Assembly: GCF_021502585.1 (NCBI RefSeq) | Contig: NZ_JAKFGM010000001.1 | Coordinates: 682,001 to 746,000, forward strand | DNA: 64,000 nt | DNA from: Sphingomonas cremea | GTDB taxonomy: Bacteria; Pseudomonadota; Alphaproteobacteria; Sphingomonadales; Sphingomonadaceae | Direction of reading: 5' to 3' | In this document: piece after piece, positions 1 to 64,000 of the stretch | Layout: each line of letters starts with the position of its first letter | How positions within the stretch are numbered: the first letter of the stretch is position 1 | Program-made: the position numbers and the translations under genes | Notes under the pieces: model-generated | Database searches by the model: none | What the model was told of the DNA's origin: nothing | Seen by the model: the letters and a program-made list of their open reading frames with translations, nothing else

Positions 1-1662
1 AAGCTCGGGATCGCCCTTGGTACGGGTGAAGCTGAAGCCAATATCGCCGCCATTGGATACGTCGCGCCAAGCGGCGGCCGTATCCTCGGAAGCTAATATG
101 GTGGTTAGTTCAGGCCGATCAAGCATTTGACCGGACATGATGAGATCGACCATCCGGTCGCGCAGCTTAGCGGCGGGCTTGTCGGTTATCGGCAGGGCGG
201 CCAGCGCCTCGACATGATCGCCGATGGCGTCGGGATATAATGCGTGGCCCAGGACCAGCGCTCGGGCGGTTTCGCGATCGATTCCACCCTTGCCGATTGA
301 ACGCATCGCCAGACCAGGGGGTTTTTCGGGGGGGACAAAGCGGCCGCCCTGCTTGCGCCATTCGCGACGCGGATAAAGTGAGCGCCCCTGCTGCTGTTGC
401 GGGCGAACGAGCGCATCGAATTTGCGAAGCCATTCGTCGCGATACAGCTGCCGGAGGTTCGGGTCGCCGATCACCTGGGCATGTTCCATCAGGCGCTGCT
501 TCAATCCGGCGCGAGCCTCGGGCGTGTCCAGCGGGGCAGCCTCGACTTCGTAACGCCACAGGCGCTCGACCAGCGGCTCGGGCGCGGCGAACAACTGTTC
601 GATGGCGGCGCGGCCCCCGGAGCGGACCAGGTCGTCAGGATCCAGGCCCGAAGGCAGCGCGACGAAGCGCAGCGTCCGTTCGGGAGCCAGATGGGGCAGG
701 GCGCGCGTCGCGGCCCGAATCGCCGCTTTCTGCCCTGCGGCGTCGCCGTCGAAACAGCAGATCGGCTGAGCGTCGAGCCGCCACATCCGTTCCAGCTGCG
801 CCTCGGTGACCGCCGTTCCATTCGGGGCAACGACCTCGGCAATTCCAGCGCGATCGAGCGCGATTACATCCATATAGCCTTCGACAACGATCAGCCGCTT
901 GGCCGCGCGGCTGGCGGGGCCGGCTCGGTCGATGTTGTAGAGGGTGCGGCCCTTGTCGAAGAGCGGTGTGTCGGGGGAGTTCAGATATTTGGGCTCGCCG
1001 GGGCCGAGGATTCGCCCGCCAAAGGCGATCACCCGACCGCGCGCGTCGCGGATGGGGATCATCAACCGCCCGCGAAAACGGTCATAGCTCGCCTTGTTGC
1101 CTTCCTCGGGCTGGATCAGCATGCCGGTTTCGACCAGCTTGCCCTCGCCCATGTCTTTGAGCGCGGCCTTCAGCTTGCCGCGGCTATCGGGAGCTAGACC
1201 AAGCCCGAAACGATCGACGGCCTTCGGGTCGATGCCGCGATTCGAAAGATAGGCGCGGGCCTCTCCGCCTTCGATCCCGTTCAACTGTTCGGCGAACCAT
1301 TTCTGGGCGGCGGACATGACGTCGTGAAGTCCGGCCGAACGCTCCTGGCGTTCGCGATCGCGGGGGTCGGGCGCGGGGACTTCCATGCCCGCTTTGCCGG
1401 CCAGTTCCTTGACCGCATCCATGAATGGCAGACCGCGCTGGTCGGTGAGGAACCGGATCGCATCCCCATGCGCACCGCAGCCGAAGCAGTGGTAGAAGCC
1501 CTTTTCGTCATTGACCGTAAAGCTGGGCGTCTTCTCGTTATGGAACGGGCAGCAGGCCTTGAATTCGCGCCCCGCCTTGATGAGCTTCACCGAGGGGGCG
1601 ATGACAGACGACAGCAGGGTTCGCGCGCGCAATTCATCGAGCCATTGTGCGGACAGGCTCAT
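1..1662 (-). CDS. dnaG: DNA primase DnaG (3' end outside window)
   Basis: Synthesises RNA primers for replication with DnaB helicase. The first 554 residues lie in the window and the C-terminal helicase-binding part continues past the left edge. The CHC2 zinc finger is intact (C38, H41, C59, C62, spacing C-x2-H-x17-C-x2-C). The catalytic core follows, and the TOPRIM motifs are seen as VVEGYMDV (E261) and FDGDAAG (D305, D307). The start MSLSAQWLDELRAR fits the family N-terminus. The gene is transcribed away from the small membrane protein at 1913, so 1663-1912 is a divergent promoter region. Confidence 0.97.
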   Translation of the reverse strand, partial: MSLSAQWLDELRARTLLSSVIAPSVKLIKAGREFKACCPFHNEKTPSFTVNDEKGFYHCFGCGAHGDAIRFLTDQRGLPFMDAVKELAGKAGMEVPAPDPRDRERQERSAGLHDVMSAAQKWFAEQLNGIEGGEARAYLSNRGIDPKAVDRFGLGLAPDSRGKLKAALKDMGEGKLVETGMLIQPEEGNKASYDRFRGRLMIPIRDARGRVIAFGGRILGPGEPKYLNSPDTPLFDKGRTLYNIDRAGPASRAAKRLIVVEGYMDVIALDRAGIAEVVAPNGTAVTEAQLERMWRLDAQPICCFDGDAAGQKAAIRAATRALPHLAPERTLRFVALPSGLDPDDLVRSGGRAAIEQLFAAPEPLVERLWRYEVEAAPLDTPEARAGLKQRLMEHAQVIGDPNLRQLYRDEWLRKFDALVRPQQQQGRSLYPRREWRKQGGRFVPPEKPPGLAMRSIGKGGIDRETARALVLGHALYPDAIGDHVEALAALPITDKPAAKLRDRMVDLIMSGQMLDRPELTTILASEDTAAAWRDVSNGGDIGFSFTRTKGDPEL

Positions 1663-1912
1663 GGGAGAGGCCTTCCGGGCGAATTGGGGGAGCGGGTCAC
1701 CGGAACAGCGATAGTGCGATGGACGATGCTGCTCAACCGAGTCGGCCAATTGGTGGCCAATCCATTATGTGAAAATTTAACTCCGCCGCCATCGGCTTGA
1801 TCCAGAACGATTAATTCTCGCTGTGAATATCAACGATTAGGGTTACTCTCTCTCCATTCCGGGTAACGGCGGCAAAGATCGCAGGAGCGGAATGAAAAGG
1901 GAGGGGAAATAT

Positions 1913-2263
1913 ATGTTAAACAAGGTCAGCGGGCTTTGCCGCTCGCTCTATATTGTTCTCGCAATCGTCGCCGGTTTTGTCGCCCTGGGCGGGTTGAATG
2001 TTGCATTGGCGCTGGTCGTTCTCGGCCTGATCGCCGGCATCTCGATGCCAAGGGACAGATTGGTACTGGCTGCGGCGACCGTCATAGCATTGCCGCTGGT
2101 CGGCACAGCGCTCGCCAATGTCCCGGCAATCGGCGACAAGCTCAGCGCCGTTATGACCAATCTCCAACTTGGTGTTGCCGGCGCGCTGGCCAGCGCAATG
2201 GCCATCTTCCTGTACGAGCTTACGATGGACGGGGTGAAGGGGCTCACAGCCACCAGCAAATAG
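1913..2263 (+). CDS. small hydrophobic membrane protein, unknown function
   Basis: A 116-residue protein made almost entirely of hydrophobic stretches: about four candidate membrane segments (near residues 11-32, 33-43, 47-67 and 76-100) with short polar links. I do not recognise a family. The start at 1913 is preferred because GGGAGGGG lies just upstream; an in-frame ATG at 1892 with AGGAG would add seven residues. A strong intrinsic terminator follows 23 nt after the stop, so this is probably a single-gene transcript divergent from dnaG. Confidence 0.7.
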   Translation: MLNKVSGLCRSLYIVLAIVAGFVALGGLNVALALVVLGLIAGISMPRDRLVLAAATVIALPLVGTALANVPAIGDKLSAVMTNLQLGVAGALASAMAIFLYELTMDGVKGLTATSK

Positions 2264-2285
2264 CTGCCGTCATCTGTATGTGTCT

Positions 2286-2319
2286 GGGCTCCGCCGCATA
2301 CTGCGGCGGGGCCCTTTTT
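2286..2319 (+). terminator. intrinsic terminator after the membrane protein gene
   Basis: A 13-bp stem (GGGC-T-CCGCCGCA paired with TGCGGCGG-G-GCCC, one T-G wobble), a 3-nt loop and then TTTTT. It ends the plus-strand transcript before the convergent yqeY gene. There is no T tract on the minus side, so it acts one way. Confidence 0.9.
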
Positions 2320-2335
2320 CAACGAGCAGTCTTGC

Positions 2336-2788
2336 TCAGCTAAGTGCTGACTTGACCAAAGCGCTTGCCCGGGCCGGTTCGATCTGGGTGCCGAGCCTGG
2401 CTTTCACTTCGGTCATGACGCGTCCCATGTCCTTCATCGAAGAAGCACCGGTGTCGGCGATGATCGACTGGATCGCGGCGCTGGCCTCGGCTTCGCTAAG
2501 CTGGGCGGGGAGGAATCGCTCGATGACCGCGATTTCGGCCTCTTCGACTGCGGCCAGCTCCTCGCGGGCGCCCTTGCGGTAAAGTTCGACCGATTCGCGG
2601 CGCTGTTTGATCATTTTCTGAAGCACTTCGGTGACCAGCGCATCGTCATCGGGCGTCTGCGTAGACGTCCGAAGTTCGATGTCGCGATTCTTGATTGCCG
2701 ACTGGATCAGGCGGATCGTCTGGGTCGCGGCCTTGTCGCCGCCCTTCATCGCGCCAACCAGCGCGGCCTTGATGTCGTCGCGAATCAT
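2336..2788 (-). CDS. GatB/YqeY domain protein
   Basis: A 150-residue protein matching the YqeY family, which corresponds to the tRNA-binding C-terminal domain of GatB (aspartyl/glutamyl-tRNA amidotransferase subunit B). Typical features are the N-terminal MIRDDIKAALVGAMKGGD, the RLIQSAIKNRDIE stretch and the C-terminal GRVMTEVKARLG motif. It is probably a helical tRNA-binding or salvage factor; the exact role of stand-alone YqeY is not settled. It is divergent from carA with a 147-bp spacer. Confidence 0.93.
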   Translation of the reverse strand: MIRDDIKAALVGAMKGGDKAATQTIRLIQSAIKNRDIELRTSTQTPDDDALVTEVLQKMIKQRRESVELYRKGAREELAAVEEAEIAVIERFLPAQLSEAEASAAIQSIIADTGASSMKDMGRVMTEVKARLGTQIEPARASALVKSALS

Positions 2789-2935
2789 CCGCTCACCGTT
2801 TCAATTCACCAGAAAGGACCAGTCCTAACGGCGAATCGCGGAGTTTCACAGCGTTGACCTGAAGGCCAATCGCGCGTAGCGGCCATCGCTTAGCGACATT
2901 GACGCAAACCTATAACGGAAAGGCACTTCCCGCCG

Positions 2936-4105
2936 ATGGCCGATGCACATCCTGCGCGCACCCAGCAACCTGACGGGGCCACAGGAGTCATTGTTTTCGC
3001 GGACGGTCGCACGATCTGGGGCAGGGGCTTTGGCGCCGAGGGGCAAGTCGTCGGCGAACTATGCTTCCACACTGCCATGACCGGCTACCAGGAAATCATG
3101 ACCGATCCGTCGTTCGCGCGGCAGATCATCGCCTTCACCTTCCCGCACATCGGCAATGTCGGAGCCAATGAAGAAGATGTCGAAGCTGGCGAGGCGCATG
3201 CGCTGGGCTGCCTGGTGCGCGAGGCGGTGACGTCACCTTCCAACTTCCGCAGCCAGCAGGATTTCCCGAGCTGGATGGCCTCAACCGGGCGGATTGGTAT
3301 TTCCGGGGTCGATACGCGCGCGCTGACCCGGCTGGTCCGGCGCGAGGGACCACCGACGATCGCCATCGCCCATAATGCGCAAGGCCATTTCGACCTCGAT
3401 GCGCTTCAGCAGATGGCTGCGGAATGGCCTGGCCTCGAAGGCATGGACCTGGCCAAGGAGGTAAGCCGTGACCAGTTGGAGGCGTGGAGCGGCGGCAAGT
3501 GGGAGCTCGGCGAGGGATATCGCATGGGCGGCCATGACATGTCGCAGCCGCACGTCGTGGCGATCGATTATGGAGCCAAGCGCAATATTTTCCGCAATCT
3601 GGTCGAGGCTGGAGCTCGAGTGACGGTGCTGCCGGCGACGGCGAGTATCGACGAGATAATGAGCCACAAGCCCGACGGCTTCTTCCTTTCCAATGGCCCG
3701 GGCGATCCCGCCGCGACCGGCGAATATGCGATCCCGGTGATCCGGGGCATGCTGGATAGCGGCAGACCCTTGTTTGGCATCTGCCTCGGCCATCAGCTGC
3801 TGGCCCTCGCAGTGGGCGGCAAGACCGCCAAGATGTTCCAGGGTCACCGCGGCGCCAACCACCCGGTCAAGCGGCTCGCCGACGGCGCGGTCGAGATCAC
3901 CAGCATGAACCATGGCTTTGCGGTGGAACGGGAAGGGCTGCCGAACAATGTCCGCGAAACGCATGTTAGCCTGTTCGACGACAGCAATTGCGGGATCGAG
4001 CTGACCGACCGCCCGGCGTTCAGCGTCCAATATCACCCGGAGGCCAGCCCCGGCCCCCAGGACAGCTTCTATTTGTTCGAGAAGTTCGTGGGGATGATGC
4101 GGTGA
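2936..4105 (+). CDS. carA: carbamoyl-phosphate synthase small subunit
   Basis: The glutaminase subunit hydrolyses glutamine and passes ammonia to CarB for carbamoyl phosphate, the precursor of pyrimidines and arginine. It has 389 residues, the normal length. The class I amidotransferase domain is in the C-terminal half: GPGDP oxyanion motif, nucleophile C283 in FGICLGHQLL, and the catalytic His/Glu in QYHPEASPGP near the C-terminus. Upstream of the first ATG there is a short purine run (GGAAAGG). The stop overlaps the next gene's GTG by 2 nt, so carA, the lipoprotein and carB form one transcript. Confidence 0.97.
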   Translation: MADAHPARTQQPDGATGVIVFADGRTIWGRGFGAEGQVVGELCFHTAMTGYQEIMTDPSFARQIIAFTFPHIGNVGANEEDVEAGEAHALGCLVREAVTSPSNFRSQQDFPSWMASTGRIGISGVDTRALTRLVRREGPPTIAIAHNAQGHFDLDALQQMAAEWPGLEGMDLAKEVSRDQLEAWSGGKWELGEGYRMGGHDMSQPHVVAIDYGAKRNIFRNLVEAGARVTVLPATASIDEIMSHKPDGFFLSNGPGDPAATGEYAIPVIRGMLDSGRPLFGICLGHQLLALAVGGKTAKMFQGHRGANHPVKRLADGAVEITSMNHGFAVEREGLPNNVRETHVSLFDDSNCGIELTDRPAFSVQYHPEASPGPQDSFYLFEKFVGMMR

Positions 4106-4382
4106 GCCGTCTGGGCTTCCGCATAATCCTGATGGCCAGCGTTCTTGCCCTTTCCGCCTGTGCCACGCCGCGGATGCATAGCGAGGATGAGCTGAACAGT
4201 GCCAGCCTGGCCTGCGGGCTGACCTACGGCGAGCTGATCCAGGACGAGGAAGCCAAGAAGCTGCTGATCCTGTTCCGCGCCAAGCCGACCCCCGAACATC
4301 GTCGCTGCGTCTATGACTGGGCGCGCAAACAGCATCTTAAACTGGTCGTCATCGACGCCATCAATTTTCCCGAGGAAAAATA

Positions 4383-4383
<1 letters not shown>
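4102..4383 (+). CDS. small predicted lipoprotein inside the car operon
   Basis: A 93-residue protein of unknown function between carA and carB. The GTG start at 4102 overlaps the carA stop, and the stop TAG (4381-4383) shares one base with the carB GTG. The N-terminus is a lipoprotein signal: hydrophobic core [11 protein letters not shown] followed by Cys in the lipobox LSAC. The mature part is hydrophilic, with two further Cys residues (SLACGL and RRCVYDW) that could form a disulfide. An alternative start is the ATG at 4132, which still keeps the lipobox. Translation coupling to carA and carB is implied by the overlaps. Confidence 0.8.
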
Positions 4384-7721
<3,338 letters not shown>

Positions 7722-7808
7722 TTTTCCTCAGAACCCGCCCGAGGATGCGCCACTGAATCGAAGCGGCGCCGGGGCAGGTTTTGGCAATGCGATAAAGGGT
7801 GAAGTGAA

Positions 7809-8282
7809 ATGGCTAGCGACAAGGTGCCGATGTTGGCCGAGGGATATCGCCAGCTGACCGAGGACGTGAAGCGCCTCAAGCTTGAGCGTCCCGAAGTGAT
7901 CGACGCGATCGAAGTGGCGCGCGCCCATGGCGACCTCAGCGAGAATGCGGAATATCATGCCGCCAAGGAGCGGCAGGGTCAGATCGAGGCGATGCTCATG
8001 GACATTGAGGATCGGCTCAGCCGGGCGCTGGTAATCGACCCCACGACCCTGTCCGGCGACAAGGTGGTGTTCGGAGCGACCGTCACCCTCATCGACGAGG
8101 AGAATAAGAAGGTCCGCTACCAGCTGGTCGGCCAGACCGAAGCCGACGCCCGGGTCGGGCGGATCAGCTATAATTCTCCGCTCGGCCGCGCCCTGATCGG
8201 CCGCCAGAAGGGCGACGAAGTCGATGTGTCGACTCCGGCCGGCGACCGATCTTATGAGATTGCGAAGATCGAATTCATCTGA
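7809..8282 (+). CDS. greA: transcription elongation factor GreA
   Basis: 157 residues, the usual GreA size. It rescues backtracked RNA polymerase by stimulating transcript cleavage through the secondary channel. The N-terminal coiled coil has the tip acidic residues in the family motif [15 protein letters not shown] (about residues 38-52). The C-terminal FKBP-like domain ends with [29 protein letters not shown] purine stretch precedes the ATG. The stop overlaps the rhomboid ATG (ATGA type), indicating coupled translation. Confidence 0.97.
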
Positions 8283-8905
8283 TGCTGCAATTGCGGAGCG
8301 CGACCGCGATCATCGCCCTTTTGACGGTGGCGATATCGGCAATCGCGATCTTCAGCGGGCTCGATTATTTTGTCGCCATGGGCGGGTTTATTCCCGCGCG
8401 ACTGTCGGGCCTGTTGCAGCTTCCCGATGCATTGCCGGTGTGGCTGACGCCCTGGTCTTCCGCGCTGCTGCACGGCGGCTGGCTGCATCTGTTCGTCAAC
8501 ATGGTGATGCTGCTGTTCATCGGCAGCCGGGTCGAACGGGTGATCGGGGCCTCAGGTGTCGTCCTGGCCTACCTCGTCGGCGCCGTCGCCGCTTGCCTGT
8601 CGCAATATGCGGTCGATCCATCGAACGCGATCCCGATGGTCGGGGCAAGCGGGGCGCTCAGTGCATTGTTCGGCCTCTATGCCCTGTTTTTCGGTCGCCC
8701 TAAGCAGGTGACCGCAAATCAGAAGATTAACCGCTGGATTCATGCTGCCTGGTTGCTGGCGACTTGGGTGGTGTTGCAGTGGATGTCCGGGATTTTGGCG
8801 GGCGGGCAGGGCATCATGCTGGCGACGCCCGCCCATATAGGCGGATTTATCGCCGGGCTTCTGCTTCAGCGTCCGCTGTTGCTGTGGCGATACCGCAAAG
8901 CTTAA
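8282..8905 (+). CDS. rhomboid family intramembrane serine protease
   Basis: 207 residues with about six membrane segments. Rhomboids cleave substrates inside the membrane with a Ser-His dyad. Here S123 sits in GASG and H185 in PAHIGGFIAGL, both in the expected places, and HGGWLHLFVNM provides the conserved loop and Asn. It overlaps the greA stop by one base. It converges with the DUF4170 gene; the two stop codons overlap in the palindrome CTTAAG. Substrate unknown. Confidence 0.92.
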   Translation: MLQLRSATAIIALLTVAISAIAIFSGLDYFVAMGGFIPARLSGLLQLPDALPVWLTPWSSALLHGGWLHLFVNMVMLLFIGSRVERVIGASGVVLAYLVGAVAACLSQYAVDPSNAIPMVGASGALSALFGLYALFFGRPKQVTANQKINRWIHAAWLLATWVVLQWMSGILAGGQGIMLATPAHIGGFIAGLLLQRPLLLWRYRKA

Positions 8906-9150
8906 GCGTTCGATGCATCCTTGGGACGCGAGATGCCGTCCATGCCCGGTTCGAGCAGCCGGTGGAGATGGACCACGACATATTTCATCTCGGCATCGTC
9001 GACCGAGCGCTGGGCGGCGGCGCGCCAGGCTTCTTCGGCCGCGGCAAAGCTGTCGTAAAGACCGACCAGGTCGATATGTTCGAGGTCGACGAACTCCAGG
9101 CCCTGCGGGTCCTTGACCTTGCCGCCGAAGACTAGGTGAAGTTTGCTCAT
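8902..9150 (-). CDS. DUF4170 family protein
   Basis: 82 residues, matching the short DUF4170 proteins found in alphaproteobacteria (start SKLHLVFGGKVKDPQGLEF, middle LVGLYDSFAAAEEAWRAAAQ, end VVVHLHRLLEP). It is a soluble protein with an alpha/beta ferredoxin-like pattern by eye. Function is unknown. It lies downstream of the four-gene envelope cluster on the same strand, with a 53-bp gap. Confidence 0.8.
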   Translation of the reverse strand: MSKLHLVFGGKVKDPQGLEFVDLEHIDLVGLYDSFAAAEEAWRAAAQRSVDDAEMKYVVVHLHRLLEPGMDGISRPKDASNA

Positions 9151-9203
9151 GACCGGCCCGCTAGCATCAAAAGCGGCGCTTGCGAACCGGCCAAATCATC
9201 CAT

Positions 9204-9623
9204 TCAGCCCTTGTTGCGGACCGCACCCAGGGCCGCTTCGCCCGAGGTCCTGGCCGCCTCGCGCAAGCCATCGACCAGCGACTGAACCGCGCTGGCGCCA
9301 GCGTCGCGGGTGATGTTGAGCTCCGAAAGCTTTTCCCGGCCCGCTTCCTTGGCCGCATCTGCCGCAGCCCGGGCGCTGTCGGTAATCTTTCCGCCAACCT
9401 TGCCGAGCACTCGATCCTCGACGCGCGTCTTCGGGAGCAAGGCGGCAATGACGGCGCCCAGCGCCAGCCCGCCACCCAAGGTGAGCAATGGAGCATTGCC
9501 GAGGCCTTCCTTGGCGTCGGTACGCGCGGTCGCCGCGCGCTCGCGCGCCGTGTCATAGGCCTCGATCGCTCGCTCGCGTAGCGACGGGGAACTCGGGGCC
9601 TCAATGGTCTGCTTGGCACTCAT
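9204..9623 (-). CDS. membrane-anchored helical envelope protein, last gene of four-gene cluster
   Basis: 139 residues. An N-terminal charged helical region (RERAATARTDAKEG), one glycine-rich hydrophobic segment (LLTLGGGLALGAVIAALLP, about residues 45-64) and a long Ala-rich C-terminal helix. The composition resembles ElaB/YqjD or YtxH-type stress proteins, but I cannot assign a family. The start overlaps the stop of the DUF3618 gene by 4 nt (ATGA), so it is translated as part of that operon. Confidence 0.78.
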   Translation of the reverse strand: MSAKQTIEAPSSPSLRERAIEAYDTARERAATARTDAKEGLGNAPLLTLGGGLALGAVIAALLPKTRVEDRVLGKVGGKITDSARAAADAAKEAGREKLSELNITRDAGASAVQSLVDGLREAARTSGEAALGAVRNKG

Positions 9624-10042
9624 GTCGCGTTCTCCGTAGTCTTCTTGGCCACCGCCTTGGTGCGGGCGGGCGTTCGGGCGCGCCGCCGCGCCGGCGGCGG
9701 AGCCGGCTTGTCTTTGGCAGTCAACGTCGCAGCCTTGCGCTCGGGTTCCTTAGATGACGTCATGGCGTCGTACACGCCGACGGCTGCATCCTTAATCGAG
9801 TCTCGGGCAAGGAACATGGTCAAAGCGGCGACTACCCCGCCGACCGCGACGGGCCGTTTCTTGACCGCATCGACCGCATCCTCGGCAAGGTCGGCGCCCT
9901 TGATCTTGGCCTTGTCCCATGCCTCGCTGGCCAATGACTTCGGCTGCAAGCGCTGCTGCAACTGCTTGGCCGTTTCGAGCAGGGCGGCGCGAGTCCGCTC
10001 CACCTCGATCCGTGCCGCGGCGACCTTGGACGGGTCGATCAT
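9620..10042 (-). CDS. DUF3618 domain protein
   Basis: 140 residues. The N-terminal motif IEVERTRAALLETAKQLQQR matches DUF3618, an alphaproteobacterial domain seen in small membrane proteins. One membrane segment (PVAVGGVVAALTMFLA) follows, then a Lys/Arg/Pro/Ala-rich tail like a histone H1 tail, which could bind nucleic acid or lipid head groups. The start MIDPSKVAAA at 10042 overlaps the previous gene's stop by 4 nt; longer in-frame extensions lack family similarity. Function unknown. Confidence 0.82.
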   Translation of the reverse strand: MIDPSKVAAARIEVERTRAALLETAKQLQQRLQPKSLASEAWDKAKIKGADLAEDAVDAVKKRPVAVGGVVAALTMFLARDSIKDAAVGVYDAMTSSKEPERKAATLTAKDKPAPPPARRRARTPARTKAVAKKTTENAT

Positions 10043-10374
10043 TTGAGCTTCCTCAATTCCTGCATTGCCAGCAGGTAAAGGCCGTAGGCGAGGCCGAAGG
10101 TGGCCAGAGCCGCCACCAGCCCACCCGCAAGCGGGCCGATCAACGTGGCCAGCGCCAGTCCCAGGGTCATGCACAAGACAACCACGCCGGCCTGGAGGAA
10201 AAGGAATGCCGCCGCGCCGAGCAATGCCGGTTTCCTGGCCGCCTCGGCCTTGGCCTCGGCGCTCGCCTTGGCGAGGCCTAGCTCCGCCTTGGCGTATGCC
10301 TTTCCTTCGTCGATCAGTTGCCCGAACAGCTCGCCGATCGGCCTTTCGTCCTCGTCGTCGCCCCCGTCCGCCAT
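10039..10374 (-). CDS. phage-holin-like superfamily III membrane protein (Holin-X/DUF1469)
   Basis: 111 residues: an acidic N-terminus, an amphipathic Ala/Lys helix (AYAKAELGLAKASAEAKAEA) and two strong membrane segments separated by a short turn (about residues 48-70 and 75-100). This is the layout of the Holin-X (PF07332) family, common in chromosomes and not tied to lysis. There are no phage genes nearby, so I read it as an envelope protein. Second gene of the four-gene cluster, 3 nt after the first. Confidence 0.82.
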   Translation of the reverse strand: MADGGDDEDERPIGELFGQLIDEGKAYAKAELGLAKASAEAKAEAARKPALLGAAAFLFLQAGVVVLCMTLGLALATLIGPLAGGLVAALATFGLAYGLYLLAMQELRKLK

Positions 10375-10377
10375 ATT

Positions 10378-10869
10378 CTAGCTTTCGTCGTCCTTGTCCT
10401 GGTCGAGTCCCGACTTGACCAGCCGGACCAGCGCGAAGCCGATAATCGCCGCGCCGGCCAGGGCGACGCCCGGGCTCTTGCGGACGAATTCGCGCGTGTC
10501 GTCGATCAGTTCGTTGGCGTCCTTGGCCGCGATCTTGTTTGCCGCTTCCTCGAGAGCGCCAGCTGCCTTGCGGGCATATTCGCCATATTCTTCGCCGAGC
10601 CGCTCATCGAGTCCCGCGGCAGTGTCGCCGACCAGCTTCGAGACATTGGCCAGCGCTTCGCTCGACCGTTCCAGTCCCTGGCCGACAAGTCCGCGTGCCT
10701 TGTCGGCGGCCTGGCTCGACAGCTTGCCGCTGCCGCTCTTGATCTTTTCCAGCGCCTTGTCGCGGGCTGTAGGTTCACGCACGATCAGGGCCTCCTCATT
10801 CTCGGTCGTCGATGCTCCGGCGATGATGGTGTCAGTGCCTTCGGGCAGATCGTCTTTCGGGTCAGGCAT
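10378..10869 (-). CDS. ElaB/YqjD-like membrane-anchored protein, first gene of envelope cluster
   Basis: 163 residues. Acidic N-terminus, long amphipathic helix with repeated Ala/Glu/Lys (GQGLERSSEALANVSKLVGD), then a single C-terminal membrane segment with the family-like lead RKSPGVALAGAAIIGFALV and an acidic tail. This matches ElaB/YqjD proteins, inner-membrane tail-anchored proteins that associate with ribosomes in E. coli. The start at 10869 has AAGGAGGAG upstream. It heads the cluster and is divergent from eno across 139 bp. Confidence 0.8.
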   Translation of the reverse strand: MPDPKDDLPEGTDTIIAGASTTENEEALIVREPTARDKALEKIKSGSGKLSSQAADKARGLVGQGLERSSEALANVSKLVGDTAAGLDERLGEEYGEYARKAAGALEEAANKIAAKDANELIDDTREFVRKSPGVALAGAAIIGFALVRLVKSGLDQDKDDES

Positions 10870-10933
10870 TGCAATCTCCTCCTTATCCCCCGTCAACCCC
10901 GGCAACCGGTTTCTCGTTCCGGCGACGCGCTAA

Positions 10934-12298
<1,365 letters not shown>

Positions 12299-12372
12299 GC
12301 CACGGAAATTTTTCTGTGAATCCAGCGACGAAAGCGCTTGCCTTCATGGCGTCTTTCTGATTCTTTGAAGAT

Positions 12373-12687
12373 ATGAGGGGGAAGCCCAAGAGCATCGGAC
12401 TGATCCGTCGTGCGGCATTGCCTGCGATGGCGCTGCTCGTGGTCGGTACCTTTGCAGGCCATGCCATCGCCGGGCAGAACGGACTGTTCGCCTGGCGCGG
12501 CTATTCAGAGCAGCTTGAAGCCCGAAAAGTCGAGCTGGCGGCCCTGGAGGCGGAGCGCAGCCAGCTCCGGCACAAATCCGCGCTGCTCGACCCGCGCAAG
12601 GCCGATCCCGACCTTGCCGAGGAGATGGTTCGCAAGGATTTGGGCATGATCCGCTCCGACGAAGTGGTCGTCCCGCTCGATAATTGA
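12373..12687 (+). CDS. ftsB: septum formation initiator FtsB/DivIC family protein
   Basis: 104 residues. A short cytoplasmic N-terminus, one membrane segment (ALPAMALLVVGTFAGHAIAG), then a coiled coil (residues about 50-75, LEARKVELAALEAERSQLRH) and the conserved acidic end LAEEMVRKDLGMIRSDE. FtsB forms a complex with FtsL and FtsQ in the divisome. Its place after eno supports the call. The symbol is assigned by family and context. Confidence 0.9.
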   Translation: MRGKPKSIGLIRRAALPAMALLVVGTFAGHAIAGQNGLFAWRGYSEQLEARKVELAALEAERSQLRHKSALLDPRKADPDLAEEMVRKDLGMIRSDEVVVPLDN

Positions 12688-12774
12688 ATAGCTGTGCGCT
12701 GACGCTACGGCATTGCCCTTTCGGGCCTGCCGCTCCTATAGCGCGCCCGACACGTGAAAAGAGTGGAGAGGTAA

Positions 12775-13830
12775 GTGGCGAAAACCGCCCGCAAGGCCGC
12801 GCCCCGCAGCAAGGCGCCAGCGAGCCCTAATCGCGAACGGCCCAAAGAGCCGCAGCGCTACAAGGCGTCGAAGGACGAGCTGCTCGACTTCTACAAGCAG
12901 ATGCTTTTGATTCGTCGCTTCGAAGAGCGGGCCGGGCAGCTGTACGGCCTCGGGCTGATCGGCGGCTTTTGCCACCTTTACATCGGCCAGGAAGCGGTCG
13001 CTGTCGGCCTGCAGTCGGCAATGAAGGTCGGGCGTGACAGCGTCATCACTGGTTATCGCGACCATGGCCATATGCTGGCTTATGGCATCGACCCGAAGGT
13101 AATCATGGCCGAACTGACTGGGCGCGAAGCCGGTATTTCTAAAGGCAAGGGCGGCTCGATGCACATGTTCTCGGTCGAGCATGGCTTTTACGGCGGTCAT
13201 GGAATCGTCGGGGCGCAGGTCGCGCTTGGCACCGGCCTGGCGTTCAAGCACCAATATGCCGGCGACGGCGGAACTTGCCTGGCCTATTTTGGCGACGGCG
13301 CGGCCAACCAGGGCCAGGTCTATGAGAGCTTCAACATGGCGAAGCTATGGGACCTGCCGGTGATCTACGCGATCGAGAACAACCGATATGCAATGGGGAC
13401 CAGCGTCGAGCGCTCGGCCTCCGAGCCGGACTTCTACAAGCGCGGCGAGAGTTTTCGGATTCCGGGAATCCAGGTCGATGGAATGGACGTGCTCGCGGTT
13501 CGGGGCGCTGCCGAAGAGGCAATGGCCTGGACCCAGGCCGGCAAGGGACCGATCATCCTTGAGCTTCTGACCTACCGTTATCGCGGTCACTCCATGTCCG
13601 ACCCGGCGAAGTACAGGACCAAGGAAGAAGTGCAGGACTATCGTGAGCATCGCGACCCGATCAGCCATGCTGCCGCGGAGCTGGAGAAGCTTGGCGTGAA
13701 GGAAGATGATCTCAAGGCAATTGACAAGCAGATCAAGGACATCGTCGTTGAAGCTGCGAAATTTGCTGAAGACGCGCCGGAGCCAGCGCCGGCCGAATTA
13801 TACACCGACGTTCTGGTGGAGAGCTACTAA
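12775..13830 (+). CDS. pdhA: pyruvate dehydrogenase E1 component, alpha subunit
   Basis: 351 residues with a GTG start preceded by GGAGAGG. It decarboxylates pyruvate with thiamine diphosphate as half of the E1 heterotetramer. The TPP/Mg motif is [15 protein letters not shown] (about residues 168-182) with the [10 protein letters not shown] segment after it. The phosphorylation-loop region [15 protein letters not shown] is conserved. The first 25 residues are a Lys/Ala/Pro-rich extension typical of alphaproteobacterial forms. It overlaps pdhB by one base (TAATG). Confidence 0.97.
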
Positions 13831-15236
13831 TGGGGATCGAGCTCAGAATGCCGGCGCTCTCGCCAACGATGGAAGAGGGCACGCTCGCCAAATGGCTGGT
13901 CAAGGAAGGGGATACCGTCGTTTCGGGCGACATCCTGGCCGAGATCGAGACCGACAAGGCCACCATGGAGTTCGAAGCGGTCGACGAGGGGACCATTGCC
14001 AAAATCCTCGTGCCGGAAGGTACGGACGGGGTGAAGGTCGGTGCGCCGATCGCCATCATGGCCGCCGAAGGTGAAAGTGCCGAAGCCGCGGCAGCTGGTT
14101 CGCCGAAAGTCGAGGCCGAGCCCGCGGCCGCGCCGCCCATTTCCCGTCCGGAATCGGAGCAGCCGACCCCGCATTTGATGGAAACCGCGGCTCGCGACCT
14201 GGTGGCAGACGTCGCCAAGGCTCACGACGCTCCAGAGGTGCCCGAAGGCACGCCGCTGACCAACATGACCGTCCGCGAGGCATTGCGCGACGCGATGGCG
14301 GAAGAAATGCGCCGAGACGAGCGGGTCTTCGTGATGGGCGAGGAGGTCGCTCAGTATCAGGGCGCCTACAAGGTCACCCAGGGGCTGCTCGACGAATTCG
14401 GGCCGAAGCGCGTGGTCGACACGCCGATCACCGAATATGGTTTCGCCGGGCTCGGTACTGGCGCCGCGATGGGCGGATTGAAGCCGATCGTAGAGTTCAT
14501 GACCTTCAATTTCGCCATGCAGGCGATCGACCACATCATCAATTCGGCCGCCAAGACCAACTATATGTCGGGCGGCCAGATGCGCTGCCCGGTGGTGTTC
14601 CGCGGGCCGAACGGCTCTGCCGCACGGGTCGGGGCCCAGCACAGCCAGAATTACGGGCCCTGGTATGCCGCGGTCCCTGGGCTGGTAGTGATCGCACCTT
14701 ACAGCGCGGCCGACGCCAAGGGCCTGCTGAAGGCGGCAATCCGCAGCGAGGATCCGGTCGTATTCCTCGAAAACGAGCTGCTCTACGGCCAGCATTTCGA
14801 TGTGCCTGACATGGACAATTACGTCCTGCCGATCGGCAAGGCGCGGATCGTGCGCCCGGGCAAGGACGTCACCCTGGTCAGCTATTCGATCGGAGTGGCC
14901 GTTGCGCTGGAGGCTGCCGACGAGCTGATGCACGAAGGGATCAACGCCGAGGTCATCGACCTCCGCACACTTCGCCCGCTCGACAAGCAGACGGTGTTGA
15001 CGTCACTTGCCCAGACCAACCGGGTGGTGGTGGTTGAGGAAGGCTGGCCGACCTGCTCCATTGCTAGCGAAATCATGGCGATCTGCATGGAGGAGGGCTT
15101 CGACGACCTCGATGCTCCGGTGCTTCGCGTTACCAACGAGGACGTACCGCTGCCCTACGCCGCCAACCTCGAGAAATTGGCGTTGATCAAGGCCAGCGAC
15201 GTCGTGAAGGCGGCAAAGGCGGTCACCTATCGCTGA
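13830..15236 (+). CDS. pdhB: pyruvate dehydrogenase E1 component, beta subunit with N-terminal lipoyl domain
   Basis: 468 residues. Residues 1-80 form a lipoyl domain with the acceptor lysine in the [10 protein letters not shown] motif (ETDKA), as known for alphaproteobacterial PdhB. A linker rich in Ala/Pro leads to the transketolase-like beta subunit (from [14 protein letters not shown], with [18 protein letters not shown]). It completes E1. No E2 gene (pdhC) follows here; the next frame is synthase-like. Confidence 0.97.
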
Positions 15237-15864
15237 GCCGCAGCGGGACCGGGAACTCGTTCGGCACTACTGGCCGGCCGAGCTCCGCCCTGCCTTCGAT
15301 GCGCTGTTTGCCATCGACGATGCGCTGGCCGCGATTGTTGCGAACTCGACCCAGCCGGCGCTGGGCGCGATCCGCCTGGCCTGGTGGCGAGAGGCGCTGG
15401 AACGGCTCGACACCAATCCTCCACCGCCCGAGCCGCGCCTGCAGGCGGTTGCGGCGGAGCTGCTGCCTCGCGGGGTTTCCGGGGCACTGCTTGCCGAACT
15501 TGAAGATGGCTGGGCCGCGCAGCTGGACGAAAAGCCAGACTGGGGGCGGATTGCAGAGAGGGGCGCAAAAATATTCGAAATTGGCGCCAGGCTTCTCGGC
15601 AATTCCGATCGGCAGCTAGAGGAAGCCGGGCGGCTTTACGCCTATGCGGCGGCTTGCCGGGCGGGTTTCGATCCGGGCGATCAGCCGAAGGAGGAGATTC
15701 GCAGGCTCTCTCGCCATCGATTTCCAAAAGCGCTGCGACCTCTTACCGCGCTGGCCCGGCTTGCCGCTCGCGATATCGGGAAGGCGCCAGTCCAGGAACC
15801 AGAGGCCACGCCGGGAAGGGCCGCGGCGTTGCTATCGCATCGGCTCTTCGGATTCATTGCGTAG
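15229..15864 (+). CDS. squalene/phytoene synthase-like protein with no ordinary start codon
   Basis: About 211 residues. The frame is open from 15208 to the TAG at 15862-15864, and the encoded protein looks real: [20 protein letters not shown], then [16 protein letters not shown], which is the signature stretch of the squalene/phytoene synthase superfamily including mitochondrial NDUFAF6-like members. No in-frame ATG, GTG or TTG exists before residue about 200. The best candidate start is ATC at 15229, with AAAGGCGG about 6 nt upstream and an 8-nt overlap with pdhB. The protein lacks the DxxxD prenyl-binding motifs, so it is more likely an assembly factor-like homologue than an enzyme. A sequencing error or frameshifting from pdhB is possible. 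Confidence 0.6.
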
Positions 15865-15932
15865 GCGGATTGAATTCGCCCGGCTTTGGTCCTAACCAAA
15901 GCCTGCCGGATCGCCCTTTATCGGAGGGGCGA

Positions 15933-16376
15933 ATGGCCCGTATCCTGTCTGGCGTAATTGCATTCATCCTGCTTCTGACCGGTGGCTTGATCATCTGGCA
16001 GGGGCGAGCTGAGGAGCCGACCATTCCACCTGCGCCAAATCCGCGACTCGCAGCCATCCCGGGACCGATGACGCTCTCGGCAATCCCGGCTGCACCGGAA
16101 GCGGATCCGAAGAGCAAGGAAGAAAAGCGCTTTGCCCGGGCGGACAAGGACGACAATGGGCGGATCAGCCTTGCCGAACTGGTAGAGCCTCGCCGCAAGG
16201 CGTTTGCCAAGCTCGACCTCAACCATGACGGTAAGCTAAGCTTCGAGGAATGGGCGGCAAAAACGATCGAGAAATTCGAAGGCGCGGACGCTGACAAAAG
16301 CAAATGGCTGACTCCGGCGGAGTATGCCACGACCGCGCCCAAGCCGGCACGAAAGAAGCCGGTCTGTAGCTGTTGA
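15933..16376 (+). CDS. secreted or membrane-anchored EF-hand calcium-binding protein
   Basis: 147 residues. The N-terminus is a hydrophobic signal or anchor (ILSGVIAFILLLTGGLIIW), then a Pro/Ala linker, then two close EF-hand loops: DKDDNGRISLAE and DLNHDGKLSFEE, both with ligand positions 1, 3, 5 and 12 filled. It ends with VCSC. The start is supported by GGAGGGG just upstream. It likely binds calcium in the periplasm; the partner is unknown. A second EF-hand protein is encoded at 45485-46186. Confidence 0.85.
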   Translation: MARILSGVIAFILLLTGGLIIWQGRAEEPTIPPAPNPRLAAIPGPMTLSAIPAAPEADPKSKEEKRFARADKDDNGRISLAELVEPRRKAFAKLDLNHDGKLSFEEWAAKTIEKFEGADADKSKWLTPAEYATTAPKPARKKPVCSC

Positions 16377-16395
16377 GTATCCTCCCCCGCTGGGC

Positions 16396-16420
16396 CCCAC
16401 GAAAGTACCGCTTTCGTGGG
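16396..16420. repeat. 10-bp perfect hairpin between convergent genes
   Basis: CCCACGAAAG and CTTTCGTGGG flank a 5-nt loop. Outside it, C-rich (16381-16390) and G-rich (16430-16439) runs can partly extend the pairing. It lies between the EF-hand gene and trmFO, both ending here. There is no T tract, so it is not a classical intrinsic terminator; a transcript-end or REP-like role is possible. Confidence 0.6.
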
Positions 16421-16439
16421 AACCCTTTGCGGGAGGGGG

Positions 16440-17834
16440 TTAGAGGGTGGGACTGCCGCTGAATGCGGCCCCCGACGCTTCGACGGCAATCCCACCCTCG
16501 TCTGCCCCGGCGTGCCTGTCCGGACTTCCAAGCCAATCCTTTAGCGCAGCCCTGGCCCGGTCAGTGTACATGCGCTTGCGATCGGCCTTCTTGGTGCGGC
16601 CTTCGATCGGCGGCATCAGGCCGAAATTGACGTTCATGGGTTGATAGGTTTCCGCGTCCGCGCCGCCGGTAATATGCCCAAGCAGGGCGCCAAGCGCGGT
16701 CTCGGATGGCGGGGCCGAAAGGGCGCGGCCCTGCGCTTCGGCGGCTGCAAAGCGAGCCGCCAGCAGGCCGATGGCGGCGCTTTCGACATAGCCTTCGCAA
16801 CCGGTGATTTGCCCGGCGAAGCGGACGTAGGGCATCGCTTTCAAGCGAAGCTCGCCATCGAGCAGTTCCGGCGAACGGATGAAGCTGTTCCGATGAATCC
16901 CGCCGAGCCGGGCGAATTCGGCATTCTCAAGTCCCGGAATGGTGCGGAAGATGCGGACCTGTTCGCCATGCTTCAGCTTGGTCTGGAAACCGACCATGTT
17001 CCATAGCGTGCCGAGCGCATTGTCTTGGCGAAGCTGGACCACTGCATAGGGCCAGCGGCCGGTGCGCGGATCGTCGAGACCGACCCCTTTCATCGGGCCG
17101 TAACGCAGCGTTTCAACGCCGCGCGAAGCCATGACTTCGATCGGCATGCAGCCTTCGAAGTAGGGCGTGTCCTTTTCCCATTCCTTGAATTCGGTTTTTT
17201 CGCCTTCGTTCAGCGCGGCGACGAAGGCGTCGTACTGAACCTTGTCCATCGGGCAGTTGATGTAATCCTTGCCGCCCTTGTCCCAGCGTGCGGCCATCCA
17301 GCAGACATCCATGTCGATGCTGTCGCGGTGAACGATCGGTGCAACGGCATCGAAAAAGGCGAGGGCGTCGCTTCCCGTGACCTTGGCAATGGCATCGGCC
17401 AGGCCCGGTGCAGTCAGTGGGCCGGTAGCCACGATGGTCAGGCCTGAAACGGGCAGCGAGTCGACCCGTTCGCGCACCACCTCGATATTAGGGTGGGCCG
17501 AGATCCGGGCGCAAACTTCGGTGGCGAAGGCCTCGCGGTCCACGGCCAAGGCGGAACCGGCGGGAACCCGGTGCTGGTCGGCCGCGGACATGATAAGCGA
17601 CCCCAACGCGCGCATTTCCTGGTGGAGCAACCCGACCGCATTGTTTTCCGCATCGTCGGAGCGGAAGCTGTTCGAGCAAACCATCTCCGCCAGCCGGTCG
17701 GTTTCATGTGCCGGCGTCATGTCGCCGCCGCCGCGCATTTCGCTAAGGCGGACCCTCAATCCTGCTTTGGCCAGCTGCCACGCGGCCTCGGAGCCGGCCA
17801 GGCCACCGCCGATGATATGGACGTCATGAGACAT
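16440..17834 (-). CDS. trmFO: methylenetetrahydrofolate--tRNA-(uracil-5-)-methyltransferase TrmFO
   Basis: 464 residues. It makes ribothymidine at position 54 of tRNA with FAD and methylene-THF. The FAD motif [19 protein letters not shown] is at the N-terminus (about residues 7-25), followed by the TrmFO hallmark [20 protein letters not shown] (about 52-71). The C-terminus has a Gly/Ala-rich extension beyond GSPDR. It faces the DUF488 gene across 34 bp. Confidence 0.96.
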
Positions 17835-17868
17835 GGCGCTCCCCTAAGCCTTCGCCTAAAATGCGTCC

Positions 17869-18300
17869 ATGCGCATCTTCACCATTGGCTATGAAGGATC
17901 GACCGTCGACGAGTTCATCGCAGCGCTCCAGGGAGCCGGCGTCGAGCGGGTCATTGACGTTCGTGCGGTGCCATTGTCCCGGAAACCGGGATTCTCGAAG
18001 AATATTCTCAAGGCCGGCCTAGCGGAAGCGGGCATCGATTATGTGCACTTGAAGCCGTTGGGCACGCCGGCCGATGGTCGTGCTGCTGCGCGCGCAGGCA
18101 GGCAGTCCGACCTGGAGCGCATCTATGCCGCGCAGCTCGATTTGCCTGAAGCGATCGTTGCGACGGAGCAGATGCGTGAGTTGGCGGAAGCGAAGCCCAG
18201 TGCGTTGCTCTGCTTCGAGCGCGAGCCGGCACAGTGCCACCGGTCGCTGTTACTTGCCGCGACGGCGCCCGACGCCGAGGTCACGCATCTCTTCCCCTAA
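17869..18300 (+). CDS. DUF488 family protein
   Basis: 143 residues. The family start TIGYEGSTVDEFIAALQ, the central VIDVRAVPLSRKPGFSK and the C-terminal CFEREPAQCHRSLLL with paired Cys and His are all present. DUF488 proteins are small soluble proteins of unknown function; the conserved Cys/Arg/His suggest a catalytic or metal site. It converges with the host-attachment-like gene, with a 4-nt overlap of the stops. Confidence 0.88.
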   Translation: MRIFTIGYEGSTVDEFIAALQGAGVERVIDVRAVPLSRKPGFSKNILKAGLAEAGIDYVHLKPLGTPADGRAAARAGRQSDLERIYAAQLDLPEAIVATEQMRELAEAKPSALLCFEREPAQCHRSLLLAATAPDAEVTHLFP

Positions 18301-18764
18301 AAAGGGGCGAGCTCCTCCGCCTTGGTTTCGCTGACGATCAGCGCTTCAATGTCGGGAATAGTCCGACCGGTCATTTCCTTGGGGATTTCGCAAACCAGGC
18401 GGCGCTCGGCTTCCTTATGAAGCTTCTTGCGGACGAGGCCCAACGTCTTCGGAGGAGCGATGATTGCAAGATGATCGAAATCGTTCTTGAGCACCCGCCG
18501 GTTGACCTCTTCGGCCGCGCCTAGCGCCCACCGATCCTCCTCCTGCTGATGGAAGTCCGTCTCTTCATAAGCCGGGCGGCCGAACCCTCCCGACTGGGCA
18601 TTAGATCCGGCGGCATCGGATTTGATCTCGCCATTTGAAAGGTCTTCGCGTTCGTCGAACGCTTCCGTGCGAAGGTCGATCTGATTCTGATCGCCCTGGT
18701 TGCGGAAGAAGAGCGTCTTGCGGCCGTCGGTGACAAGTACGAGGGCGTTGTTAGCGAGCGGCAT
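18297..18764 (-). CDS. host attachment family protein (baeRF/VLRF1-like)
   Basis: 155 residues from the ATG at 18764, which has AGGAGA 6 nt upstream. The N-terminus ALVLVTDGRKTLFFRNQGD, the loss of catalytic features and the C-terminal LAIIAPPKTLGLVRKKLHKE match proteins named for a role in Agrobacterium host attachment (AtsE-like), which belong to the eRF1-like/baeRF group. Such proteins may act on ribosomes or peptidyl-tRNA, but the function is unproven. It lies 64 bp after the gyrA stop... read on the same strand, it is downstream of gyrA. Confidence 0.8.
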   Translation of the reverse strand: MPLANNALVLVTDGRKTLFFRNQGDQNQIDLRTEAFDEREDLSNGEIKSDAAGSNAQSGGFGRPAYEETDFHQQEEDRWALGAAEEVNRRVLKNDFDHLAIIAPPKTLGLVRKKLHKEAERRLVCEIPKEMTGRTIPDIEALIVSETKAEELAPF

Positions 18765-18828
18765 CGGCTTCTCCTGCATGGAAACTATCTCCTCCAACCA
18801 ACGCGCCCCCAGACGCCTGCGTTCCTCG

Positions 18829-21594
18829 CTAGGCTTCGTCTCCGGACGCTAAATCTTCTCCAACCGTCGCACCCGTGTCGGGCGCCAGTTCGTCGCCGCC
18901 GTCCAACTCGACCTCTTCCTCGTCGCTTTCGTCGATCCGGGCGACGGAAACGACCTTCTCGTTCTCGGCGACGTTGAAGATAGTAACACCCTGGGTGTTA
19001 CGACCGGCTATACGTATATCCCCGACGGTGGTGCGGATCATCTTGCCCTGGTCGGTGACGAGCATCAGCTGCTCGCCCGGTTTGACAGGGAAGCTCGCCA
19101 CGACGCCGCCGTTCCGCTCCGACGTGACGATGTTGATGATGCCCTGGCCGCCGCGATTGGTGCGGCGATATTCATAAGTTGACGAGCGCTTGCCATAGCC
19201 GTTTTCAGTGATCGTCAGCAGGAACTGCTCGCCTTCCGCCAACTCTGCGTAGCGTTCGGGCGGCAAAGTGCATTCCTCGTCTTTTTCCCGCCATGCGGGG
19301 CAACGGAGGTAGGCCTCGCGCTCCTCCTGCGTCGTTCCGACCCTATGCAGGATCGACATCGAGATGACCTGATCGTCGTCGATCAGGCGGACGCCCCGGA
19401 CACCCATTGACGCGCGGCTCTGGAATTCGCGCACGTCGGTCGACATGAAGCGAATGGCCTTGCCGTTGCGCGTTGCGAGCAGGACGTCGTCTTCCTCGGT
19501 CAAAAGTTCGACGCCGATGATCCGATCGAGGCTGTCTTCTTCCTCCTCGCCATCCTCGGACGTGCCGAACTTCATGGCGATCTTGCCGGCGGTAGGGATA
19601 TTGGTGAAAGCATCCATGGAGTTGCGCCGTACCGTGCCCTTGGCGGTGGCGAACATGATGTGGAGTCCACCCCATTCCGCCTCATCCTGGGGAAGCGGCA
19701 GGACGGTGGTGATGGTTTCACCTTCTGCCAATGGAAGCAGGTTGACCATGGGACGGCCCTTCGCCGTCGGTCCGCCCTCGGGCAGCTTCCACACTTTCAT
19801 CCGGTAGACCCGGCCGGTGTTGGAGAAGAACAGCACAGGATTGTGGGTCGAGGTGACGAACAGTTCCGTGACGATATCCTCGTCCTTGGTCGACATGCCC
19901 GATCGGCCCTTGCCGCCGCGCTTCTGTTCGCGGAACAAGGCCAGGGGCGTGCGCTTGATGTAGCCGGTCATGGTCACCGTCACGACCATGTCCTCGCGCT
20001 CGATCAGGTCCTCGTCTTCGATGCCGTCGGCGGCGGCGGCGATCTCCGTGACGCGAGGGGTCGCGAACTCGGCCTCCACCTCGTCGAATTCCTCGCGCAT
20101 TACCTCATAGAGGCGGGCGCGATTGCCAAGAATTTCAAGCAATTCGCCGATGCTCTTGGCAAGTCCTTCGAGCTCATCGCCGATTTCGTCGCGGCCCAGC
20201 GCGGTGAGGCGGTGGAGGCGAAGCTCGAGAATTGCCTTCACCTGGGCTTCGGACAAGCGGTAGGTTTCGCCCTTCGCCTGCGGTTCGACCGCTTCGACCA
20301 GTGCGATGTAGGAGCGGATCTGGTCGCCCGGCCATTCGCGGGCGATCAGCTTCTCGCGCGCCTCGGCCGGGCTGGCGGAACTGCGGATCAGCTTGACCAC
20401 CTCGTCGAGGTTGGTGACCGCGACGACCAGGCCCAGCAATATATGGGCCCGCTCGCGCGCCTTGAACAATTCGAATTTGGCGCGCCGGGTGATCACCTCT
20501 TCGCGGAATTTGACGAAGCTTTCTATAATCTCGCGAAGCGCCAGCGTCTCGGGCCGTCCGCCACGGATCGCGAGCATATTGGCCGGGAAGCTCGACTGCG
20601 CAGGCGTGTGCCGCCACAGCTGGTTGAGGACCACTTCTGCCGTTGCGTCGCGCTTCAGCTCGATGACGATCCGGACGCCTTCGCGATTGGACTCGTCGCG
20701 AATGTCGGACACGCCTTCGATGCGCTTGTCCTTCGCCGCTTCGGCAATTTTTTCGACCAAGCCGTTCTTGCCGACCTGGAATGGAATGGCGGTGAGCACG
20801 ATCGAGCGGCGGTCGTTGCGGCCCTCCTCGACATGCGCACGGCTGCGCATCATGATCGAGCCGCGACCGGTCGTGTAGGCGCTGCGGATGCCCGAGGTGC
20901 CGAGGATGATCGGTGCGGTCGGGAAATCCGGACCCAGCACATGTTCCATCAGCCCTTCGGAGCTGATCGCCGGATTTTCGATGAAGGCGCGGCACGCAGC
21001 CAGTACTTCGCCAAGGTTGTGCGGCGGGATGTTGGTCGCCATTCCGACCGCGATTCCGCCGGCGCCATTGACCAGCAGGTTGGGGAAGCGCGCGGGCAAC
21101 ACCTGCGGCTCACGCTCGCTGGCGTCGTAATTGGGCTGGAAGTCGACCGTGTCCTTGTCGATGTCGCCAAGCAGGAAGTTGGCGACCTTGGCGAGCCGCG
21201 CTTCCGTGTAGCGCATCGCAGCCGGCGGATCGGGGTCCATCGACCCGAAATTGCCCTGGCCATCGATCAGCGGCACGCGCATCGACCAATCCTGGGTCAT
21301 TCGGGCAAGCGCGTCGTAGATCGCCTGGTCGCCGTGGGGGTGATATTTACCCATGACGTCGCCGACGATGCGGCTCGACTTGCGGTAGGGCCGCCCGGCG
21401 ACATAACCCGCCTCCTGGCAGGCGTGGAGGATCCGGCGGTGAACCGGCTTCAGGCCGTCGCGCACGTCGGGCAGCGCACGGCTGACGATCACCGACATGG
21501 CGTAATCGAGGTAGCTGGTCTTCATCTCCTCGACGATGGAGATGGGAGCAATATCGCCGTGATTATGTTCTTCGGCGGGAGGCTGGGTCGCCAA
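18829..21594 (-). CDS. gyrA: DNA gyrase subunit A
   Basis: 921 residues. It introduces negative supercoils with GyrB. The catalytic Tyr is Y129 in [10 protein letters not shown]. The GyrA box is present as QKRGGKG in the C-terminal beta-pinwheel, separating it from ParC. The quinolone region reads [17 protein letters not shown]: the residue matching E. coli Ser83 is Gln90 and the Asp87 equivalent is D94. The C-terminal domain carries an insertion with two Cys ([19 protein letters not shown]), and the tail is very acidic. The gene reads away from the TPR gene at 21870. Confidence 0.97.
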
Positions 21595-21702
21595 GGTTTT
21601 TCCTGTCGTTCTTGTTCGAAATGATGCGCGGGGGAATCACCGCCATGCGGAAGTCGCACCCCCACAAAGCTGCTAGCCGATAGGGGCGGCGAGCGCCACC
21701 CC

Positions 21703-21723
21703 ACGCGCGCAACGCGCGCGCGC
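21703..21723. repeat. alternating CG tract upstream of the TPR gene
   Basis: An almost pure CG alternation (ACGCGCGC then ACGCGCGCGCGC) in the 275-bp divergent spacer between gyrA and the TPR gene. Such purine-pyrimidine alternation can form Z-DNA under negative supercoiling. It directly precedes the AAGGAGG at 21724-21730. Nothing else in this spacer looks coding, except the possible upstream start noted under the TPR gene. Confidence 0.6.
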
Positions 21724-21869
21724 AAGGAGGCACGGTTCAAATGGCATTCAGCACCTTGCCGCCATTGGCGCTTTTCGCGGCCGAACAAGGCGTCTATGGG
21801 CGTCTTCGGCAACATATTCAGAAGATCGCGCCCGCCGCGAAGGACGAGCTGGCGCAACAGGAGAATGGC

Positions 21870-23156
21870 ATGAAATTGACTCCCACCGCGCTGACTCTGG
21901 TGCTCGCCTCGAGCAGCCTTGCGATGGTTTCGCCTGCAATGGCGCAATATGGCTCCAGCGCGCCGCCGAAGGTCGCTATGCCGCCCAAGGGGGAAGCACC
22001 GCCGGCCGAAGCTTCGACCGGCGAGTATAAGCCCAATATTTCCAGCTCGGCTCGCAAGGAGATCGTTGAGCTCCAGACCGCCGTCAATGCCAAGGACGCC
22101 GCGAATATCCCGGCCAAGCTGGCCGCGGCGCAGGCCAAGGCCAAGACCAAGGACGATCGTTATGTGATCGCCCAGTTGCAGCTGAAGGCAGCAGTCGATG
22201 TGCAGGACAATGCCGCAATCATGACGGCGATCGACGCGGTGCTTGCGTCCGACGTCCTGCCCCCCGCCAATACCATTCCGCTCTACGTCAACCTTGGTAA
22301 GCTGCAGTATAATACCAAGGCATATGACAAGGCCGCCGCCTCATTCGAGCGCGCCTTGCAGATTGAGCCCAATAATGTCGAAGCGACCGTCATGCTGGCG
22401 GAAGCGCGCAACGCGCAAGGGCGGCCTGCGGAAGCGGTCACGCTGATCCAGAAGGCGATCGCCGCCCGGGTCGCGGCTGGCCAGAAGCCGGAAGAAAATT
22501 GGTACAAGCGCGCGGTGAAGCTGTCGTTCGACGCCAAGATGCCAAGCGCTCCGACCATCGCCCGCGAATGGGTCGCGGCCTATCCGAGCCAGAAGAATTG
22601 GCGCGATGCCATCCGCATCTACCAGTCGACCAGCGGCCTCGACGACGCTTCGTTGCTCGATTCGATGCGCTTGGCTCAGGCGGCTGGCGCCCTGTCGGGC
22701 GAGAATGATTATTTCCGCTTTGCCAATACATTGGTGACGAAGGGTTTCCCCGGCGAAGCCAAGGCAGTCCTGGACCAGGGTTTCGCCTCGAAGGCGATAG
22801 ACAAGAGCAGGGCAACCTTCAGCCAGCTCTATACGCTCGCAAGCACCCGGTCGCAGGGCGACCGCGCTTCGCTGGCTGCGTCGGCGACGGCGGCGAAAGC
22901 TTCCGCCGATGCCAAGAAGGCGATGGTCACCGGTGAAGCCTTCTATGGTTATGGCGACTATGCGCAGGCGGCCGACCTGTTCCGTGCCGCGCTTGGCAAA
23001 TCGGGCGTCGACAAGGACCTGGCCAATCTGCGGCTTGGCATGTCCCTGGCCCGGAGCGGCGACAAGGCGGGTGCAGTAGCAGCGCTCAAGGCCGCCGGCG
23101 GCGCACAGGCCGAGGTTGCCAGCCTGTGGCTGACGTGGCTGGCGCAGCAGGCCTGA
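21870..23156 (+). CDS. secreted TPR repeat protein
   Basis: 428 residues from ATG 21870, with CAGGAGAA upstream. A signal peptide (ALTLVLASSSLAMVSPAMAQ, cleavage after AMA) is followed by a low-complexity Pro/Ala part and tetratricopeptide repeats; the clearest is YVNLGKLQYNTKAYDKAAAS with FERALQIEPNN after it. It is probably a periplasmic scaffold protein. An in-frame ATG at 21741 has an AAGGAGG and would add 43 residues before the signal; I consider it less likely. An intrinsic terminator follows. Confidence 0.85.
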   Translation: MKLTPTALTLVLASSSLAMVSPAMAQYGSSAPPKVAMPPKGEAPPAEASTGEYKPNISSSARKEIVELQTAVNAKDAANIPAKLAAAQAKAKTKDDRYVIAQLQLKAAVDVQDNAAIMTAIDAVLASDVLPPANTIPLYVNLGKLQYNTKAYDKAAASFERALQIEPNNVEATVMLAEARNAQGRPAEAVTLIQKAIAARVAAGQKPEENWYKRAVKLSFDAKMPSAPTIAREWVAAYPSQKNWRDAIRIYQSTSGLDDASLLDSMRLAQAAGALSGENDYFRFANTLVTKGFPGEAKAVLDQGFASKAIDKSRATFSQLYTLASTRSQGDRASLAASATAAKASADAKKAMVTGEAFYGYGDYAQAADLFRAALGKSGVDKDLANLRLGMSLARSGDKAGAVAALKAAGGAQAEVASLWLTWLAQQA

Positions 23157-23191
23157 CGCAAAGCGTTCGACTTTGAATATTGGGTAGCTGA

Positions 23192-23226
23192 GGGGCGCCG
23201 GGTCGACGGATCGGGCGCCCCTTATT
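23192..23226 (+). terminator. intrinsic terminator after the TPR gene
   Basis: GGGGCGCC and GGCGCCCC form an 8-bp GC stem around a 14-nt loop, followed by TTATT. It lies 36 nt after the TPR stop and separates that gene from the kinase-like gene. Confidence 0.7.
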
Positions 23227-23323
23227 CGTCCCAATATGGGATGGTTAATCCCCACCCCCTGTCGTGCGCAGCTCCGAGACCGCAAGGCTGGGGCGCAAAA
23301 AAGCGTGCAGGGGAAATGGGTAA

Positions 23324-24868
23324 GTGCGTTTCGACGACCGCCTTAGGACGGTAATGACCCAACCGGTCGCGGACTCGCACGACCGGACCGTCCGATGGCG
23401 CCAACTCGTCGATCTCCTGTCACGGCCACATGATGAAATCGACCCGGCGTTGCTCGATGCCGCGCTGACCATGGTTCGGTCGGGCGTCAAATCGGTTGCC
23501 CGGCCGATCCGCGCAGCAACGGCGCGCAGCATCGCCGGACGTGCCAGCGAGCCGCGCCTCATCGCCATATTCGCCGCCGATCGGCTTGATGTCGCCGCGC
23601 CGCTTCTTGCTGCCGCGCCGCTGGATGAGGCTGGGTGGGCGACGGTCATTTCGTCCGCGAGCGAGGAGGTCTCCGATTTTATCCGCACCATTCGCGGCGA
23701 CGCTGCACCGCCACCCGCCGGCGCCGAAACTCCACCGCAACCTGCGGAGCCTGCACCGTCGATCGGCGACATGGTGGCGCGGATCGAGCGGCTGAAGCAC
23801 AAACGCGAAGCATCCCCGGCCGAACCCGGCGAAGTCGTCGATGAAGCTCGCCCGCCACCCGCCCGGCCCGAGGCGGTTAGTGGGCCTGGACTGTTTCGCT
23901 GGGAATGCGACGCTTCGGGGCAGATCGGTTGGGTCGAAGGCGCACCGCGCGGGGCGCTGATCGGCCGCAGCCTGCCCGGCGACGAGGGCGCGCCGCGAGA
24001 GCTGGTTCGTGCCTTTACCGACCGGCTTCCGTTCGAAGGAGCGCCCATCAACATCCCGGCGCCGGCACTAGAAGGCGAATGGCGATTGAGCGGGATACCC
24101 GCTTTTTCGCCGGTCGATGGCCGCTTCCTTGGCTATCGCGGAATTGCCCGCCGAGAGGGCGAACCGGATGAGTTGGAGCCCGCCGCGCCTGATCTTGCCA
24201 TCGGCGCGGACGCAGAGGCGCTCCGCGAGACGATCCACGAGATAAAGACCCCGCTGAATGCGATTATCGGTTTTGCCGAAATCATCGACGGCCAATACCT
24301 CGGGCCGGCTCATCGAAACTACCGCCTTCGCGCGGCCGAGATTGTGGCACAGGCGAGGACATTGCTTGCCGCGATCGAAGATTTGGATTTTGCCGCCAGG
24401 ATAAGTCGCGGGCCGGGCGCGGGCCAAGCGGCTACCTTGGCCGACATCGTTCCGCCGCTTGCAGAGGAATGGGCCAACCAGGCGTCGAGCCGCGGGGTGC
24501 AGCTACGAATTGCTCCATTGAACGGCCAGGCCCGCCTGAAATTGGACAATGACCTGGCCAACAGGCTGCTCAAGCGCTTCATCGGCGCGGTTATCGAGGC
24601 CGCCGCCGCAGGAGAGTTGATCCGCATAGAAACCGGTGAGGGCAGGGGCCGCCTGACCATTTCAGCCACCCGTCCGGCCTCGACCGCGCACCTTGGCGAC
24701 AGCCAATTGCTGGATCCGTCCTATTCGACCGCTGCCGACGGAGAAGGGGCAAGACTAGGGCTAGGCTTTGCGCTGCGTCTGGTACGCGGCCTGGCAAGGC
24801 TGGCGGGCGGCGACCTTCGCCTGTCGCAATCGGAATTGACGCTGATCCTGCCGCTTGTTCGCGGCTGA
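23324..24868 (+). CDS. HisKA-type histidine kinase homologue with degenerate ATPase domain
   Basis: 514 residues, GTG start. The N-terminal 130 residues are Ala-rich helices resembling HEAT/DUF2336 repeats, followed by a Pro-rich linker, a PAS-like part and the dimerisation domain with H-box HEIKTPLNAIIGFAEII (phospho-acceptor His). The sequence around it resembles PleC/DivJ/PdhS kinases of alphaproteobacteria. The ATPase domain is odd: the N-box Asn is missing (FIGAVIEAAAAGELI), the DxGxG G1 box is absent, and only the GLGLGFALRLVRG G2 box is clear. No receiver domain, no membrane segments. It may be a phosphotransfer or pseudo-kinase protein. Confidence 0.82.
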   Translation: MRFDDRLRTVMTQPVADSHDRTVRWRQLVDLLSRPHDEIDPALLDAALTMVRSGVKSVARPIRAATARSIAGRASEPRLIAIFAADRLDVAAPLLAAAPLDEAGWATVISSASEEVSDFIRTIRGDAAPPPAGAETPPQPAEPAPSIGDMVARIERLKHKREASPAEPGEVVDEARPPPARPEAVSGPGLFRWECDASGQIGWVEGAPRGALIGRSLPGDEGAPRELVRAFTDRLPFEGAPINIPAPALEGEWRLSGIPAFSPVDGRFLGYRGIARREGEPDELEPAAPDLAIGADAEALRETIHEIKTPLNAIIGFAEIIDGQYLGPAHRNYRLRAAEIVAQARTLLAAIEDLDFAARISRGPGAGQAATLADIVPPLAEEWANQASSRGVQLRIAPLNGQARLKLDNDLANRLLKRFIGAVIEAAAAGELIRIETGEGRGRLTISATRPASTAHLGDSQLLDPSYSTAADGEGARLGLGFALRLVRGLARLAGGDLRLSQSELTLILPLVRG

Positions 24869-24911
24869 ATTGCCATGCTCACCAGTCCCCCGGACTGGCT
24901 GCGCGTGGCGA

Positions 24912-24986
24912 TGGTGGGCCCGGCAGGATTCGAACCTACAACCAAGCCGTTATGAGCGGCCAGCTCTACCGTTGAGCTACAGGCCC
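24912..24986 (-). tRNA. tRNA with CAU anticodon, probably tRNA-Ile2
   Basis: Complete 75-nt cloverleaf read on the minus strand, with encoded CCA. Acceptor GGGCCTG pairs with CGGGCCC; the D arm GCTC/GAGC, anticodon loop CTCATAA and T arm with TTCGAAT are all normal. The anticodon CAT fits elongator Met or the lysidine-modified Ile2. The extra-arm and stem sequence (CGGCTTGGTTG) is closer to Ile2 as I know it. Confidence 0.93.
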
Positions 24987-25009
24987 CACCCGTTATCGGG
25001 GTAATCTGA

Positions 25010-25129
<120 letters not shown>

Positions 25130-25172
25130 ACCGGAAAGGGCCGCCTAGCAGCGCATCATTGCGGGGAAAAGG

Positions 25173-25421
25173 CTAATTCGCCCTATTCGTGTCCTTGCTG
25201 TCTGCCTGGACCTCATCGACCTTGTTCCCGACCTTGTCGGCACTCTGCTGGACGTCATTGACGATGTCTTCCGCGATATTGCCTGCCTCGTTAGTGGCGG
25301 CGGCAACGCCGTTTTCAGCGACATCCTGGTTATATTCGACGCTCACGCTGTCGTTGGCGTCGTCCTTGGTTACCTGGCAGGCGGCGAGCGCCAGCAGGGG
25401 CAATGCAATAACTACTCGCAT
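25173..25421 (-). CDS. small predicted lipoprotein
   Basis: 82 residues. The start has GGAGGAAAG upstream. The signal MRVVIALPLLALAAC ends in a good lipobox (LAAC), so the mature protein is lipid-anchored. The rest is acidic, rich in Asp, Asn and Val with a heptad-like pattern (IVNDVQQSADKVGNKVDEVQ), suggesting a helix similar to entericidin-type or Lpp-like small lipoproteins. No function assigned. Located between tRNA-Pro and the M28 peptidase gene on the same strand. Confidence 0.75.
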   Translation of the reverse strand: MRVVIALPLLALAACQVTKDDANDSVSVEYNQDVAENGVAAATNEAGNIAEDIVNDVQQSADKVGNKVDEVQADSKDTNRAN

Positions 25422-25455
25422 GACTTTCCTCCCGGACCATGTGTCGGTCGGGGCT

Positions 25456-26835
25456 TTAACGCCGCTTGGGTCGTTTCGGCTCCTCAATGCTGCCCGACAG
25501 CACCCCAAGCACGGCGGTCCATGCCGCCACATTCTGCCGGAGTTGGGCGGGGTCGATCTTGTCCAGCGTATCGTCCGGAGTGTGATGAATGTCGAAATAT
25601 CGGGTGCCGTCCTGCGCAAGCGTGATGCCAGGCAGGCCGTCGGCAAGCATCGGACCAATGTCCGAGCCGTCCGCCTCCTCGAACTTGCCGGTAACGATGC
25701 CGATGGGTGCGAGCACCTTGCCAAGCGCTTCGGCTTCGGACCGCCGAGCTTCGCCCAGCTTGCTGTCGACACGGTAGATCCTGTCGGCGCCGAAATCGCT
25801 TTCGATCAGCGCATAATGCGGTTCCTTGCCATGCCTGGCGCGATAATCGAGACCACCGAACAGCCCCACTTCCTCCGCGCCGAACCATATGACGCGAATG
25901 GTCCGCAATGGCCGCCCGGCGTCCATGATCCGCTTGGCTGCGGCCGCGGCAATCGCCACACCGGCGCCGTCGTCGATCGCGCCAGTGCCCTGGTCCCAGC
26001 TGTCGAGGTGGCCGCCAACCAGGATCGGCGGCAGAGTCGGGTCCCGGCCCGGCACTTCGGCAATGACATTTCCGGACTGGCGCGTGCCGATGTTCTGGCT
26101 GACGAGAACCAGCCTCATCGTCACCGGCTGGCCGCGTTTCAGGATGCGAACCATCTGTTCGGCGTCCGGCACAGACAGCGCACCTGCCGGGATCGGCGTC
26201 GCTCCATCGGAGAAGACCTGTACGCCGGTATGCGGATTGCGGTGGTGGTCGGTACCGATCGAGCGAATTACGATCGCCAGCGCGCCTTTCTTGCTGGCAA
26301 CCGTGGGGCCTTGCCGCCGAGGGGCGCCGAACTGACCGTAGCCGATGCCATCGGACGTCGCGACCATCCGGTGGTCGATGAACACGATCTTGCCTTTTAC
26401 CGCGCTGTCGGGCGCGGCACGAAGCGCGTCGACGCTGTCGAAAGCAACAATTTCGCCGGTGATGCCCGCCGGGCCTGTCGAACCGCTATTGCCGAGCGCC
26501 GAGACGACCATACGCTGGGGGAAGGGTGCGATGATCTCCGCGCTTTCCTGTCCGCGCACCCATACCGGCATATCGAACGGTTCGACCCGGACATTGGCAA
26601 AGCCCATCGCGGTCAGTTTCTTCACCGCCCATTCGCGGGCACGTGCCTCTGCCTCGGTCCCGGCCAGGCGCGGGCCCACTTCCGTCGTCAGTCCCTCGAC
26701 GATGTCCCAGGCATAGTGGTCATTATCCAACGCAGCATCGCGCAGCCCGCCGACCTTCACCGGATCAGGAAGGGTCTGGGAGGCGAGGGGCGAAGCGGCG
26801 GCGAGCAGCGATGCTGCGGCAAGGGTACGAAGCAT
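25456..26835 (-). CDS. secreted M28 family zinc metallopeptidase with PA domain
   Basis: 459 residues from the Met at 26835 (signal MLRTLAAASLLAAASPLASQ); an in-frame ATG at 26895 with GGAG adds 20 residues. A PA insert domain in the middle third precedes the di-zinc peptidase domain with ligands in GGHLDSWDQGTGAIDDGAG (His and Asp), GAEEVG (catalytic Glu and Glu ligand), ESDFG (Asp) and FDIHHTPDDT (His). M28 enzymes are aminopeptidases or carboxypeptidases; this one is expected in the periplasm or outside the cell and supports peptide use. Confidence 0.93.
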   Translation of the reverse strand: MLRTLAAASLLAAASPLASQTLPDPVKVGGLRDAALDNDHYAWDIVEGLTTEVGPRLAGTEAEARAREWAVKKLTAMGFANVRVEPFDMPVWVRGQESAEIIAPFPQRMVVSALGNSGSTGPAGITGEIVAFDSVDALRAAPDSAVKGKIVFIDHRMVATSDGIGYGQFGAPRRQGPTVASKKGALAIVIRSIGTDHHRNPHTGVQVFSDGATPIPAGALSVPDAEQMVRILKRGQPVTMRLVLVSQNIGTRQSGNVIAEVPGRDPTLPPILVGGHLDSWDQGTGAIDDGAGVAIAAAAAKRIMDAGRPLRTIRVIWFGAEEVGLFGGLDYRARHGKEPHYALIESDFGADRIYRVDSKLGEARRSEAEALGKVLAPIGIVTGKFEEADGSDIGPMLADGLPGITLAQDGTRYFDIHHTPDDTLDKIDPAQLRQNVAAWTAVLGVLSGSIEEPKRPKRR

Positions 26836-26915
26836 GGGCGAAGAGCTAACGGCGACATGAAACATTGTCACCGCCGTTCGTCGAAAACCGGTCATAAAAA
26901 CTCCAACAATAGCGA

Positions 26916-27986
26916 TTAAAAAAGGCGCAGCTGATCGCCCTGGGGCGGTTCGAACAGGTCACGGCGCAACGGGATCTTCAACCGCGCCAAATCATGTTTG
27001 CGACAAGCGATGTCGAAGCGGGTCCTGATCAGGTCCGCCCACGGACCCTTGCCGCGCATTCGGGTGAAGAAATTGGGGTCATTGTCGCGGCCGTCCCTTA
27101 ACGATTGGATTGTCGCCATCACCTTCGCCGCGCGATCGGGATAATGCTCGTCGAGCCAGGCGCGAAACAGCGGCGCGACCTCATGCGGCAATCGGATGGG
27201 CAGGAAGGTTGCACCGCGTGCTCCAGCCTCAGAGGCGGCGGCGACGATCGATTCCAGCTCGTGATCGGTGATTTGAGGGATCACCGGAGCAATGGAGGCA
27301 AACACCGGGACACCGGCGCCACTTAACGTCTTGATGGCTGCCAGGCGCTTGCGCGGAGCGGGCGCGCGAGGTTCCAGCGTCTTGTGGACCTTCGGGTCGA
27401 GTGAGGTCACCGAAATCGCTACGGCCGCCAAGCCAAGCCTTGCCGCGGGCTCGATGATGTCGAGGTCGCGCAGCACCCGGTCTGACTTGGTGGTGATGGT
27501 GAAAGGGTGCCTGGTTTCCAGCAGCAGTTCGAGGATCGAGCGAGTAATCCGCCAATGATCCTCGATCGGCTGGTAGGGATCGGTGTTCGTCCCCAGCGCG
27601 ATCGGCGCCACTTCATATCCGGGCCGGGAAAGCGTTGCGTGCAGCAGCTTCTCGGCATCGGGCTTTGCGAACAGCCTGCTTTCGAAATCCACCCCAGGCG
27701 AAAGGTCGTGATAGGCGTGGGTCGGCCTCGCGAAACAATAGATGCAGCCATGCTCGCAGCCGCGATAGGGGTTGATCGAGCGGTCGAAGCCGATGTCCGG
27801 GGAGCGGTTTCGGGTTAAAATCGTCTTCGGCCGCTCGATCGTCACCGTCGTCCTGCGGGGGGCAATCCCGTCCAGGTCATCGACGCTGTCCAGCCAGTCG
27901 CCTTCCGCGACGCGCTCCTTCAGGTTGAAGCGCGTCGGTGTCGCATTGCGGGTTGCGCCCCGCGCCTTGATCGACTCGACCGGCAT
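26916..27986 (-). CDS. PA0069 family radical SAM protein
   Basis: 356 residues from Met at 27986. It carries the radical SAM cluster CEHGCIYC (C-x3-C-x2-C) about 80 residues in, within the family motif NPYRGCEHGCIYCFARPTH. The rest matches the Rv2578c/PA0069 group (photolyase-related SplB-like). Substrate is unknown. An alternative start is Met at 28016. It lies between the M28 peptidase and the lytic transglycosylase gene, same strand. Confidence 0.9.
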   Translation of the reverse strand: MPVESIKARGATRNATPTRFNLKERVAEGDWLDSVDDLDGIAPRRTTVTIERPKTILTRNRSPDIGFDRSINPYRGCEHGCIYCFARPTHAYHDLSPGVDFESRLFAKPDAEKLLHATLSRPGYEVAPIALGTNTDPYQPIEDHWRITRSILELLLETRHPFTITTKSDRVLRDLDIIEPAARLGLAAVAISVTSLDPKVHKTLEPRAPAPRKRLAAIKTLSGAGVPVFASIAPVIPQITDHELESIVAAASEAGARGATFLPIRLPHEVAPLFRAWLDEHYPDRAAKVMATIQSLRDGRDNDPNFFTRMRGKGPWADLIRTRFDIACRKHDLARLKIPLRRDLFEPPQGDQLRLF

Positions 27987-28028
27987 GGCGCGATCATGCG
28001 ACCGCGCGCAGAACATATCAAGAACAAA

Positions 28029-29786
28029 TCAACGCCGGCGTTGAGGAAAATCTGGCCATTTATGTTGGACCAGAGCCGTCAAGGTCGGCGTCTCTGCGCC
28101 CTCCAGCCCCTGGATCACCCACATGTTACGAAGGACCGACGGGACGTAGAAGCGGGTCTCCCAATAAGGGATGCTCTCGATCCACAGCAGCGGGTCGCCG
28201 CGGTCATAATAGGCCCAGCGCTCGACCGGGACGGGCCCGGCGTTGTAAGCGGCAATGACCTTGGGAAGCTGGCCGCGGGTAGCGGAACTGCCGCGGATCA
28301 GTTCGATGAAGGCCTGGCCATAATCGATATTGGTCAGCGGGTCCTTGAGGGCGGCGGCGCTGACGCTGGTGCCGCGGCTGCGGGCGGTATCTCCGGCGGT
28401 GCCGGGTCGTACCTGCATCAATCCAACGGCGCCGGCCGGGCTGACGGCGTCCGAGCGGAAATTGGATTCCTGGATGATGTGGGCATAGGCCAGCGCCGGA
28501 TCTACCCTCCAGCCATTGTATGGCGTCCAGTTGGGTATGGGGTAACGATCGGCGGCATCGACCTGGGCACCAGGCTGGCCGAAGTGCGCCAGCCAGAATT
28601 GTGCGCCGGGAAGGCCAAGCTTGTCGGCGATGCGTATCAGCGATCGCTGGTCGGCGGGGCTACCAATCTTGGACTGATGACGGAGCAGCTCCTCGGCGCT
28701 GGAGCGCATGCCGATCGCGACAAATTCCGTCGCCCGTCGAATATTTGGCAAGGCTTCGACCCGGCTCAGGTCGCGCGGAGCGGCGGTCTTGGGCAGCCTT
28801 TTGTCCATTCCAAGCACTTCGCGCGCCATCAGCCCATAAAAGCTTTCCTGCGATCGCGCGGCGGCGCGAAGGAGCGGAGCGACCTCCTTCGGCCGCCGGC
28901 TGGCCTGCGCCGCCCTGGCGGTCCAATAATAGGCGGCGGCGTTGAACTCCGGTTCGCGGGCTCGAGACGCCGCCTCGCGGAAAGCGCCATAGGCCGCGTT
29001 CCAGTCGGCCATGCGCCAGGCGGCAAGCCCGGATATCCAGGCCGCCTGGGCTGCCCAATCGCCCGTGGCGCCAAGCCGGCCCTGGTCGGCGATGCGCCGG
29101 GCATCCGCATCGCGGCCACCGACGTAATAGATCCAGGCGACCCGGTTCGCGGCCTCGGCTCGCGCCTCATAGGACAGGTTGGGATAAGCTTGCAGGTAAA
29201 GCGCTTCGGCACCCGGGCCGTCGTCGACCTTGACGTATGGCTCGAAGGCTAGGCGCAGCTCGTCCGCTACCGGCTCGCCCTCTACCGGCCGGGTCTTGCC
29301 CCGGCGCGGAGCGCTGCCCAGCGAAACCGTGGGACGAGGCCAGTAAATTGCGGGCGGTTCGACTGCACCGCGAGCCACCAGCATCCGCTGCAGCTGTGCC
29401 GCCTGGGGCAATTCCGGCGCTTCCGTCACGACGGCAAGAAGCGGGCCCAATTCGACCTTCGGGGAACCTTTGGCGGTAAATAGTTCGGCCTTCGCATAAG
29501 GCTTGAGCGGGTCGTCCGGCAGCCCGTCGATCCCGAGCCTCGCGCCCTCCCAATCCCCTTGGCCAATGGCCGCGAACACTCCACGCCAGTCCTTCGGAAT
29601 AACCTTGGGCGGGGGTGGCGGCGTCAAAGGCTGCAGGGGTTGGGTCGTGTTTGCTTGCGGCGCAGGCGCGGAGGGCTGTTCGGCCGTGGCCGACGGTTCA
29701 AGCGGGGCGAGAGGATCGGCGTCCTGTGCCAGGGCCGGACTGGCCAATGCGACGCTTGCACAGAAGATCAGGTTCAAACGCATCAA
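28029..29786 (-). CDS. soluble lytic murein transglycosylase
   Basis: 585 residues. A signal peptide (NLIFCASVALASPALAQ) precedes a Pro/Ala linker and a long helical superhelix (Slt70-like U-domain). The SLT catalytic domain is at the C-terminus with the catalytic Glu in IIQESNFRSDAVSPAGAVGL and MQVRPGTA, then AYNAGP. It cleaves peptidoglycan to form 1,6-anhydro-muropeptides in the periplasm. Its start overlaps the stop of the UDG-like gene (ATGATG), so the two are co-transcribed. Confidence 0.94.
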   Translation of the reverse strand: MMRLNLIFCASVALASPALAQDADPLAPLEPSATAEQPSAPAPQANTTQPLQPLTPPPPPKVIPKDWRGVFAAIGQGDWEGARLGIDGLPDDPLKPYAKAELFTAKGSPKVELGPLLAVVTEAPELPQAAQLQRMLVARGAVEPPAIYWPRPTVSLGSAPRRGKTRPVEGEPVADELRLAFEPYVKVDDGPGAEALYLQAYPNLSYEARAEAANRVAWIYYVGGRDADARRIADQGRLGATGDWAAQAAWISGLAAWRMADWNAAYGAFREAASRAREPEFNAAAYYWTARAAQASRRPKEVAPLLRAAARSQESFYGLMAREVLGMDKRLPKTAAPRDLSRVEALPNIRRATEFVAIGMRSSAEELLRHQSKIGSPADQRSLIRIADKLGLPGAQFWLAHFGQPGAQVDAADRYPIPNWTPYNGWRVDPALAYAHIIQESNFRSDAVSPAGAVGLMQVRPGTAGDTARSRGTSVSAAALKDPLTNIDYGQAFIELIRGSSATRGQLPKVIAAYNAGPVPVERWAYYDRGDPLLWIESIPYWETRFYVPSVLRNMWVIQGLEGAETPTLTALVQHKWPDFPQRRR

Positions 29787-30487
29787 TCATTCTCGCTCAT
29801 CAACAGCAGGAGATCCCGCCAGGAGAGCGCCTTGTCAGATGGCCGCTGCAACAGCCAGCGCGGATGGAAGGTTGCAACCGTGCGGATTCCTTCGATCCGA
29901 TGGACACGGCTTCGCGCCTTGGCCAACGGTTCGCCGAGCAGCGCGCGAGCGGGGGCGTCGCCAAAGAGGAGCAATCGTTCAGGCCTGGCCAAGCGGATAT
30001 GGTCACGCGCGATGGCCGCACAGGGTTCCAATTCCCCGTTGAATCGCGCTCCCGGCGTATAAAAGCAGGTCAATGACGCGACATAGGCCGCGTCCGGTTC
30101 GATACCGATTGCCGCCAGCATGTTTTTGGCGAGGCCCCAGGCTTCGCCGCCGATTAGTTTTCCGTCGGCCGCATCCTCCCTGCCGGGAAGATCGGACATC
30201 AGCATCAATTTGGCGCCTTCGATCCCCTGGGGCGCAATTCGAATCGCACCTGGTCGATCCATCGGCAAGCCGATGCCTGTCGCCAGCCAGTCCTGGAAGG
30301 CGGCCAGGGTTCCGGCTTGCTCGGCCATTGCCACGGGATATGGCTGATCGAGCGGTGCAGCCGTCGGACTCCGGCGAAGCCAATCGCGCGGCGATTCGCC
30401 GACAGGCTCATCCACGCCCGCCTCAATCCACCAGCCGATCAGGCTGTCGGCCGCTTTGCGGTCAATCGCTTGCATTTCCCCACCCAT
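29783..30487 (-). CDS. uracil-DNA glycosylase superfamily protein, family-4-like without the cluster cysteines
   Basis: 234 residues. The C-terminal half has glycosylase features: LMLMSDLPGREDAADGKLIG (a loop in place of the GEAPG water-activating motif), LLLFGDAPARALLG, and the DNA-intercalation-type motif TFHPRWLLQRPSDKALSW. The N-terminal Cys pair that binds the 4Fe-4S cluster in family 4 is absent and only two Cys are present, so it is a divergent, possibly inactive member. The start at 30487 is preferred; ATG 30475 is close by. It overlaps the lytic transglycosylase gene. Confidence 0.78.
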   Translation of the reverse strand: MGGEMQAIDRKAADSLIGWWIEAGVDEPVGESPRDWLRRSPTAAPLDQPYPVAMAEQAGTLAAFQDWLATGIGLPMDRPGAIRIAPQGIEGAKLMLMSDLPGREDAADGKLIGGEAWGLAKNMLAAIGIEPDAAYVASLTCFYTPGARFNGELEPCAAIARDHIRLARPERLLLFGDAPARALLGEPLAKARSRVHRIEGIRTVATFHPRWLLQRPSDKALSWRDLLLLMSEND

Positions 30488-30613
30488 CCGCCTTCTGTCA
30501 TCCAAGGTTGACGGCGCGGTCAAGGAATTGGCAGGGCTGGCAAGGCCGAAAGACGGTGCAGCGCGACGAGAGGCGCAAACCGAACCGCGCGAGCGGGAGA
30601 GCGAGGAGAGCGA

Positions 30614-32260
30614 ATGACCCAGCGCGAATCGATGGAATATGACGTCGTCATCGTCGGCGCGGGCGTCGCCGGGCTGGCTGCCGCGATCCGGTTGAAGCAG
30701 CGGGGCGAGGAGAAGGGCCGCGACATCTCGGTCTGCGTCCTTGAAAAGGGCAGCGAAGTTGGCGCGCACATCCTGTCAGGCGCGGTGATCGATCCGAAAG
30801 CGATCGACGAGCTGATCCCGGACTGGCGTGAAAAGGACAGTCCGCTCACCGTCCCGGTCACCGATAATCTTCACTGGGTGCTCAGCAAGAAGCGCAAGTG
30901 GGCCATTCCGCAATTCCTGGTGCCGCCCTTCATGCACAATGACGGGAAATATACGGCCAGCCTCGGCAATGTGACGCGCTGGCTGGCGGGGCAGGCAGAG
31001 GCGCTTGGAGTCGAAATATTCCCCGGATTCGCGGCCGCGGAGGTGCTGTTCAGCGACGATGGATCGGTCATGGGCGTCGCCACCGGCGATATGGGCGTGG
31101 CGCGCGACGGCACGCACAAGCCCGACTACCAGCCGGGAATGGAGCTTCATGCCCGCTATACTTTCTTTGCCGAAGGCGCCCGCGGTCACCTGACCAAGGA
31201 GCTGACCCGGATCTTCGATTTGAGGAAGGACAGTGGGCCACAGGTATTCGGTATTGGAATCAAGGAACTGTGGGACGTTCCTGCTGACAAACATCAACCA
31301 GGGCGAGTGATTCATACCCAAGGCTGGCCGCTGAACGACGCTTGGGGCGGGGGATTTCTCTATCATCAGGCCAATGGCCAGGTTGCGCTCGGTTTCGTCG
31401 TCGCGCTTGACTACAAGAACCCATACCTCTCGCCATTCGAGGAATTCCAGCGCTGGAAGACGCATCCGGCGATCCGCGCCGAGATCGAAGGCGGCAAGCG
31501 GGTCAGCTATGGCGCGCGGGCGATCAACGAAGGCGGATGGCAGGCCATTCCGACACTGGCATTCCCGGGCGGCGCGCTGATCGGCTGCGCCGCGGGCTTC
31601 GTCAATGTGCCGCGGATCAAGGGCAGCCACACTGCGATGAAATCGGGCATGCTTGCAGCCGAGGCGGCATTCGAGGCCGTTGCCGCCGACCGTCGCGGAG
31701 ATATGCTGGATTCCTACGAACCCGCCGTCCGCTCAAGCTGGATCGCCGACGAACTCAAGATCGTCCGCAATGCCCAGCCCGCGGTGTCGCGCTGGGGTGG
31801 AACGGTTGGCACCGCATTTGCCGGGCTCGACATGTGGCTCAACTATCTGAAGCTCAGGACGCCGTGGACACTCAGGCACCATGCCGACCACACGCAGATT
31901 GGCCGCAAGGAACATTACCAGCCGATCGATTACCCCAAGCCCGACGGCAAGCTCACCTTCGATCGCCTCGGATCCGTGTTCATTTCGAACACCAATCATG
32001 AGGAGGATCAGCCGATCCACCTGACGCTCAAGGACGCCGAGGTGCCGATCAAGGTCAATCTCGCGCTCTACGACGCGCCGGAGCAACGCTATTGCCCGGC
32101 GGGCGTTTACGAGATTGTCGAAGAAGGCGGTTCACCGCGGCTTCAGATCAACGCGCAGAACTGCGTCCACTGCAAGACTTGTGATATCAAGGATCCGACC
32201 CAGAACATTAACTGGGTCGTTCCGGAAGGTGGCGGAGGACCGAATTATCCGAACATGTGA
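30614..32260 (+). CDS. electron transfer flavoprotein-ubiquinone oxidoreductase
   Basis: 548 residues. It passes electrons from ETF to ubiquinone at the inner membrane, linking fatty-acid and amino-acid oxidation to respiration. The FAD motif VVIVGAGVAGLAAAIRLKQ is N-terminal; the 4Fe-4S site is in the C-terminal CVHCKTCDIKDPTQNINW. The symbol etfD or fixC-like names vary, so none is given. The GAGCGAGGAGAGCGA run just before the ATG acts as a ribosome-binding site. The downstream TPR gene overlaps its 3' end. Confidence 0.97.
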   Translation: MTQRESMEYDVVIVGAGVAGLAAAIRLKQRGEEKGRDISVCVLEKGSEVGAHILSGAVIDPKAIDELIPDWREKDSPLTVPVTDNLHWVLSKKRKWAIPQFLVPPFMHNDGKYTASLGNVTRWLAGQAEALGVEIFPGFAAAEVLFSDDGSVMGVATGDMGVARDGTHKPDYQPGMELHARYTFFAEGARGHLTKELTRIFDLRKDSGPQVFGIGIKELWDVPADKHQPGRVIHTQGWPLNDAWGGGFLYHQANGQVALGFVVALDYKNPYLSPFEEFQRWKTHPAIRAEIEGGKRVSYGARAINEGGWQAIPTLAFPGGALIGCAAGFVNVPRIKGSHTAMKSGMLAAEAAFEAVAADRRGDMLDSYEPAVRSSWIADELKIVRNAQPAVSRWGGTVGTAFAGLDMWLNYLKLRTPWTLRHHADHTQIGRKEHYQPIDYPKPDGKLTFDRLGSVFISNTNHEEDQPIHLTLKDAEVPIKVNLALYDAPEQRYCPAGVYEIVEEGGSPRLQINAQNCVHCKTCDIKDPTQNINWVVPEGGGGPNYPNM

Positions 32261-33893
32261 TTGCCTTGCCGCCGTGATCGCATTTGCGCTTGCAAGCTCG
32301 GCGCAAGCGAACAGCAATTCCGCGCCGCTCGCGACCTATGTCGAAGCTCGAGCGGCGGAAATGAATGGCGACGAAGCGCGTTCGGCCCGCCTGTTCGCTG
32401 CCATGTCGGCCGCCGATCCCGGCGATCGGACCATCGCGCGGCGCGCTATCGCTACGGCGATCCAGTCGGGCCAGGCGGAATTGGCGATATCGCTCGCCAA
32501 GAAAATTCCTCCGGCGGAACTGCCGATCGACGCCCGGCTGATGCTCGCCGCCGATGCTCTTCGCAACGGCAAGGCCAAACAGGCGGTTGCCGATCTCGAA
32601 AAAGGCGCCACCTCGACTGAGGTCGAACTTTTCGCACCGTTGGTGAAGGCTTGGGAAAGGACGGCGCGTGGCAAGGACGACGGCGCAGCCTCGCTCGCCG
32701 CACTCCCGGATGGAAGCCCGCTCGTGTCGATTGCCGACGAACAGAGGGCCGCCATGCTGTTCACGCTGGGCAAGCCTGGCGATGCCTTGCCATTGGCCCA
32801 AAAGGTTTTGCTCCAAGGTGGCGGCCGTAACACTCGCCTCAGGCTTGCCTATGCCGATGCCCTGGTGCGGCTAAAACAGCCCGAACAAGCGCTTGCAATG
32901 CTCCAGGGCGACGATGAGGCACTGGCCGCTGCCCGGGCGCGACTGGCCGCCGGCCGGCCGCTTGACACGAAGATCGATACGCCGGCCGCGGGCTATGCCG
33001 AGATGCTCCTCGCCCTGGCGATCGACCTCGGCCGCGACGACAGTAAGGCGCTTCCGATCGCGCTGGCCCAGGTCGCGCGCCATGCCAATCCTGGCAATCA
33101 CGAGGCAACGATCTTGCTTGGCCTGCTCCTCGATGATGACGGAAAGCCGGAAGATGCGCTGCGGTTGCTTGGCACCATGAAGCCTGACGACCTGCTGGCC
33201 GGCGAAGCGCTGGATATAGAAACTCGGATATTGGTTGATAAAGGCAATCTTGATGGGGCGCTGCTGCGCGCCCGTGCCGCAGTGGAATCACCCGGGGCCG
33301 GGCCGCAGGACTATGCCCGGCTGGCCAATGTCCTGGGCGATATGGACCGGCACGCGGAAGCAGCCGCTGCCTATCGCGATGCCATCACTCGGACGGAACG
33401 GGGATCCAACCCGACGCTCTGGACCTTGTACCTGCTCCGCGCTGCCAGCCTCGAGCAGGCCGACCGCTGGGCAGAGGCTAAGGCCGAGCTGGAAGTTGCG
33501 ATGAAGCTGGAACCGGACAATCCGCTGCTTTTGAATTTCCTCGGCTACGGCAAGCTGGAGCGCGGCGAGGATCTGGACGCAGCTGAGGCGATGATCCGGA
33601 AGGCCAGCGCGCTTCGGCCCGACGACGCATCGATCACCGACTCGCTCGGCTGGGCGCTCTACAAACGAGGCCAACTGCCCGAAGCGATCGCAACGCTGAG
33701 CCGTGCCGCGGCGGGTGACCCGGGCCAGTCGGAGATTCATGAACATCTCGGCGACGCACTCTACACTTCGGGTCGGCGGATCGAAGCGCGCTTTTCGTGG
33801 CAGGCGGCGCTGATCAATGCGCAGGACAAGGCGAAGTCGCGGCTCGAGCGAAAGTTGGAAGCCGGGCTTACCCCCGCCAACGCCGCGCCCTGA
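32229..33893 (+). CDS. secreted TPR repeat protein
   Basis: 554 residues from GTG 32229, which gives a normal signal peptide (LAAVIAFALASSAQA); a GTG at 32274 would leave only a short one. It overlaps the ETF-QO stop. The long mature protein is Ala-rich and helical; the C-terminal third has TPRs (SLGWALYKRGQLPEAIATLS, EHLGDALYTSGRRIEARFSW). This is the layout of outer-membrane or periplasmic scaffold proteins near ispE in sphingomonads. The stop overlaps the ispE ATG. Start choice is uncertain. Confidence 0.82.
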   Translation: MAEDRIIRTCDCLAAVIAFALASSAQANSNSAPLATYVEARAAEMNGDEARSARLFAAMSAADPGDRTIARRAIATAIQSGQAELAISLAKKIPPAELPIDARLMLAADALRNGKAKQAVADLEKGATSTEVELFAPLVKAWERTARGKDDGAASLAALPDGSPLVSIADEQRAAMLFTLGKPGDALPLAQKVLLQGGGRNTRLRLAYADALVRLKQPEQALAMLQGDDEALAAARARLAAGRPLDTKIDTPAAGYAEMLLALAIDLGRDDSKALPIALAQVARHANPGNHEATILLGLLLDDDGKPEDALRLLGTMKPDDLLAGEALDIETRILVDKGNLDGALLRARAAVESPGAGPQDYARLANVLGDMDRHAEAAAAYRDAITRTERGSNPTLWTLYLLRAASLEQADRWAEAKAELEVAMKLEPDNPLLLNFLGYGKLERGEDLDAAEAMIRKASALRPDDASITDSLGWALYKRGQLPEAIATLSRAAAGDPGQSEIHEHLGDALYTSGRRIEARFSWQAALINAQDKAKSRLERKLEAGLTPANAAP

Positions 33894-34696
33894 TGCAGCT
33901 TTCAGAGCCGGCCCCGGCCAAGCTCAACCTCTCCCTTCATGTGCGCGGCAAGTTGCCCGATGGGCGTCACGCGCTGGAGACGGTCTTTGCCTTCTGCACC
34001 GATGGCGATCGGCTGGAAGCGGAAGCTGCCAACCATATGGCCCTGGCGGTAGTCGGTCCCTTCGCCGATGCCCTGCAGGATCAGGACAATTTGGTCCTGC
34101 GTGCTGCCAAAGAGTTGCGGGTAGCAGCAGGCGTTGGGGCGGGGGCAAGCCTTATTCTCCATAAGGACCTGCCGATTGCCTCGGGAGTCGGTGGCGGATC
34201 AGCCGATGCCGCAGCGGCGCTCCGATTACTGACACGACTGTGGGGCATCGATCCGAAACATGCTTCGGCCGTGGCTCCGAAACTAGGCTCCGACGTGCCC
34301 GCCTGCCTGCTCAGCATGACGGCGCGGGGCGAGGGGGTGGGCGATGCGCTCCAACTGCTCGTTGATCCCACGATCGCCGGAACGCCCGTATTGCTGGTCA
34401 ATCCGGGAACGGCGCTCTCGACACGCGATGTCTTTGCGAAGTGGGACGGAAACGACCGCGGTCCGCTCGGCGACTGGCGCGAAGGCCGCAACGACCTCGA
34501 AGGCGCGGCACGGATGTTGGTTCCGCAGATTGGCGAAGTCCTTGACTGGCTGGAGCAGCGGAATGACGCGAACTTCGTCCGAATGTCAGGCAGCGGCGCA
34601 ACATGCTTCGCTTCGTTCGAGAATGAAGGCGCGCGCGATGACGCCGCAGCTGCCTGCCCTTCGAACTGGTGGCATTTGGCGTCTTTTCTGCGATAG
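33893..34696 (+). CDS. ispE: 4-(cytidine 5'-diphospho)-2-C-methyl-D-erythritol kinase
   Basis: 267 residues, a GHMP kinase of the MEP isoprenoid pathway that phosphorylates CDP-ME. Motifs: PAKLNLSLHVRGKLPDGRH at the start, the ATP loop ASGVGGGSADAAAALRLL and the C-terminal MSGSGATCFASF. It overlaps the TPR stop by one base and precedes nnr by 10 nt. IspD and IspF, the flanking steps of this pathway, are a fusion at 58504-59649. Confidence 0.96.
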   Translation: MQLSEPAPAKLNLSLHVRGKLPDGRHALETVFAFCTDGDRLEAEAANHMALAVVGPFADALQDQDNLVLRAAKELRVAAGVGAGASLILHKDLPIASGVGGGSADAAAALRLLTRLWGIDPKHASAVAPKLGSDVPACLLSMTARGEGVGDALQLLVDPTIAGTPVLLVNPGTALSTRDVFAKWDGNDRGPLGDWREGRNDLEGAARMLVPQIGEVLDWLEQRNDANFVRMSGSGATCFASFENEGARDDAAAACPSNWWHLASFLR

Positions 34697-34705
34697 GGCC
34701 GCCTG

Positions 34706-36052
34706 ATGGCCCGCCCGATCCTCACCGCCGACCAGATGCGCGCTGCCGAAGCAGCCGCGATCCAGGCGGGTATTGCTGAGACGACCCTTATGGAACGGGC
34801 AGGGGCGGGGATGGCCCAGGCCATTCGCTTCTACGCTGGTCCGCGCGAAACGCTGATTCTGTGCGGACCCGGCAATAATGGCGGAGACGGCTATGTCGCC
34901 GCGCGCCACCTCGCGAAGCATGGCTATACCGTACGCGTTGCCGCGCTGGATGAGCCCCGGACCGAAGCATCTCGCTGGGCAAGAAGCCAATGGGATGGCC
35001 CGGTTGAGCGATTTGCCGAAGCTGCCGCGGCGCCGATCGTCGTCGACTGCCTGTTTGGAACCGGACTCAGCCGCGGATTGGAAGCCTCTGTTGCGGAACG
35101 GCTTTCCAGGCTCGTCGATGATGCACTTGTCGCTGTGGCCTGCGACTTGCCGAGCGGTGTTTCTACCGACGGCGGCGCATCACTTTCGCCGATCGCTTCT
35201 TATGACCTGACCGTTACTTTCGGCGCGCTGAAGCCCGCGCACCGGCTGATGCCTGCAATGGCGAAGATGGGCCGGGTCGTTCTGGCGAATATTGGAGTCG
35301 AGGCGGACGGAAAATGGTTTGAAATCGGCCGTCTGGAGATCCCCCCGCTCGACCCGCAGGGTCATAAGTATAGCCGAGGACTGGTCCATTGCCTGGCTGG
35401 GCAAATGCCGGGAGCAATTGCGCTTGCCGCGTCTGCGGCCGCAAGAAGCGGAGCCGGCTATGTTCGGGTTTCGACCTCGCTGCCAATCACCAACTTACCA
35501 TCATCCGTTGTCCAGACCGGTGGCGCTGACCTCCAGGACGAGCGGATCGGGTGCATCCTTGTCGGGCCAGGCCTTGGCGACACACCGCAAGTCCTGACAC
35601 TGGCGCTGACGGCGCCACGGCCGATCGTCATAGATGCCGACGCGATAGGATTGGTCGGCGATCCCGAACGCCTGCATGGCCACGACACCATCCTCACGCC
35701 CCATGAAGGGGAATTCATCAAACTGTTCGGCGATCTATCCGGCAGCAAGGCCGACCGCGCGCTGGAAGCGGCTCGGCGATCGCAATCGGTCATCGTTTAC
35801 AAAGGGCCCGATACATTGGTCGCGTCGCCGGACGGTCGCCTCGGCTTCGCGCCGCCCGCTCCAGCCTGGCTCGCCAGTGCCGGAACTGGCGACGTGCTGG
35901 CCGGCATGATTGCAGCCATGCGAGCTCGCGGCCTCGATCCGTTCGAAGCGGCATGCGCCGCGGTATGGGTACATGGCCGCGCCGCGGAGGCTGCGGGGCC
36001 AGGGATGATCGCGGACGATCTGGTGGCTGCAATCCCAAGCGCCCTTTCATGA
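34706..36052 (+). CDS. nnr: bifunctional ADP-dependent NAD(P)H-hydrate dehydratase/epimerase
   Basis: 448 residues. The N-terminal YjeF epimerase domain (LCGPGNNGGDGYVAARHL) repairs R/S-NADHX and the C-terminal ribokinase-like dehydratase domain (LASAGTGDVLAGMIAAMRARG) restores NAD(P)H. This is the usual bifunctional bacterial form. The stop overlaps the ATG of the RNA methyltransferase gene (ATGA). It continues the ispE operon. Confidence 0.96.
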   Translation: MARPILTADQMRAAEAAAIQAGIAETTLMERAGAGMAQAIRFYAGPRETLILCGPGNNGGDGYVAARHLAKHGYTVRVAALDEPRTEASRWARSQWDGPVERFAEAAAAPIVVDCLFGTGLSRGLEASVAERLSRLVDDALVAVACDLPSGVSTDGGASLSPIASYDLTVTFGALKPAHRLMPAMAKMGRVVLANIGVEADGKWFEIGRLEIPPLDPQGHKYSRGLVHCLAGQMPGAIALAASAAARSGAGYVRVSTSLPITNLPSSVVQTGGADLQDERIGCILVGPGLGDTPQVLTLALTAPRPIVIDADAIGLVGDPERLHGHDTILTPHEGEFIKLFGDLSGSKADRALEAARRSQSVIVYKGPDTLVASPDGRLGFAPPAPAWLASAGTGDVLAGMIAAMRARGLDPFEAACAAVWVHGRAAEAAGPGMIADDLVAAIPSALS

Positions 36053-37233
36053 ATGAGACTATCGTTCGCATCGCCGCGCGCGGAGATGGGGTCACCGCAA
36101 GCGGCCGGCACATCCAGTTCGCAGTTCCGGGCGACCTTCTTCTGGACGACGGCACCATTCGGCAGGGCCCGGGCCATCAGGTGCCGCCATGCCGCCATTT
36201 TCCCGAATGCGGCGGTTGCCAGCTCCAGCACCTCACCGACGCCGCCTATTCTGACTATTGCATTTCGCGGGTGGAGGGCGCGCTTGCCCAGCACGGCTTG
36301 GAAACGGAAATACGAGCGCCGCACCTGTCGCCGCCCCGGACCCGCCGCCGGGCAACCCTTCGGGCGTTGACGGCCGGGGGGCGAGTGTTGATCGGCTTCA
36401 ACCAGGCCGGCAGCAACAAGATCGTCGACATGATGGAGTGCCATATCCTCCATCCGCGCCTGTTCGCACTGTTGGCCCCCTTGCGAAGGCTGCTCCCTTC
36501 GATCCTTTTGCCGAAGCGTACCGCCGAGGTACAGCTAGCCTTGGCTGACCAAGGGCCGGATGTCCTGCTCAAAGGAGTGACCGTTTCCGGCCTCGAAGCC
36601 GTCGAAGCGCTGACGGCTTTCAGCGAGGGCCAGTCCCTGGCGCGGTTGGCGATCGACGAAGGCTTCGGCTCAGAACCGCGTTTCGAGCCGCAACCGGTGA
36701 CGGTCACTCTCGGCGGAGTGCCGGTGGCGCTGCCGGTTGGCGCATTCCTGCAGGCCACGGAGGATGGCGAGGCCGCGCTGGTCGCCGCGGTCCGGGAGGC
36801 GATCGCCGGGGCAGAGCGCATTGCCGACCTGTTTGCCGGCCTTGGGACTTTTGCATTCTCGCTGGAGGGTCATGTCACCGCCGCGGAAGCTTCGCGGGAT
36901 GCGGTGCTGGCAATTAAGACCGTAACGGGCAGGGCTGGCAAAACCATCCAGGCCGAGCATCGCGACCTTTATCGCCGCCCATTGGACAGCAAGGAACTGA
37001 CGGCATTCGATGCGGTTGTGCTCGACCCACCCCGTGCCGGCGCGGTGGAACAGGTGCGCGAACTCGCGAATTCCGCCGCTCCGCGCATCGCCTATGTCAG
37101 CTGCAACCCTGCGACATTTGCTCGCGATGCGGAGATACTGGCATCAGGCGGCTACCGGCTGCGTTGGGTGCGACCGGTCGGGCAGTTCCGATGGTCGACC
37201 CATGTCGAGCTGGCAGCCGCTTTCAGCCGCTGA
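36049..37233 (+). CDS. class I SAM-dependent RNA (uracil-5-)methyltransferase, RumA/TrmA family
   Basis: 394 residues. An N-terminal part with a Cys cluster (CRHFPECGGCQLQH) like the 4Fe-4S site of RlmD/RlmC, then a SAM-binding Rossmann fold (ADLFAGLGTFAFSLEG) and the catalytic Cys in YVSCNPATFARD, with VLDPPRAGAVEQ before it. It methylates C5 of a uridine in 23S rRNA or tRNA; which one cannot be told here. Translation is coupled to nnr by a 4-nt overlap. It converges with the MAPEG gene at its stop. Confidence 0.93.
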   Translation: MNETIVRIAARGDGVTASGRHIQFAVPGDLLLDDGTIRQGPGHQVPPCRHFPECGGCQLQHLTDAAYSDYCISRVEGALAQHGLETEIRAPHLSPPRTRRRATLRALTAGGRVLIGFNQAGSNKIVDMMECHILHPRLFALLAPLRRLLPSILLPKRTAEVQLALADQGPDVLLKGVTVSGLEAVEALTAFSEGQSLARLAIDEGFGSEPRFEPQPVTVTLGGVPVALPVGAFLQATEDGEAALVAAVREAIAGAERIADLFAGLGTFAFSLEGHVTAAEASRDAVLAIKTVTGRAGKTIQAEHRDLYRRPLDSKELTAFDAVVLDPPRAGAVEQVRELANSAAPRIAYVSCNPATFARDAEILASGGYRLRWVRPVGQFRWSTHVELAAAFSR

Positions 37234-37683
37234 TCACCAACCCAAGCAGTCGTGCGCCACCCGCGCCGCCGCATGAACGGTGAGGCCGAGCAAGCAGAAT
37301 GTGGCCAGCCCGAAAACCAGCAAGCGATAGCGGACCACGTTGACCGTGCATTGAATCAGGCTGTGGATGACGCGAAGCCCGACATAGCCCCAGGCTAGCC
37401 AAATGTTGACCGGCTGATCCATGCCCATCAGCGCAAGCGTAATCACGATTGCATAGTAAATCGTCGGCTGTTCCATGAGGTGGTTGTAATTGTGCGACTT
37501 CCATTGCGCCTCGTTCGGAGCCTTGCCGTCCATATCGACGCCGCGCGCACCAGCGGGCACCTTACCCAGCGAGACTCCCATTTTCTTGAAGGCCGCAAAG
37601 CGGGCCACGACCATCCAGACCATGATGACCAAGGTCCAGGCGACCAGCGCCACGACCGGCGCAAGCAACGGGCTATAATTCAC
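37234..37683 (-). CDS. MAPEG family membrane protein
   Basis: 149 residues with four membrane segments and the pattern of MAPEG proteins (membrane-associated proteins in eicosanoid and glutathione metabolism): a polar loop with the conserved EQPTIYYAIVITLAL and later GYVGLRVIHSLIQCTVNVVR. Bacterial members are often glutathione transferase-like; the substrate is unknown. The stop abuts the RNA methyltransferase stop. Confidence 0.9.
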   Translation of the reverse strand: MNYSPLLAPVVALVAWTLVIMVWMVVARFAAFKKMGVSLGKVPAGARGVDMDGKAPNEAQWKSHNYNHLMEQPTIYYAIVITLALMGMDQPVNIWLAWGYVGLRVIHSLIQCTVNVVRYRLLVFGLATFCLLGLTVHAAARVAHDCLGW

Positions 37684-37803
37684 TATTTCCCTCCCCCTAT
37701 TTGGAAAGGAGGAAGCCTGCGTCAGAAAGCGGGACTACTCAAGCCGTAACAAATGCCGGCCGCATCGTCGAAGTTGCTGAGCCGGCTGCCGTCGGCAGAC
37801 CGT

Positions 37804-37998
37804 CTATTTTCTGGCTTCGTTGAACAGCATCAGGCTGAGGCCAGCTCCAACAACCAGGGCGAAAAATGTACCGACCTGGCCAATTTCCACGCCCCCAATC
37901 GAAATCGGGAAGCCGACCAGCAGTCGATAAAGCGCGCCCAATGCAACCAGAAGGAAAATGATAGCGGCTGCCGATAGAACAAGCTTGCGGGTTGCCAT
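37804..37998 (-). CDS. small two-helix membrane protein
   Basis: 64 residues from the ATG at 37998, preceded by GGGGAGAC. Two hydrophobic helices, LVLSAAAIIFLLVALGALYR and VGTFFALVVGAGLSLMLFNE, joined by a short polar turn. No family recognised. It lies alone between the MAPEG gene and the polyamine locus. Confidence 0.6.
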   Translation of the reverse strand: MATRKLVLSAAAIIFLLVALGALYRLLVGFPISIGGVEIGQVGTFFALVVGAGLSLMLFNEARK

Positions 37999-38080
37999 GT
38001 GCGTCTCCCCATTTGGAACTCGCCACATTTTGACCCGCAGCGGTTGGCGCGCAATCAGTAGAAACCAGCAGACAGAAAAT

Positions 38081-38117
38081 GAGAAAGCCTCCTCGCGGTT
38101 CTTTTCGCGAGGAGGCT
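38081..38117 (-). terminator. intrinsic terminator for the deoxyhypusine synthase-like gene
   Basis: On the minus strand a 12-bp stem (AGCCTCCTCGCG with CGCGAGGAGGCT, 8-nt loop) is followed by TTTCTCATTTTC. It lies 32 nt after the stop codon at 38149. Confidence 0.8.
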
Positions 38118-38148
38118 AATTCACTCAGGCTTTCCCCGAGAAATGCTT

Positions 38149-39231
38149 CTAGTCGAACAGCCGGGCGAAGCGGCGCTTGTCGCGGCTGCGCCAGTGGCCG
38201 CGGTGGTAGGCGTCGCTGGCCAGCAGCGGCAGCACCGAGGTCGCCTCGGCATAGACCATCTGCTCGAGCGCAGTCGAAACCTTGCCCCAGCTGGCCGCTT
38301 CCTGGAGGGTCGATGACGAACAGGCCCCGTCGCGAACGTCGGCGACGGTGATTTGCACTGCATATTTGTGCACCTCGACATCCTCATGGCCGAGGATCTC
38401 GGCGCACACGACCGTGTCCTGCGCGAAGTTCTTGGGGACGCCGCCGCCGATCATCAGCAGGCCGGTGGTGCCCGCCTTGATCTTGATGTCGGTCAGTTCC
38501 CTGAAATCGGCGATCGAGTCGAGCGTCATGTAATGGCCGCCGCGCTTCATTGCATCGACCTGATGCTTGACGAGGCCGAAGCCGGCCGAGGAGTCGGTGA
38601 AGGCCGGGCAGAAGATCGGCACGTCATGCTCATAGGCTAGCTTGACCAGGCTGTTGTCCTTCTTGCCGTTGCCGTTCGCCAGCCATTTGCCCATCTCCCG
38701 AATGAAGGCGCGGCTCGAATAGGGGCGGGGCTCCAGGCTGTCGGCAATCTTGCCGATCGTATAGTCGCAATCCTGCAGCGCGATTTCGTCGATGTAGGTA
38801 TCGTAGATGCGGTCGATGTAGAGCGAGCGCAGCGTGTCGTCGTCGGGGATCTCTAGCGCCTGGTAATGCTTGTGCCCAAGTGCTTCGAAGAAATCCATGT
38901 CGACGATGGTCGCGCCGGTGGCGACGATGGCGTCGACCATGTTGTTGCGCACCAACTCGGCATAAAGATCCATGCAGCCGCCGGCCGAGGTCGAGCCGGC
39001 AATCACCAGGATGACCGAACAGCCAGGGTCCGACAGCATCTGGTTGTAGATGCCCGCGGCGCGCGCGAGGTCGCGGCTGGTGAAGCTCATCTTGCCCATC
39101 GCCTCGACCAGCGGGCGGGCGTCGAATGAGGTGATGTCGATATGCTCGACTTCGCTCGACAGCAATTCCGCCTTGCGCTTGTCATTGATCAGGCTCTCGT
39201 CCTGGACCTTGTTCAGCGTGTCGGTAGTCAT
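38149..39231 (-). CDS. deoxyhypusine synthase homologue, polyamine-forming enzyme
   Basis: 360 residues. The deoxyhypusine synthase fold is clear (STSAGGCMDLYAELVRNN; ATGATIVDMDFFEALGHKH; LMIGGGVPKNFA), and the catalytic Lys is kept: K317 in QEAASWGKVSTALEQ. Bacteria lack the eIF5A substrate, so such enzymes act on free polyamines with NAD; known bacterial homologues make homospermidine-type or guanidino-polyamine products (for example the 1,9-bis(guanidino)-5-aza-nonane synthase type). It lies 114 bp downstream of ornithine decarboxylase on the same strand, which supports a polyamine role. The exact product cannot be read from sequence. Confidence 0.9.
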   Translation of the reverse strand: MTTDTLNKVQDESLINDKRKAELLSSEVEHIDITSFDARPLVEAMGKMSFTSRDLARAAGIYNQMLSDPGCSVILVIAGSTSAGGCMDLYAELVRNNMVDAIVATGATIVDMDFFEALGHKHYQALEIPDDDTLRSLYIDRIYDTYIDEIALQDCDYTIGKIADSLEPRPYSSRAFIREMGKWLANGNGKKDNSLVKLAYEHDVPIFCPAFTDSSAGFGLVKHQVDAMKRGGHYMTLDSIADFRELTDIKIKAGTTGLLMIGGGVPKNFAQDTVVCAEILGHEDVEVHKYAVQITVADVRDGACSSSTLQEAASWGKVSTALEQMVYAEATSVLPLLASDAYHRGHWRSRDKRRFARLFD

Positions 39232-39345
39232 TTGATCAATACCTTGTCATTCCCGCGGAAACGGTTCCCCGCTACTCGCGACTGTCAACGGAATACAAGC
39301 GACATCGCCGCTTCAATGCGACGATGCCGCCATGGACTGGAAAGC

Positions 39346-40569
39346 CTACAGCTTGACGACGTTCGAGCGGCGCTCCCGTTCCGCGAAACCGCCATAGAGC
39401 GAGGCCATCGGCTCGTCGCCGACGATAACCTTATCCTCGACGCCGAAGCCATTGAACCCGGTGCGCATGGCGCAGCCATAGGCGCCGAGCATCCCGACTT
39501 CGATATAGTCGCCGGCCTGGACGTCTGCCGGAAGCTCGAATGGGCCCGCCATATGGTCGAGGTCGTCGCAGGTCGGCCCGTAGAAGCTGAACGGCATTTC
39601 CCGGGCGTTCGACTCTTCCTCGCGGATCAGCTTGACCGGATAGCGCCAGCCGATGTGCGCCGCATCGAACAGGGCGCCGTAGGCGCCGTCGTTGATGTAC
39701 AGCTCATCGCCGCGACGCTTTTCGACGCGGACAAGCACACTGGCATATTCTGCGCAAAGCGCCCGGCCCGGCTCGCACCACAGCTCCGCCGAATAGCTGA
39801 TCGGCAACTCTTCGAAGGCGCGATAGATGACGTCGAAATAAGCCTCGAGCGCGGGCGGCTCCATACCCGGATACCAGCTGGGGAAGCCGCCGCCGACATC
39901 GACGATGTCGACCGTGACCGCAGCTTCGACGATCGCGTCACGCACGCGGCCCATCGCTTCGCCATATGCCGCGGGGCTCATCGCCTGGCTGCCGACATGG
40001 AAGCAAAGGCCGAGCGCGTCGGAAGCCTGGCGGGCGGCCATCAGCAGCGGCTTCACCTCATGGGGCTCGGCACCGAATTTGGACGCGAGGCTCAGCTTCG
40101 AATGATCGGAGGATACCCGCAGGCGGACGAGCAGGTTGAGGTCGGTCGCCCCCTTGGTGGCGCGCAGGATCTTCTCCAGCTCCTCCACCGTGTCGAGGCT
40201 GAAGGTCTTCACCCCATAAGTGAAATAGGCTTCCGCAATCGCTTCCTCGGCCTTGACCGGATGCATGAAGCACAGGGTTGCACCCGGCAGCGTTTCCGCG
40301 ACAAGCCGCACTTCGCCGAGCGAAGCGACATCATAATGGGTGACGCCCGCGTCCCACAGGACCTTGAGCAGGTCCGGCGAGGGATTGGCCTTGACCGCAT
40401 AGAGCGACTTGCCCGGAAACTTCTCTGCAAAGAAGCGGGCGGCACGCTTGGCGGCATGCGGACGGAGGAGCGTGACCGGTTGAACCGGGCGTTGCTCGAC
40501 AATCGCGGCAACATCGCTGTTGCCGTTAGGGGCTTTCGCTAGCCCCAGCGCGCTATGATGCTTGTGCAA
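39346..40569 (-). CDS. speF: ornithine decarboxylase, type III PLP fold (SpeF-like)
   Basis: 407 residues from TTG 40569. It decarboxylates ornithine to putrescine with PLP. The PLP lysine is K60 in SLYAVKANPSPD; VDVGGGFPSWYPG, WCEPGRALCAEY and the active-site GPTCDDLDHM are present. The GPTCD motif favours ODC over diaminopimelate decarboxylase. The TTG is 9 nt after GGAGG, which sits inside a 12-bp hairpin in the leader. An in-frame ATG at 40629 would add 20 residues and lies inside that hairpin. The symbol is by family. The deoxyhypusine synthase-like gene follows. Confidence 0.93.
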   Translation of the reverse strand: MHKHHSALGLAKAPNGNSDVAAIVEQRPVQPVTLLRPHAAKRAARFFAEKFPGKSLYAVKANPSPDLLKVLWDAGVTHYDVASLGEVRLVAETLPGATLCFMHPVKAEEAIAEAYFTYGVKTFSLDTVEELEKILRATKGATDLNLLVRLRVSSDHSKLSLASKFGAEPHEVKPLLMAARQASDALGLCFHVGSQAMSPAAYGEAMGRVRDAIVEAAVTVDIVDVGGGFPSWYPGMEPPALEAYFDVIYRAFEELPISYSAELWCEPGRALCAEYASVLVRVEKRRGDELYINDGAYGALFDAAHIGWRYPVKLIREEESNAREMPFSFYGPTCDDLDHMAGPFELPADVQAGDYIEVGMLGAYGCAMRTGFNGFGVEDKVIVGDEPMASLYGGFAERERRSNVVKL

Positions 40570-40690
40570 CTCAAGGGACCTCCAACGGGTAGTTTCGACA
40601 AAAAGCTGCCTTGCGGTTGGAAGTCCCATGGGGCAGCGGAAGCGCGATATATGTGTGGGGGTCCCCCATGTAAAGATTTTTTGAACCTTC
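40570..40690 (-). promoter_or_regulatory. speF-type leader RNA with sequestered ribosome-binding site
   Basis: On the minus strand GGGACTTCCAAC (40627-40616) pairs with GTTGGAGGTCCC (40586-40575) over 12 bp with one wobble, so the GGAGG of the decarboxylase gene is buried in the stem. Further upstream CATGGGG (around 40670) can pair with CCCCATG (around 40627), or fold on itself as GGGGG-A-CCCCC (40667-40657), giving mutually exclusive structures. This agrees with the Rfam speF leader known upstream of ornithine decarboxylases in alphaproteobacteria; I rely on memory for that family. Upstream limit is a guess. Confidence 0.72.
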
Positions 40691-40749
40691 GAGTTTGCGT
40701 TAATCCCCGGCTTGCAACGTTTTGCCGAAATCCCAAGGAGTTGAACGGC

Positions 40750-41709
40750 TTGGAACATTGTCCACAAGTGACACATGATGATGTGCTGGCCGCTGCCGCA
40801 CGCATTTCCGGCTCCGTCGAGCGTACGCCATTGGTCGAAGCGAAGATTCGCGGGTCGCGCGTCTGGCTCAAATGCGAATCCCTTCAAACCGGCGGTTCGT
40901 TCAAGCTCAGGGGCGCCACCAATCGGCTGATGCTTCTCAGCGAGGAGGAACGGGCCAGGGGAGTGGTCGCCTTTTCCTCGGGCAATCATGCCCAGGGCGT
41001 AGCGATTGCGGCCAAAAGGCTAGGGATTCCCGCAATTATCGTCATGCCGTCCGATGCCCCCAAACTGAAAATCGAAGGAACGCGGAGCCAGGGCGCTGAG
41101 ATTATTTTCTTCGATCGCCGTACGGAAAGCCGGGAAAAAATCGCCGCTGGCATTGCCGCCGAGAAAGGATCGGTGGTCGTCCCGAGCTTCGACGATCCGC
41201 ACATTGTCGCCGGGCAGGGAACGGCGGGCCTCGAAATTCTCGAACAGCTTGCAGAGGCCGGCGTTGCTGGTCCGGCGCAGATACTTGTCAATTGCGGCGG
41301 GGGCGGACTCAGCGCGGGTATTGCGCTGGCCTGCCCTGACTCCAGCATTGTGCCGGTCGAGCCAGAAGGGTGGGACGACATGCGCCGATCGCTGGAGCTG
41401 GGCGAGATCGTGCCGGTCGATGCCGACGCACCTCCGACGCTGTGCGACGCTCTCCAGACCCCCAAGGTCTCACCGATCACCTTCGGCATTCTGAAGGCAC
41501 GCGGAGTGAAGGGAGTGGCTGTCAGCGAGGATGAAATTGCTGCTGCGGTGCGCTGGGCATGGCAGGAGCATGGCTTGGTGGTCGAGCCCGGCGGCGCAGC
41601 TTCGATTGCGGCGCTTTTAGCTGGAAAGGCGGAAATCGTGCCGGAAACGGTGGCGCTGGTGTCTGGCGGGAATATCGACCCCGCGCTTCATGCGCGGCTG
41701 GTCGATTAG
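40750..41709 (+). CDS. threonine ammonia-lyase (threonine/serine dehydratase), catabolic-like
   Basis: 319 residues from TTG 40750, which is 9 nt after AAGGAG. It deaminates threonine (or serine) to a 2-oxo acid with PLP. The PLP lysine is K52 in GGSFKLRGATNRL, with SSGNHAQGVAIAA and the glycine loop NCGGGGLSAG. There is no C-terminal ACT regulatory domain, unlike biosynthetic IlvA. It is divergent from the decarboxylase gene, so both leaders share 40570-40749. Confidence 0.9.
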   Translation: MEHCPQVTHDDVLAAAARISGSVERTPLVEAKIRGSRVWLKCESLQTGGSFKLRGATNRLMLLSEEERARGVVAFSSGNHAQGVAIAAKRLGIPAIIVMPSDAPKLKIEGTRSQGAEIIFFDRRTESREKIAAGIAAEKGSVVVPSFDDPHIVAGQGTAGLEILEQLAEAGVAGPAQILVNCGGGGLSAGIALACPDSSIVPVEPEGWDDMRRSLELGEIVPVDADAPPTLCDALQTPKVSPITFGILKARGVKGVAVSEDEIAAAVRWAWQEHGLVVEPGGAASIAALLAGKAEIVPETVALVSGGNIDPALHARLVD

Positions 41710-41972
41710 CCGTTGGCGATGCGATATTCGCCCGGCTCGACATGGGCCGGAGAATTGCGCTCGACGGCTCGGGTCAGCTCCTCCAGCTCGGCAGCCAGGG
41801 TTTGAAGCTCTGCAGCCAGCGCCTTGGGATCGATTTCGGCGAGATTGGTCGAGGCGTCGAGAAGCGTATCGAGCATCATCGCGATGCAGGGCAGGATCGT
41901 CTCTTCGATCCGCTCGAACGCCTCTTCGAGGCGTGCCTGTTGCTGCTGGACATCACGCATGCCCGGAAGCAT
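41706..41972 (-). CDS. small coiled-coil protein, unknown
   Basis: 88 residues. Almost all helical with heptads (QQQARLEEAFERIEETILP and LAAELQTLAAELEELTRAVE), so it is likely a dimeric coiled-coil protein. No family recognised. Its stop overlaps that of threonine dehydratase. The ATG at 41960 is an alternative start. Confidence 0.6.
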   Translation of the reverse strand: MLPGMRDVQQQQARLEEAFERIEETILPCIAMMLDTLLDASTNLAEIDPKALAAELQTLAAELEELTRAVERNSPAHVEPGEYRIANG

Positions 41973-42010
41973 GGGGCAATGCAGTTAAGAAGCAGTGAAG
42001 GGCCTTAAAA

Positions 42011-42178
42011 GTGGGAAGCATTGCCTCAGCGGCGCTCGCAATCACGATGATTGCTGCAATGTTGCTGCTGATCTTCGGATTTCGGCTGGCGATGCGCCCT
42101 GACGACCGTCTGCGAGGCCTGCTGATGATCGCTTGCGGGATCATCTTCATCGGCAACGTGCTGATCTGGACGCTGTAG
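42011..42178 (+). CDS. small membrane protein, 55 residues
   Basis: A 55-residue frame with GTG start, two hydrophobic segments (AALAITMIAAMLLLIFGF and GLLMIACGIIFIGNVLIWTL) and a short positively charged loop (RLAMRPDDRLR). The codon use is clean and a purine run (GGCCTTAAAAGTGGGA) precedes it. It ends one base before the hydrolase stop. No function assigned; a small gene easily missed. Confidence 0.55.
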   Translation: MGSIASAALAITMIAAMLLLIFGFRLAMRPDDRLRGLLMIACGIIFIGNVLIWTL

Positions 42179-42179
42179 A

Positions 42180-42836
42180 TCAGCGGATCGGGCAGCTGGG
42201 ATCGAGCCGATAGTCGAGATAGCCGTCGACACTCTTCATCAAAAGGTCGAGCTCGTTGGCGAAGAAGTGGTTCGCACCCGGAATGGTGTCATGGGCGATG
42301 GTGATGTGCTTTTGAGTACGCAGCTTGTCGACCAGCTTCTGGACTGCGCCCGGGGTGACAACCTCATCCGCTTCGCCCTGGATGATGATGCCCGAAGCCG
42401 GGCAAGGGGCGAGAAAGCTGAAATCATACATGTTGGCTGGCGGCGCGATCGAGATGAAGCCGCGGATTTCGGGACGGCGCATCAAAAGCTGCATGCCGAT
42501 CCAGGCGCCGAAGCTGACTCCGGCGACCCAAGTAACCTCGGCCTCCGGGTGAATCTGCTGAACCCAATCGAGCGCGCTTGCCGCGTCGCTGAGCTCGCCA
42601 ATGCCATTGTCGAACGTCCCCTGGCTCTTGCCGACGCCACGGAAGTTAAAGCGCAGCGTGGCGAAGCCGCGGCGGACGAAATCCTTGTAGAGCAGCTGGA
42701 CGATCTTGTTGTTCATCGTCCCGCCGGCCTGCGGGTGGCTGTGCAGGATCAACGCGACCGGAGCGCGCGGGCGCGGTCCCGGGTTGAATCGGCCTTCCAG
42801 ACGGCCTTCGGGTCCGGGGAAAATCACTTCGGGCAT
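42180..42836 (-). CDS. alpha/beta hydrolase
   Basis: 218 residues. The fold has HSHPQAGGTMNNK (oxyanion region), the nucleophile elbow GVSFGA (S108), an Asp in the C-terminal strand (GEADEVV) and a catalytic His (GANHFF). It resembles serine hydrolases of the YfcE-like group acting on small esters or acyl donors. Substrate unknown. It is divergent from the cysteine desulfurase operon. Confidence 0.9.
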   Translation of the reverse strand: MPEVIFPGPEGRLEGRFNPGPRPRAPVALILHSHPQAGGTMNNKIVQLLYKDFVRRGFATLRFNFRGVGKSQGTFDNGIGELSDAASALDWVQQIHPEAEVTWVAGVSFGAWIGMQLLMRRPEIRGFISIAPPANMYDFSFLAPCPASGIIIQGEADEVVTPGAVQKLVDKLRTQKHITIAHDTIPGANHFFANELDLLMKSVDGYLDYRLDPSCPIR

Positions 42837-42955
42837 GGGCGCTCGCTTGGTCGGAATAAGAAACTGAAATGCCGCGGAAGGGATGCACCGTGACGGCGGC
42901 TCCTATATAGGGCGGGCGCAAGCTCTGGCAACGGCAGGATTCCGACGCTTTTCCA

Positions 42956-44029
42956 ATGACTGACAACAAGACCCGAATCTTTCTCGATCACGCCGCCACA
43001 ACCAACCTGCTTCCGGAGGCGCGTGCCGCCCTGGAACGCGGCTATGACGCTTGGGCAAACCCAAGCTCGCCTCATGCCGAAGGGCGCAAGTCACGGGCTT
43101 TGCTCGAAGAAGCGCGCTCGACGCTGTGTGAGATGCTCGACTGGCGGCATGACGTCATTTTCACCAGCGGCGCAAGCGAGGCGGTGGAAATCGCGGCGGC
43201 GCGTGCCCGGATACCGGGGCGGGCACACGGCGCAACCGAACATGCCATCGTCCCGCACGCCATGGGGCCCAAGTCGAAAGTCATTCCGGTTGGGCCGGAT
43301 GGGCTGATCGACGAGGCCGCGCTGGATGAGATCCTGGCTCAAGGGCCGGCGCTGATCGCAATCCAGCAGGTCAATAACGAAACCGGCATCCTCCAGCCGC
43401 TTGCGCGGATCGCGCCGCGAGTTCGCGCGGCGGGGTCGTTGCTGCTGGCCGATTGCGCGCAAAGTGCAAGCAAGTTTCCGCTGCCCGACGCGGATTTCAT
43501 CGCCCTGTCGGCCCACAAATTGGGTGGGCCGCCGGGAGTTGGCGCCTTGCTGGTCAAGGATCTGGCCACGCTGGAGCCGGTTGGAGGGCAAGAGAAAGGT
43601 TATCGCCGCGGCACGCAGGATGCGCCCAGCGCAATGGCCTTCGCCGCTGCGCTGGCGACAAGGCCCTATGACATGGAGCGGCTTGCGACACTTCGTCATC
43701 GGCTGGACGACGGCGTGAAAGGTGCCGGCGGTGTCGTGATCGGCGAAAACAGCCCACGACTTCCGACCATCGGCGCCGTCTCGCTGCCCGGCGCGTCGAA
43801 TGCCTCCCTGCTCGTTCAGTTCGACCTCGCTGGAATTGCAGTGTCGGCCGGAAGTGCCTGTTCGTCGGGCAAGATGAAGGAAAGCGCGGTGCTGGCCGCA
43901 ATGGGTGTGACACCAGAAGTTGCAGGTGGCTTCCTGCGTATCAGCTTCGGCCCACGCACCACCGAAGCCGACATCGATGCCTTCCTGGCGGAGTGGGCGC
44001 GGATTGCTTCACGCCAGCGGGCGGCATGA
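42956..44029 (+). CDS. cysteine desulfurase, first of a tandem pair
   Basis: 357 residues, a NifS/IscS-like aminotransferase-V enzyme that mobilises sulfur from cysteine. PLP lysine K188 in LSAHKLGGPPG; stacking His in ATEHAIV; Asp in LLLADCAQS; active-site Cys C302 in SAGSACSSGK. It overlaps the next desulfurase start by 4 nt (ATGA). Having two desulfurases and a ferredoxin in a row suggests an Fe-S assembly unit separate from, or partial to, a suf operon. Confidence 0.92.
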   Translation: MTDNKTRIFLDHAATTNLLPEARAALERGYDAWANPSSPHAEGRKSRALLEEARSTLCEMLDWRHDVIFTSGASEAVEIAAARARIPGRAHGATEHAIVPHAMGPKSKVIPVGPDGLIDEAALDEILAQGPALIAIQQVNNETGILQPLARIAPRVRAAGSLLLADCAQSASKFPLPDADFIALSAHKLGGPPGVGALLVKDLATLEPVGGQEKGYRRGTQDAPSAMAFAAALATRPYDMERLATLRHRLDDGVKGAGGVVIGENSPRLPTIGAVSLPGASNASLLVQFDLAGIAVSAGSACSSGKMKESAVLAAMGVTPEVAGGFLRISFGPRTTEADIDAFLAEWARIASRQRAA

Positions 44030-45138
44030 TTTACCTCGATTATCAAGCGACGACGCCCGTTGCGCCCGAAGTGGCGGCGGCGATGCGGCCGTGGATCGAG
44101 GAAAAATTCGCCAACCCCCACAGCCCGTCGAGGTGGGGCCGCGAGGCCGCGGCGGCGATCGAGGTGGCGCGGAGCCAAGTTGAACAGGAGCTAGGATTTT
44201 CCGGCGGCCGCTTTGCCTTCACCTGTGGCGCGACTGAATCGCTCAATTGGGCGCTCAAGGGCACGTTCCAGACTGCCAAACGCCGGAAGCTGGTCACCGT
44301 CGCGACCGAACATGCTGCCGTGCTTGACACCGCCGAATGGCTTGAAGGCCAGGGCGTCGAGGTAGTCCGCCTCCAGGTCGGCGCAGATGGGCTGATCGAC
44401 CTCGACATGGCCGAAGCTGTCATCGACGATAAAACCGCCCTCGTCGCGGTGATGCTGGTCAACAACGAGATCGGCGTCATCCAGCCCATCGTCGAACTGA
44501 TGCGGATGGCTCATGCCGTGGGTGCGCTGATGCTCTGCGATGCGGTTCAGGGCTTCGGGCGCCTCCAAATACCCGAAGGCCCGGACTTGGTCGCCGTTTC
44601 CGGGCACAAGATTCACGGTCCCAAGGGCGTAGGTGGCCTGTGGATCCGTGCCGGGACCGAGCCGGAGCCGTTGTTGCATGGCGGGGGGCAGGAACAGGGC
44701 CTGCGCTCGGGCACGCTTTCGCCTTCCCTCTGTGTCGGCATGGGCGAGGCCGCGCGCCTAGCCGCCCAACGGCGCGATGCTGATGGGATCCATGTTGCGA
44801 AACTGTTTGAATTAGCGCTGGCAACGCTCGGACAAGGTTGGATAATTAACGGAAGTAAGTCCCAGCGCTACCACGGCAACCTCAATCTTCGGCGCGATGG
44901 GCTGGATGGTGCACGGCTGATAAGTGACATGCGCAATATCGCCTTCTCGCTCGGTTCGGCCTGCGCCAGCGGTTCAGGACGGCCAAGTCACGTGCTGCGG
45001 GCGATCGGTCTGACCGAGCCGCAAGCCCGCTCGTCAATTCGACTTGGCTTCGGCCGCTACACCGGCGAGGAGGAGCTGGCCTCCGCCTGCCGTCGGATCG
45101 ATGAGGCAGCCAAGGCGCAGCAGGCGCTTCCCGCGTGA
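44026..45138 (+). CDS. cysteine desulfurase, second of the tandem pair
   Basis: 370 residues. PLP lysine K195 in VSGHKIHGPKG, stacking His in ATEHAAVL, and active-site Cys C313 in LGSACASGSG. Start ATG 44026 within the ATGA overlap. Compared with its neighbour it is closer to classic IscS in the HKIHGPKG region. Its stop overlaps the ferredoxin GTG (GTGA). Confidence 0.92.
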   Translation: MIYLDYQATTPVAPEVAAAMRPWIEEKFANPHSPSRWGREAAAAIEVARSQVEQELGFSGGRFAFTCGATESLNWALKGTFQTAKRRKLVTVATEHAAVLDTAEWLEGQGVEVVRLQVGADGLIDLDMAEAVIDDKTALVAVMLVNNEIGVIQPIVELMRMAHAVGALMLCDAVQGFGRLQIPEGPDLVAVSGHKIHGPKGVGGLWIRAGTEPEPLLHGGGQEQGLRSGTLSPSLCVGMGEAARLAAQRRDADGIHVAKLFELALATLGQGWIINGSKSQRYHGNLNLRRDGLDGARLISDMRNIAFSLGSACASGSGRPSHVLRAIGLTEPQARSSIRLGFGRYTGEEELASACRRIDEAAKAQQALPA

Positions 45139-45467
45139 TCAAGGTGCGTTTTCTCAAGGCCGACGGAACGCTCGATCATGAAATCGACGCGCCTGCAGGC
45201 ACCAATTTGCTCGATCTCGCGCAGCGGGAAGGGCAGCCGCTTGAGGGCGCTTGCGAAGGGCAGATGGCCTGTTCCACCTGCCATGTGATTGTTGCGAAAG
45301 AAGATTTCGACCGCCTTCCGCATGCGAGCGAGGAGGAGGACGACCTGCTCGACCTCGCCTGGCAGGTGCGGCGAACATCGCGCCTCGCGTGCCAAATCAA
45401 CCTGACCGACGATCTCGGCACGTTGACGGTGCAGATGCCGGGCGGCGCCTACAACCTGGACCGATAA
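45135..45467 (+). CDS. fdx: adrenodoxin-type 2Fe-2S ferredoxin
   Basis: 110 residues. Four cluster Cys: C40, C46, C49 (ACEGQMACSTC) and C86 (RLACQIN), the isc-type/adrenodoxin spacing. It transfers electrons for Fe-S assembly or a monooxygenase. The GTG start overlaps the desulfurase stop, completing a three-gene operon. The symbol is by family and context. Confidence 0.92.
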   Translation: MIKVRFLKADGTLDHEIDAPAGTNLLDLAQREGQPLEGACEGQMACSTCHVIVAKEDFDRLPHASEEEDDLLDLAWQVRRTSRLACQINLTDDLGTLTVQMPGGAYNLDR

Positions 45468-45484
45468 GTTCCCGCCGAAGGCCG

Positions 45485-46186
45485 CTATTCACCCTTGGGC
45501 AGCGGAAGGCCGATTCGGGTATCGACCACGTCCTTGCGGGGCTTGGCGTGCTTGCCCTTTGGCCGTGCCGGGAGCCGCGCTTCGAGTTCCGGCAACGCGA
45601 TCCGGCCTTGGCCTTGATCGTCGAGCAACTTGAACCGGTATGATGCAGCTTGCCTGAACTCGGCCAACGTAATTACCCGGTTGAAGTCGGCGTCGGCGCT
45701 CGCAACGGGTTGCGGAATATTGAGGAGGCCATAACGGGCGGCGCCTTGCAGCCCGTCGGTGCGATATCCGTCATAGCGGTCCTCGCGCTTCCGCGGGTCG
45801 TCCCATGGAGGCTCCCATTCGGGTTTTGGGGCAGCTTCGCCGCGCGGTCGCTTCCATTGCGAATTCACCTGGACGTCGGGCGCGAGTTCATACTCATATT
45901 CCGCAATTTCCTGCGGATCGATCAGGCCGTCATGGTTGTCATCCAGTCTCGCGAAGAAGCGGTCTGCATCGGCCAGCATTTCTTCGGCTGTCAGGATGCC
46001 GTCCCCGTTTTGATCGGCCCGGCTAAACCAGCGTGCGATCGGGGCTTCGCCGGTGGTGGGTGGGCGGAACGGTTCGCCCATCGGGCTGATGAACGGCGCC
46101 CATGGATATGCTTTGACGACAATCGGCGGCTCCTCTGCCGCGGCGACGAGTATGAGGAACGGGACGATCAGCGCGGGAACGGGCAT
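45485..46186 (-). CDS. secreted EF-hand calcium-binding protein
   Basis: 233 residues from ATG 46186, preceded by GGAGGTCAG. A signal-like hydrophobic N-terminus (VPALIVPFLILVAAAEE) is followed by EF-hand loops DQNGDGILTAEE and DDNHDGLIDPQE, and two degenerate ones (DADFNRVITLAE, DDQGQGRIALPE). It should bind calcium in the periplasm. It converges with ferredoxin and is divergent from the SRP RNA. Confidence 0.82.
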   Translation of the reverse strand: MPVPALIVPFLILVAAAEEPPIVVKAYPWAPFISPMGEPFRPPTTGEAPIARWFSRADQNGDGILTAEEMLADADRFFARLDDNHDGLIDPQEIAEYEYELAPDVQVNSQWKRPRGEAAPKPEWEPPWDDPRKREDRYDGYRTDGLQGAARYGLLNIPQPVASADADFNRVITLAEFRQAASYRFKLLDDQGQGRIALPELEARLPARPKGKHAKPRKDVVDTRIGLPLPKGE

Positions 46187-46259
46187 CAGCTGACCTCCGT
46201 CTTGGCCAAACATTAGTCAACCCGGCCGCGTGAACGGTCGATGAAGCACCCATGTGGGC

Positions 46260-46288
46260 TTGCGAGAAGCAATATCTTAACCCATATG
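46260..46288 (+). promoter_or_regulatory. possible promoter of the SRP RNA gene
   Basis: TTGCGA (46260-46265), 17-nt spacer, CATATG (46283-46288). The expected start falls at about 46295, the first base of the RNA stem. The -10 match is weak, so this is a guess from spacing. Confidence 0.4.
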
Positions 46289-46295
46289 CGCGCTC

Positions 46296-46385
46296 GGAAG
46301 TCGGCGGACGGCGCTGTCGCCAACCTGGTCAGGTCCGGAAGGAAGCAGCCACAACGATTTCGTGCCGGGTCGTCGGCTTCCACCT
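46296..46385 (+). ncRNA. ffs: signal recognition particle RNA, small bacterial type (4.5S)
   Basis: The universally conserved loop sequences GGTCAGGTCCGGAAGGAAGC and CAGCC are present near 46327-46350. The flanks GGAAGTCGGCG and GTCGTCGGCTTCC (46369-46381) pair to close the hairpin, allowing wobbles. It binds Ffh to target membrane proteins. Ends are estimated within a few nt. The position directly before dnaX, with ybaB after, is the classic gene order. Confidence 0.95.
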
Positions 46386-46409
46386 CCCCGAAATGCCGAG
46401 CGTAGGGAA

Positions 46410-46428
46410 ACGATTGCAATGCAATCGT
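46410..46428. repeat. short perfect hairpin before dnaX
   Basis: ACGATTGC-AAT-GCAATCGT, an 8-bp stem with a 3-nt loop, 25 nt after the SRP RNA. No T tract follows, so its job, if any, is RNA processing or an operator. The rest of 46386-46584 shows no gene. Confidence 0.5.
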
Positions 46429-46534
46429 GAGCAGCGCGTAGTGCCATTGAGGGGCGGACGGCCTGCCGCGCAGCGGACAGGACCGACGGCGCGGATTTAC
46501 TCCGTGCCGGCTTTGCACGTCCGGTCGAAGAAAT

Positions 46535-46563
46535 GCCGGATCCCCGCTTTCGCGCGGATGACG
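46535..46563. repeat. REP-like intergenic element before dnaX
   Basis: GCCGGATCCCCGCTTTCGCG then CGGATGACG. This resembles the short palindromic GGGATCCCCGC...GCGGGGATGACG repeats often seen between sphingomonad genes. A relative may occur at 39246-39268 (ATTCCCGCGGAAACGG). Confidence 0.45.
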
Positions 46564-46584
46564 ATTGGTCCTACATCACGACAT

Positions 46585-48216
46585 ATGGACGACGAATCGC
46601 CCGGCCTCGGGCTGGACCTCCCTGAACAGCCGCAGAAGCCGGCCGATGCATCGCCTTACCGCGTGCTCGCCCGCAAATATCGCCCGCAGACCTTTGCCGA
46701 ACTAATTGGCCAGGATGCGATGGTGAAGACGCTGGGCAACGCCATTGAGCGCGGCCGCATTGCCCACGCCTTCCTGCTGACGGGCGTGCGCGGGGTTGGA
46801 AAGACGTCGACCGCGCGTCTTGTCGCCAAGGCATTGAATTGCATCGGACCGGACGGGCAGGGTGGGCCAACGATCGATCCCTGTGGTGTGTGCGAGCCAT
46901 GCCGGGCGATCGCCGAGGGCCGCCATATCGACGTGATCGAAATGGACGCTGCGTCGCACACCGGCGTCGACGACGTCCGTGAGATCATCGAGGCGGTGCG
47001 CTACGCCTCAGTCTCGGCGCGCTACAAAATCTACATCATCGACGAAGTCCACATGCTGTCGAAAAGTGCATTCAACGCGCTTCTGAAGACGCTTGAGGAG
47101 CCGCCGGCACATGTGAAATTCCTGTTCGCGACCACTGAAGTGAACAAGGTCCCGGTGACGGTCCTTTCGCGCTGCCAGCGGTTCGACCTGCGCCGTATTC
47201 CGGCTGAAAAGCTGTCCGAGCATTTCGCCAATGTCGCCCGGGCGGAAGGGGTCGAGGTCGAGGAAGAGGCGCTGCAGGCCATTGCCCGCGCGGCCGAAGG
47301 TTCTGCCCGTGACGGCCTGTCGATCCTCGACCAGGCGATTGCCCATGGCGAAGGGAAGGTCACCGCCGACCAGGTCCGCGACATGCTGGGCCAGGCGGAT
47401 CGGGGCCGAATTCGCCGCCTGCTGGAAACATTGCTGACCGGCGATGTCGCGGCAACGCTGACTCAACTCGACGAAACCCATTCGCTCGGCATCGATCCAG
47501 GCTCGCTGTTCCGGGGCCTGATGGAATCGATGCATTCGGTAACCCGCGCCAAGGCTGGGGCTTCGGCCGATCCCCTCCAGTCGGCCGAGGAGCGGGAGCA
47601 TTCGGCGGAGCTCGCTGCCCGGCTGAGCTGGGGCAATCTCCATCGGCTGTGGCAGCTGTTGCTCAAGGGCCTTGAGGACATACGGATCGCGCCCGACCCG
47701 CAAGAGGCGGCGACCATGGCACTGCTCCGGCTGATCCATGCCGCCGAAATGCCCGATCCGTCGGCCCTGGCGGCAATGTTGGCGGGAGGAGCGGCTGTCG
47801 CCGGCGCGCCTTCGGTCCCCGCGGCCAAGCCGGCGGCTGAACCAAAGGCCAGCCTGCCGCTCGACTTCGCTGCTCTGGTCGAGGCGGTCGAAAGCCAGGG
47901 CAAGCAACTGCTCGGAGTCCAACTTCGCGACCATGTCGGGCTGGTAAGCTTTGCCCCCGGTGAGATGGTGTTGAAGCCGCTGAAGCCGCTGGGCGCCGAT
48001 TTTTCACGAGAGCTGGCCGCCGCGGCCAAGCAGGCGACTGGCCAAAACTGGCAAGTCCGGTTGACCGATGAAGGCGGCTCTCCGTCGCTCCAGCAGCAGG
48101 AAGCGATGGCGGAAGAGCGGATGCGCGCGGCGGTGTTAGAGGAACCCAATGTCCGCGCGCTGCTTGATGAATTTCCCGACGCAACTTTAGAATCCATCGA
48201 ACGGAAAGAAGCCTGA
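46585..48216 (+). CDS. dnaX: DNA polymerase III subunits gamma/tau
   Basis: 543 residues. It is the clamp-loader ATPase. Walker A is GVRGVGKTST; a zinc site follows as CIGPDGQGG...CGVCEPC; Walker B and sensor region IIDEVHMLS and TTEVNKVPVTVLSRCQRFD. The C-terminus is shorter than in E. coli tau. ATG 46585 is the first Met after the intergenic hairpins. YbaB follows by one base, then the gene order is the classic dnaX-ybaB. Confidence 0.96.
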   Translation: MDDESPGLGLDLPEQPQKPADASPYRVLARKYRPQTFAELIGQDAMVKTLGNAIERGRIAHAFLLTGVRGVGKTSTARLVAKALNCIGPDGQGGPTIDPCGVCEPCRAIAEGRHIDVIEMDAASHTGVDDVREIIEAVRYASVSARYKIYIIDEVHMLSKSAFNALLKTLEEPPAHVKFLFATTEVNKVPVTVLSRCQRFDLRRIPAEKLSEHFANVARAEGVEVEEEALQAIARAAEGSARDGLSILDQAIAHGEGKVTADQVRDMLGQADRGRIRRLLETLLTGDVAATLTQLDETHSLGIDPGSLFRGLMESMHSVTRAKAGASADPLQSAEEREHSAELAARLSWGNLHRLWQLLLKGLEDIRIAPDPQEAATMALLRLIHAAEMPDPSALAAMLAGGAAVAGAPSVPAAKPAAEPKASLPLDFAALVEAVESQGKQLLGVQLRDHVGLVSFAPGEMVLKPLKPLGADFSRELAAAAKQATGQNWQVRLTDEGGSPSLQQQEAMAEERMRAAVLEEPNVRALLDEFPDATLESIERKEA

Positions 48217-48217
48217 C

Positions 48218-48541
48218 ATGCCCAGCCTCGACGAAATCATGAAAATGGCGGAAGCCGCGCAGGCTCAACTCGCCCAGGCCCAGGAAAATCTCGACAAGGT
48301 CGAGGTGGAAGGCCTGTCGGGCGGCGGCCTGGTCAAGATCAAGGCCACCGCCAAGGGCCGGATCCTTGGCGTTTCGATCGACGACAGCCTGCTCGTCCCG
48401 GGCGAAAAGACGATGCTGGAGGACCTGATTGCCGCCGCGATCAACGATGCTCGCGGCAAGGCCGATGCCGCTGCGGGCGAGCAGATGCAGGCGATGACTT
48501 CCGGCTTGCCGCTTCCGCCGGGATTCAAGCTGCCCTTCTAA
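48218..48541 (+). CDS. YbaB/EbfC family nucleoid-associated protein
   Basis: 107 residues. The N-terminal helix EIMKMAEAAQAQLAQAQENL, the core GGGLVKIKATAKGRILGV and the end SGLPLPPGFKLPF are typical of YbaB. It binds DNA as a dimer. It starts one base after the dnaX stop and is co-transcribed with it. Confidence 0.95.
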   Translation: MPSLDEIMKMAEAAQAQLAQAQENLDKVEVEGLSGGGLVKIKATAKGRILGVSIDDSLLVPGEKTMLEDLIAAAINDARGKADAAAGEQMQAMTSGLPLPPGFKLPF

Positions 48542-48646
48542 GCTTCAAATCCGCGACGTTAATTTCCGCTTGTAACCCCACGGGAGTGCGGCGAAGCTGC
48601 ACGCTTGGCTACGCGCGGGGGACGAGGCGTGCAGAAGCTTGGTGCA

Positions 48647-50260
48647 ATGCAGGACTTTCCGCTGCGTGTGACGCGGCTGGTCGATCACGCCGAACGCGAA
48701 CATGGCGATGGCGAGATTGTCTCGGCCTGGTCCGACGGCTCCGTTACGCGGACCAACTGGCGCAATATTGCGAACGACGCGCGCCGAATGGCCCAGGCGC
48801 TCGAAGCCTGGGGCATCAAACCCGGCGATCGGGTCGCGACGCTGGCAATGAACCACAGCCACCATTTGACGTCATGGTATGGCGCCATCGGCATGGGCGG
48901 GGTGCTGCACACCATCAACCCGCGGCTGTTCGAGGACCAGCTCGAATATATCGCCAACCATGCCGAAGACCGGGTGCTGATCTACGATCATGCGTTCGCT
49001 GCATTGGTCGAGCGGATGAAGCCCAAGTGGACGACGATCGAACATTATGTCTGCTTCGATCCGCCGGAGGGATGGAGTGGAGACGTTTCGTTCGTCGACT
49101 GGCTCGCGCCATATGACGGCGACTATGATTGGGTAGAAGGCGACGAGCGCGATCCGTGCGGACTTTGCTACACCAGCGGAACCACCGGTAATCCCAAGGG
49201 CGTGCTTTATGAGCATCGCTCGACCATGCTCCACACATTGGCCGAGGCGTCACCCGACATTTTCAACCTTTCGAAGCGTGCGGTCGTGCTGCCGATCGTC
49301 CCGATGTTTCATGCCAACGCCTGGGGCGTGCCATGGGCGGCGCCGATGGTCGGGTGCAAGCTGGTCCTTTCGGCCGATTATCGTCCCGACAAGATGTGCC
49401 GGCTATTCCGCGAGGAGCGAGTCACGCATTCTGCCGGGGTCCCAACCATCTGGCTGACGATGATCGAGCATATCCTGAGGACTGGCGATGAGCTTGGCGA
49501 CCTCAAGCAGGTCACGATCGGGGGGTCGGCCGCGCCAAGGGCGATGATTCATTGGTTTCTCGAGCGTGGTATCGAGGTCGGCCACGCCTGGGGCATGACC
49601 GAAACGTCGCCGATCGGCACTTGCGGATCGCGCCCGCTCGGCTGGGACGAATATAGCCTGGACGAAAAGGTGGACCATATTGCGCTCCAGGGGCGTCCAC
49701 CCTTCGGTGTCGAACTGCGCGCGGTGGACGATGACGGCAACGTCCTGCCGCGCGACGGCATTTCGTCGGGCCGGCTGCAGGCGCGTGGGCCTTGGGTGAT
49801 CAAGCGCTATTTCAAGGAAGAAAAGGACGCGACCGAGGACGGCCAGTGGTTCGACACTGGCGATGTTGCCGCGATCCATCCCGATGGCACGGTGCAGATC
49901 ACCGACCGGTCGAAAGACGTGATCAAGTCGGGCGGCGAGTGGATCAGTTCGATCGAGCTGGAAAATGCCGCGGTTGGATGCCCTGGTATTGCCGAGGCTG
50001 CGGCGATCGGCATTCCCCATCCCAAATGGGACGAGCGGCCGTTACTGGTCTGCGTCCGGGTATCTGGCAGCGATGTCTGTGCGGTTAAGGTTCGCGAGCA
50101 TCTGACGGGCCATGTCGCCAAATGGTGGCTTCCTGACGCGGTCGAGTTCGTGGATGAACTTCCGCATACTGCAACAGGCAAGCTCAGCAAGAAGACGCTG
50201 CGCGAGCAATTCCGGGATTATCGGTTTGCCGATGCGCAGGAAATGGTCGGGCGGGACTAG
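48647..50260 (+). CDS. AlkK-like medium/long-chain acyl-CoA ligase
   Basis: 537 residues. It activates fatty acids to acyl-CoA through an acyl-adenylate. The AMP-binding motif is [19 protein letters not shown]5 is [13 protein letters not shown]; the C-terminal lysine for adenylation is in [17 protein letters not shown]. Overall similarity is to AlkK. Start ATG 48647 ([17 protein letters not shown]) fits homologues; a GTG at 48629 is possible. Confidence 0.92.
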
Positions 50261-50355
50261 CCCGGCGGCCGTCGGAGAACGCCAGCCTAGACGATTTGGC
50301 CAGCATCCCCTATCTGGCCGGCAAATCCCAACCCGTTTCGGAGTACCGCGACCCC

Positions 50356-52035
50356 ATGGCCGCTCAATACAGCTTTGTGATGAAGGGTCTGACCAAGACC
50401 TTCCCCGGCGCGCCCAAGCCGGTCCTCAATGGAATCCACCTGCAATTCTATCCTGACGCCAAGATCGGCATTGTCGGCCCCAACGGGTCGGGCAAGTCGA
50501 CCCTGATGAAGATCATGGCCGGCCGCGATACCGAGTTTCAGGGCGAGGCCTGGCCGGGCACCAACATTACCGTCGGCTATCTTGAGCAGGAGCCGCAGCT
50601 CGACGAATCCAAGACGGTCATGGAAAATGTCCGCGAAGGCGTGAAGCCGGTCGCCGACATGATGGATCGCTTCAACGAAATCAGCATGTTGATGGGCGAT
50701 CCTCCTGCCGATTGTGATTTCGACGCGCTGATGGCCGAAATGGGCGAGCTGCAGGAAAAGATCGACGCGGTCGATGGCTGGACCCTCGACAACCAGCTCG
50801 AAATCGCGATGGACGCACTTCGCTGCCCGCCGGGCGATGCCAGTGTCACCAACCTGTCGGGGGGCGAGAAGCGCCGCGTGGCGCTCTGTCGCCTGCTGCT
50901 CGAAAAGCCGAACATCCTGCTGCTCGACGAATCCACCAACCACCTCGACGCCGAAAGCGTCCAGTGGCTGGAAAAGCATCTCGTCGACTATCCGGGCAAC
51001 GTCATCCTCGTCACCCACGACCGCTACTTCCTCGACAATGTGGTCAACTGGATCCTCGAACTCGATCGCGGAAAATATTTTGTCTACGAAGGCAATTATT
51101 CGACCTACCTCGACAAGAAGGCCAAGCGGCTCGAGCAGGAAGAGCGAGAGGACGAGGGACGCCAGAAGGCGATCAAGGAAGAGCTGGAATGGATCCGGCA
51201 GTCGCCCAAGGCCCGCCAGGCCAAGTCCAAGGCCCGCATCAAGGCATTCGACCAGCTGGTCGAGGCGTCGGAGAAGCGCACCGTCGGCAAGGCGCAGATC
51301 GTCATCCAGTCACCAGAGCGGCTCGGCGGCAAGGTGATCGAGGCCAATGGCCTCAGCAAGGCCTATGGCGACAAGCTGCTGTTCGAGGACCTCTCGTTCA
51401 GCCTGCCACCCGGCGGCATTGTCGGGATTATCGGTCCCAACGGCGCCGGCAAGACGACCTTGTTCCGGCTGATCACCGGCCAGGAACAGCCCGACAGCGG
51501 CTCGATTGCGATCGGCGACACCGTCCACTTGGGCTATGTCGACCAGAGCCGCGACGCGCTCGATCCCAAGCATAATGTGTGGGAGGAAATCTCGGGCGGG
51601 CATGAGCTGATGACCGTCGGCAAGCAGGAAATGCAGACCCGTGCCTATGTCGGCGCATTCAACTTCAAGGGCACAGACCAGCAGAAGAAGGTCGGCCAGC
51701 TGTCGGGCGGCGAACGCAACCGCGTTCACCTCGCCAAGATGCTGAAGGAGGGCGGCAACGTCCTCCTGCTTGACGAGCCGACCAACGACTTGGACGTCGA
51801 GACGCTACGTGCGCTTGAGGACGCGCTGGAGAATTTCGCCGGCTGCGCCGTGGTCATCAGCCACGACCGCTTCTTCCTCGACCGTCTCGCGACCCACATC
51901 CTGGCGTTCGAAGGCGACAGCCATGTCGAATGGTTCGAAGGCAATTTCGAAGCCTATGAGGAAGACAAGCGCCGCCGGATGGGCCCGGAGGCGGATAGGC
52001 CGCATCGGATGACGTACAAGAAGCTGACGCGATAA
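50356..52035 (+). CDS. ettA: energy-dependent translational throttle protein EttA
   Basis: 559 residues, an ABC-F protein with two ATPase domains that binds the ribosomal E site and gates translation by ADP/ATP ratio. Domain 1: Walker A GPNGSGKSTLMKI, signature LSGGEKRR, and Walker B LLLDESTNHLDAES (Ser where Pro is usual). Domain 2: GPNGAGKTTLFRLI, LSGGERNR, LLLDEPTNDLDVET. The arm and linker region with DRYFLDNVVNWILELDRG matches EttA. ATG 50356 matches the E. coli start. Confidence 0.95.
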   Translation: MAAQYSFVMKGLTKTFPGAPKPVLNGIHLQFYPDAKIGIVGPNGSGKSTLMKIMAGRDTEFQGEAWPGTNITVGYLEQEPQLDESKTVMENVREGVKPVADMMDRFNEISMLMGDPPADCDFDALMAEMGELQEKIDAVDGWTLDNQLEIAMDALRCPPGDASVTNLSGGEKRRVALCRLLLEKPNILLLDESTNHLDAESVQWLEKHLVDYPGNVILVTHDRYFLDNVVNWILELDRGKYFVYEGNYSTYLDKKAKRLEQEEREDEGRQKAIKEELEWIRQSPKARQAKSKARIKAFDQLVEASEKRTVGKAQIVIQSPERLGGKVIEANGLSKAYGDKLLFEDLSFSLPPGGIVGIIGPNGAGKTTLFRLITGQEQPDSGSIAIGDTVHLGYVDQSRDALDPKHNVWEEISGGHELMTVGKQEMQTRAYVGAFNFKGTDQQKKVGQLSGGERNRVHLAKMLKEGGNVLLLDEPTNDLDVETLRALEDALENFAGCAVVISHDRFFLDRLATHILAFEGDSHVEWFEGNFEAYEEDKRRRMGPEADRPHRMTYKKLTR

Positions 52036-52047
52036 GTGTCCGGCGGC

Positions 52048-52431
52048 TTAGGCCGCCCAGTCGCTGGTCACCAGTTCAGCGGTCATAGGATCGTCGACGA
52101 CCAGAACCAGCCGGTTCGAATGATCGCTATATTGAGTCTCGATGTTCACACCGGCATCGGCAAGCGCTCGGGCAATGGCACCAAGCTGGCCAGGCACCTC
52201 CTGCTTGAGGCGCCTAATTAGGGCCGGGCGGATAGTCGCGGTGCCGAGACCCGCAATCTCGAGCGCATTGCGGGCGGCAGCGCCATCTTCGACCAGGAAG
52301 TGGGCGCGCCCAACGCCATCCACGGTAAACACGCCACCACCTTCGACGCTCACACCTGCCGCGCCCAGCGCTTCGCCGAAACTGGCGAGCGAGCCGGGCT
52401 CGTCAGTTAGATCGATGGCAACGTTGTACAT
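52048..52431 (-). CDS. ACT domain protein
   Basis: 127 residues with two ACT-like folds: one starting MYNVAIDLTDEPGSLASFGE and the other EVPGQLGAIARALADAGVNI. ACT domains bind amino acids or other small ligands for regulation. No catalytic domain is attached, so it is probably a regulator or sensor. It converges with ettA. Confidence 0.85.
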   Translation of the reverse strand: MYNVAIDLTDEPGSLASFGEALGAAGVSVEGGGVFTVDGVGRAHFLVEDGAAARNALEIAGLGTATIRPALIRRLKQEVPGQLGAIARALADAGVNIETQYSDHSNRLVLVVDDPMTAELVTSDWAA

Positions 52432-52690
52432 AACCCCTCTGTTAGTGGATCAGCGGATGGCTCAGCAAGCCACATGCTGCCCCACCGCAGCCGACTTCCG
52501 GAGATGAAAGCAGAGAGCCTGAAAAGGCGCCGAGCTTCTGGGGAAACGATCGCGCGACGCCGCACTGGCAATGTAGGATATCGCCTGCCAGCATGGGCTG
52601 GGCTCTTTTTCATCGGTGAGATTATAAGTCGATTTGAAGTGTCATTCTTTTCGTCCCAGCGCCAAAATGGCGCCTCATCCCGAGACTTTT

Positions 52691-52708
52691 GTGAACTTAG
52701 TGAACTTA
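52691..52708. repeat. 9-bp tandem direct repeat
   Basis: GTGAACTTA occurs twice in a row (GTGAACTTAGTGAACTTA), 12 nt before the DUF1905 ATG. It could be an operator or a repeat affecting the ribosome-binding region. The rest of 52432-52690 has no supported gene. Confidence 0.6.
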
Positions 52709-52719
52709 AGCGCCGCGCA

Positions 52720-53010
52720 ATGATCCTCGTTACCGGACCCCTTTGGCTATGGAGCGGCAGCCAGGCCAGCTGGCATTTCGTCACCGTGCCGGAGGATCAG
52801 GCGGGCGAATTGCGCGCCCACAGCCTGATGAGCCGCGGCGGTTTCGGGTCGGTCAGGGTGGAAGTGACGATTGGCGAGGTTCGCTGGCAGACTTCGGTCT
52901 TTCCGCAAAAGTCTGGCGGATACATTCTGCCGGTCAAGGCAGCGGTGCGGCGCCAGGCAGGCATCGCCGCCGGCGATGACGTCACCGTTGAGCTGGAAAT
53001 CCTGGGTTAG
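52720..53010 (+). CDS. DUF1905 domain protein
   Basis: 96 residues. The core ASWHFVTVPEDQAGELRAHS and the C-terminal GIAAGDDVTVELEILG match DUF1905. The domain is a small beta barrel often fused to YdeI/OmdA-like domains; here it stands alone. Function unknown. Upstream in-frame codons do not look like protein, so the start is ATG 52720. Confidence 0.85.
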   Translation: MILVTGPLWLWSGSQASWHFVTVPEDQAGELRAHSLMSRGGFGSVRVEVTIGEVRWQTSVFPQKSGGYILPVKAAVRRQAGIAAGDDVTVELEILG

Positions 53011-53429
53011 GGGACCGGTTCGCCGGCATCCTCGGTGACGACGAGCTTCCGGCCGCGCGACGCGTCGAGGCTCCACACTCCCGGGCCGGCGGCGGCGATT
53101 AGCAGGAAGATGAAGCAGAACAGAATCGCTCCTTCACCATGATTGAGCAGCGGGAACGTCGATTGCGGGGCATGGGTCACCCAATAGGCCACGGCCATCT
53201 CGCCCGACAGGATGAATGCCACCGGCCGCGACAGCAGCCCAATCAGCAGCAGCAGACCTCCGACGATCTCGATTACCCCCGCGATCCAGAACAGCGATCC
53301 AACCGGCACGTCGCCCATCGGGAAGGGAGGAAAGCCCAAAACCTTGGAGGTGCCATGCTGAAAGAACAGCAGCGCCGCGACGATGCGGAGCAAGCTCAGC
53401 GCCTGCGATGCGTAACGACCTTCACCCAT
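53007..53429 (-). CDS. DoxX family membrane protein
   Basis: 140 residues with four membrane segments. The DoxX pattern is seen as LLRIVAALLFFQHGTSKVLG near the start, then GVIEIVGGLLLLIGLLSRP and AVAYWVTHAP. DoxX proteins are membrane components linked to quinone or sulfur redox in other organisms; here the role is unknown. It converges with DUF1905, stops overlapping. Confidence 0.9.
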   Translation of the reverse strand: MGEGRYASQALSLLRIVAALLFFQHGTSKVLGFPPFPMGDVPVGSLFWIAGVIEIVGGLLLLIGLLSRPVAFILSGEMAVAYWVTHAPQSTFPLLNHGEGAILFCFIFLLIAAAGPGVWSLDASRGRKLVVTEDAGEPVP

Positions 53430-53487
53430 AGATTGGGCCCTGCCTTGCCAAACGACGGCAGGGTGGTGCGTTCTTGCTCGCCCGATG

Positions 53488-54060
53488 TCAAACGGGATGG
53501 GAAGCACGCAGTGCGGCGGCGTTGTTCGCGTAGCCCGTGGCCATGGCACGAAGCACTTCCCCAGTGTGGCGGTCGCAAATCGCCGCAGCGAGGCGGCGGC
53601 AACGCTCCGCCTGCTCGGCCAACGCGTCGGCTTGCTCCTTGCTGACGTCGATGAGCACATTGACGGCGCCGGAGAGCTCGCCGTCGTCGTCAAACAAGGG
53701 GGTGGGGTAGGGTACGAAGGCCTTGCGGCTACCGTCAGGACGCATCGCGATCGCGAGCTCGCCGCGTATCTCGCGTTTTTCGCGGACTGCAATCGCCATC
53801 GGGCAGCGGTCGTGGGGCAGATGTTCGTCTGCTGGAGTATGGATCCGCCAGGTCACGCACCATCGATCGCGGCCCAGCTCAGGTTCGCGGCCGGCGAAGT
53901 CGACGCACGCCTTGTTCCAGTAGGTCACCATGCCCTCGGCATCAGTCACGTAAACCGGCACCGGCATGGCATCGAGCAAGGACTCAAAGCCACCGTCAGC
54001 GGTTTCCAGCGCCTGAAGCGCATAGTCCAGGTAATCTTGGGCGTTTGTCGAAGCGAGCAT
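53488..54060 (-). CDS. PAS domain protein
   Basis: 190 residues. An N-terminal helix (DYLDYALQALETADGGFESL) leads to a PAS domain (LLDAMPVPVYVTDAEGMVTYWNKACVDFAG) ending near GAVNVLIDVSKEQADALAEQ, and a C-terminal helix. No output domain is attached, so it may signal through a partner. Lies 59 bp upstream of the DoxX gene start on the same strand. Confidence 0.88.
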   Translation of the reverse strand: MLASTNAQDYLDYALQALETADGGFESLLDAMPVPVYVTDAEGMVTYWNKACVDFAGREPELGRDRWCVTWRIHTPADEHLPHDRCPMAIAVREKREIRGELAIAMRPDGSRKAFVPYPTPLFDDDGELSGAVNVLIDVSKEQADALAEQAERCRRLAAAICDRHTGEVLRAMATGYANNAAALRASHPV

Positions 54061-54164
54061 GGCTTTTGATGAGTTTCCGACTTGGCGTGCTCAACTATGC
54101 AAGGTTCGGTCGGTTCCACCCCTGCGACGAATGACTGGTACTGTGATGATGGGGCAACAGGGGT

Positions 54165-54899
54165 TTAACGTAGCCGCTTGACCATCATCCGTCCGTCGTC
54201 ACCGACCTTGGTCCCGAAATTGGGAAGGGCCTTGATGAGGTCGGACAGGCGGTTGAACCCGTAGTTGCGAACCGCGAAACTGGATACGGCCTTTGCCCGC
54301 TGCCCCATTTCGCTCAAGGAAGCATAGCCATCCTCGTCGCGCTTCGACGCCTTGAACGCGGCGCCCAGCACCTGGAGCAATTCCGAATCGATCGTCCGCT
54401 GGCCCTCGGCCGCCGGTGGCGCCTCCAGCGCTTCGTCCTTGTTGGCAGCCAGCGCCGCCACGTCGAAGAAACGGGTGCAGGCTTGCTGGAAGCTGGTCGG
54501 CGTCTTGGCCGTGCCGAAGCCGTAGACCGGAAGCCCGTCCTCGCGAATTCGCTGTGCGAGCGGCAGGAAATCCGAGTCCGACGACATGATGCCGAAACCG
54601 TCGACATGGCCGCGGTAGAGAAGGTCCATCGCGTCGATCGTCATCCGCATGTCAGTCGAACTTTTGCCCTTCACGACGTCGAACTGCTGCATCGGCACGA
54701 TCGAATGCATGCCGGTAAGCGCGCCCCAGCTCTTGAGGCTGGCCTTGGCCCAATTGCCATAGGCGCGGCGGATATTGATGGTTCCAAGCTCGCCAAGAAC
54801 CAGCAGGACTTCGTCAAGATGTTCGGGCGACGCATTGTCGGCATCGATCAGCAAGGCAATGTTCAGCTCGGCTTCTGCGTAATCATTACGGTCAGTCAT
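54165..54899 (-). CDS. NYN domain protein with C-terminal OST-HTH/LOTUS-like domain
   Basis: 244 residues from ATG 54899. The NYN (PIN-like) nuclease fold has the acidic residues in ALLIDADNASP, DMRMTIDAMDLLY and SSDSDFLPLAQ. A LOTUS/OST-HTH module follows at the C-terminus (YASLSEMGQRAKAVSSFAVR, YGFNRLSDLIKALPNFGTKV). Such proteins are predicted RNA-processing endonucleases. An in-frame Met at 54938 is less likely. Confidence 0.9.
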   Translation of the reverse strand: MTDRNDYAEAELNIALLIDADNASPEHLDEVLLVLGELGTINIRRAYGNWAKASLKSWGALTGMHSIVPMQQFDVVKGKSSTDMRMTIDAMDLLYRGHVDGFGIMSSDSDFLPLAQRIREDGLPVYGFGTAKTPTSFQQACTRFFDVAALAANKDEALEAPPAAEGQRTIDSELLQVLGAAFKASKRDEDGYASLSEMGQRAKAVSSFAVRNYGFNRLSDLIKALPNFGTKVGDDGRMMVKRLR

Positions 54900-55014
54900 T
54901 GAGTCTTTCGCTCTGTTTATCTGCCGTTCATACCGCAACGGGGACGGAACGAAATCGGCGTCTACACGTCATAGCATTTACAGTGTGCGGGAAGTGTACA
55001 GGAGGACCGAAGTG

Positions 55015-55335
55015 ATGAAACGTTTAGTGTTAGCGTCAGCCATAGCAAGCAGTGTCGCCCTTTCGGGATGCGCGACCGACCCCTATGGCTATAACAATAA
55101 CCCGCAGGCTACGCGTGCAGTAACTGGCGCGGCGATCGGCGGCGCGAGCGGCGCGGTCGTTGGCGCGGTTGTTCCGGGTGTCAATCCGGTGACGGGCGCT
55201 GTCGTAGGCGCGGTCCTCGGCGGAGTCATTGGCGCGGTGGTCAAGGGCAAGCAATATTATCGCGATACCCGCGGCTATTGCTATTACGTCGATCAGTACG
55301 GCAATCCGATCTACGATTATAACGTTCGTTGTTAG
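55015..55335 (+). CDS. glycine-zipper lipoprotein
   Basis: 106 residues. Signal RLVLASAIASSVALSGC with lipobox LSGC; then a Gly-zipper stretch (AAIGGASGAVVGAVVPG and AVVGAVLGGVIGAVVKG) like the SlyB/17-kDa antigen family, then a Tyr-rich end YCYYVDQYGNPIYDYNVRC. It likely sits in the outer membrane. The terminator-like hairpin at 55416 may end its transcript. Confidence 0.85.
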   Translation: MKRLVLASAIASSVALSGCATDPYGYNNNPQATRAVTGAAIGGASGAVVGAVVPGVNPVTGAVVGAVLGGVIGAVVKGKQYYRDTRGYCYYVDQYGNPIYDYNVRC

Positions 55336-55353
55336 TAGGTTAATTTAGATCGC

Positions 55354-55989
55354 TCAGACGGGGTGGAACTTGTCTTCCGCCTCGTCGAGCAGCCAAAGTT
55401 CGCCATCGCGAATGGAAAAATGGCACCCCAACAGTTTGAGGGTGCCATTTTTTTCGCGTTCGGCGACAAACGGAAAGCTCCGAAGGTTGGCGAGGCTCTG
55501 GCGAATCCCGATTTCTTCCAGGAGGCGGTGAGCATCTTCGCCTATGCCATGTTCCCGGGCAATCGCGTCGGCCGGCCCGCCTATCTGGGCCATCCAGGTT
55601 GCGACGAACCCCCCTTCGCCTTCCGGCGCGTCGTGGAATTGGCCGGTGAGCGCCGCAGAAATGCCGCCGCACCCTTCATGGCCCATCACTACTATCTCGG
55701 CTACATTCAACTGAGTCACGCCGAACTCCAACGCTGCCGAGACGCCATGACGTCCGCCGCCGGTTTCAAACGGCGGGACTAGGTTGGCGACGTTGCGCAC
55801 CACGAATATCTCGCCGGGGTTAGTGTCGAAGATGGTCGCCGGATCGGCGCGGCTGTCGCTGCAGGCAATGACGATTGCACGCGGCGCTTGCCCCTCGGCA
55901 AGCTCTTGCCATCTTTCCCTGGCTGTATCGAATCGATTGGCGCGAAACCGCCGATAGCCCTCAAGCAGGTTGCCGAACCCTTGCATCAA
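55354..55989 (-). CDS. beta-class carbonic anhydrase
   Basis: 211 residues. It interconverts CO2 and bicarbonate with zinc. Zinc ligands: C43 with D45 in [11 protein letters not shown]104 and C107 in VMGHEGCGG. The start has two Met; either may be used. A hairpin with T tracts on both sides lies inside its 3' coding part (55416-55454). Bicarbonate would feed CarAB and acetyl-CoA carboxylase. Confidence 0.95.
55416..55454. terminator. bidirectional terminator-like hairpin inside the carbonic anhydrase gene
   Basis: AAAAATGGCACCC and GGGTGCCATTTTT form a 13-bp stem around an 11-nt loop, with TTTTTTT on the plus strand and TTTTT on the minus strand. It could end the plus-strand lipoprotein transcript (stop at 55335). 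On the minus strand it would lie about 60 nt before the carbonic anhydrase stop. Confidence 0.65.
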
Positions 55990-56069
55990 TGCTCCCTTTG
56001 CTTCACGCGCCGGTTAGTCGGGCAGAGCAGGGGTGGCAAGGCCGCTGCCTAATCGCTATCTGGCACCCC

Positions 56070-56999
56070 ATGAACGCTCCGCTCCCAATACCCCCCAAGC
56101 AGCGCAAGCCGGATTGGATCCGGGTCAAGGCGCCTGTCAGCGAAGGTTATCATGAAACCCGGCGGCTGATGCGCGAGCTCAACCTGGCAACGGTGTGCGA
56201 GGAAGCGGCTTGCCCGAACATCGGCGAATGCTGGACCAAAAAGCATGCGACGGTGATGATCCTTGGCGACACCTGCACCAGGGCTTGCGCCTTCTGTAAC
56301 GTCAAGACCGGGATGCCGCGCAAGGTCGATCCGCTGGAGCCGGAGCATGTCGCGATCGCTGCGGCCAAAATGGGGCTGGAGCACATCGTCGTGACCTCGG
56401 TCGACCGGGATGACCTGCCCGACGGCGGCGCGTCGCAGTTCGTAAAGGTAATCGAGGCGCTGCGCCGCGAGACGCCTGATACGACGATCGAGATTCTGAC
56501 GCCCGACTTCCGCAACAAGCATGAGGCGGCAGTCGAGGCAATCGTGGCGGCGCGGCCCGATGTCTACAATCACAATCTTGAGACGGTCCCGAGGCTCTAT
56601 CCGACCATCAGGCCAGGGGCACGTTACTATGCGTCGTTGCGCTTGCTCGAGCAGGTCAAGAAGCTTGATCCCTCGATCTTCACCAAGTCGGGCATCATGG
56701 TTGGGCTCGGCGAGCAGAGGCTGGAGGTTCATCAAGTGATGGACGATATGCGCTCGGCCGGGATCGATTTCCTGACCATGGGCCAATATCTCCAGCCGAC
56801 GCCGAAGCACGCCAACGTCGAGGAATTCGTCACGCCCGACGCGTTCAAGGCTTATGCGTCGATCGCCCGGGCAAAGGGTTTCCTGCTGGTCGCGGCATCG
56901 CCTCTGACGCGTTCGAGTTACCACGCCGGCGACGACTTCAACAAAATGCGCGAAGCCCGCAATACGCAGCTGGCAAGGGCAGGGGGCGTTATCGCCTGA
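56070..56999 (+). CDS. lipA: lipoyl synthase
   Basis: 309 residues. It inserts two sulfurs into octanoyl-protein to make lipoyl cofactor, needed by the PdhB lipoyl domain and E2 enzymes. The auxiliary cluster is C43, C48, C54 ([13 protein letters not shown]), and the radical SAM cluster C69, C73, C76 (CTRACAFC). The C-terminal [10 protein letters not shown] carries the conserved serine. The stop overlaps the next ATG. Confidence 0.97.
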
Positions 57000-57460
57000 T
57001 GCCGAGGCATAGCGAGACCAAGCACCTCCCATATACGCCCGATCAGCTGTTCGACCTTGTCGCGGACGTCGGCAGCTATGACGAATTTCTGCCCTGGGTA
57101 AGCGCGGTTCGAATCCGCTCAGATAATGATCGTGAAATGATCGCCGACCTGATCGTCGGGTTCAATGCGTTCAAGGAGCGCTTCACCAGCCGGGTAACCA
57201 AGGACCGCCCTAAAAGCATCTGCGTCGACTATATCGAGGGCCCGCTCAAATATTTGAAAAATGAATGGCGGTTCGACCCCGCGCCGCAGGGCGGCACCTA
57301 TGTCCATTTCTCGGTCGATTTCGCATTCAAATCACGGCTTTTTGAAAGCTTGGCCGGGCAGATGTTCGATCGGGCGCTGCGGCGAATGACCGGCGCGTTC
57401 GAAAAGCGCGCAGACGCGCTTTACGGCATGAGTAAATCGAGCGCGCAAAGCGCCGCCTGA
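56999..57460 (+). CDS. RatA/Coq10-like START domain protein
   Basis: 153 residues. A START-like (polyketide cyclase/Coq10) fold with PYTPDQLFDLVADVGSYDEF and FKSRLFESLAGQMFDRALRR. Family members bind ubiquinone or long hydrophobic ligands; RatA is the E. coli name. The place after lipA is the usual alphaproteobacterial arrangement. It overlaps the convergent cinA gene by 40 nt. Confidence 0.92.
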   Translation: MPRHSETKHLPYTPDQLFDLVADVGSYDEFLPWVSAVRIRSDNDREMIADLIVGFNAFKERFTSRVTKDRPKSICVDYIEGPLKYLKNEWRFDPAPQGGTYVHFSVDFAFKSRLFESLAGQMFDRALRRMTGAFEKRADALYGMSKSSAQSAA

Positions 57461-57924
57461 CGGCGGATTCCCGACCTGCCTTCTTTCGCATCAAAAAGCT
57501 TTTGGTCGGCGACGATATCGTCGGAACCTGCTGCACGTTCGGCGCGGGCGAACACCACCGTGCCGACCGGCTTTTGATCGGTCCCACCATCAGGACCGGC
57601 AATGCCGGTGATGGCCACTGCCACATCGGCGCCGGATGCCTCGAGAGCGCCCTGGGCCATTGCCCATGCCGTCGCCACGCTCACTGCGCCAAATGTGTCG
57701 ACGACATCGGGAAACACGTTGAGTTCGGCGATCTTGGCGGCATTGGAATAGGTCACATAGCCTGATTCGAACACCGCCGAGGAGCCTGGGATTTCGGTCA
57801 ATGCCGCGCTTACCAACCCGCCGGTGCAGCTTTCCGCCACCGCAATACGGCGGCCCACGGCCCGGTTGGCCTCGATTACTTGGCGCGCCTTGTCGACGAG
57901 ATCGTCAGGGAGGAGGTAAGTCAT
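57421..57924 (-). CDS. CinA family protein (nicotinamide-nucleotide amidohydrolase)
   Basis: 167 residues, only the C-terminal domain of CinA, which hydrolyses NMN to NaMN. Motifs: AVAESCTGGLVSAALTEIPG, ESGYVTYSN and VAITGIAGPDGGT. It overlaps the RatA-like gene by 40 nt, 3' to 3'. It is the gene expected next to ispDF. Confidence 0.93.
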   Translation of the reverse strand: MTYLLPDDLVDKARQVIEANRAVGRRIAVAESCTGGLVSAALTEIPGSSAVFESGYVTYSNAAKIAELNVFPDVVDTFGAVSVATAWAMAQGALEASGADVAVAITGIAGPDGGTDQKPVGTVVFARAERAAGSDDIVADQKLFDAKEGRSGIRRQAALCALDLLMP

Positions 57925-57936
57925 TCGAAAATCGTA

Positions 57937-58455
57937 CTAAGCCTTGCAGATCGGAAAGCTGTCCTTCTGCCCTTTTTTGCCGTCTGCCAAGACCACGATC
58001 GTGCCGACGAGCACCGCGACATTCTCCGGCGGAAGCGGAGCCAGGCTTTCCACGATGCGGTCGGCGCCGGGACAATCTTCAACCTTGAAGTCTTTGATCA
58101 GTTCCGATCCGACCACGGAGCCGATCAAGGGTCGAAGATACTGGTCCGGCATCTTGCTGGTCATTTCTTCGTCTCCAGCGATCCGGCCGAAAGCAATTTT
58201 GGCCGCAGGCCAGCGCTGGTCGGCGAGCACCTTGTAGCGCGCGATCAACGCGTCGCCGCTGGCGACCAGATAGGCATTGGCAGGGAGATGGGCAGCGCAT
58301 TTCCCGCGAAGCCCATCGATCATATCGGGCATCATCGCGGCGAAAACCGCCACCGCTTCGGCTTCGCTAACGCAATTTTCCGCAGGTGAGGCAATCGTTG
58401 CCGAGCCAAGCGACAATGCCAGCAAGGTCGCGGCCGAAGATCTGAGAATAGTCAT
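57937..58455 (-). CDS. secreted protein of unknown function
   Basis: 172 residues from ATG 58455, with GGGGGAGCC upstream. Signal peptide LRSSAATLLALSLGSATIASP. The mature part has four Cys (ENCVSEAEA, RGKCAAHL, VEDCPGADR, FPICKA) that could pair as two disulfides, and is mixed helix/strand. I recognise no family. Lies between cinA and ispDF on the same strand. Confidence 0.7.
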   Translation of the reverse strand: MTILRSSAATLLALSLGSATIASPAENCVSEAEAVAVFAAMMPDMIDGLRGKCAAHLPANAYLVASGDALIARYKVLADQRWPAAKIAFGRIAGDEEMTSKMPDQYLRPLIGSVVGSELIKDFKVEDCPGADRIVESLAPLPPENVAVLVGTIVVLADGKKGQKDSFPICKA

Positions 58456-58503
58456 GGCTCCCCCTTCATTTGCACGCAATCAACCTAGCAGAGGGGCAGG
58501 GCG

Positions 58504-59649
58504 CTACAAGCCGACGGGCGGCAGCCGGACCGATGCGACAGCCTGGGCGGCGATCCCTTCACCACGCCCCGTGAAGCCCAGTCTTTCGGTGGTCGTGGCC
58601 TTGATGCTGACGCAGGAAATCGGAAGCCCAAGAATTTCCGCCACCCGCGACCGCATGGCGTCACGATAGGGTCCGACCTTCGGCGCTTCGCATATCACGG
58701 TGCAGTCGACGAAATCGATCCGGCCGCCGGCGCGGCGGACCGCGTCGGCGGCATGGGCGAGGAAAATGCTGCTGCTGGCGCCCTTCCACCGGGGGTCGCT
58801 CGGCGGGAAATGCTCCCCAATATCGCCGAGCACGGCTGCCCCCAAAAGCGCATCGGTGATTGCGTGAAGGACCACATCGGCATCGCTGTGCCCGGCCAGG
58901 CCGCGCTCATGCGGTATCTCGACGCCGCCCATCATGATCGGGCCCTCGCCTGCGAAGGCGTGGACATCGAAGCCCATGCCGGTCCGGGATATGAGGCGCG
59001 TCGCCTGGTAGACCTCGGCACGGTCCCAATCAGAGGCCGTGGTCAATTTTTCGAGCAGGGGATCTCCTAAGACCACCGCGACCTCAAACCCTGCAGCGCG
59101 CGCGACGGTCGATTCGTCGGTGGCGCCAATATCTGTCCATTGCGCATATGCTTGTTCCAACGTGTCGAGCCGGAAGGCTTGCGGCGTCTGAACCCGCACC
59201 AGTCCCTGCCGATCCACCGCTTTTCCCAGCAAGCCGTCAGCTCGGGCAATCGTGTCGGCGATTGGGATTGCAGGAACCACTCCGTCAGCCGTCGGCAGCG
59301 CGTCGAGCAGTCGGTCGATGACGTCGTGCGGGCAAAAAGGGCGGGCGGCGTCGTGAACCAGGATGACGTCAGTCTCAATCGCTGCAAGGCCGGCGCGGAC
59401 GCTGTCGGCGCGCTCCGCACTGCCGATAATGAGCTCGCCGACATCGCGGCTGCCGAGCGCATTCCGGGCCAGTTCCTCATGGCCATTGCCAATTACCACG
59501 CGCACGGAGTCGATCGCCGGATGTGACGCTAAAGCGTCGACCGCGCGGGCCAGGACCGCGGTGCCGGCAATCGGCCGATATTGTTTGGGGAGTCCGCCGC
59601 CCAGCCGGCTTCCCGATCCGGCGGCGACGATAAGCGCGGTGACCGTCAT
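58504..59649 (-). CDS. ispDF: bifunctional IspD/IspF, MEP pathway
   Basis: 381 residues. The N-terminal IspD part (IVAAGSGSRLGGGLPKQY, cytidylyl transfer to MEP) is fused to IspF (MGFDVHAFAGEGPIMMGG; GHSDADVVLHAITDALLGA; TTERLGFTGRGEGIAAQA), which makes the cyclic diphosphate. IspF metal ligands (DVH and HSD motifs) are intact. The fusion is typical of alphaproteobacteria. It is divergent from dusB across 50 bp. Confidence 0.96.
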   Translation of the reverse strand: MTVTALIVAAGSGSRLGGGLPKQYRPIAGTAVLARAVDALASHPAIDSVRVVIGNGHEELARNALGSRDVGELIIGSAERADSVRAGLAAIETDVILVHDAARPFCPHDVIDRLLDALPTADGVVPAIPIADTIARADGLLGKAVDRQGLVRVQTPQAFRLDTLEQAYAQWTDIGATDESTVARAAGFEVAVVLGDPLLEKLTTASDWDRAEVYQATRLISRTGMGFDVHAFAGEGPIMMGGVEIPHERGLAGHSDADVVLHAITDALLGAAVLGDIGEHFPPSDPRWKGASSSIFLAHAADAVRRAGGRIDFVDCTVICEAPKVGPYRDAMRSRVAEILGLPISCVSIKATTTERLGFTGRGEGIAAQAVASVRLPPVGL

Positions 59650-59699
59650 GAGCCGCGCCTTGCCCGCTTGGAGCCCTTCCTGTAAAGGCGCGCCTTCCC

Positions 59700-60698
59700 A
59701 TGAGCCTGGTCAAGCCCATCTCCGTCGGTCCGGTGACCATCGACGCGCCTGTCATCCTCGCGCCCATGACGGGCGTGACCGACCTGCCGTTCCGTAAGAT
59801 CGTCAAGCGTTACGGGGCGGGGCTTACGGTCAGCGAAATGATCGCCAGCCAGGCGATGATTCGCGAGACCCGCCAGTCGCTGCAAAAGGCTGCGTGGGAT
59901 CCGAGCGAAGAGCCGGTGTCGCTCCAGCTCGCCGGGTGCGCGCCTGCGGAAATGGCTGAGGCTGCCAAGCTCAACGAGCAGCGCGGCGCCGCAATTATCG
60001 ACATCAACATGGGCTGCCCGGTGAAAAAGGTCGTCAACGGCGACGCCGGATCGGCCCTGATGCGCGACCTGCCGCTGGCCGCGTCGATCATCGAGGCGAC
60101 CGTGAAGGCAGTGAATGTGCCCGTTACGCTGAAGATGCGGATGGGGTGGGACCATGGATCACTCAATGCGCCCGAATTGGCACGCATTGCCGAGGACCTG
60201 GGCATCAGGAAAATCACCGTTCACGGCCGGACCCGATGCCAGATGTACAAGGGCAGCGCGGACTGGACGTTCGTGCGCAAGGTGAAGGAAGCGACCGCGC
60301 TACCGGTCATCGTCAACGGTGACATCTGCAGCCTGGAAAACGCCCGTACGGCGCTGGCCCAATCCGGCGCCGACGGAGTGATGATCGGTCGCGGCGCCTA
60401 TGGAAAACCGTGGCTGCTCGGCCAGGTGATGAGCGACCTCGTCGGAGGGGGACATCGTCCCGATCCGTCGATGGACGAGCAACTCGACCTGATCCTTGAG
60501 CAATATGACGCCATGCAATCGCTCTACGGCACGCAGACGGGGGTCAACCTCGCCCGCAAGCATATCGGCTGGTACACCAAGGGACTTCCCGGCTCGGCCG
60601 AGTTTCGCAATCGGGTCAATTTCATCGACGATCCGAAGGTCGTGACCCAGATGTTGCGCGAATTTTATTCGCCCTGGCTGGCGCGATCTGCGGCCTGA
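59700..60698 (+). CDS. dusB: tRNA-dihydrouridine synthase, DusB-like
   Basis: 332 residues, FMN-dependent reduction of uridine in tRNA. Key motifs: [39 protein letters not shown] (catalytic Cys in GCP) and [22 protein letters not shown]. It starts the dus-ntr cluster, as in other alphaproteobacteria, but ntrB and ntrC are not present before ntrY. 51 bp separate it from ntrY. Confidence 0.95.
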
Positions 60699-60749
60699 CC
60701 CACAAACTGTGTTTTTTATGCAACGGGACCATGCTAGGCCCGCGTTAGC

Positions 60750-63029
60750 ATGGAAATGCAGTTCGCCGACTCTGACCTGATCGAAAAGCCCAGGGCCCGC
60801 TGGCTTGCTCGCGAGAAGGAGAGCGGCCGGATCTACGATTGGGCGACCATCGGTAGCGGGGTGTTGCTCGCCAGTACCTTGGCGCTCAGCTACACCATGC
60901 TCAGCCGCGAAGCCGAGCCGGGTTCCATGCTGTCGCCTCCTCAGATCGCGCTGCTGCTCATTGCCAATCTGGTTCCTGCAATTGCGCTGATGGTGCTGCT
61001 GTCGCGAAAGATAGCAAGGGCGCGGGCAGTCGCCCGGGCAATCGGCACGGGCCAGCTTCACACGCGCCTGGTCGCGCTCTTTTCGGTAATTGCCGCGGTT
61101 CCGACGGTGATCGTCGCCATTTTTGCGTCGCTGCTGCTCCAGTCGGGACTGGAATTCTGGTTTTCCGACAGGGCGCGGGGAATGCTCGAGAATACCGTGC
61201 AGCTTGCCCAGTCGACCTATACCAGCGAGGTCAATCGAGTCGGAGCCGAAGCGGTCACGATGGTCGCCGACTTCAGCAAATATCTTGGCGCCAAGCCGAT
61301 GGATAACCCCCGTTTTGACGAATATCTCGCCTTCCAGACCTACCAGCGCGGCCTCAACGAAGCAGCGATCATAGCCATTTCCCAAACGGGCCAGGTCACC
61401 ATCAGCCGCGGCGTCAACTATTACGACGGACTGATCGACCAGTCCCGGCTTGCCCAGGCCCTTGGCCAGCTGAGGGGGCAAACCCAAGCTGCGGAAGTGG
61501 TGACTCAGGGACGTATTGCCGTGATTACCCCGCTCACCGACGAGCCCGGTAAATATCTATTCGTTTCACGCCAGGTCAGTGACGATTTCCGACAGCAGAT
61601 CGAGCGGGCGACCGGCGTGCTGTCGGATTACCGCGGGCTGCTTGAGCGCAGCCGTTCCAACCAGCTGAAATTCAACGGCGCCTTGCTGGCCGGAGCGTTG
61701 ATCATCGTTGCCCTGGCGATCTTCACCGCGTTGAAGCTGGCGGACCGGCTGTTGCGACCAGTTGAAGAGTTGGTCGACGCCGCAGGACGGATCGAGGAAG
61801 GCGACCTCAGTGCCCGGGTGCCCATTATCGGGCCGGCAGACGATGAGATTGCGACGCTTGGCACGGCATTCAACCGAATGACCGGACGGCTTCAGGAACA
61901 GACCGGGGCGTTGATGGCCGCCAACCAGCAACTCGATACCCGCCGTGCTTTCATTGAGGCAGTGCTATCCAGCGTTACGGCGGGAGTGATCGCCCTAGAT
62001 GGCAAGGGCCGCGTTCTGCTCACCAATCGCTCGGCGGAAACATTGCTCCGCCACGGCGATGAGAACATCGAAGGGCGGGAGTTGGCCGAGGTTTCCACCG
62101 AACTGGCGGAATTCCTTAGCGGCGAGACGCGCGACGCTGACGTGTTGGTCCATTCGGCCGAGGGGCAACGAACGCTGGCGGTAAAGCGCATGCGCTATGC
62201 CGATGGGTCGGTTCTGACGTTCGACGACATCACCGACCAGTTGAGCGACCAGCGCCGCGCCGCGTGGTCCGACATCGCCCGTCGTATTGCTCATGAGATC
62301 AAAAACCCCCTTACTCCGATTCAACTCGCTGCCGAGCGATTGCAGCGGCGATATGGTGAGGAGGTAGCCTCCGATCCGGAAACCTTCACGCGATTAACGG
62401 ACACCATCATTCGCCAGGTTGCCGACCTCAGGCGCATGGTAGACGAATTCTCCAACTTCGCGCGGATGCCCAAGCCGGTGTTCCGGGAAGAAAATGTGCA
62501 TGAGATCGCGCGAGCGGCGCTTTTCCTGCACGAAGTCGCCCATCCGGGAATTTCGTTCAGCCTCGATCCCCCATCAGGTGACATTCGCCTGGTTTGCGAT
62601 CGCCGCCAACTTAGCCAGGCGCTGACCAACATTGTCAAAAATGCAGTGGAAGCGATTGAATTGCGCAGAAATCGCGGCGAACCTAATCCTGACGGCGACC
62701 GTATCGACCTATCCGTCCGGCGCGAGGCCGACCAGCTTGTATTCGACCTAACCGACACCGGCGTCGGCCTGCCACAGGATCGCGAGCGTCTGATGGAGCC
62801 GTATATGACAACGCGGATCCGCGGCACTGGCCTCGGACTCGCGATCGTCAAGAAGATCGTCGAGGAACATCTTGGGGAGATCGCATTTCTCGACAGGCCA
62901 GGGGGTGGAACCCGCGTTCGTATCGCATTCGACGCCGACCGGCTGGAAGCGCTTGCGACCGAGGAACCGCAAACATCGTTGGCAGGCCGTGGTGAAGATG
63001 ACGAATATGATGAGGAGGAACCCAGCTGA
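60750..63029 (+). CDS. ntrY: sensor histidine kinase NtrY
   Basis: 759 residues. Membrane segments near residues 31-51, 67-85 and 103-126, a periplasmic loop, another membrane helix (GALLAGALIIVALAIFTALKL), then HAMP (RLLRPVEELVDAAGRIEEGD), PAS and HisKA with H-box ARRIAHEIKNPLTPIQLAAE. The ATPase has N-box LTNIVKNAVEAIE and G boxes DTGVGLPQD and GTGLGLAIVKK. It phosphorylates NtrX and responds to nitrogen, redox or envelope cues. The stop overlaps the ntrX ATG. Confidence 0.94.
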   Translation: MEMQFADSDLIEKPRARWLAREKESGRIYDWATIGSGVLLASTLALSYTMLSREAEPGSMLSPPQIALLLIANLVPAIALMVLLSRKIARARAVARAIGTGQLHTRLVALFSVIAAVPTVIVAIFASLLLQSGLEFWFSDRARGMLENTVQLAQSTYTSEVNRVGAEAVTMVADFSKYLGAKPMDNPRFDEYLAFQTYQRGLNEAAIIAISQTGQVTISRGVNYYDGLIDQSRLAQALGQLRGQTQAAEVVTQGRIAVITPLTDEPGKYLFVSRQVSDDFRQQIERATGVLSDYRGLLERSRSNQLKFNGALLAGALIIVALAIFTALKLADRLLRPVEELVDAAGRIEEGDLSARVPIIGPADDEIATLGTAFNRMTGRLQEQTGALMAANQQLDTRRAFIEAVLSSVTAGVIALDGKGRVLLTNRSAETLLRHGDENIEGRELAEVSTELAEFLSGETRDADVLVHSAEGQRTLAVKRMRYADGSVLTFDDITDQLSDQRRAAWSDIARRIAHEIKNPLTPIQLAAERLQRRYGEEVASDPETFTRLTDTIIRQVADLRRMVDEFSNFARMPKPVFREENVHEIARAALFLHEVAHPGISFSLDPPSGDIRLVCDRRQLSQALTNIVKNAVEAIELRRNRGEPNPDGDRIDLSVRREADQLVFDLTDTGVGLPQDRERLMEPYMTTRIRGTGLGLAIVKKIVEEHLGEIAFLDRPGGGTRVRIAFDADRLEALATEEPQTSLAGRGEDDEYDEEEPS

Positions 63030-64000
63030 TGGCGCTTGAAGTGCTGGTCGTCGACGATGAAGCCGACATCCGCGAGCTCGTATCCGGGGTATTGGAGGAT
63101 GAGGGTTATGCGGTGCGCTCGGCTGCCGACAGCAGCGCGGCACTCGATGCAATCGACGATCGCCGGCCCAGCCTGGTGCTGCTCGATGTCTGGTTGCAGG
63201 GGTCGAAGATGGACGGCCTGCAACTGCTCGAGCAAATCAAGAAGCGCGACCCGACGTTGCCGATCCTGATGATTTCGGGGCACGGCAACCTCGACACCGC
63301 AGTGGCGGCGATCCGTGAAGGCGCAGTCGATTTCATCGAAAAGCCGTTCAAGGCGGATCGACTGCTGCACCTAGTGGGGCGCGCGACCGAAACCGATCGG
63401 CTGCGACGCGAGAATGCTACGCTCCGTCAGCAGGTGGGTCCTGACGACCAACTCGATGGTACTTCGGTGGCAATCAATACGGTGCGGGCAACGCTGAAAC
63501 GAGTGGCGCCGACAGGTAGCAGGGTGATGATCAACGGCCCGGCTGGGGTCGGCAAGGAAATCGCTGCCCGCATGATCCATAATTGGAGTCCGCGTGCCAG
63601 TGCGCCGTTCATCGTCCTGTCGGCAGCGATGATGAGTCCCGAGCGGGTGGAGGAGGAATTATTCGGTAGCGAGCAGGGCGGGGTGTCGCGCCCAGGATTG
63701 CTCGAGCAAGCGCATGGCGGAACCATCTTCCTCGATGAAATCGCCGACATGCCGCTTACCACCCAAGCCAAGATTTTGCGGGTGCTTACCGACCAAAGCT
63801 ATACGCGGGTCGGCGGCCAGCGGCCGGTCAAGGTGGACGTTCGGGTACTTTCGGCGACTTCTCGCAACCTGGCGGACGAGATAGCGGCGGGTCGATTCCG
63901 CGAAGATCTCTACTATCGCCTCAACGTGGTCCCCGTGAGGATTCCGCCCTTGCGGGAACGCCGCGAGGACATTCCCGAGCTGGTCAACCATTTCCTTGCC
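63029..64000 (+). CDS. ntrX: NtrX-type response regulator without GAFTGA (3' end outside window)
   Basis: The first 324 codons are in the window. The receiver domain has D53 as phospho-acceptor (LVLLDVW), with acidic pocket VVDDE and K near position 105 (FIEKPFKAD). A sigma-54-like AAA+ domain follows (GPAGVGKEIAARMIH Walker A; IFLDEIADM Walker B), but the loop that should read GAFTGA is cut to SEQGGVSRPG after EELFG. It may therefore act without sigma-54, as known for some alphaproteobacterial NtrX. The C-terminal Fis-like DNA-binding domain lies beyond the edge. Confidence 0.93.
   Translation, partial: MALEVLVVDDEADIRELVSGVLEDEGYAVRSAADSSAALDAIDDRRPSLVLLDVWLQGSKMDGLQLLEQIKKRDPTLPILMISGHGNLDTAVAAIREGAVDFIEKPFKADRLLHLVGRATETDRLRRENATLRQQVGPDDQLDGTSVAINTVRATLKRVAPTGSRVMINGPAGVGKEIAARMIHNWSPRASAPFIVLSAAMMSPERVEEELFGSEQGGVSRPGLLEQAHGGTIFLDEIADMPLTTQAKILRVLTDQSYTRVGGQRPVKVDVRVLSATSRNLADEIAAGRFREDLYYRLNVVPVRIPPLRERREDIPELVNHFLA

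Follow-up and report, generated by a model that had tools for sequence, protein, structure and literature searches.

The leader of the ornithine decarboxylase gene in a 64,000-nt stretch of Sphingomonas cremea DNA (hereafter, “the window”) is, by the text of the paper that described the class, a canonical member of the odc1 motif (uORF-25-1; PMC8632094, RNA Biol 2021), with its ribosome-binding site buried in a stem of the leader. We lean toward the view that it works as a translational start-site selector for polyamine synthesis, in which a knot lies over a single ribosome-binding site and an upstream reading frame serves as a decoy. The motif itself was already known; new here are a family-wide census, covariation in the pseudoknot stem S1, a pattern in which the stop of the upstream frame is kept over its peptide, and a possible helix P2 in divergent leaders. 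An initial annotation of the window had pointed to the buried site and assigned the leader to the speF class. Its observation is partly confirmed and its interpretation partly supported, and it missed two defining parts of odc1, namely the pseudoknot S1 and the 11-codon upstream frame.

All features lie on the minus strand unless indicated otherwise. The gene behind the leader (39346-40569) starts at a UUG 9 nt past GGAGG and encodes a protein of the ornithine/lysine decarboxylase family; its best solved relative (5gjm) and its Pfam domains (PF02784 and PF00278) support the earlier naming of the gene as an ornithine decarboxylase. Adjoining it on the same strand is a putative operon partner, the gene of a deoxyhypusine-synthase-like protein (38149-39231), which makes a polyamine-linked signal plausible. 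The top NCBIfam assignment of this product, with a score over the cut-off, is 1,9-bis(guanidino)-5-aza-nonane synthase (NF002699), a relative of deoxyhypusine synthase, and a literature search found no paper combining deoxyhypusine synthase, homospermidine and Sphingomonas. Further on lies a MAPEG-family gene (pfam01124; 37234-37683), of a family among those that the text of PMC8632094 lists 3' of the odc1 motif. On the opposite strand, the open frame of a divergent PALP-family gene (PF00291; 40555-41709, plus strand) extends back across the leader to an ATG at 40555, and an automatic start call at that ATG would overlap the leader. The window also holds an ordinary bacterial small SRP RNA (RF00169; 46293-46387, plus strand) and two ordinary tRNA genes (Met and Pro; 24912-25129, minus strand).

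The comparisons below draw on 200 unique leaders (“rows”) from 235 loci. They are a non-random sample, in which 80 loci come from one named collection, as its best decarboxylase matches, and the remaining rows are nearest relatives, top matches and deliberately picked weak matches. Two loci had no decarboxylase match, seven were dropped with a match of less than 50% identity, and L210, L220 and L227 (two places) were dropped with a Shine-Dalgarno stretch that reads GGGAGGCCC. An alignment, A1, of 95 leaders was cut by a pattern holding GACTTCC, CCGCAAGG and GG[AG]GGTCCC, so that invariance at these places is partly by construction; the pattern occurred in 109 of the 110 loci then sampled, the exception (L040) being cut by a contig end. 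From A1 we built a covariance model, R1. The two S1 strands were parsed in 191 of the 200 rows, 10 of them by hand. The unparsed rows are L040, L180, L182, L213, L215, L216, L217, L219 and L226, with both L040 and L216 cut by contig ends.

The proposed stem is borne out. GGGACTTCCAAC (40627-40616) pairs with GTTGGAGGTCCC (40586-40575) over 12 bp, with one G-U pair and a 29-nt loop; we refer to this stem as P1. Its 5' strand, GGGACUUCCAAC (40616-40627), is the anti-Shine-Dalgarno strand, and its 3' strand, GUUGGAGGUCCC (40575-40586), holds the Shine-Dalgarno sequence GGAGG (40583-40579) 9 nt 5' of the TTG at 40569, so the burial of the ribosome-binding site stands as first described. A stem of 12 bp or longer, allowing a single G-U pair and a loop no longer than 40 nt, turned up in only 1 of 300 dinucleotide-shuffled versions of the leader. 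Among 1056 tiles of 121 nt covering both strands of the window, three held such a stem, and one of these tiles overlaps the odc1 leader. P1 is thus real and rare by chance. The other two tiles, 58686-58806 (plus strand) and 55410-55530 (minus strand), carry stems of 13 and 14 bp, again with no more than a single G-U pair, and are possibly terminators. The total folding energy is ordinary (z of -1.38 for 121 nt and -0.10 for 241 nt); in the computed fold of the predicted transcript, each base of GGAGG has an unpaired probability of at most 0.002.

Burial of the site is strongly conserved among relatives. GG[AG]GGTCCC is present in 190 of the 191 parsed loci, which had been pre-chosen by a slightly looser pattern, and GGGACTTCC on the opposite strand in 163 of them. 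P1 is not universal, as GGGACTTCC is missing from the other 28. Contiguous pairing runs over 9-13 bp in 168 of the 191 rows and over 4-8 bp in 16, and there is no GGGA in seven. Since P1 is nearly invariant, covariation says little about it. At the four positions that extend the stem past its core, the first and third exceed shuffled controls (14 and 25 of 2000 shuffles reach them), and the second and fourth show no excess (473 and 1551 of 2000).

The evidence for the second helix is of a different kind. GCUGCC (40632-40637), predicted to form the 5' end of the mRNA, pairs with GGCAGC (40605-40610) in the loop of P1, position 40637 opposite 40605 and 40632 opposite 40610, and both strands covary among relatives. 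The variants of this pseudoknot stem, S1, include GCUGCC:GGCAGC, GCAGCC:GGCUGC, GCGACC:GGUCGC, GCCGCC:GGCGGC, UCUGCC:GGCAGG and GCUGCU:AGCAGU, among others. Across the 191 parsed rows, 1140 of 1146 cells are paired, a figure that is high partly by construction, since the strands were located by a scan favouring complementarity. In a set of 60 distinct rows, pairing holds in 98.6% of cells, and sliding one strand by 1 to 3 nt leaves no more than 50% paired. Four of the six pairs vary on both sides in one row or more, compared with up to three in the slid versions. None of 500 shuffles attained the number of paired cells or that of both-sided changes, and the number of pair types was attained by 3 of them. 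S1 is therefore supported by covariation. The linkers differ in character: CGCAA (40611-40615), which lies between the P1 and S1 strands and is part of CCGCAAGG, is conserved in A1, whose rows were chosen by a pattern holding CCGCAAGG, and the linker at 40587-40604 is variable and, by eye, forms a hairpin of its own in some relatives.

These parts, taken with the upstream frame, identify the leader. The text of PMC8632094 describes odc1 as a hairpin P1 with the ribosome-binding site in its right shoulder, a pseudoknot joining the 5' end to the loop, a pair of UUG codons 2 nt apart, an 11-residue upstream frame, an ornithine decarboxylase downstream and pfam01124 genes nearby. Here, the right shoulder of the 12-bp P1 holds GGAGG (40583-40579), the 5'-end GCUGCC (40637-40632) pairs with GGCAGC (40610-40605) in the P1 loop, UUG 40574-40572 and UUG 40569-40567 have two nucleotides between them, the upstream frame (40574-40539) encodes the 11 residues MSCTSIIARWG followed by a stop, the decarboxylase gene follows directly, and a pfam01124 gene is among those downstream. 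We see no difference between this leader and the motif as worded in the text of PMC8632094, as distinct from its figures and supplements. Our wider comparison adds to the published description a possible P2 hairpin in divergent relatives, AUG/AUG starts in 2 of 200 rows, rare frames of 9, 10, 16 and 22 residues, and a peptide C-terminus whose conservation is lost outside one clade. In a literature search, the terms “odc1 motif” and “uORF-25-1” were each found in PMC8632094 only. Rfam gave no match at this leader and none at gathering score in four other odc1-bearing loci, so odc1 seems to be without an Rfam model.

The predicted 5' end comes from the promoter. A -35-like box, TTTACA (40669-40674), and a -10-like box, TATATC (40646-40651), separated by a 17-nt spacer, resemble a sigma-70 promoter and would place the transcription start near 40640-40638, at or just before GCUGCC (40637), giving a predicted leader of about 70 nt. 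Relatives keep both boxes, and the letters of the spacer vary. A loose -35 pattern (CTTTAC, TTTACA or CTTGC within 70 nt upstream) is found in 161 of the 191 parsed loci, and the last -10-like site, also by a loose pattern, starts 11-16 nt 5' of the first S1 strand in 168 of them. This bears on a pair of mutually exclusive folds that the initial annotation had drawn further upstream. The letters in question, CATGGGG (40670-40664), GGGGG (40667-40663) and CCCCC (40661-40657), do exist as described, but they sit in promoter DNA, in the 17-nt spacer or up to two bases beyond it; given the predicted start, such pairings are probably absent from the RNA. We therefore reject these folds, as the letters belong to the promoter and its spacer is variable among relatives. 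A pairing on the coding side that came out of the predicted fold, GCCCCA with UGGGGC at decarboxylase codons 8-10, was also set aside: it is weakened without a change in the partner by CUCGGGC in L023, L042 and L047 and by ACGGGC in Sphingopyxis rows. The upstream stop is a better explanation of the CUAG conserved at these codons than coding-side pairing.

That stop ends the upstream frame (40539-40574), which starts at a UUG 4 nt past GGAGG, 5 nt 5' of the decarboxylase UUG, and runs for the 11 codons of MSCTSIIARWG to a UAG spanning decarboxylase codons 10-11. The double start is TTG/TTG in 198 and ATG/ATG in 2 of the 200 rows, with a 2-nt gap in 199. Codon 12 is a stop in 197 of the 200 unique rows, compared with 1.7% per codon at codons 13-40 of the same frame, and the frame has exactly 11 residues in 195. 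The frame ends first at TAG in 174 rows, at TGA in 18 and at TAA in 8. Along a tree of 196 rows we count 12 changes in the state of codon 12, of which up to three are losses. The exceptions in length are frames of 9 residues (L147 and L158, where the stop comes two codons early and the codon-12 stop is retained as well), 10 (L192), 16 (L225) and 22 (L226). These rare lengths qualify the statement in the text of PMC8632094 that the length of the frame never varies. Outside the count stand L210, L220 and L227 (two places), which by eye have no codon-12 stop; the leaders of these loci, from genus g334, are very degenerate, with GGGAGGCCC and the lost stop, and look like cases of switch loss. At the one place in L220 and L227, the main start is an ATG behind a TTG.

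What precedes the stop is constrained far less evenly. Among the 84 eleven-residue rows that do not end in RWG, residues 9-11 each take at least 5 identities, and the third positions of decarboxylase codons 7-9 have entropies of 1.5-1.7 bits, so that silent sites are free. As a split into RWG and non-RWG rows is circular for frozen codons, we repeated the comparison with rows chosen by decarboxylase residues 8-9. In the 114 rows where these are Leu-Gly, Gly9 is GGG in 114 of 114, compared with 22 of 150 glycine codons further on, and Ala7 is GCG in 111 of 111, compared with 139 of 800. Residue 10 is encoded by CTA, TTA or GTA in all 114, supplying the upstream TAG, while CTA and TTA together make up 5 of 277 leucine codons further on. 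The upstream peptides of these rows end in RWG in 111 cases and in RSG in 3. Nearly all rows thus hold early termination, and the sequence before the stop is constrained in one clade only. To us this suggests that the frame is kept more for the position of its stop than for its peptide; the frozen stretch of the Leu-Gly clade may reflect a role at either the peptide or the RNA level.

The motif is spread through the family. R1 matches 374 of 397 sampled genomes in 95 of 96 genera. In a class-wide sample it matches 5 of 385 genomes, all five within the family, so under strict filters there was no match outside the family among these 385. In a sample of the order, 212 of 296 genomes match at E of at most 0.01, all but one of them within the family. 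We rejected the outlying match (G878, E 0.0065), whose sequence is not leader-like and whose genome has no decarboxylase match at E 1e-30. In the sole genus without a match (g370), the six genomes tested hold only decarboxylases of 29-33% identity and no close one; six other genomes missed by R1 do carry the gene, behind leaders that are degenerate or score weakly. The element thus mostly travels with the decarboxylase gene. One locus from a different family (L236, family f8) has a decarboxylase of about 55% identity whose start region reads GGAGGTCCCATGAATGG, with two ATGs one nucleotide apart; the same Shine-Dalgarno-UCCC string stands before the ATGs, and GCAAGG is absent from the 300 nt upstream. 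This lead hints that the double start may predate the pseudoknot.

In the reading we favor, the 5' end of the mRNA would pair with GGCAGC in S1, and ACUUCC, held in the loop, would pair with the Shine-Dalgarno sequence in P1, the resulting pseudoknot closing the ribosome-binding site. That one site would serve two UUG codons whose starts are 5 nt apart. Once the knot opens or rearranges, initiation at the first UUG (4 nt from GGAGG) would yield an 11-residue dead-end peptide, after which the ribosome leaves, and initiation at the second UUG (9 nt from GGAGG) would yield ornithine decarboxylase. The fold probably governs how much is made in all and how initiation is divided between the starts, responding to the polyamine state of the cell; we infer both the decoy role of the frame and the polyamine link of the signal. 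According to the text of PMC8632094, both starts are used in an E. coli reporter, the uORF start being about 3-fold stronger than the main one; mutating conserved positions just 5' of the pseudoknot nucleotides removes expression from the main start, and two of the three mutations had little effect on the first. These mutants (M4-M6), described there as lying just 5' of the pseudoknot nucleotides, would fall in the CGCAA linker (40611-40615). Since the published mutations beside the pseudoknot lower rather than raise main-start expression, the knot is more than a plain off state. The common Shine-Dalgarno sequence, the use of both starts and the effects of the mutants favor a fold that governs the amount and the site of initiation.

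A more specific version of start selection, which we regard as possible and put forward tentatively, assigns the decision to a G-rich strand. This strand would be held either by an upstream C-strand, in a helix P2 that some divergent relatives may form, or by UCCC past the Shine-Dalgarno sequence, in P1; its position would decide which UUG is used, with the decoy kept for its stop as a sink that trims polyamine synthesis. In the window leader, the counterpart of P2 (CCAUGGG, 40625-40631) allows at most 3 bp, too short to claim; a minority of divergent relatives have the hairpin in a longer form. The loop from GCUGCC to the P1 strand is extended in some divergent leaders. By script, a stem of 4-8 bp lies in the S1 loop of 14 of the 191 rows; 9 of the 14 are plain hairpins of a C-tract and a G-tract with a varied loop, and a different stem occurs in L195, L201, L208, L209 and L218. 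The real loop folds better than 95% of its mononucleotide shuffles in 5 of the 15 parsed S1 loops of at least 32 nt and in 3 of 3 hand-cut loops, the latter trimmed to the hairpin and hence favored. Because the G-strand of P2 lies over or next to the GGGA of P1, which is the partner of UCCC there, the two helices could compete.

Somewhat doubtful in our judgment is a strict metabolite riboswitch, in which the pseudoknot would bind one specific small molecule (ornithine, putrescine, homospermidine or another compound) and close the ribosome-binding site. The discoverers also raise this option in the text of PMC8632094. A small, highly conserved knotted leader with an unpaired, conserved CGCAA beside a biosynthetic gene is what such a switch might look like; the P1 strand and the loop, however, vary much among divergent relatives, and the unrelated speF leader, by the text of PMC1273637, had no measurable binding of six compounds tested.

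We consider it unlikely that the 11-residue peptide itself is the sensor, stalling the ribosome at its stop on polyamine or ornithine and thereby blocking or opening the decarboxylase start. Such behavior has precedents, as the SpeFL and eukaryotic AdoMetDC leader peptides stall ribosomes at a stop codon in response to polyamine or ornithine, and speFL of enterobacteria, an independent upstream frame, works via a conserved peptide. The conserved frame and stop, the use of both starts in E. coli (by the text of PMC8632094), and the RWG and RSG endings of the 111 and 3 Leu-Gly rows, kept despite codons that the decarboxylase leaves free, are in line with a sensing peptide. However, residues 9-11 diversify in the 84 non-RWG rows with the stop unchanged, lengths of 9, 10, 16 and 22 residues also occur, and the freeze in the RWG clade is equally explicable by constraint on the RNA. 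The likeness to the speFL leader peptides of enterobacteria (PMC6386406 for Salmonella speF) is that of a short upstream frame controlling ornithine decarboxylase. In odc1, by contrast, the frame overlaps the gene start, the ribosome-binding site is common to both, and the C-terminal sequence is not conserved family-wide.

It is very improbable that the hairpin is constitutive and conserved only through promoter and overlapping coding constraints. The region does lie between a promoter and two overlapping frames, and its folding energy is unexceptional, but S1 covaries although it is outside both frames, and the stretch from GCUGCC to GGCAGC is highly conserved although it is past the promoter boxes and outside coding sequence.

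Membership in the alphaproteobacterial speF class (RF00518), as first proposed, has almost no chance of being right. The type of gene downstream and the bacterial class are the same, as speF is likewise the leader of an alphaproteobacterial COG0019 decarboxylase, but its sequence and architecture are unlike those of odc1: in the text of PMC1273637, it comprises about 80 conserved nucleotides that form a long, bulged stem-loop and lies over 150 nt 5' of the start, whereas the predicted leader here is only about 70 nt. RF00518 found nothing in the window at gathering score, nor at 40400-41000 with E up to 10. It also found nothing in the whole genome, in a search whose control genomes were without a match as well; the model does work in other Alphaproteobacteria, with matches in 6 of 190 genomes of the class, 4 of them above the cut-off. 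At three speF loci, the leaders lack GCAAGG, a double start at the gene and the odc1 parts, and the adjoining decarboxylase is only distantly related, at 29-30% identity to that of the window. At the sensitivity of the Rfam model, its silence here, together with the unlike neighboring enzyme and the different architecture, leads us to reject the class.

It is unusual for bacteria to exert control by choosing which of two start codons behind a single Shine-Dalgarno sequence is used. An odc1 leader, which draws no Rfam match here, precedes the ornithine decarboxylase gene in nearly every sampled genome of the family. The question is now narrowed by the covariation of S1, by a stop that is kept even though, outside one clade, the end of the peptide is not conserved, and by a promoter that suggests where the RNA begins.
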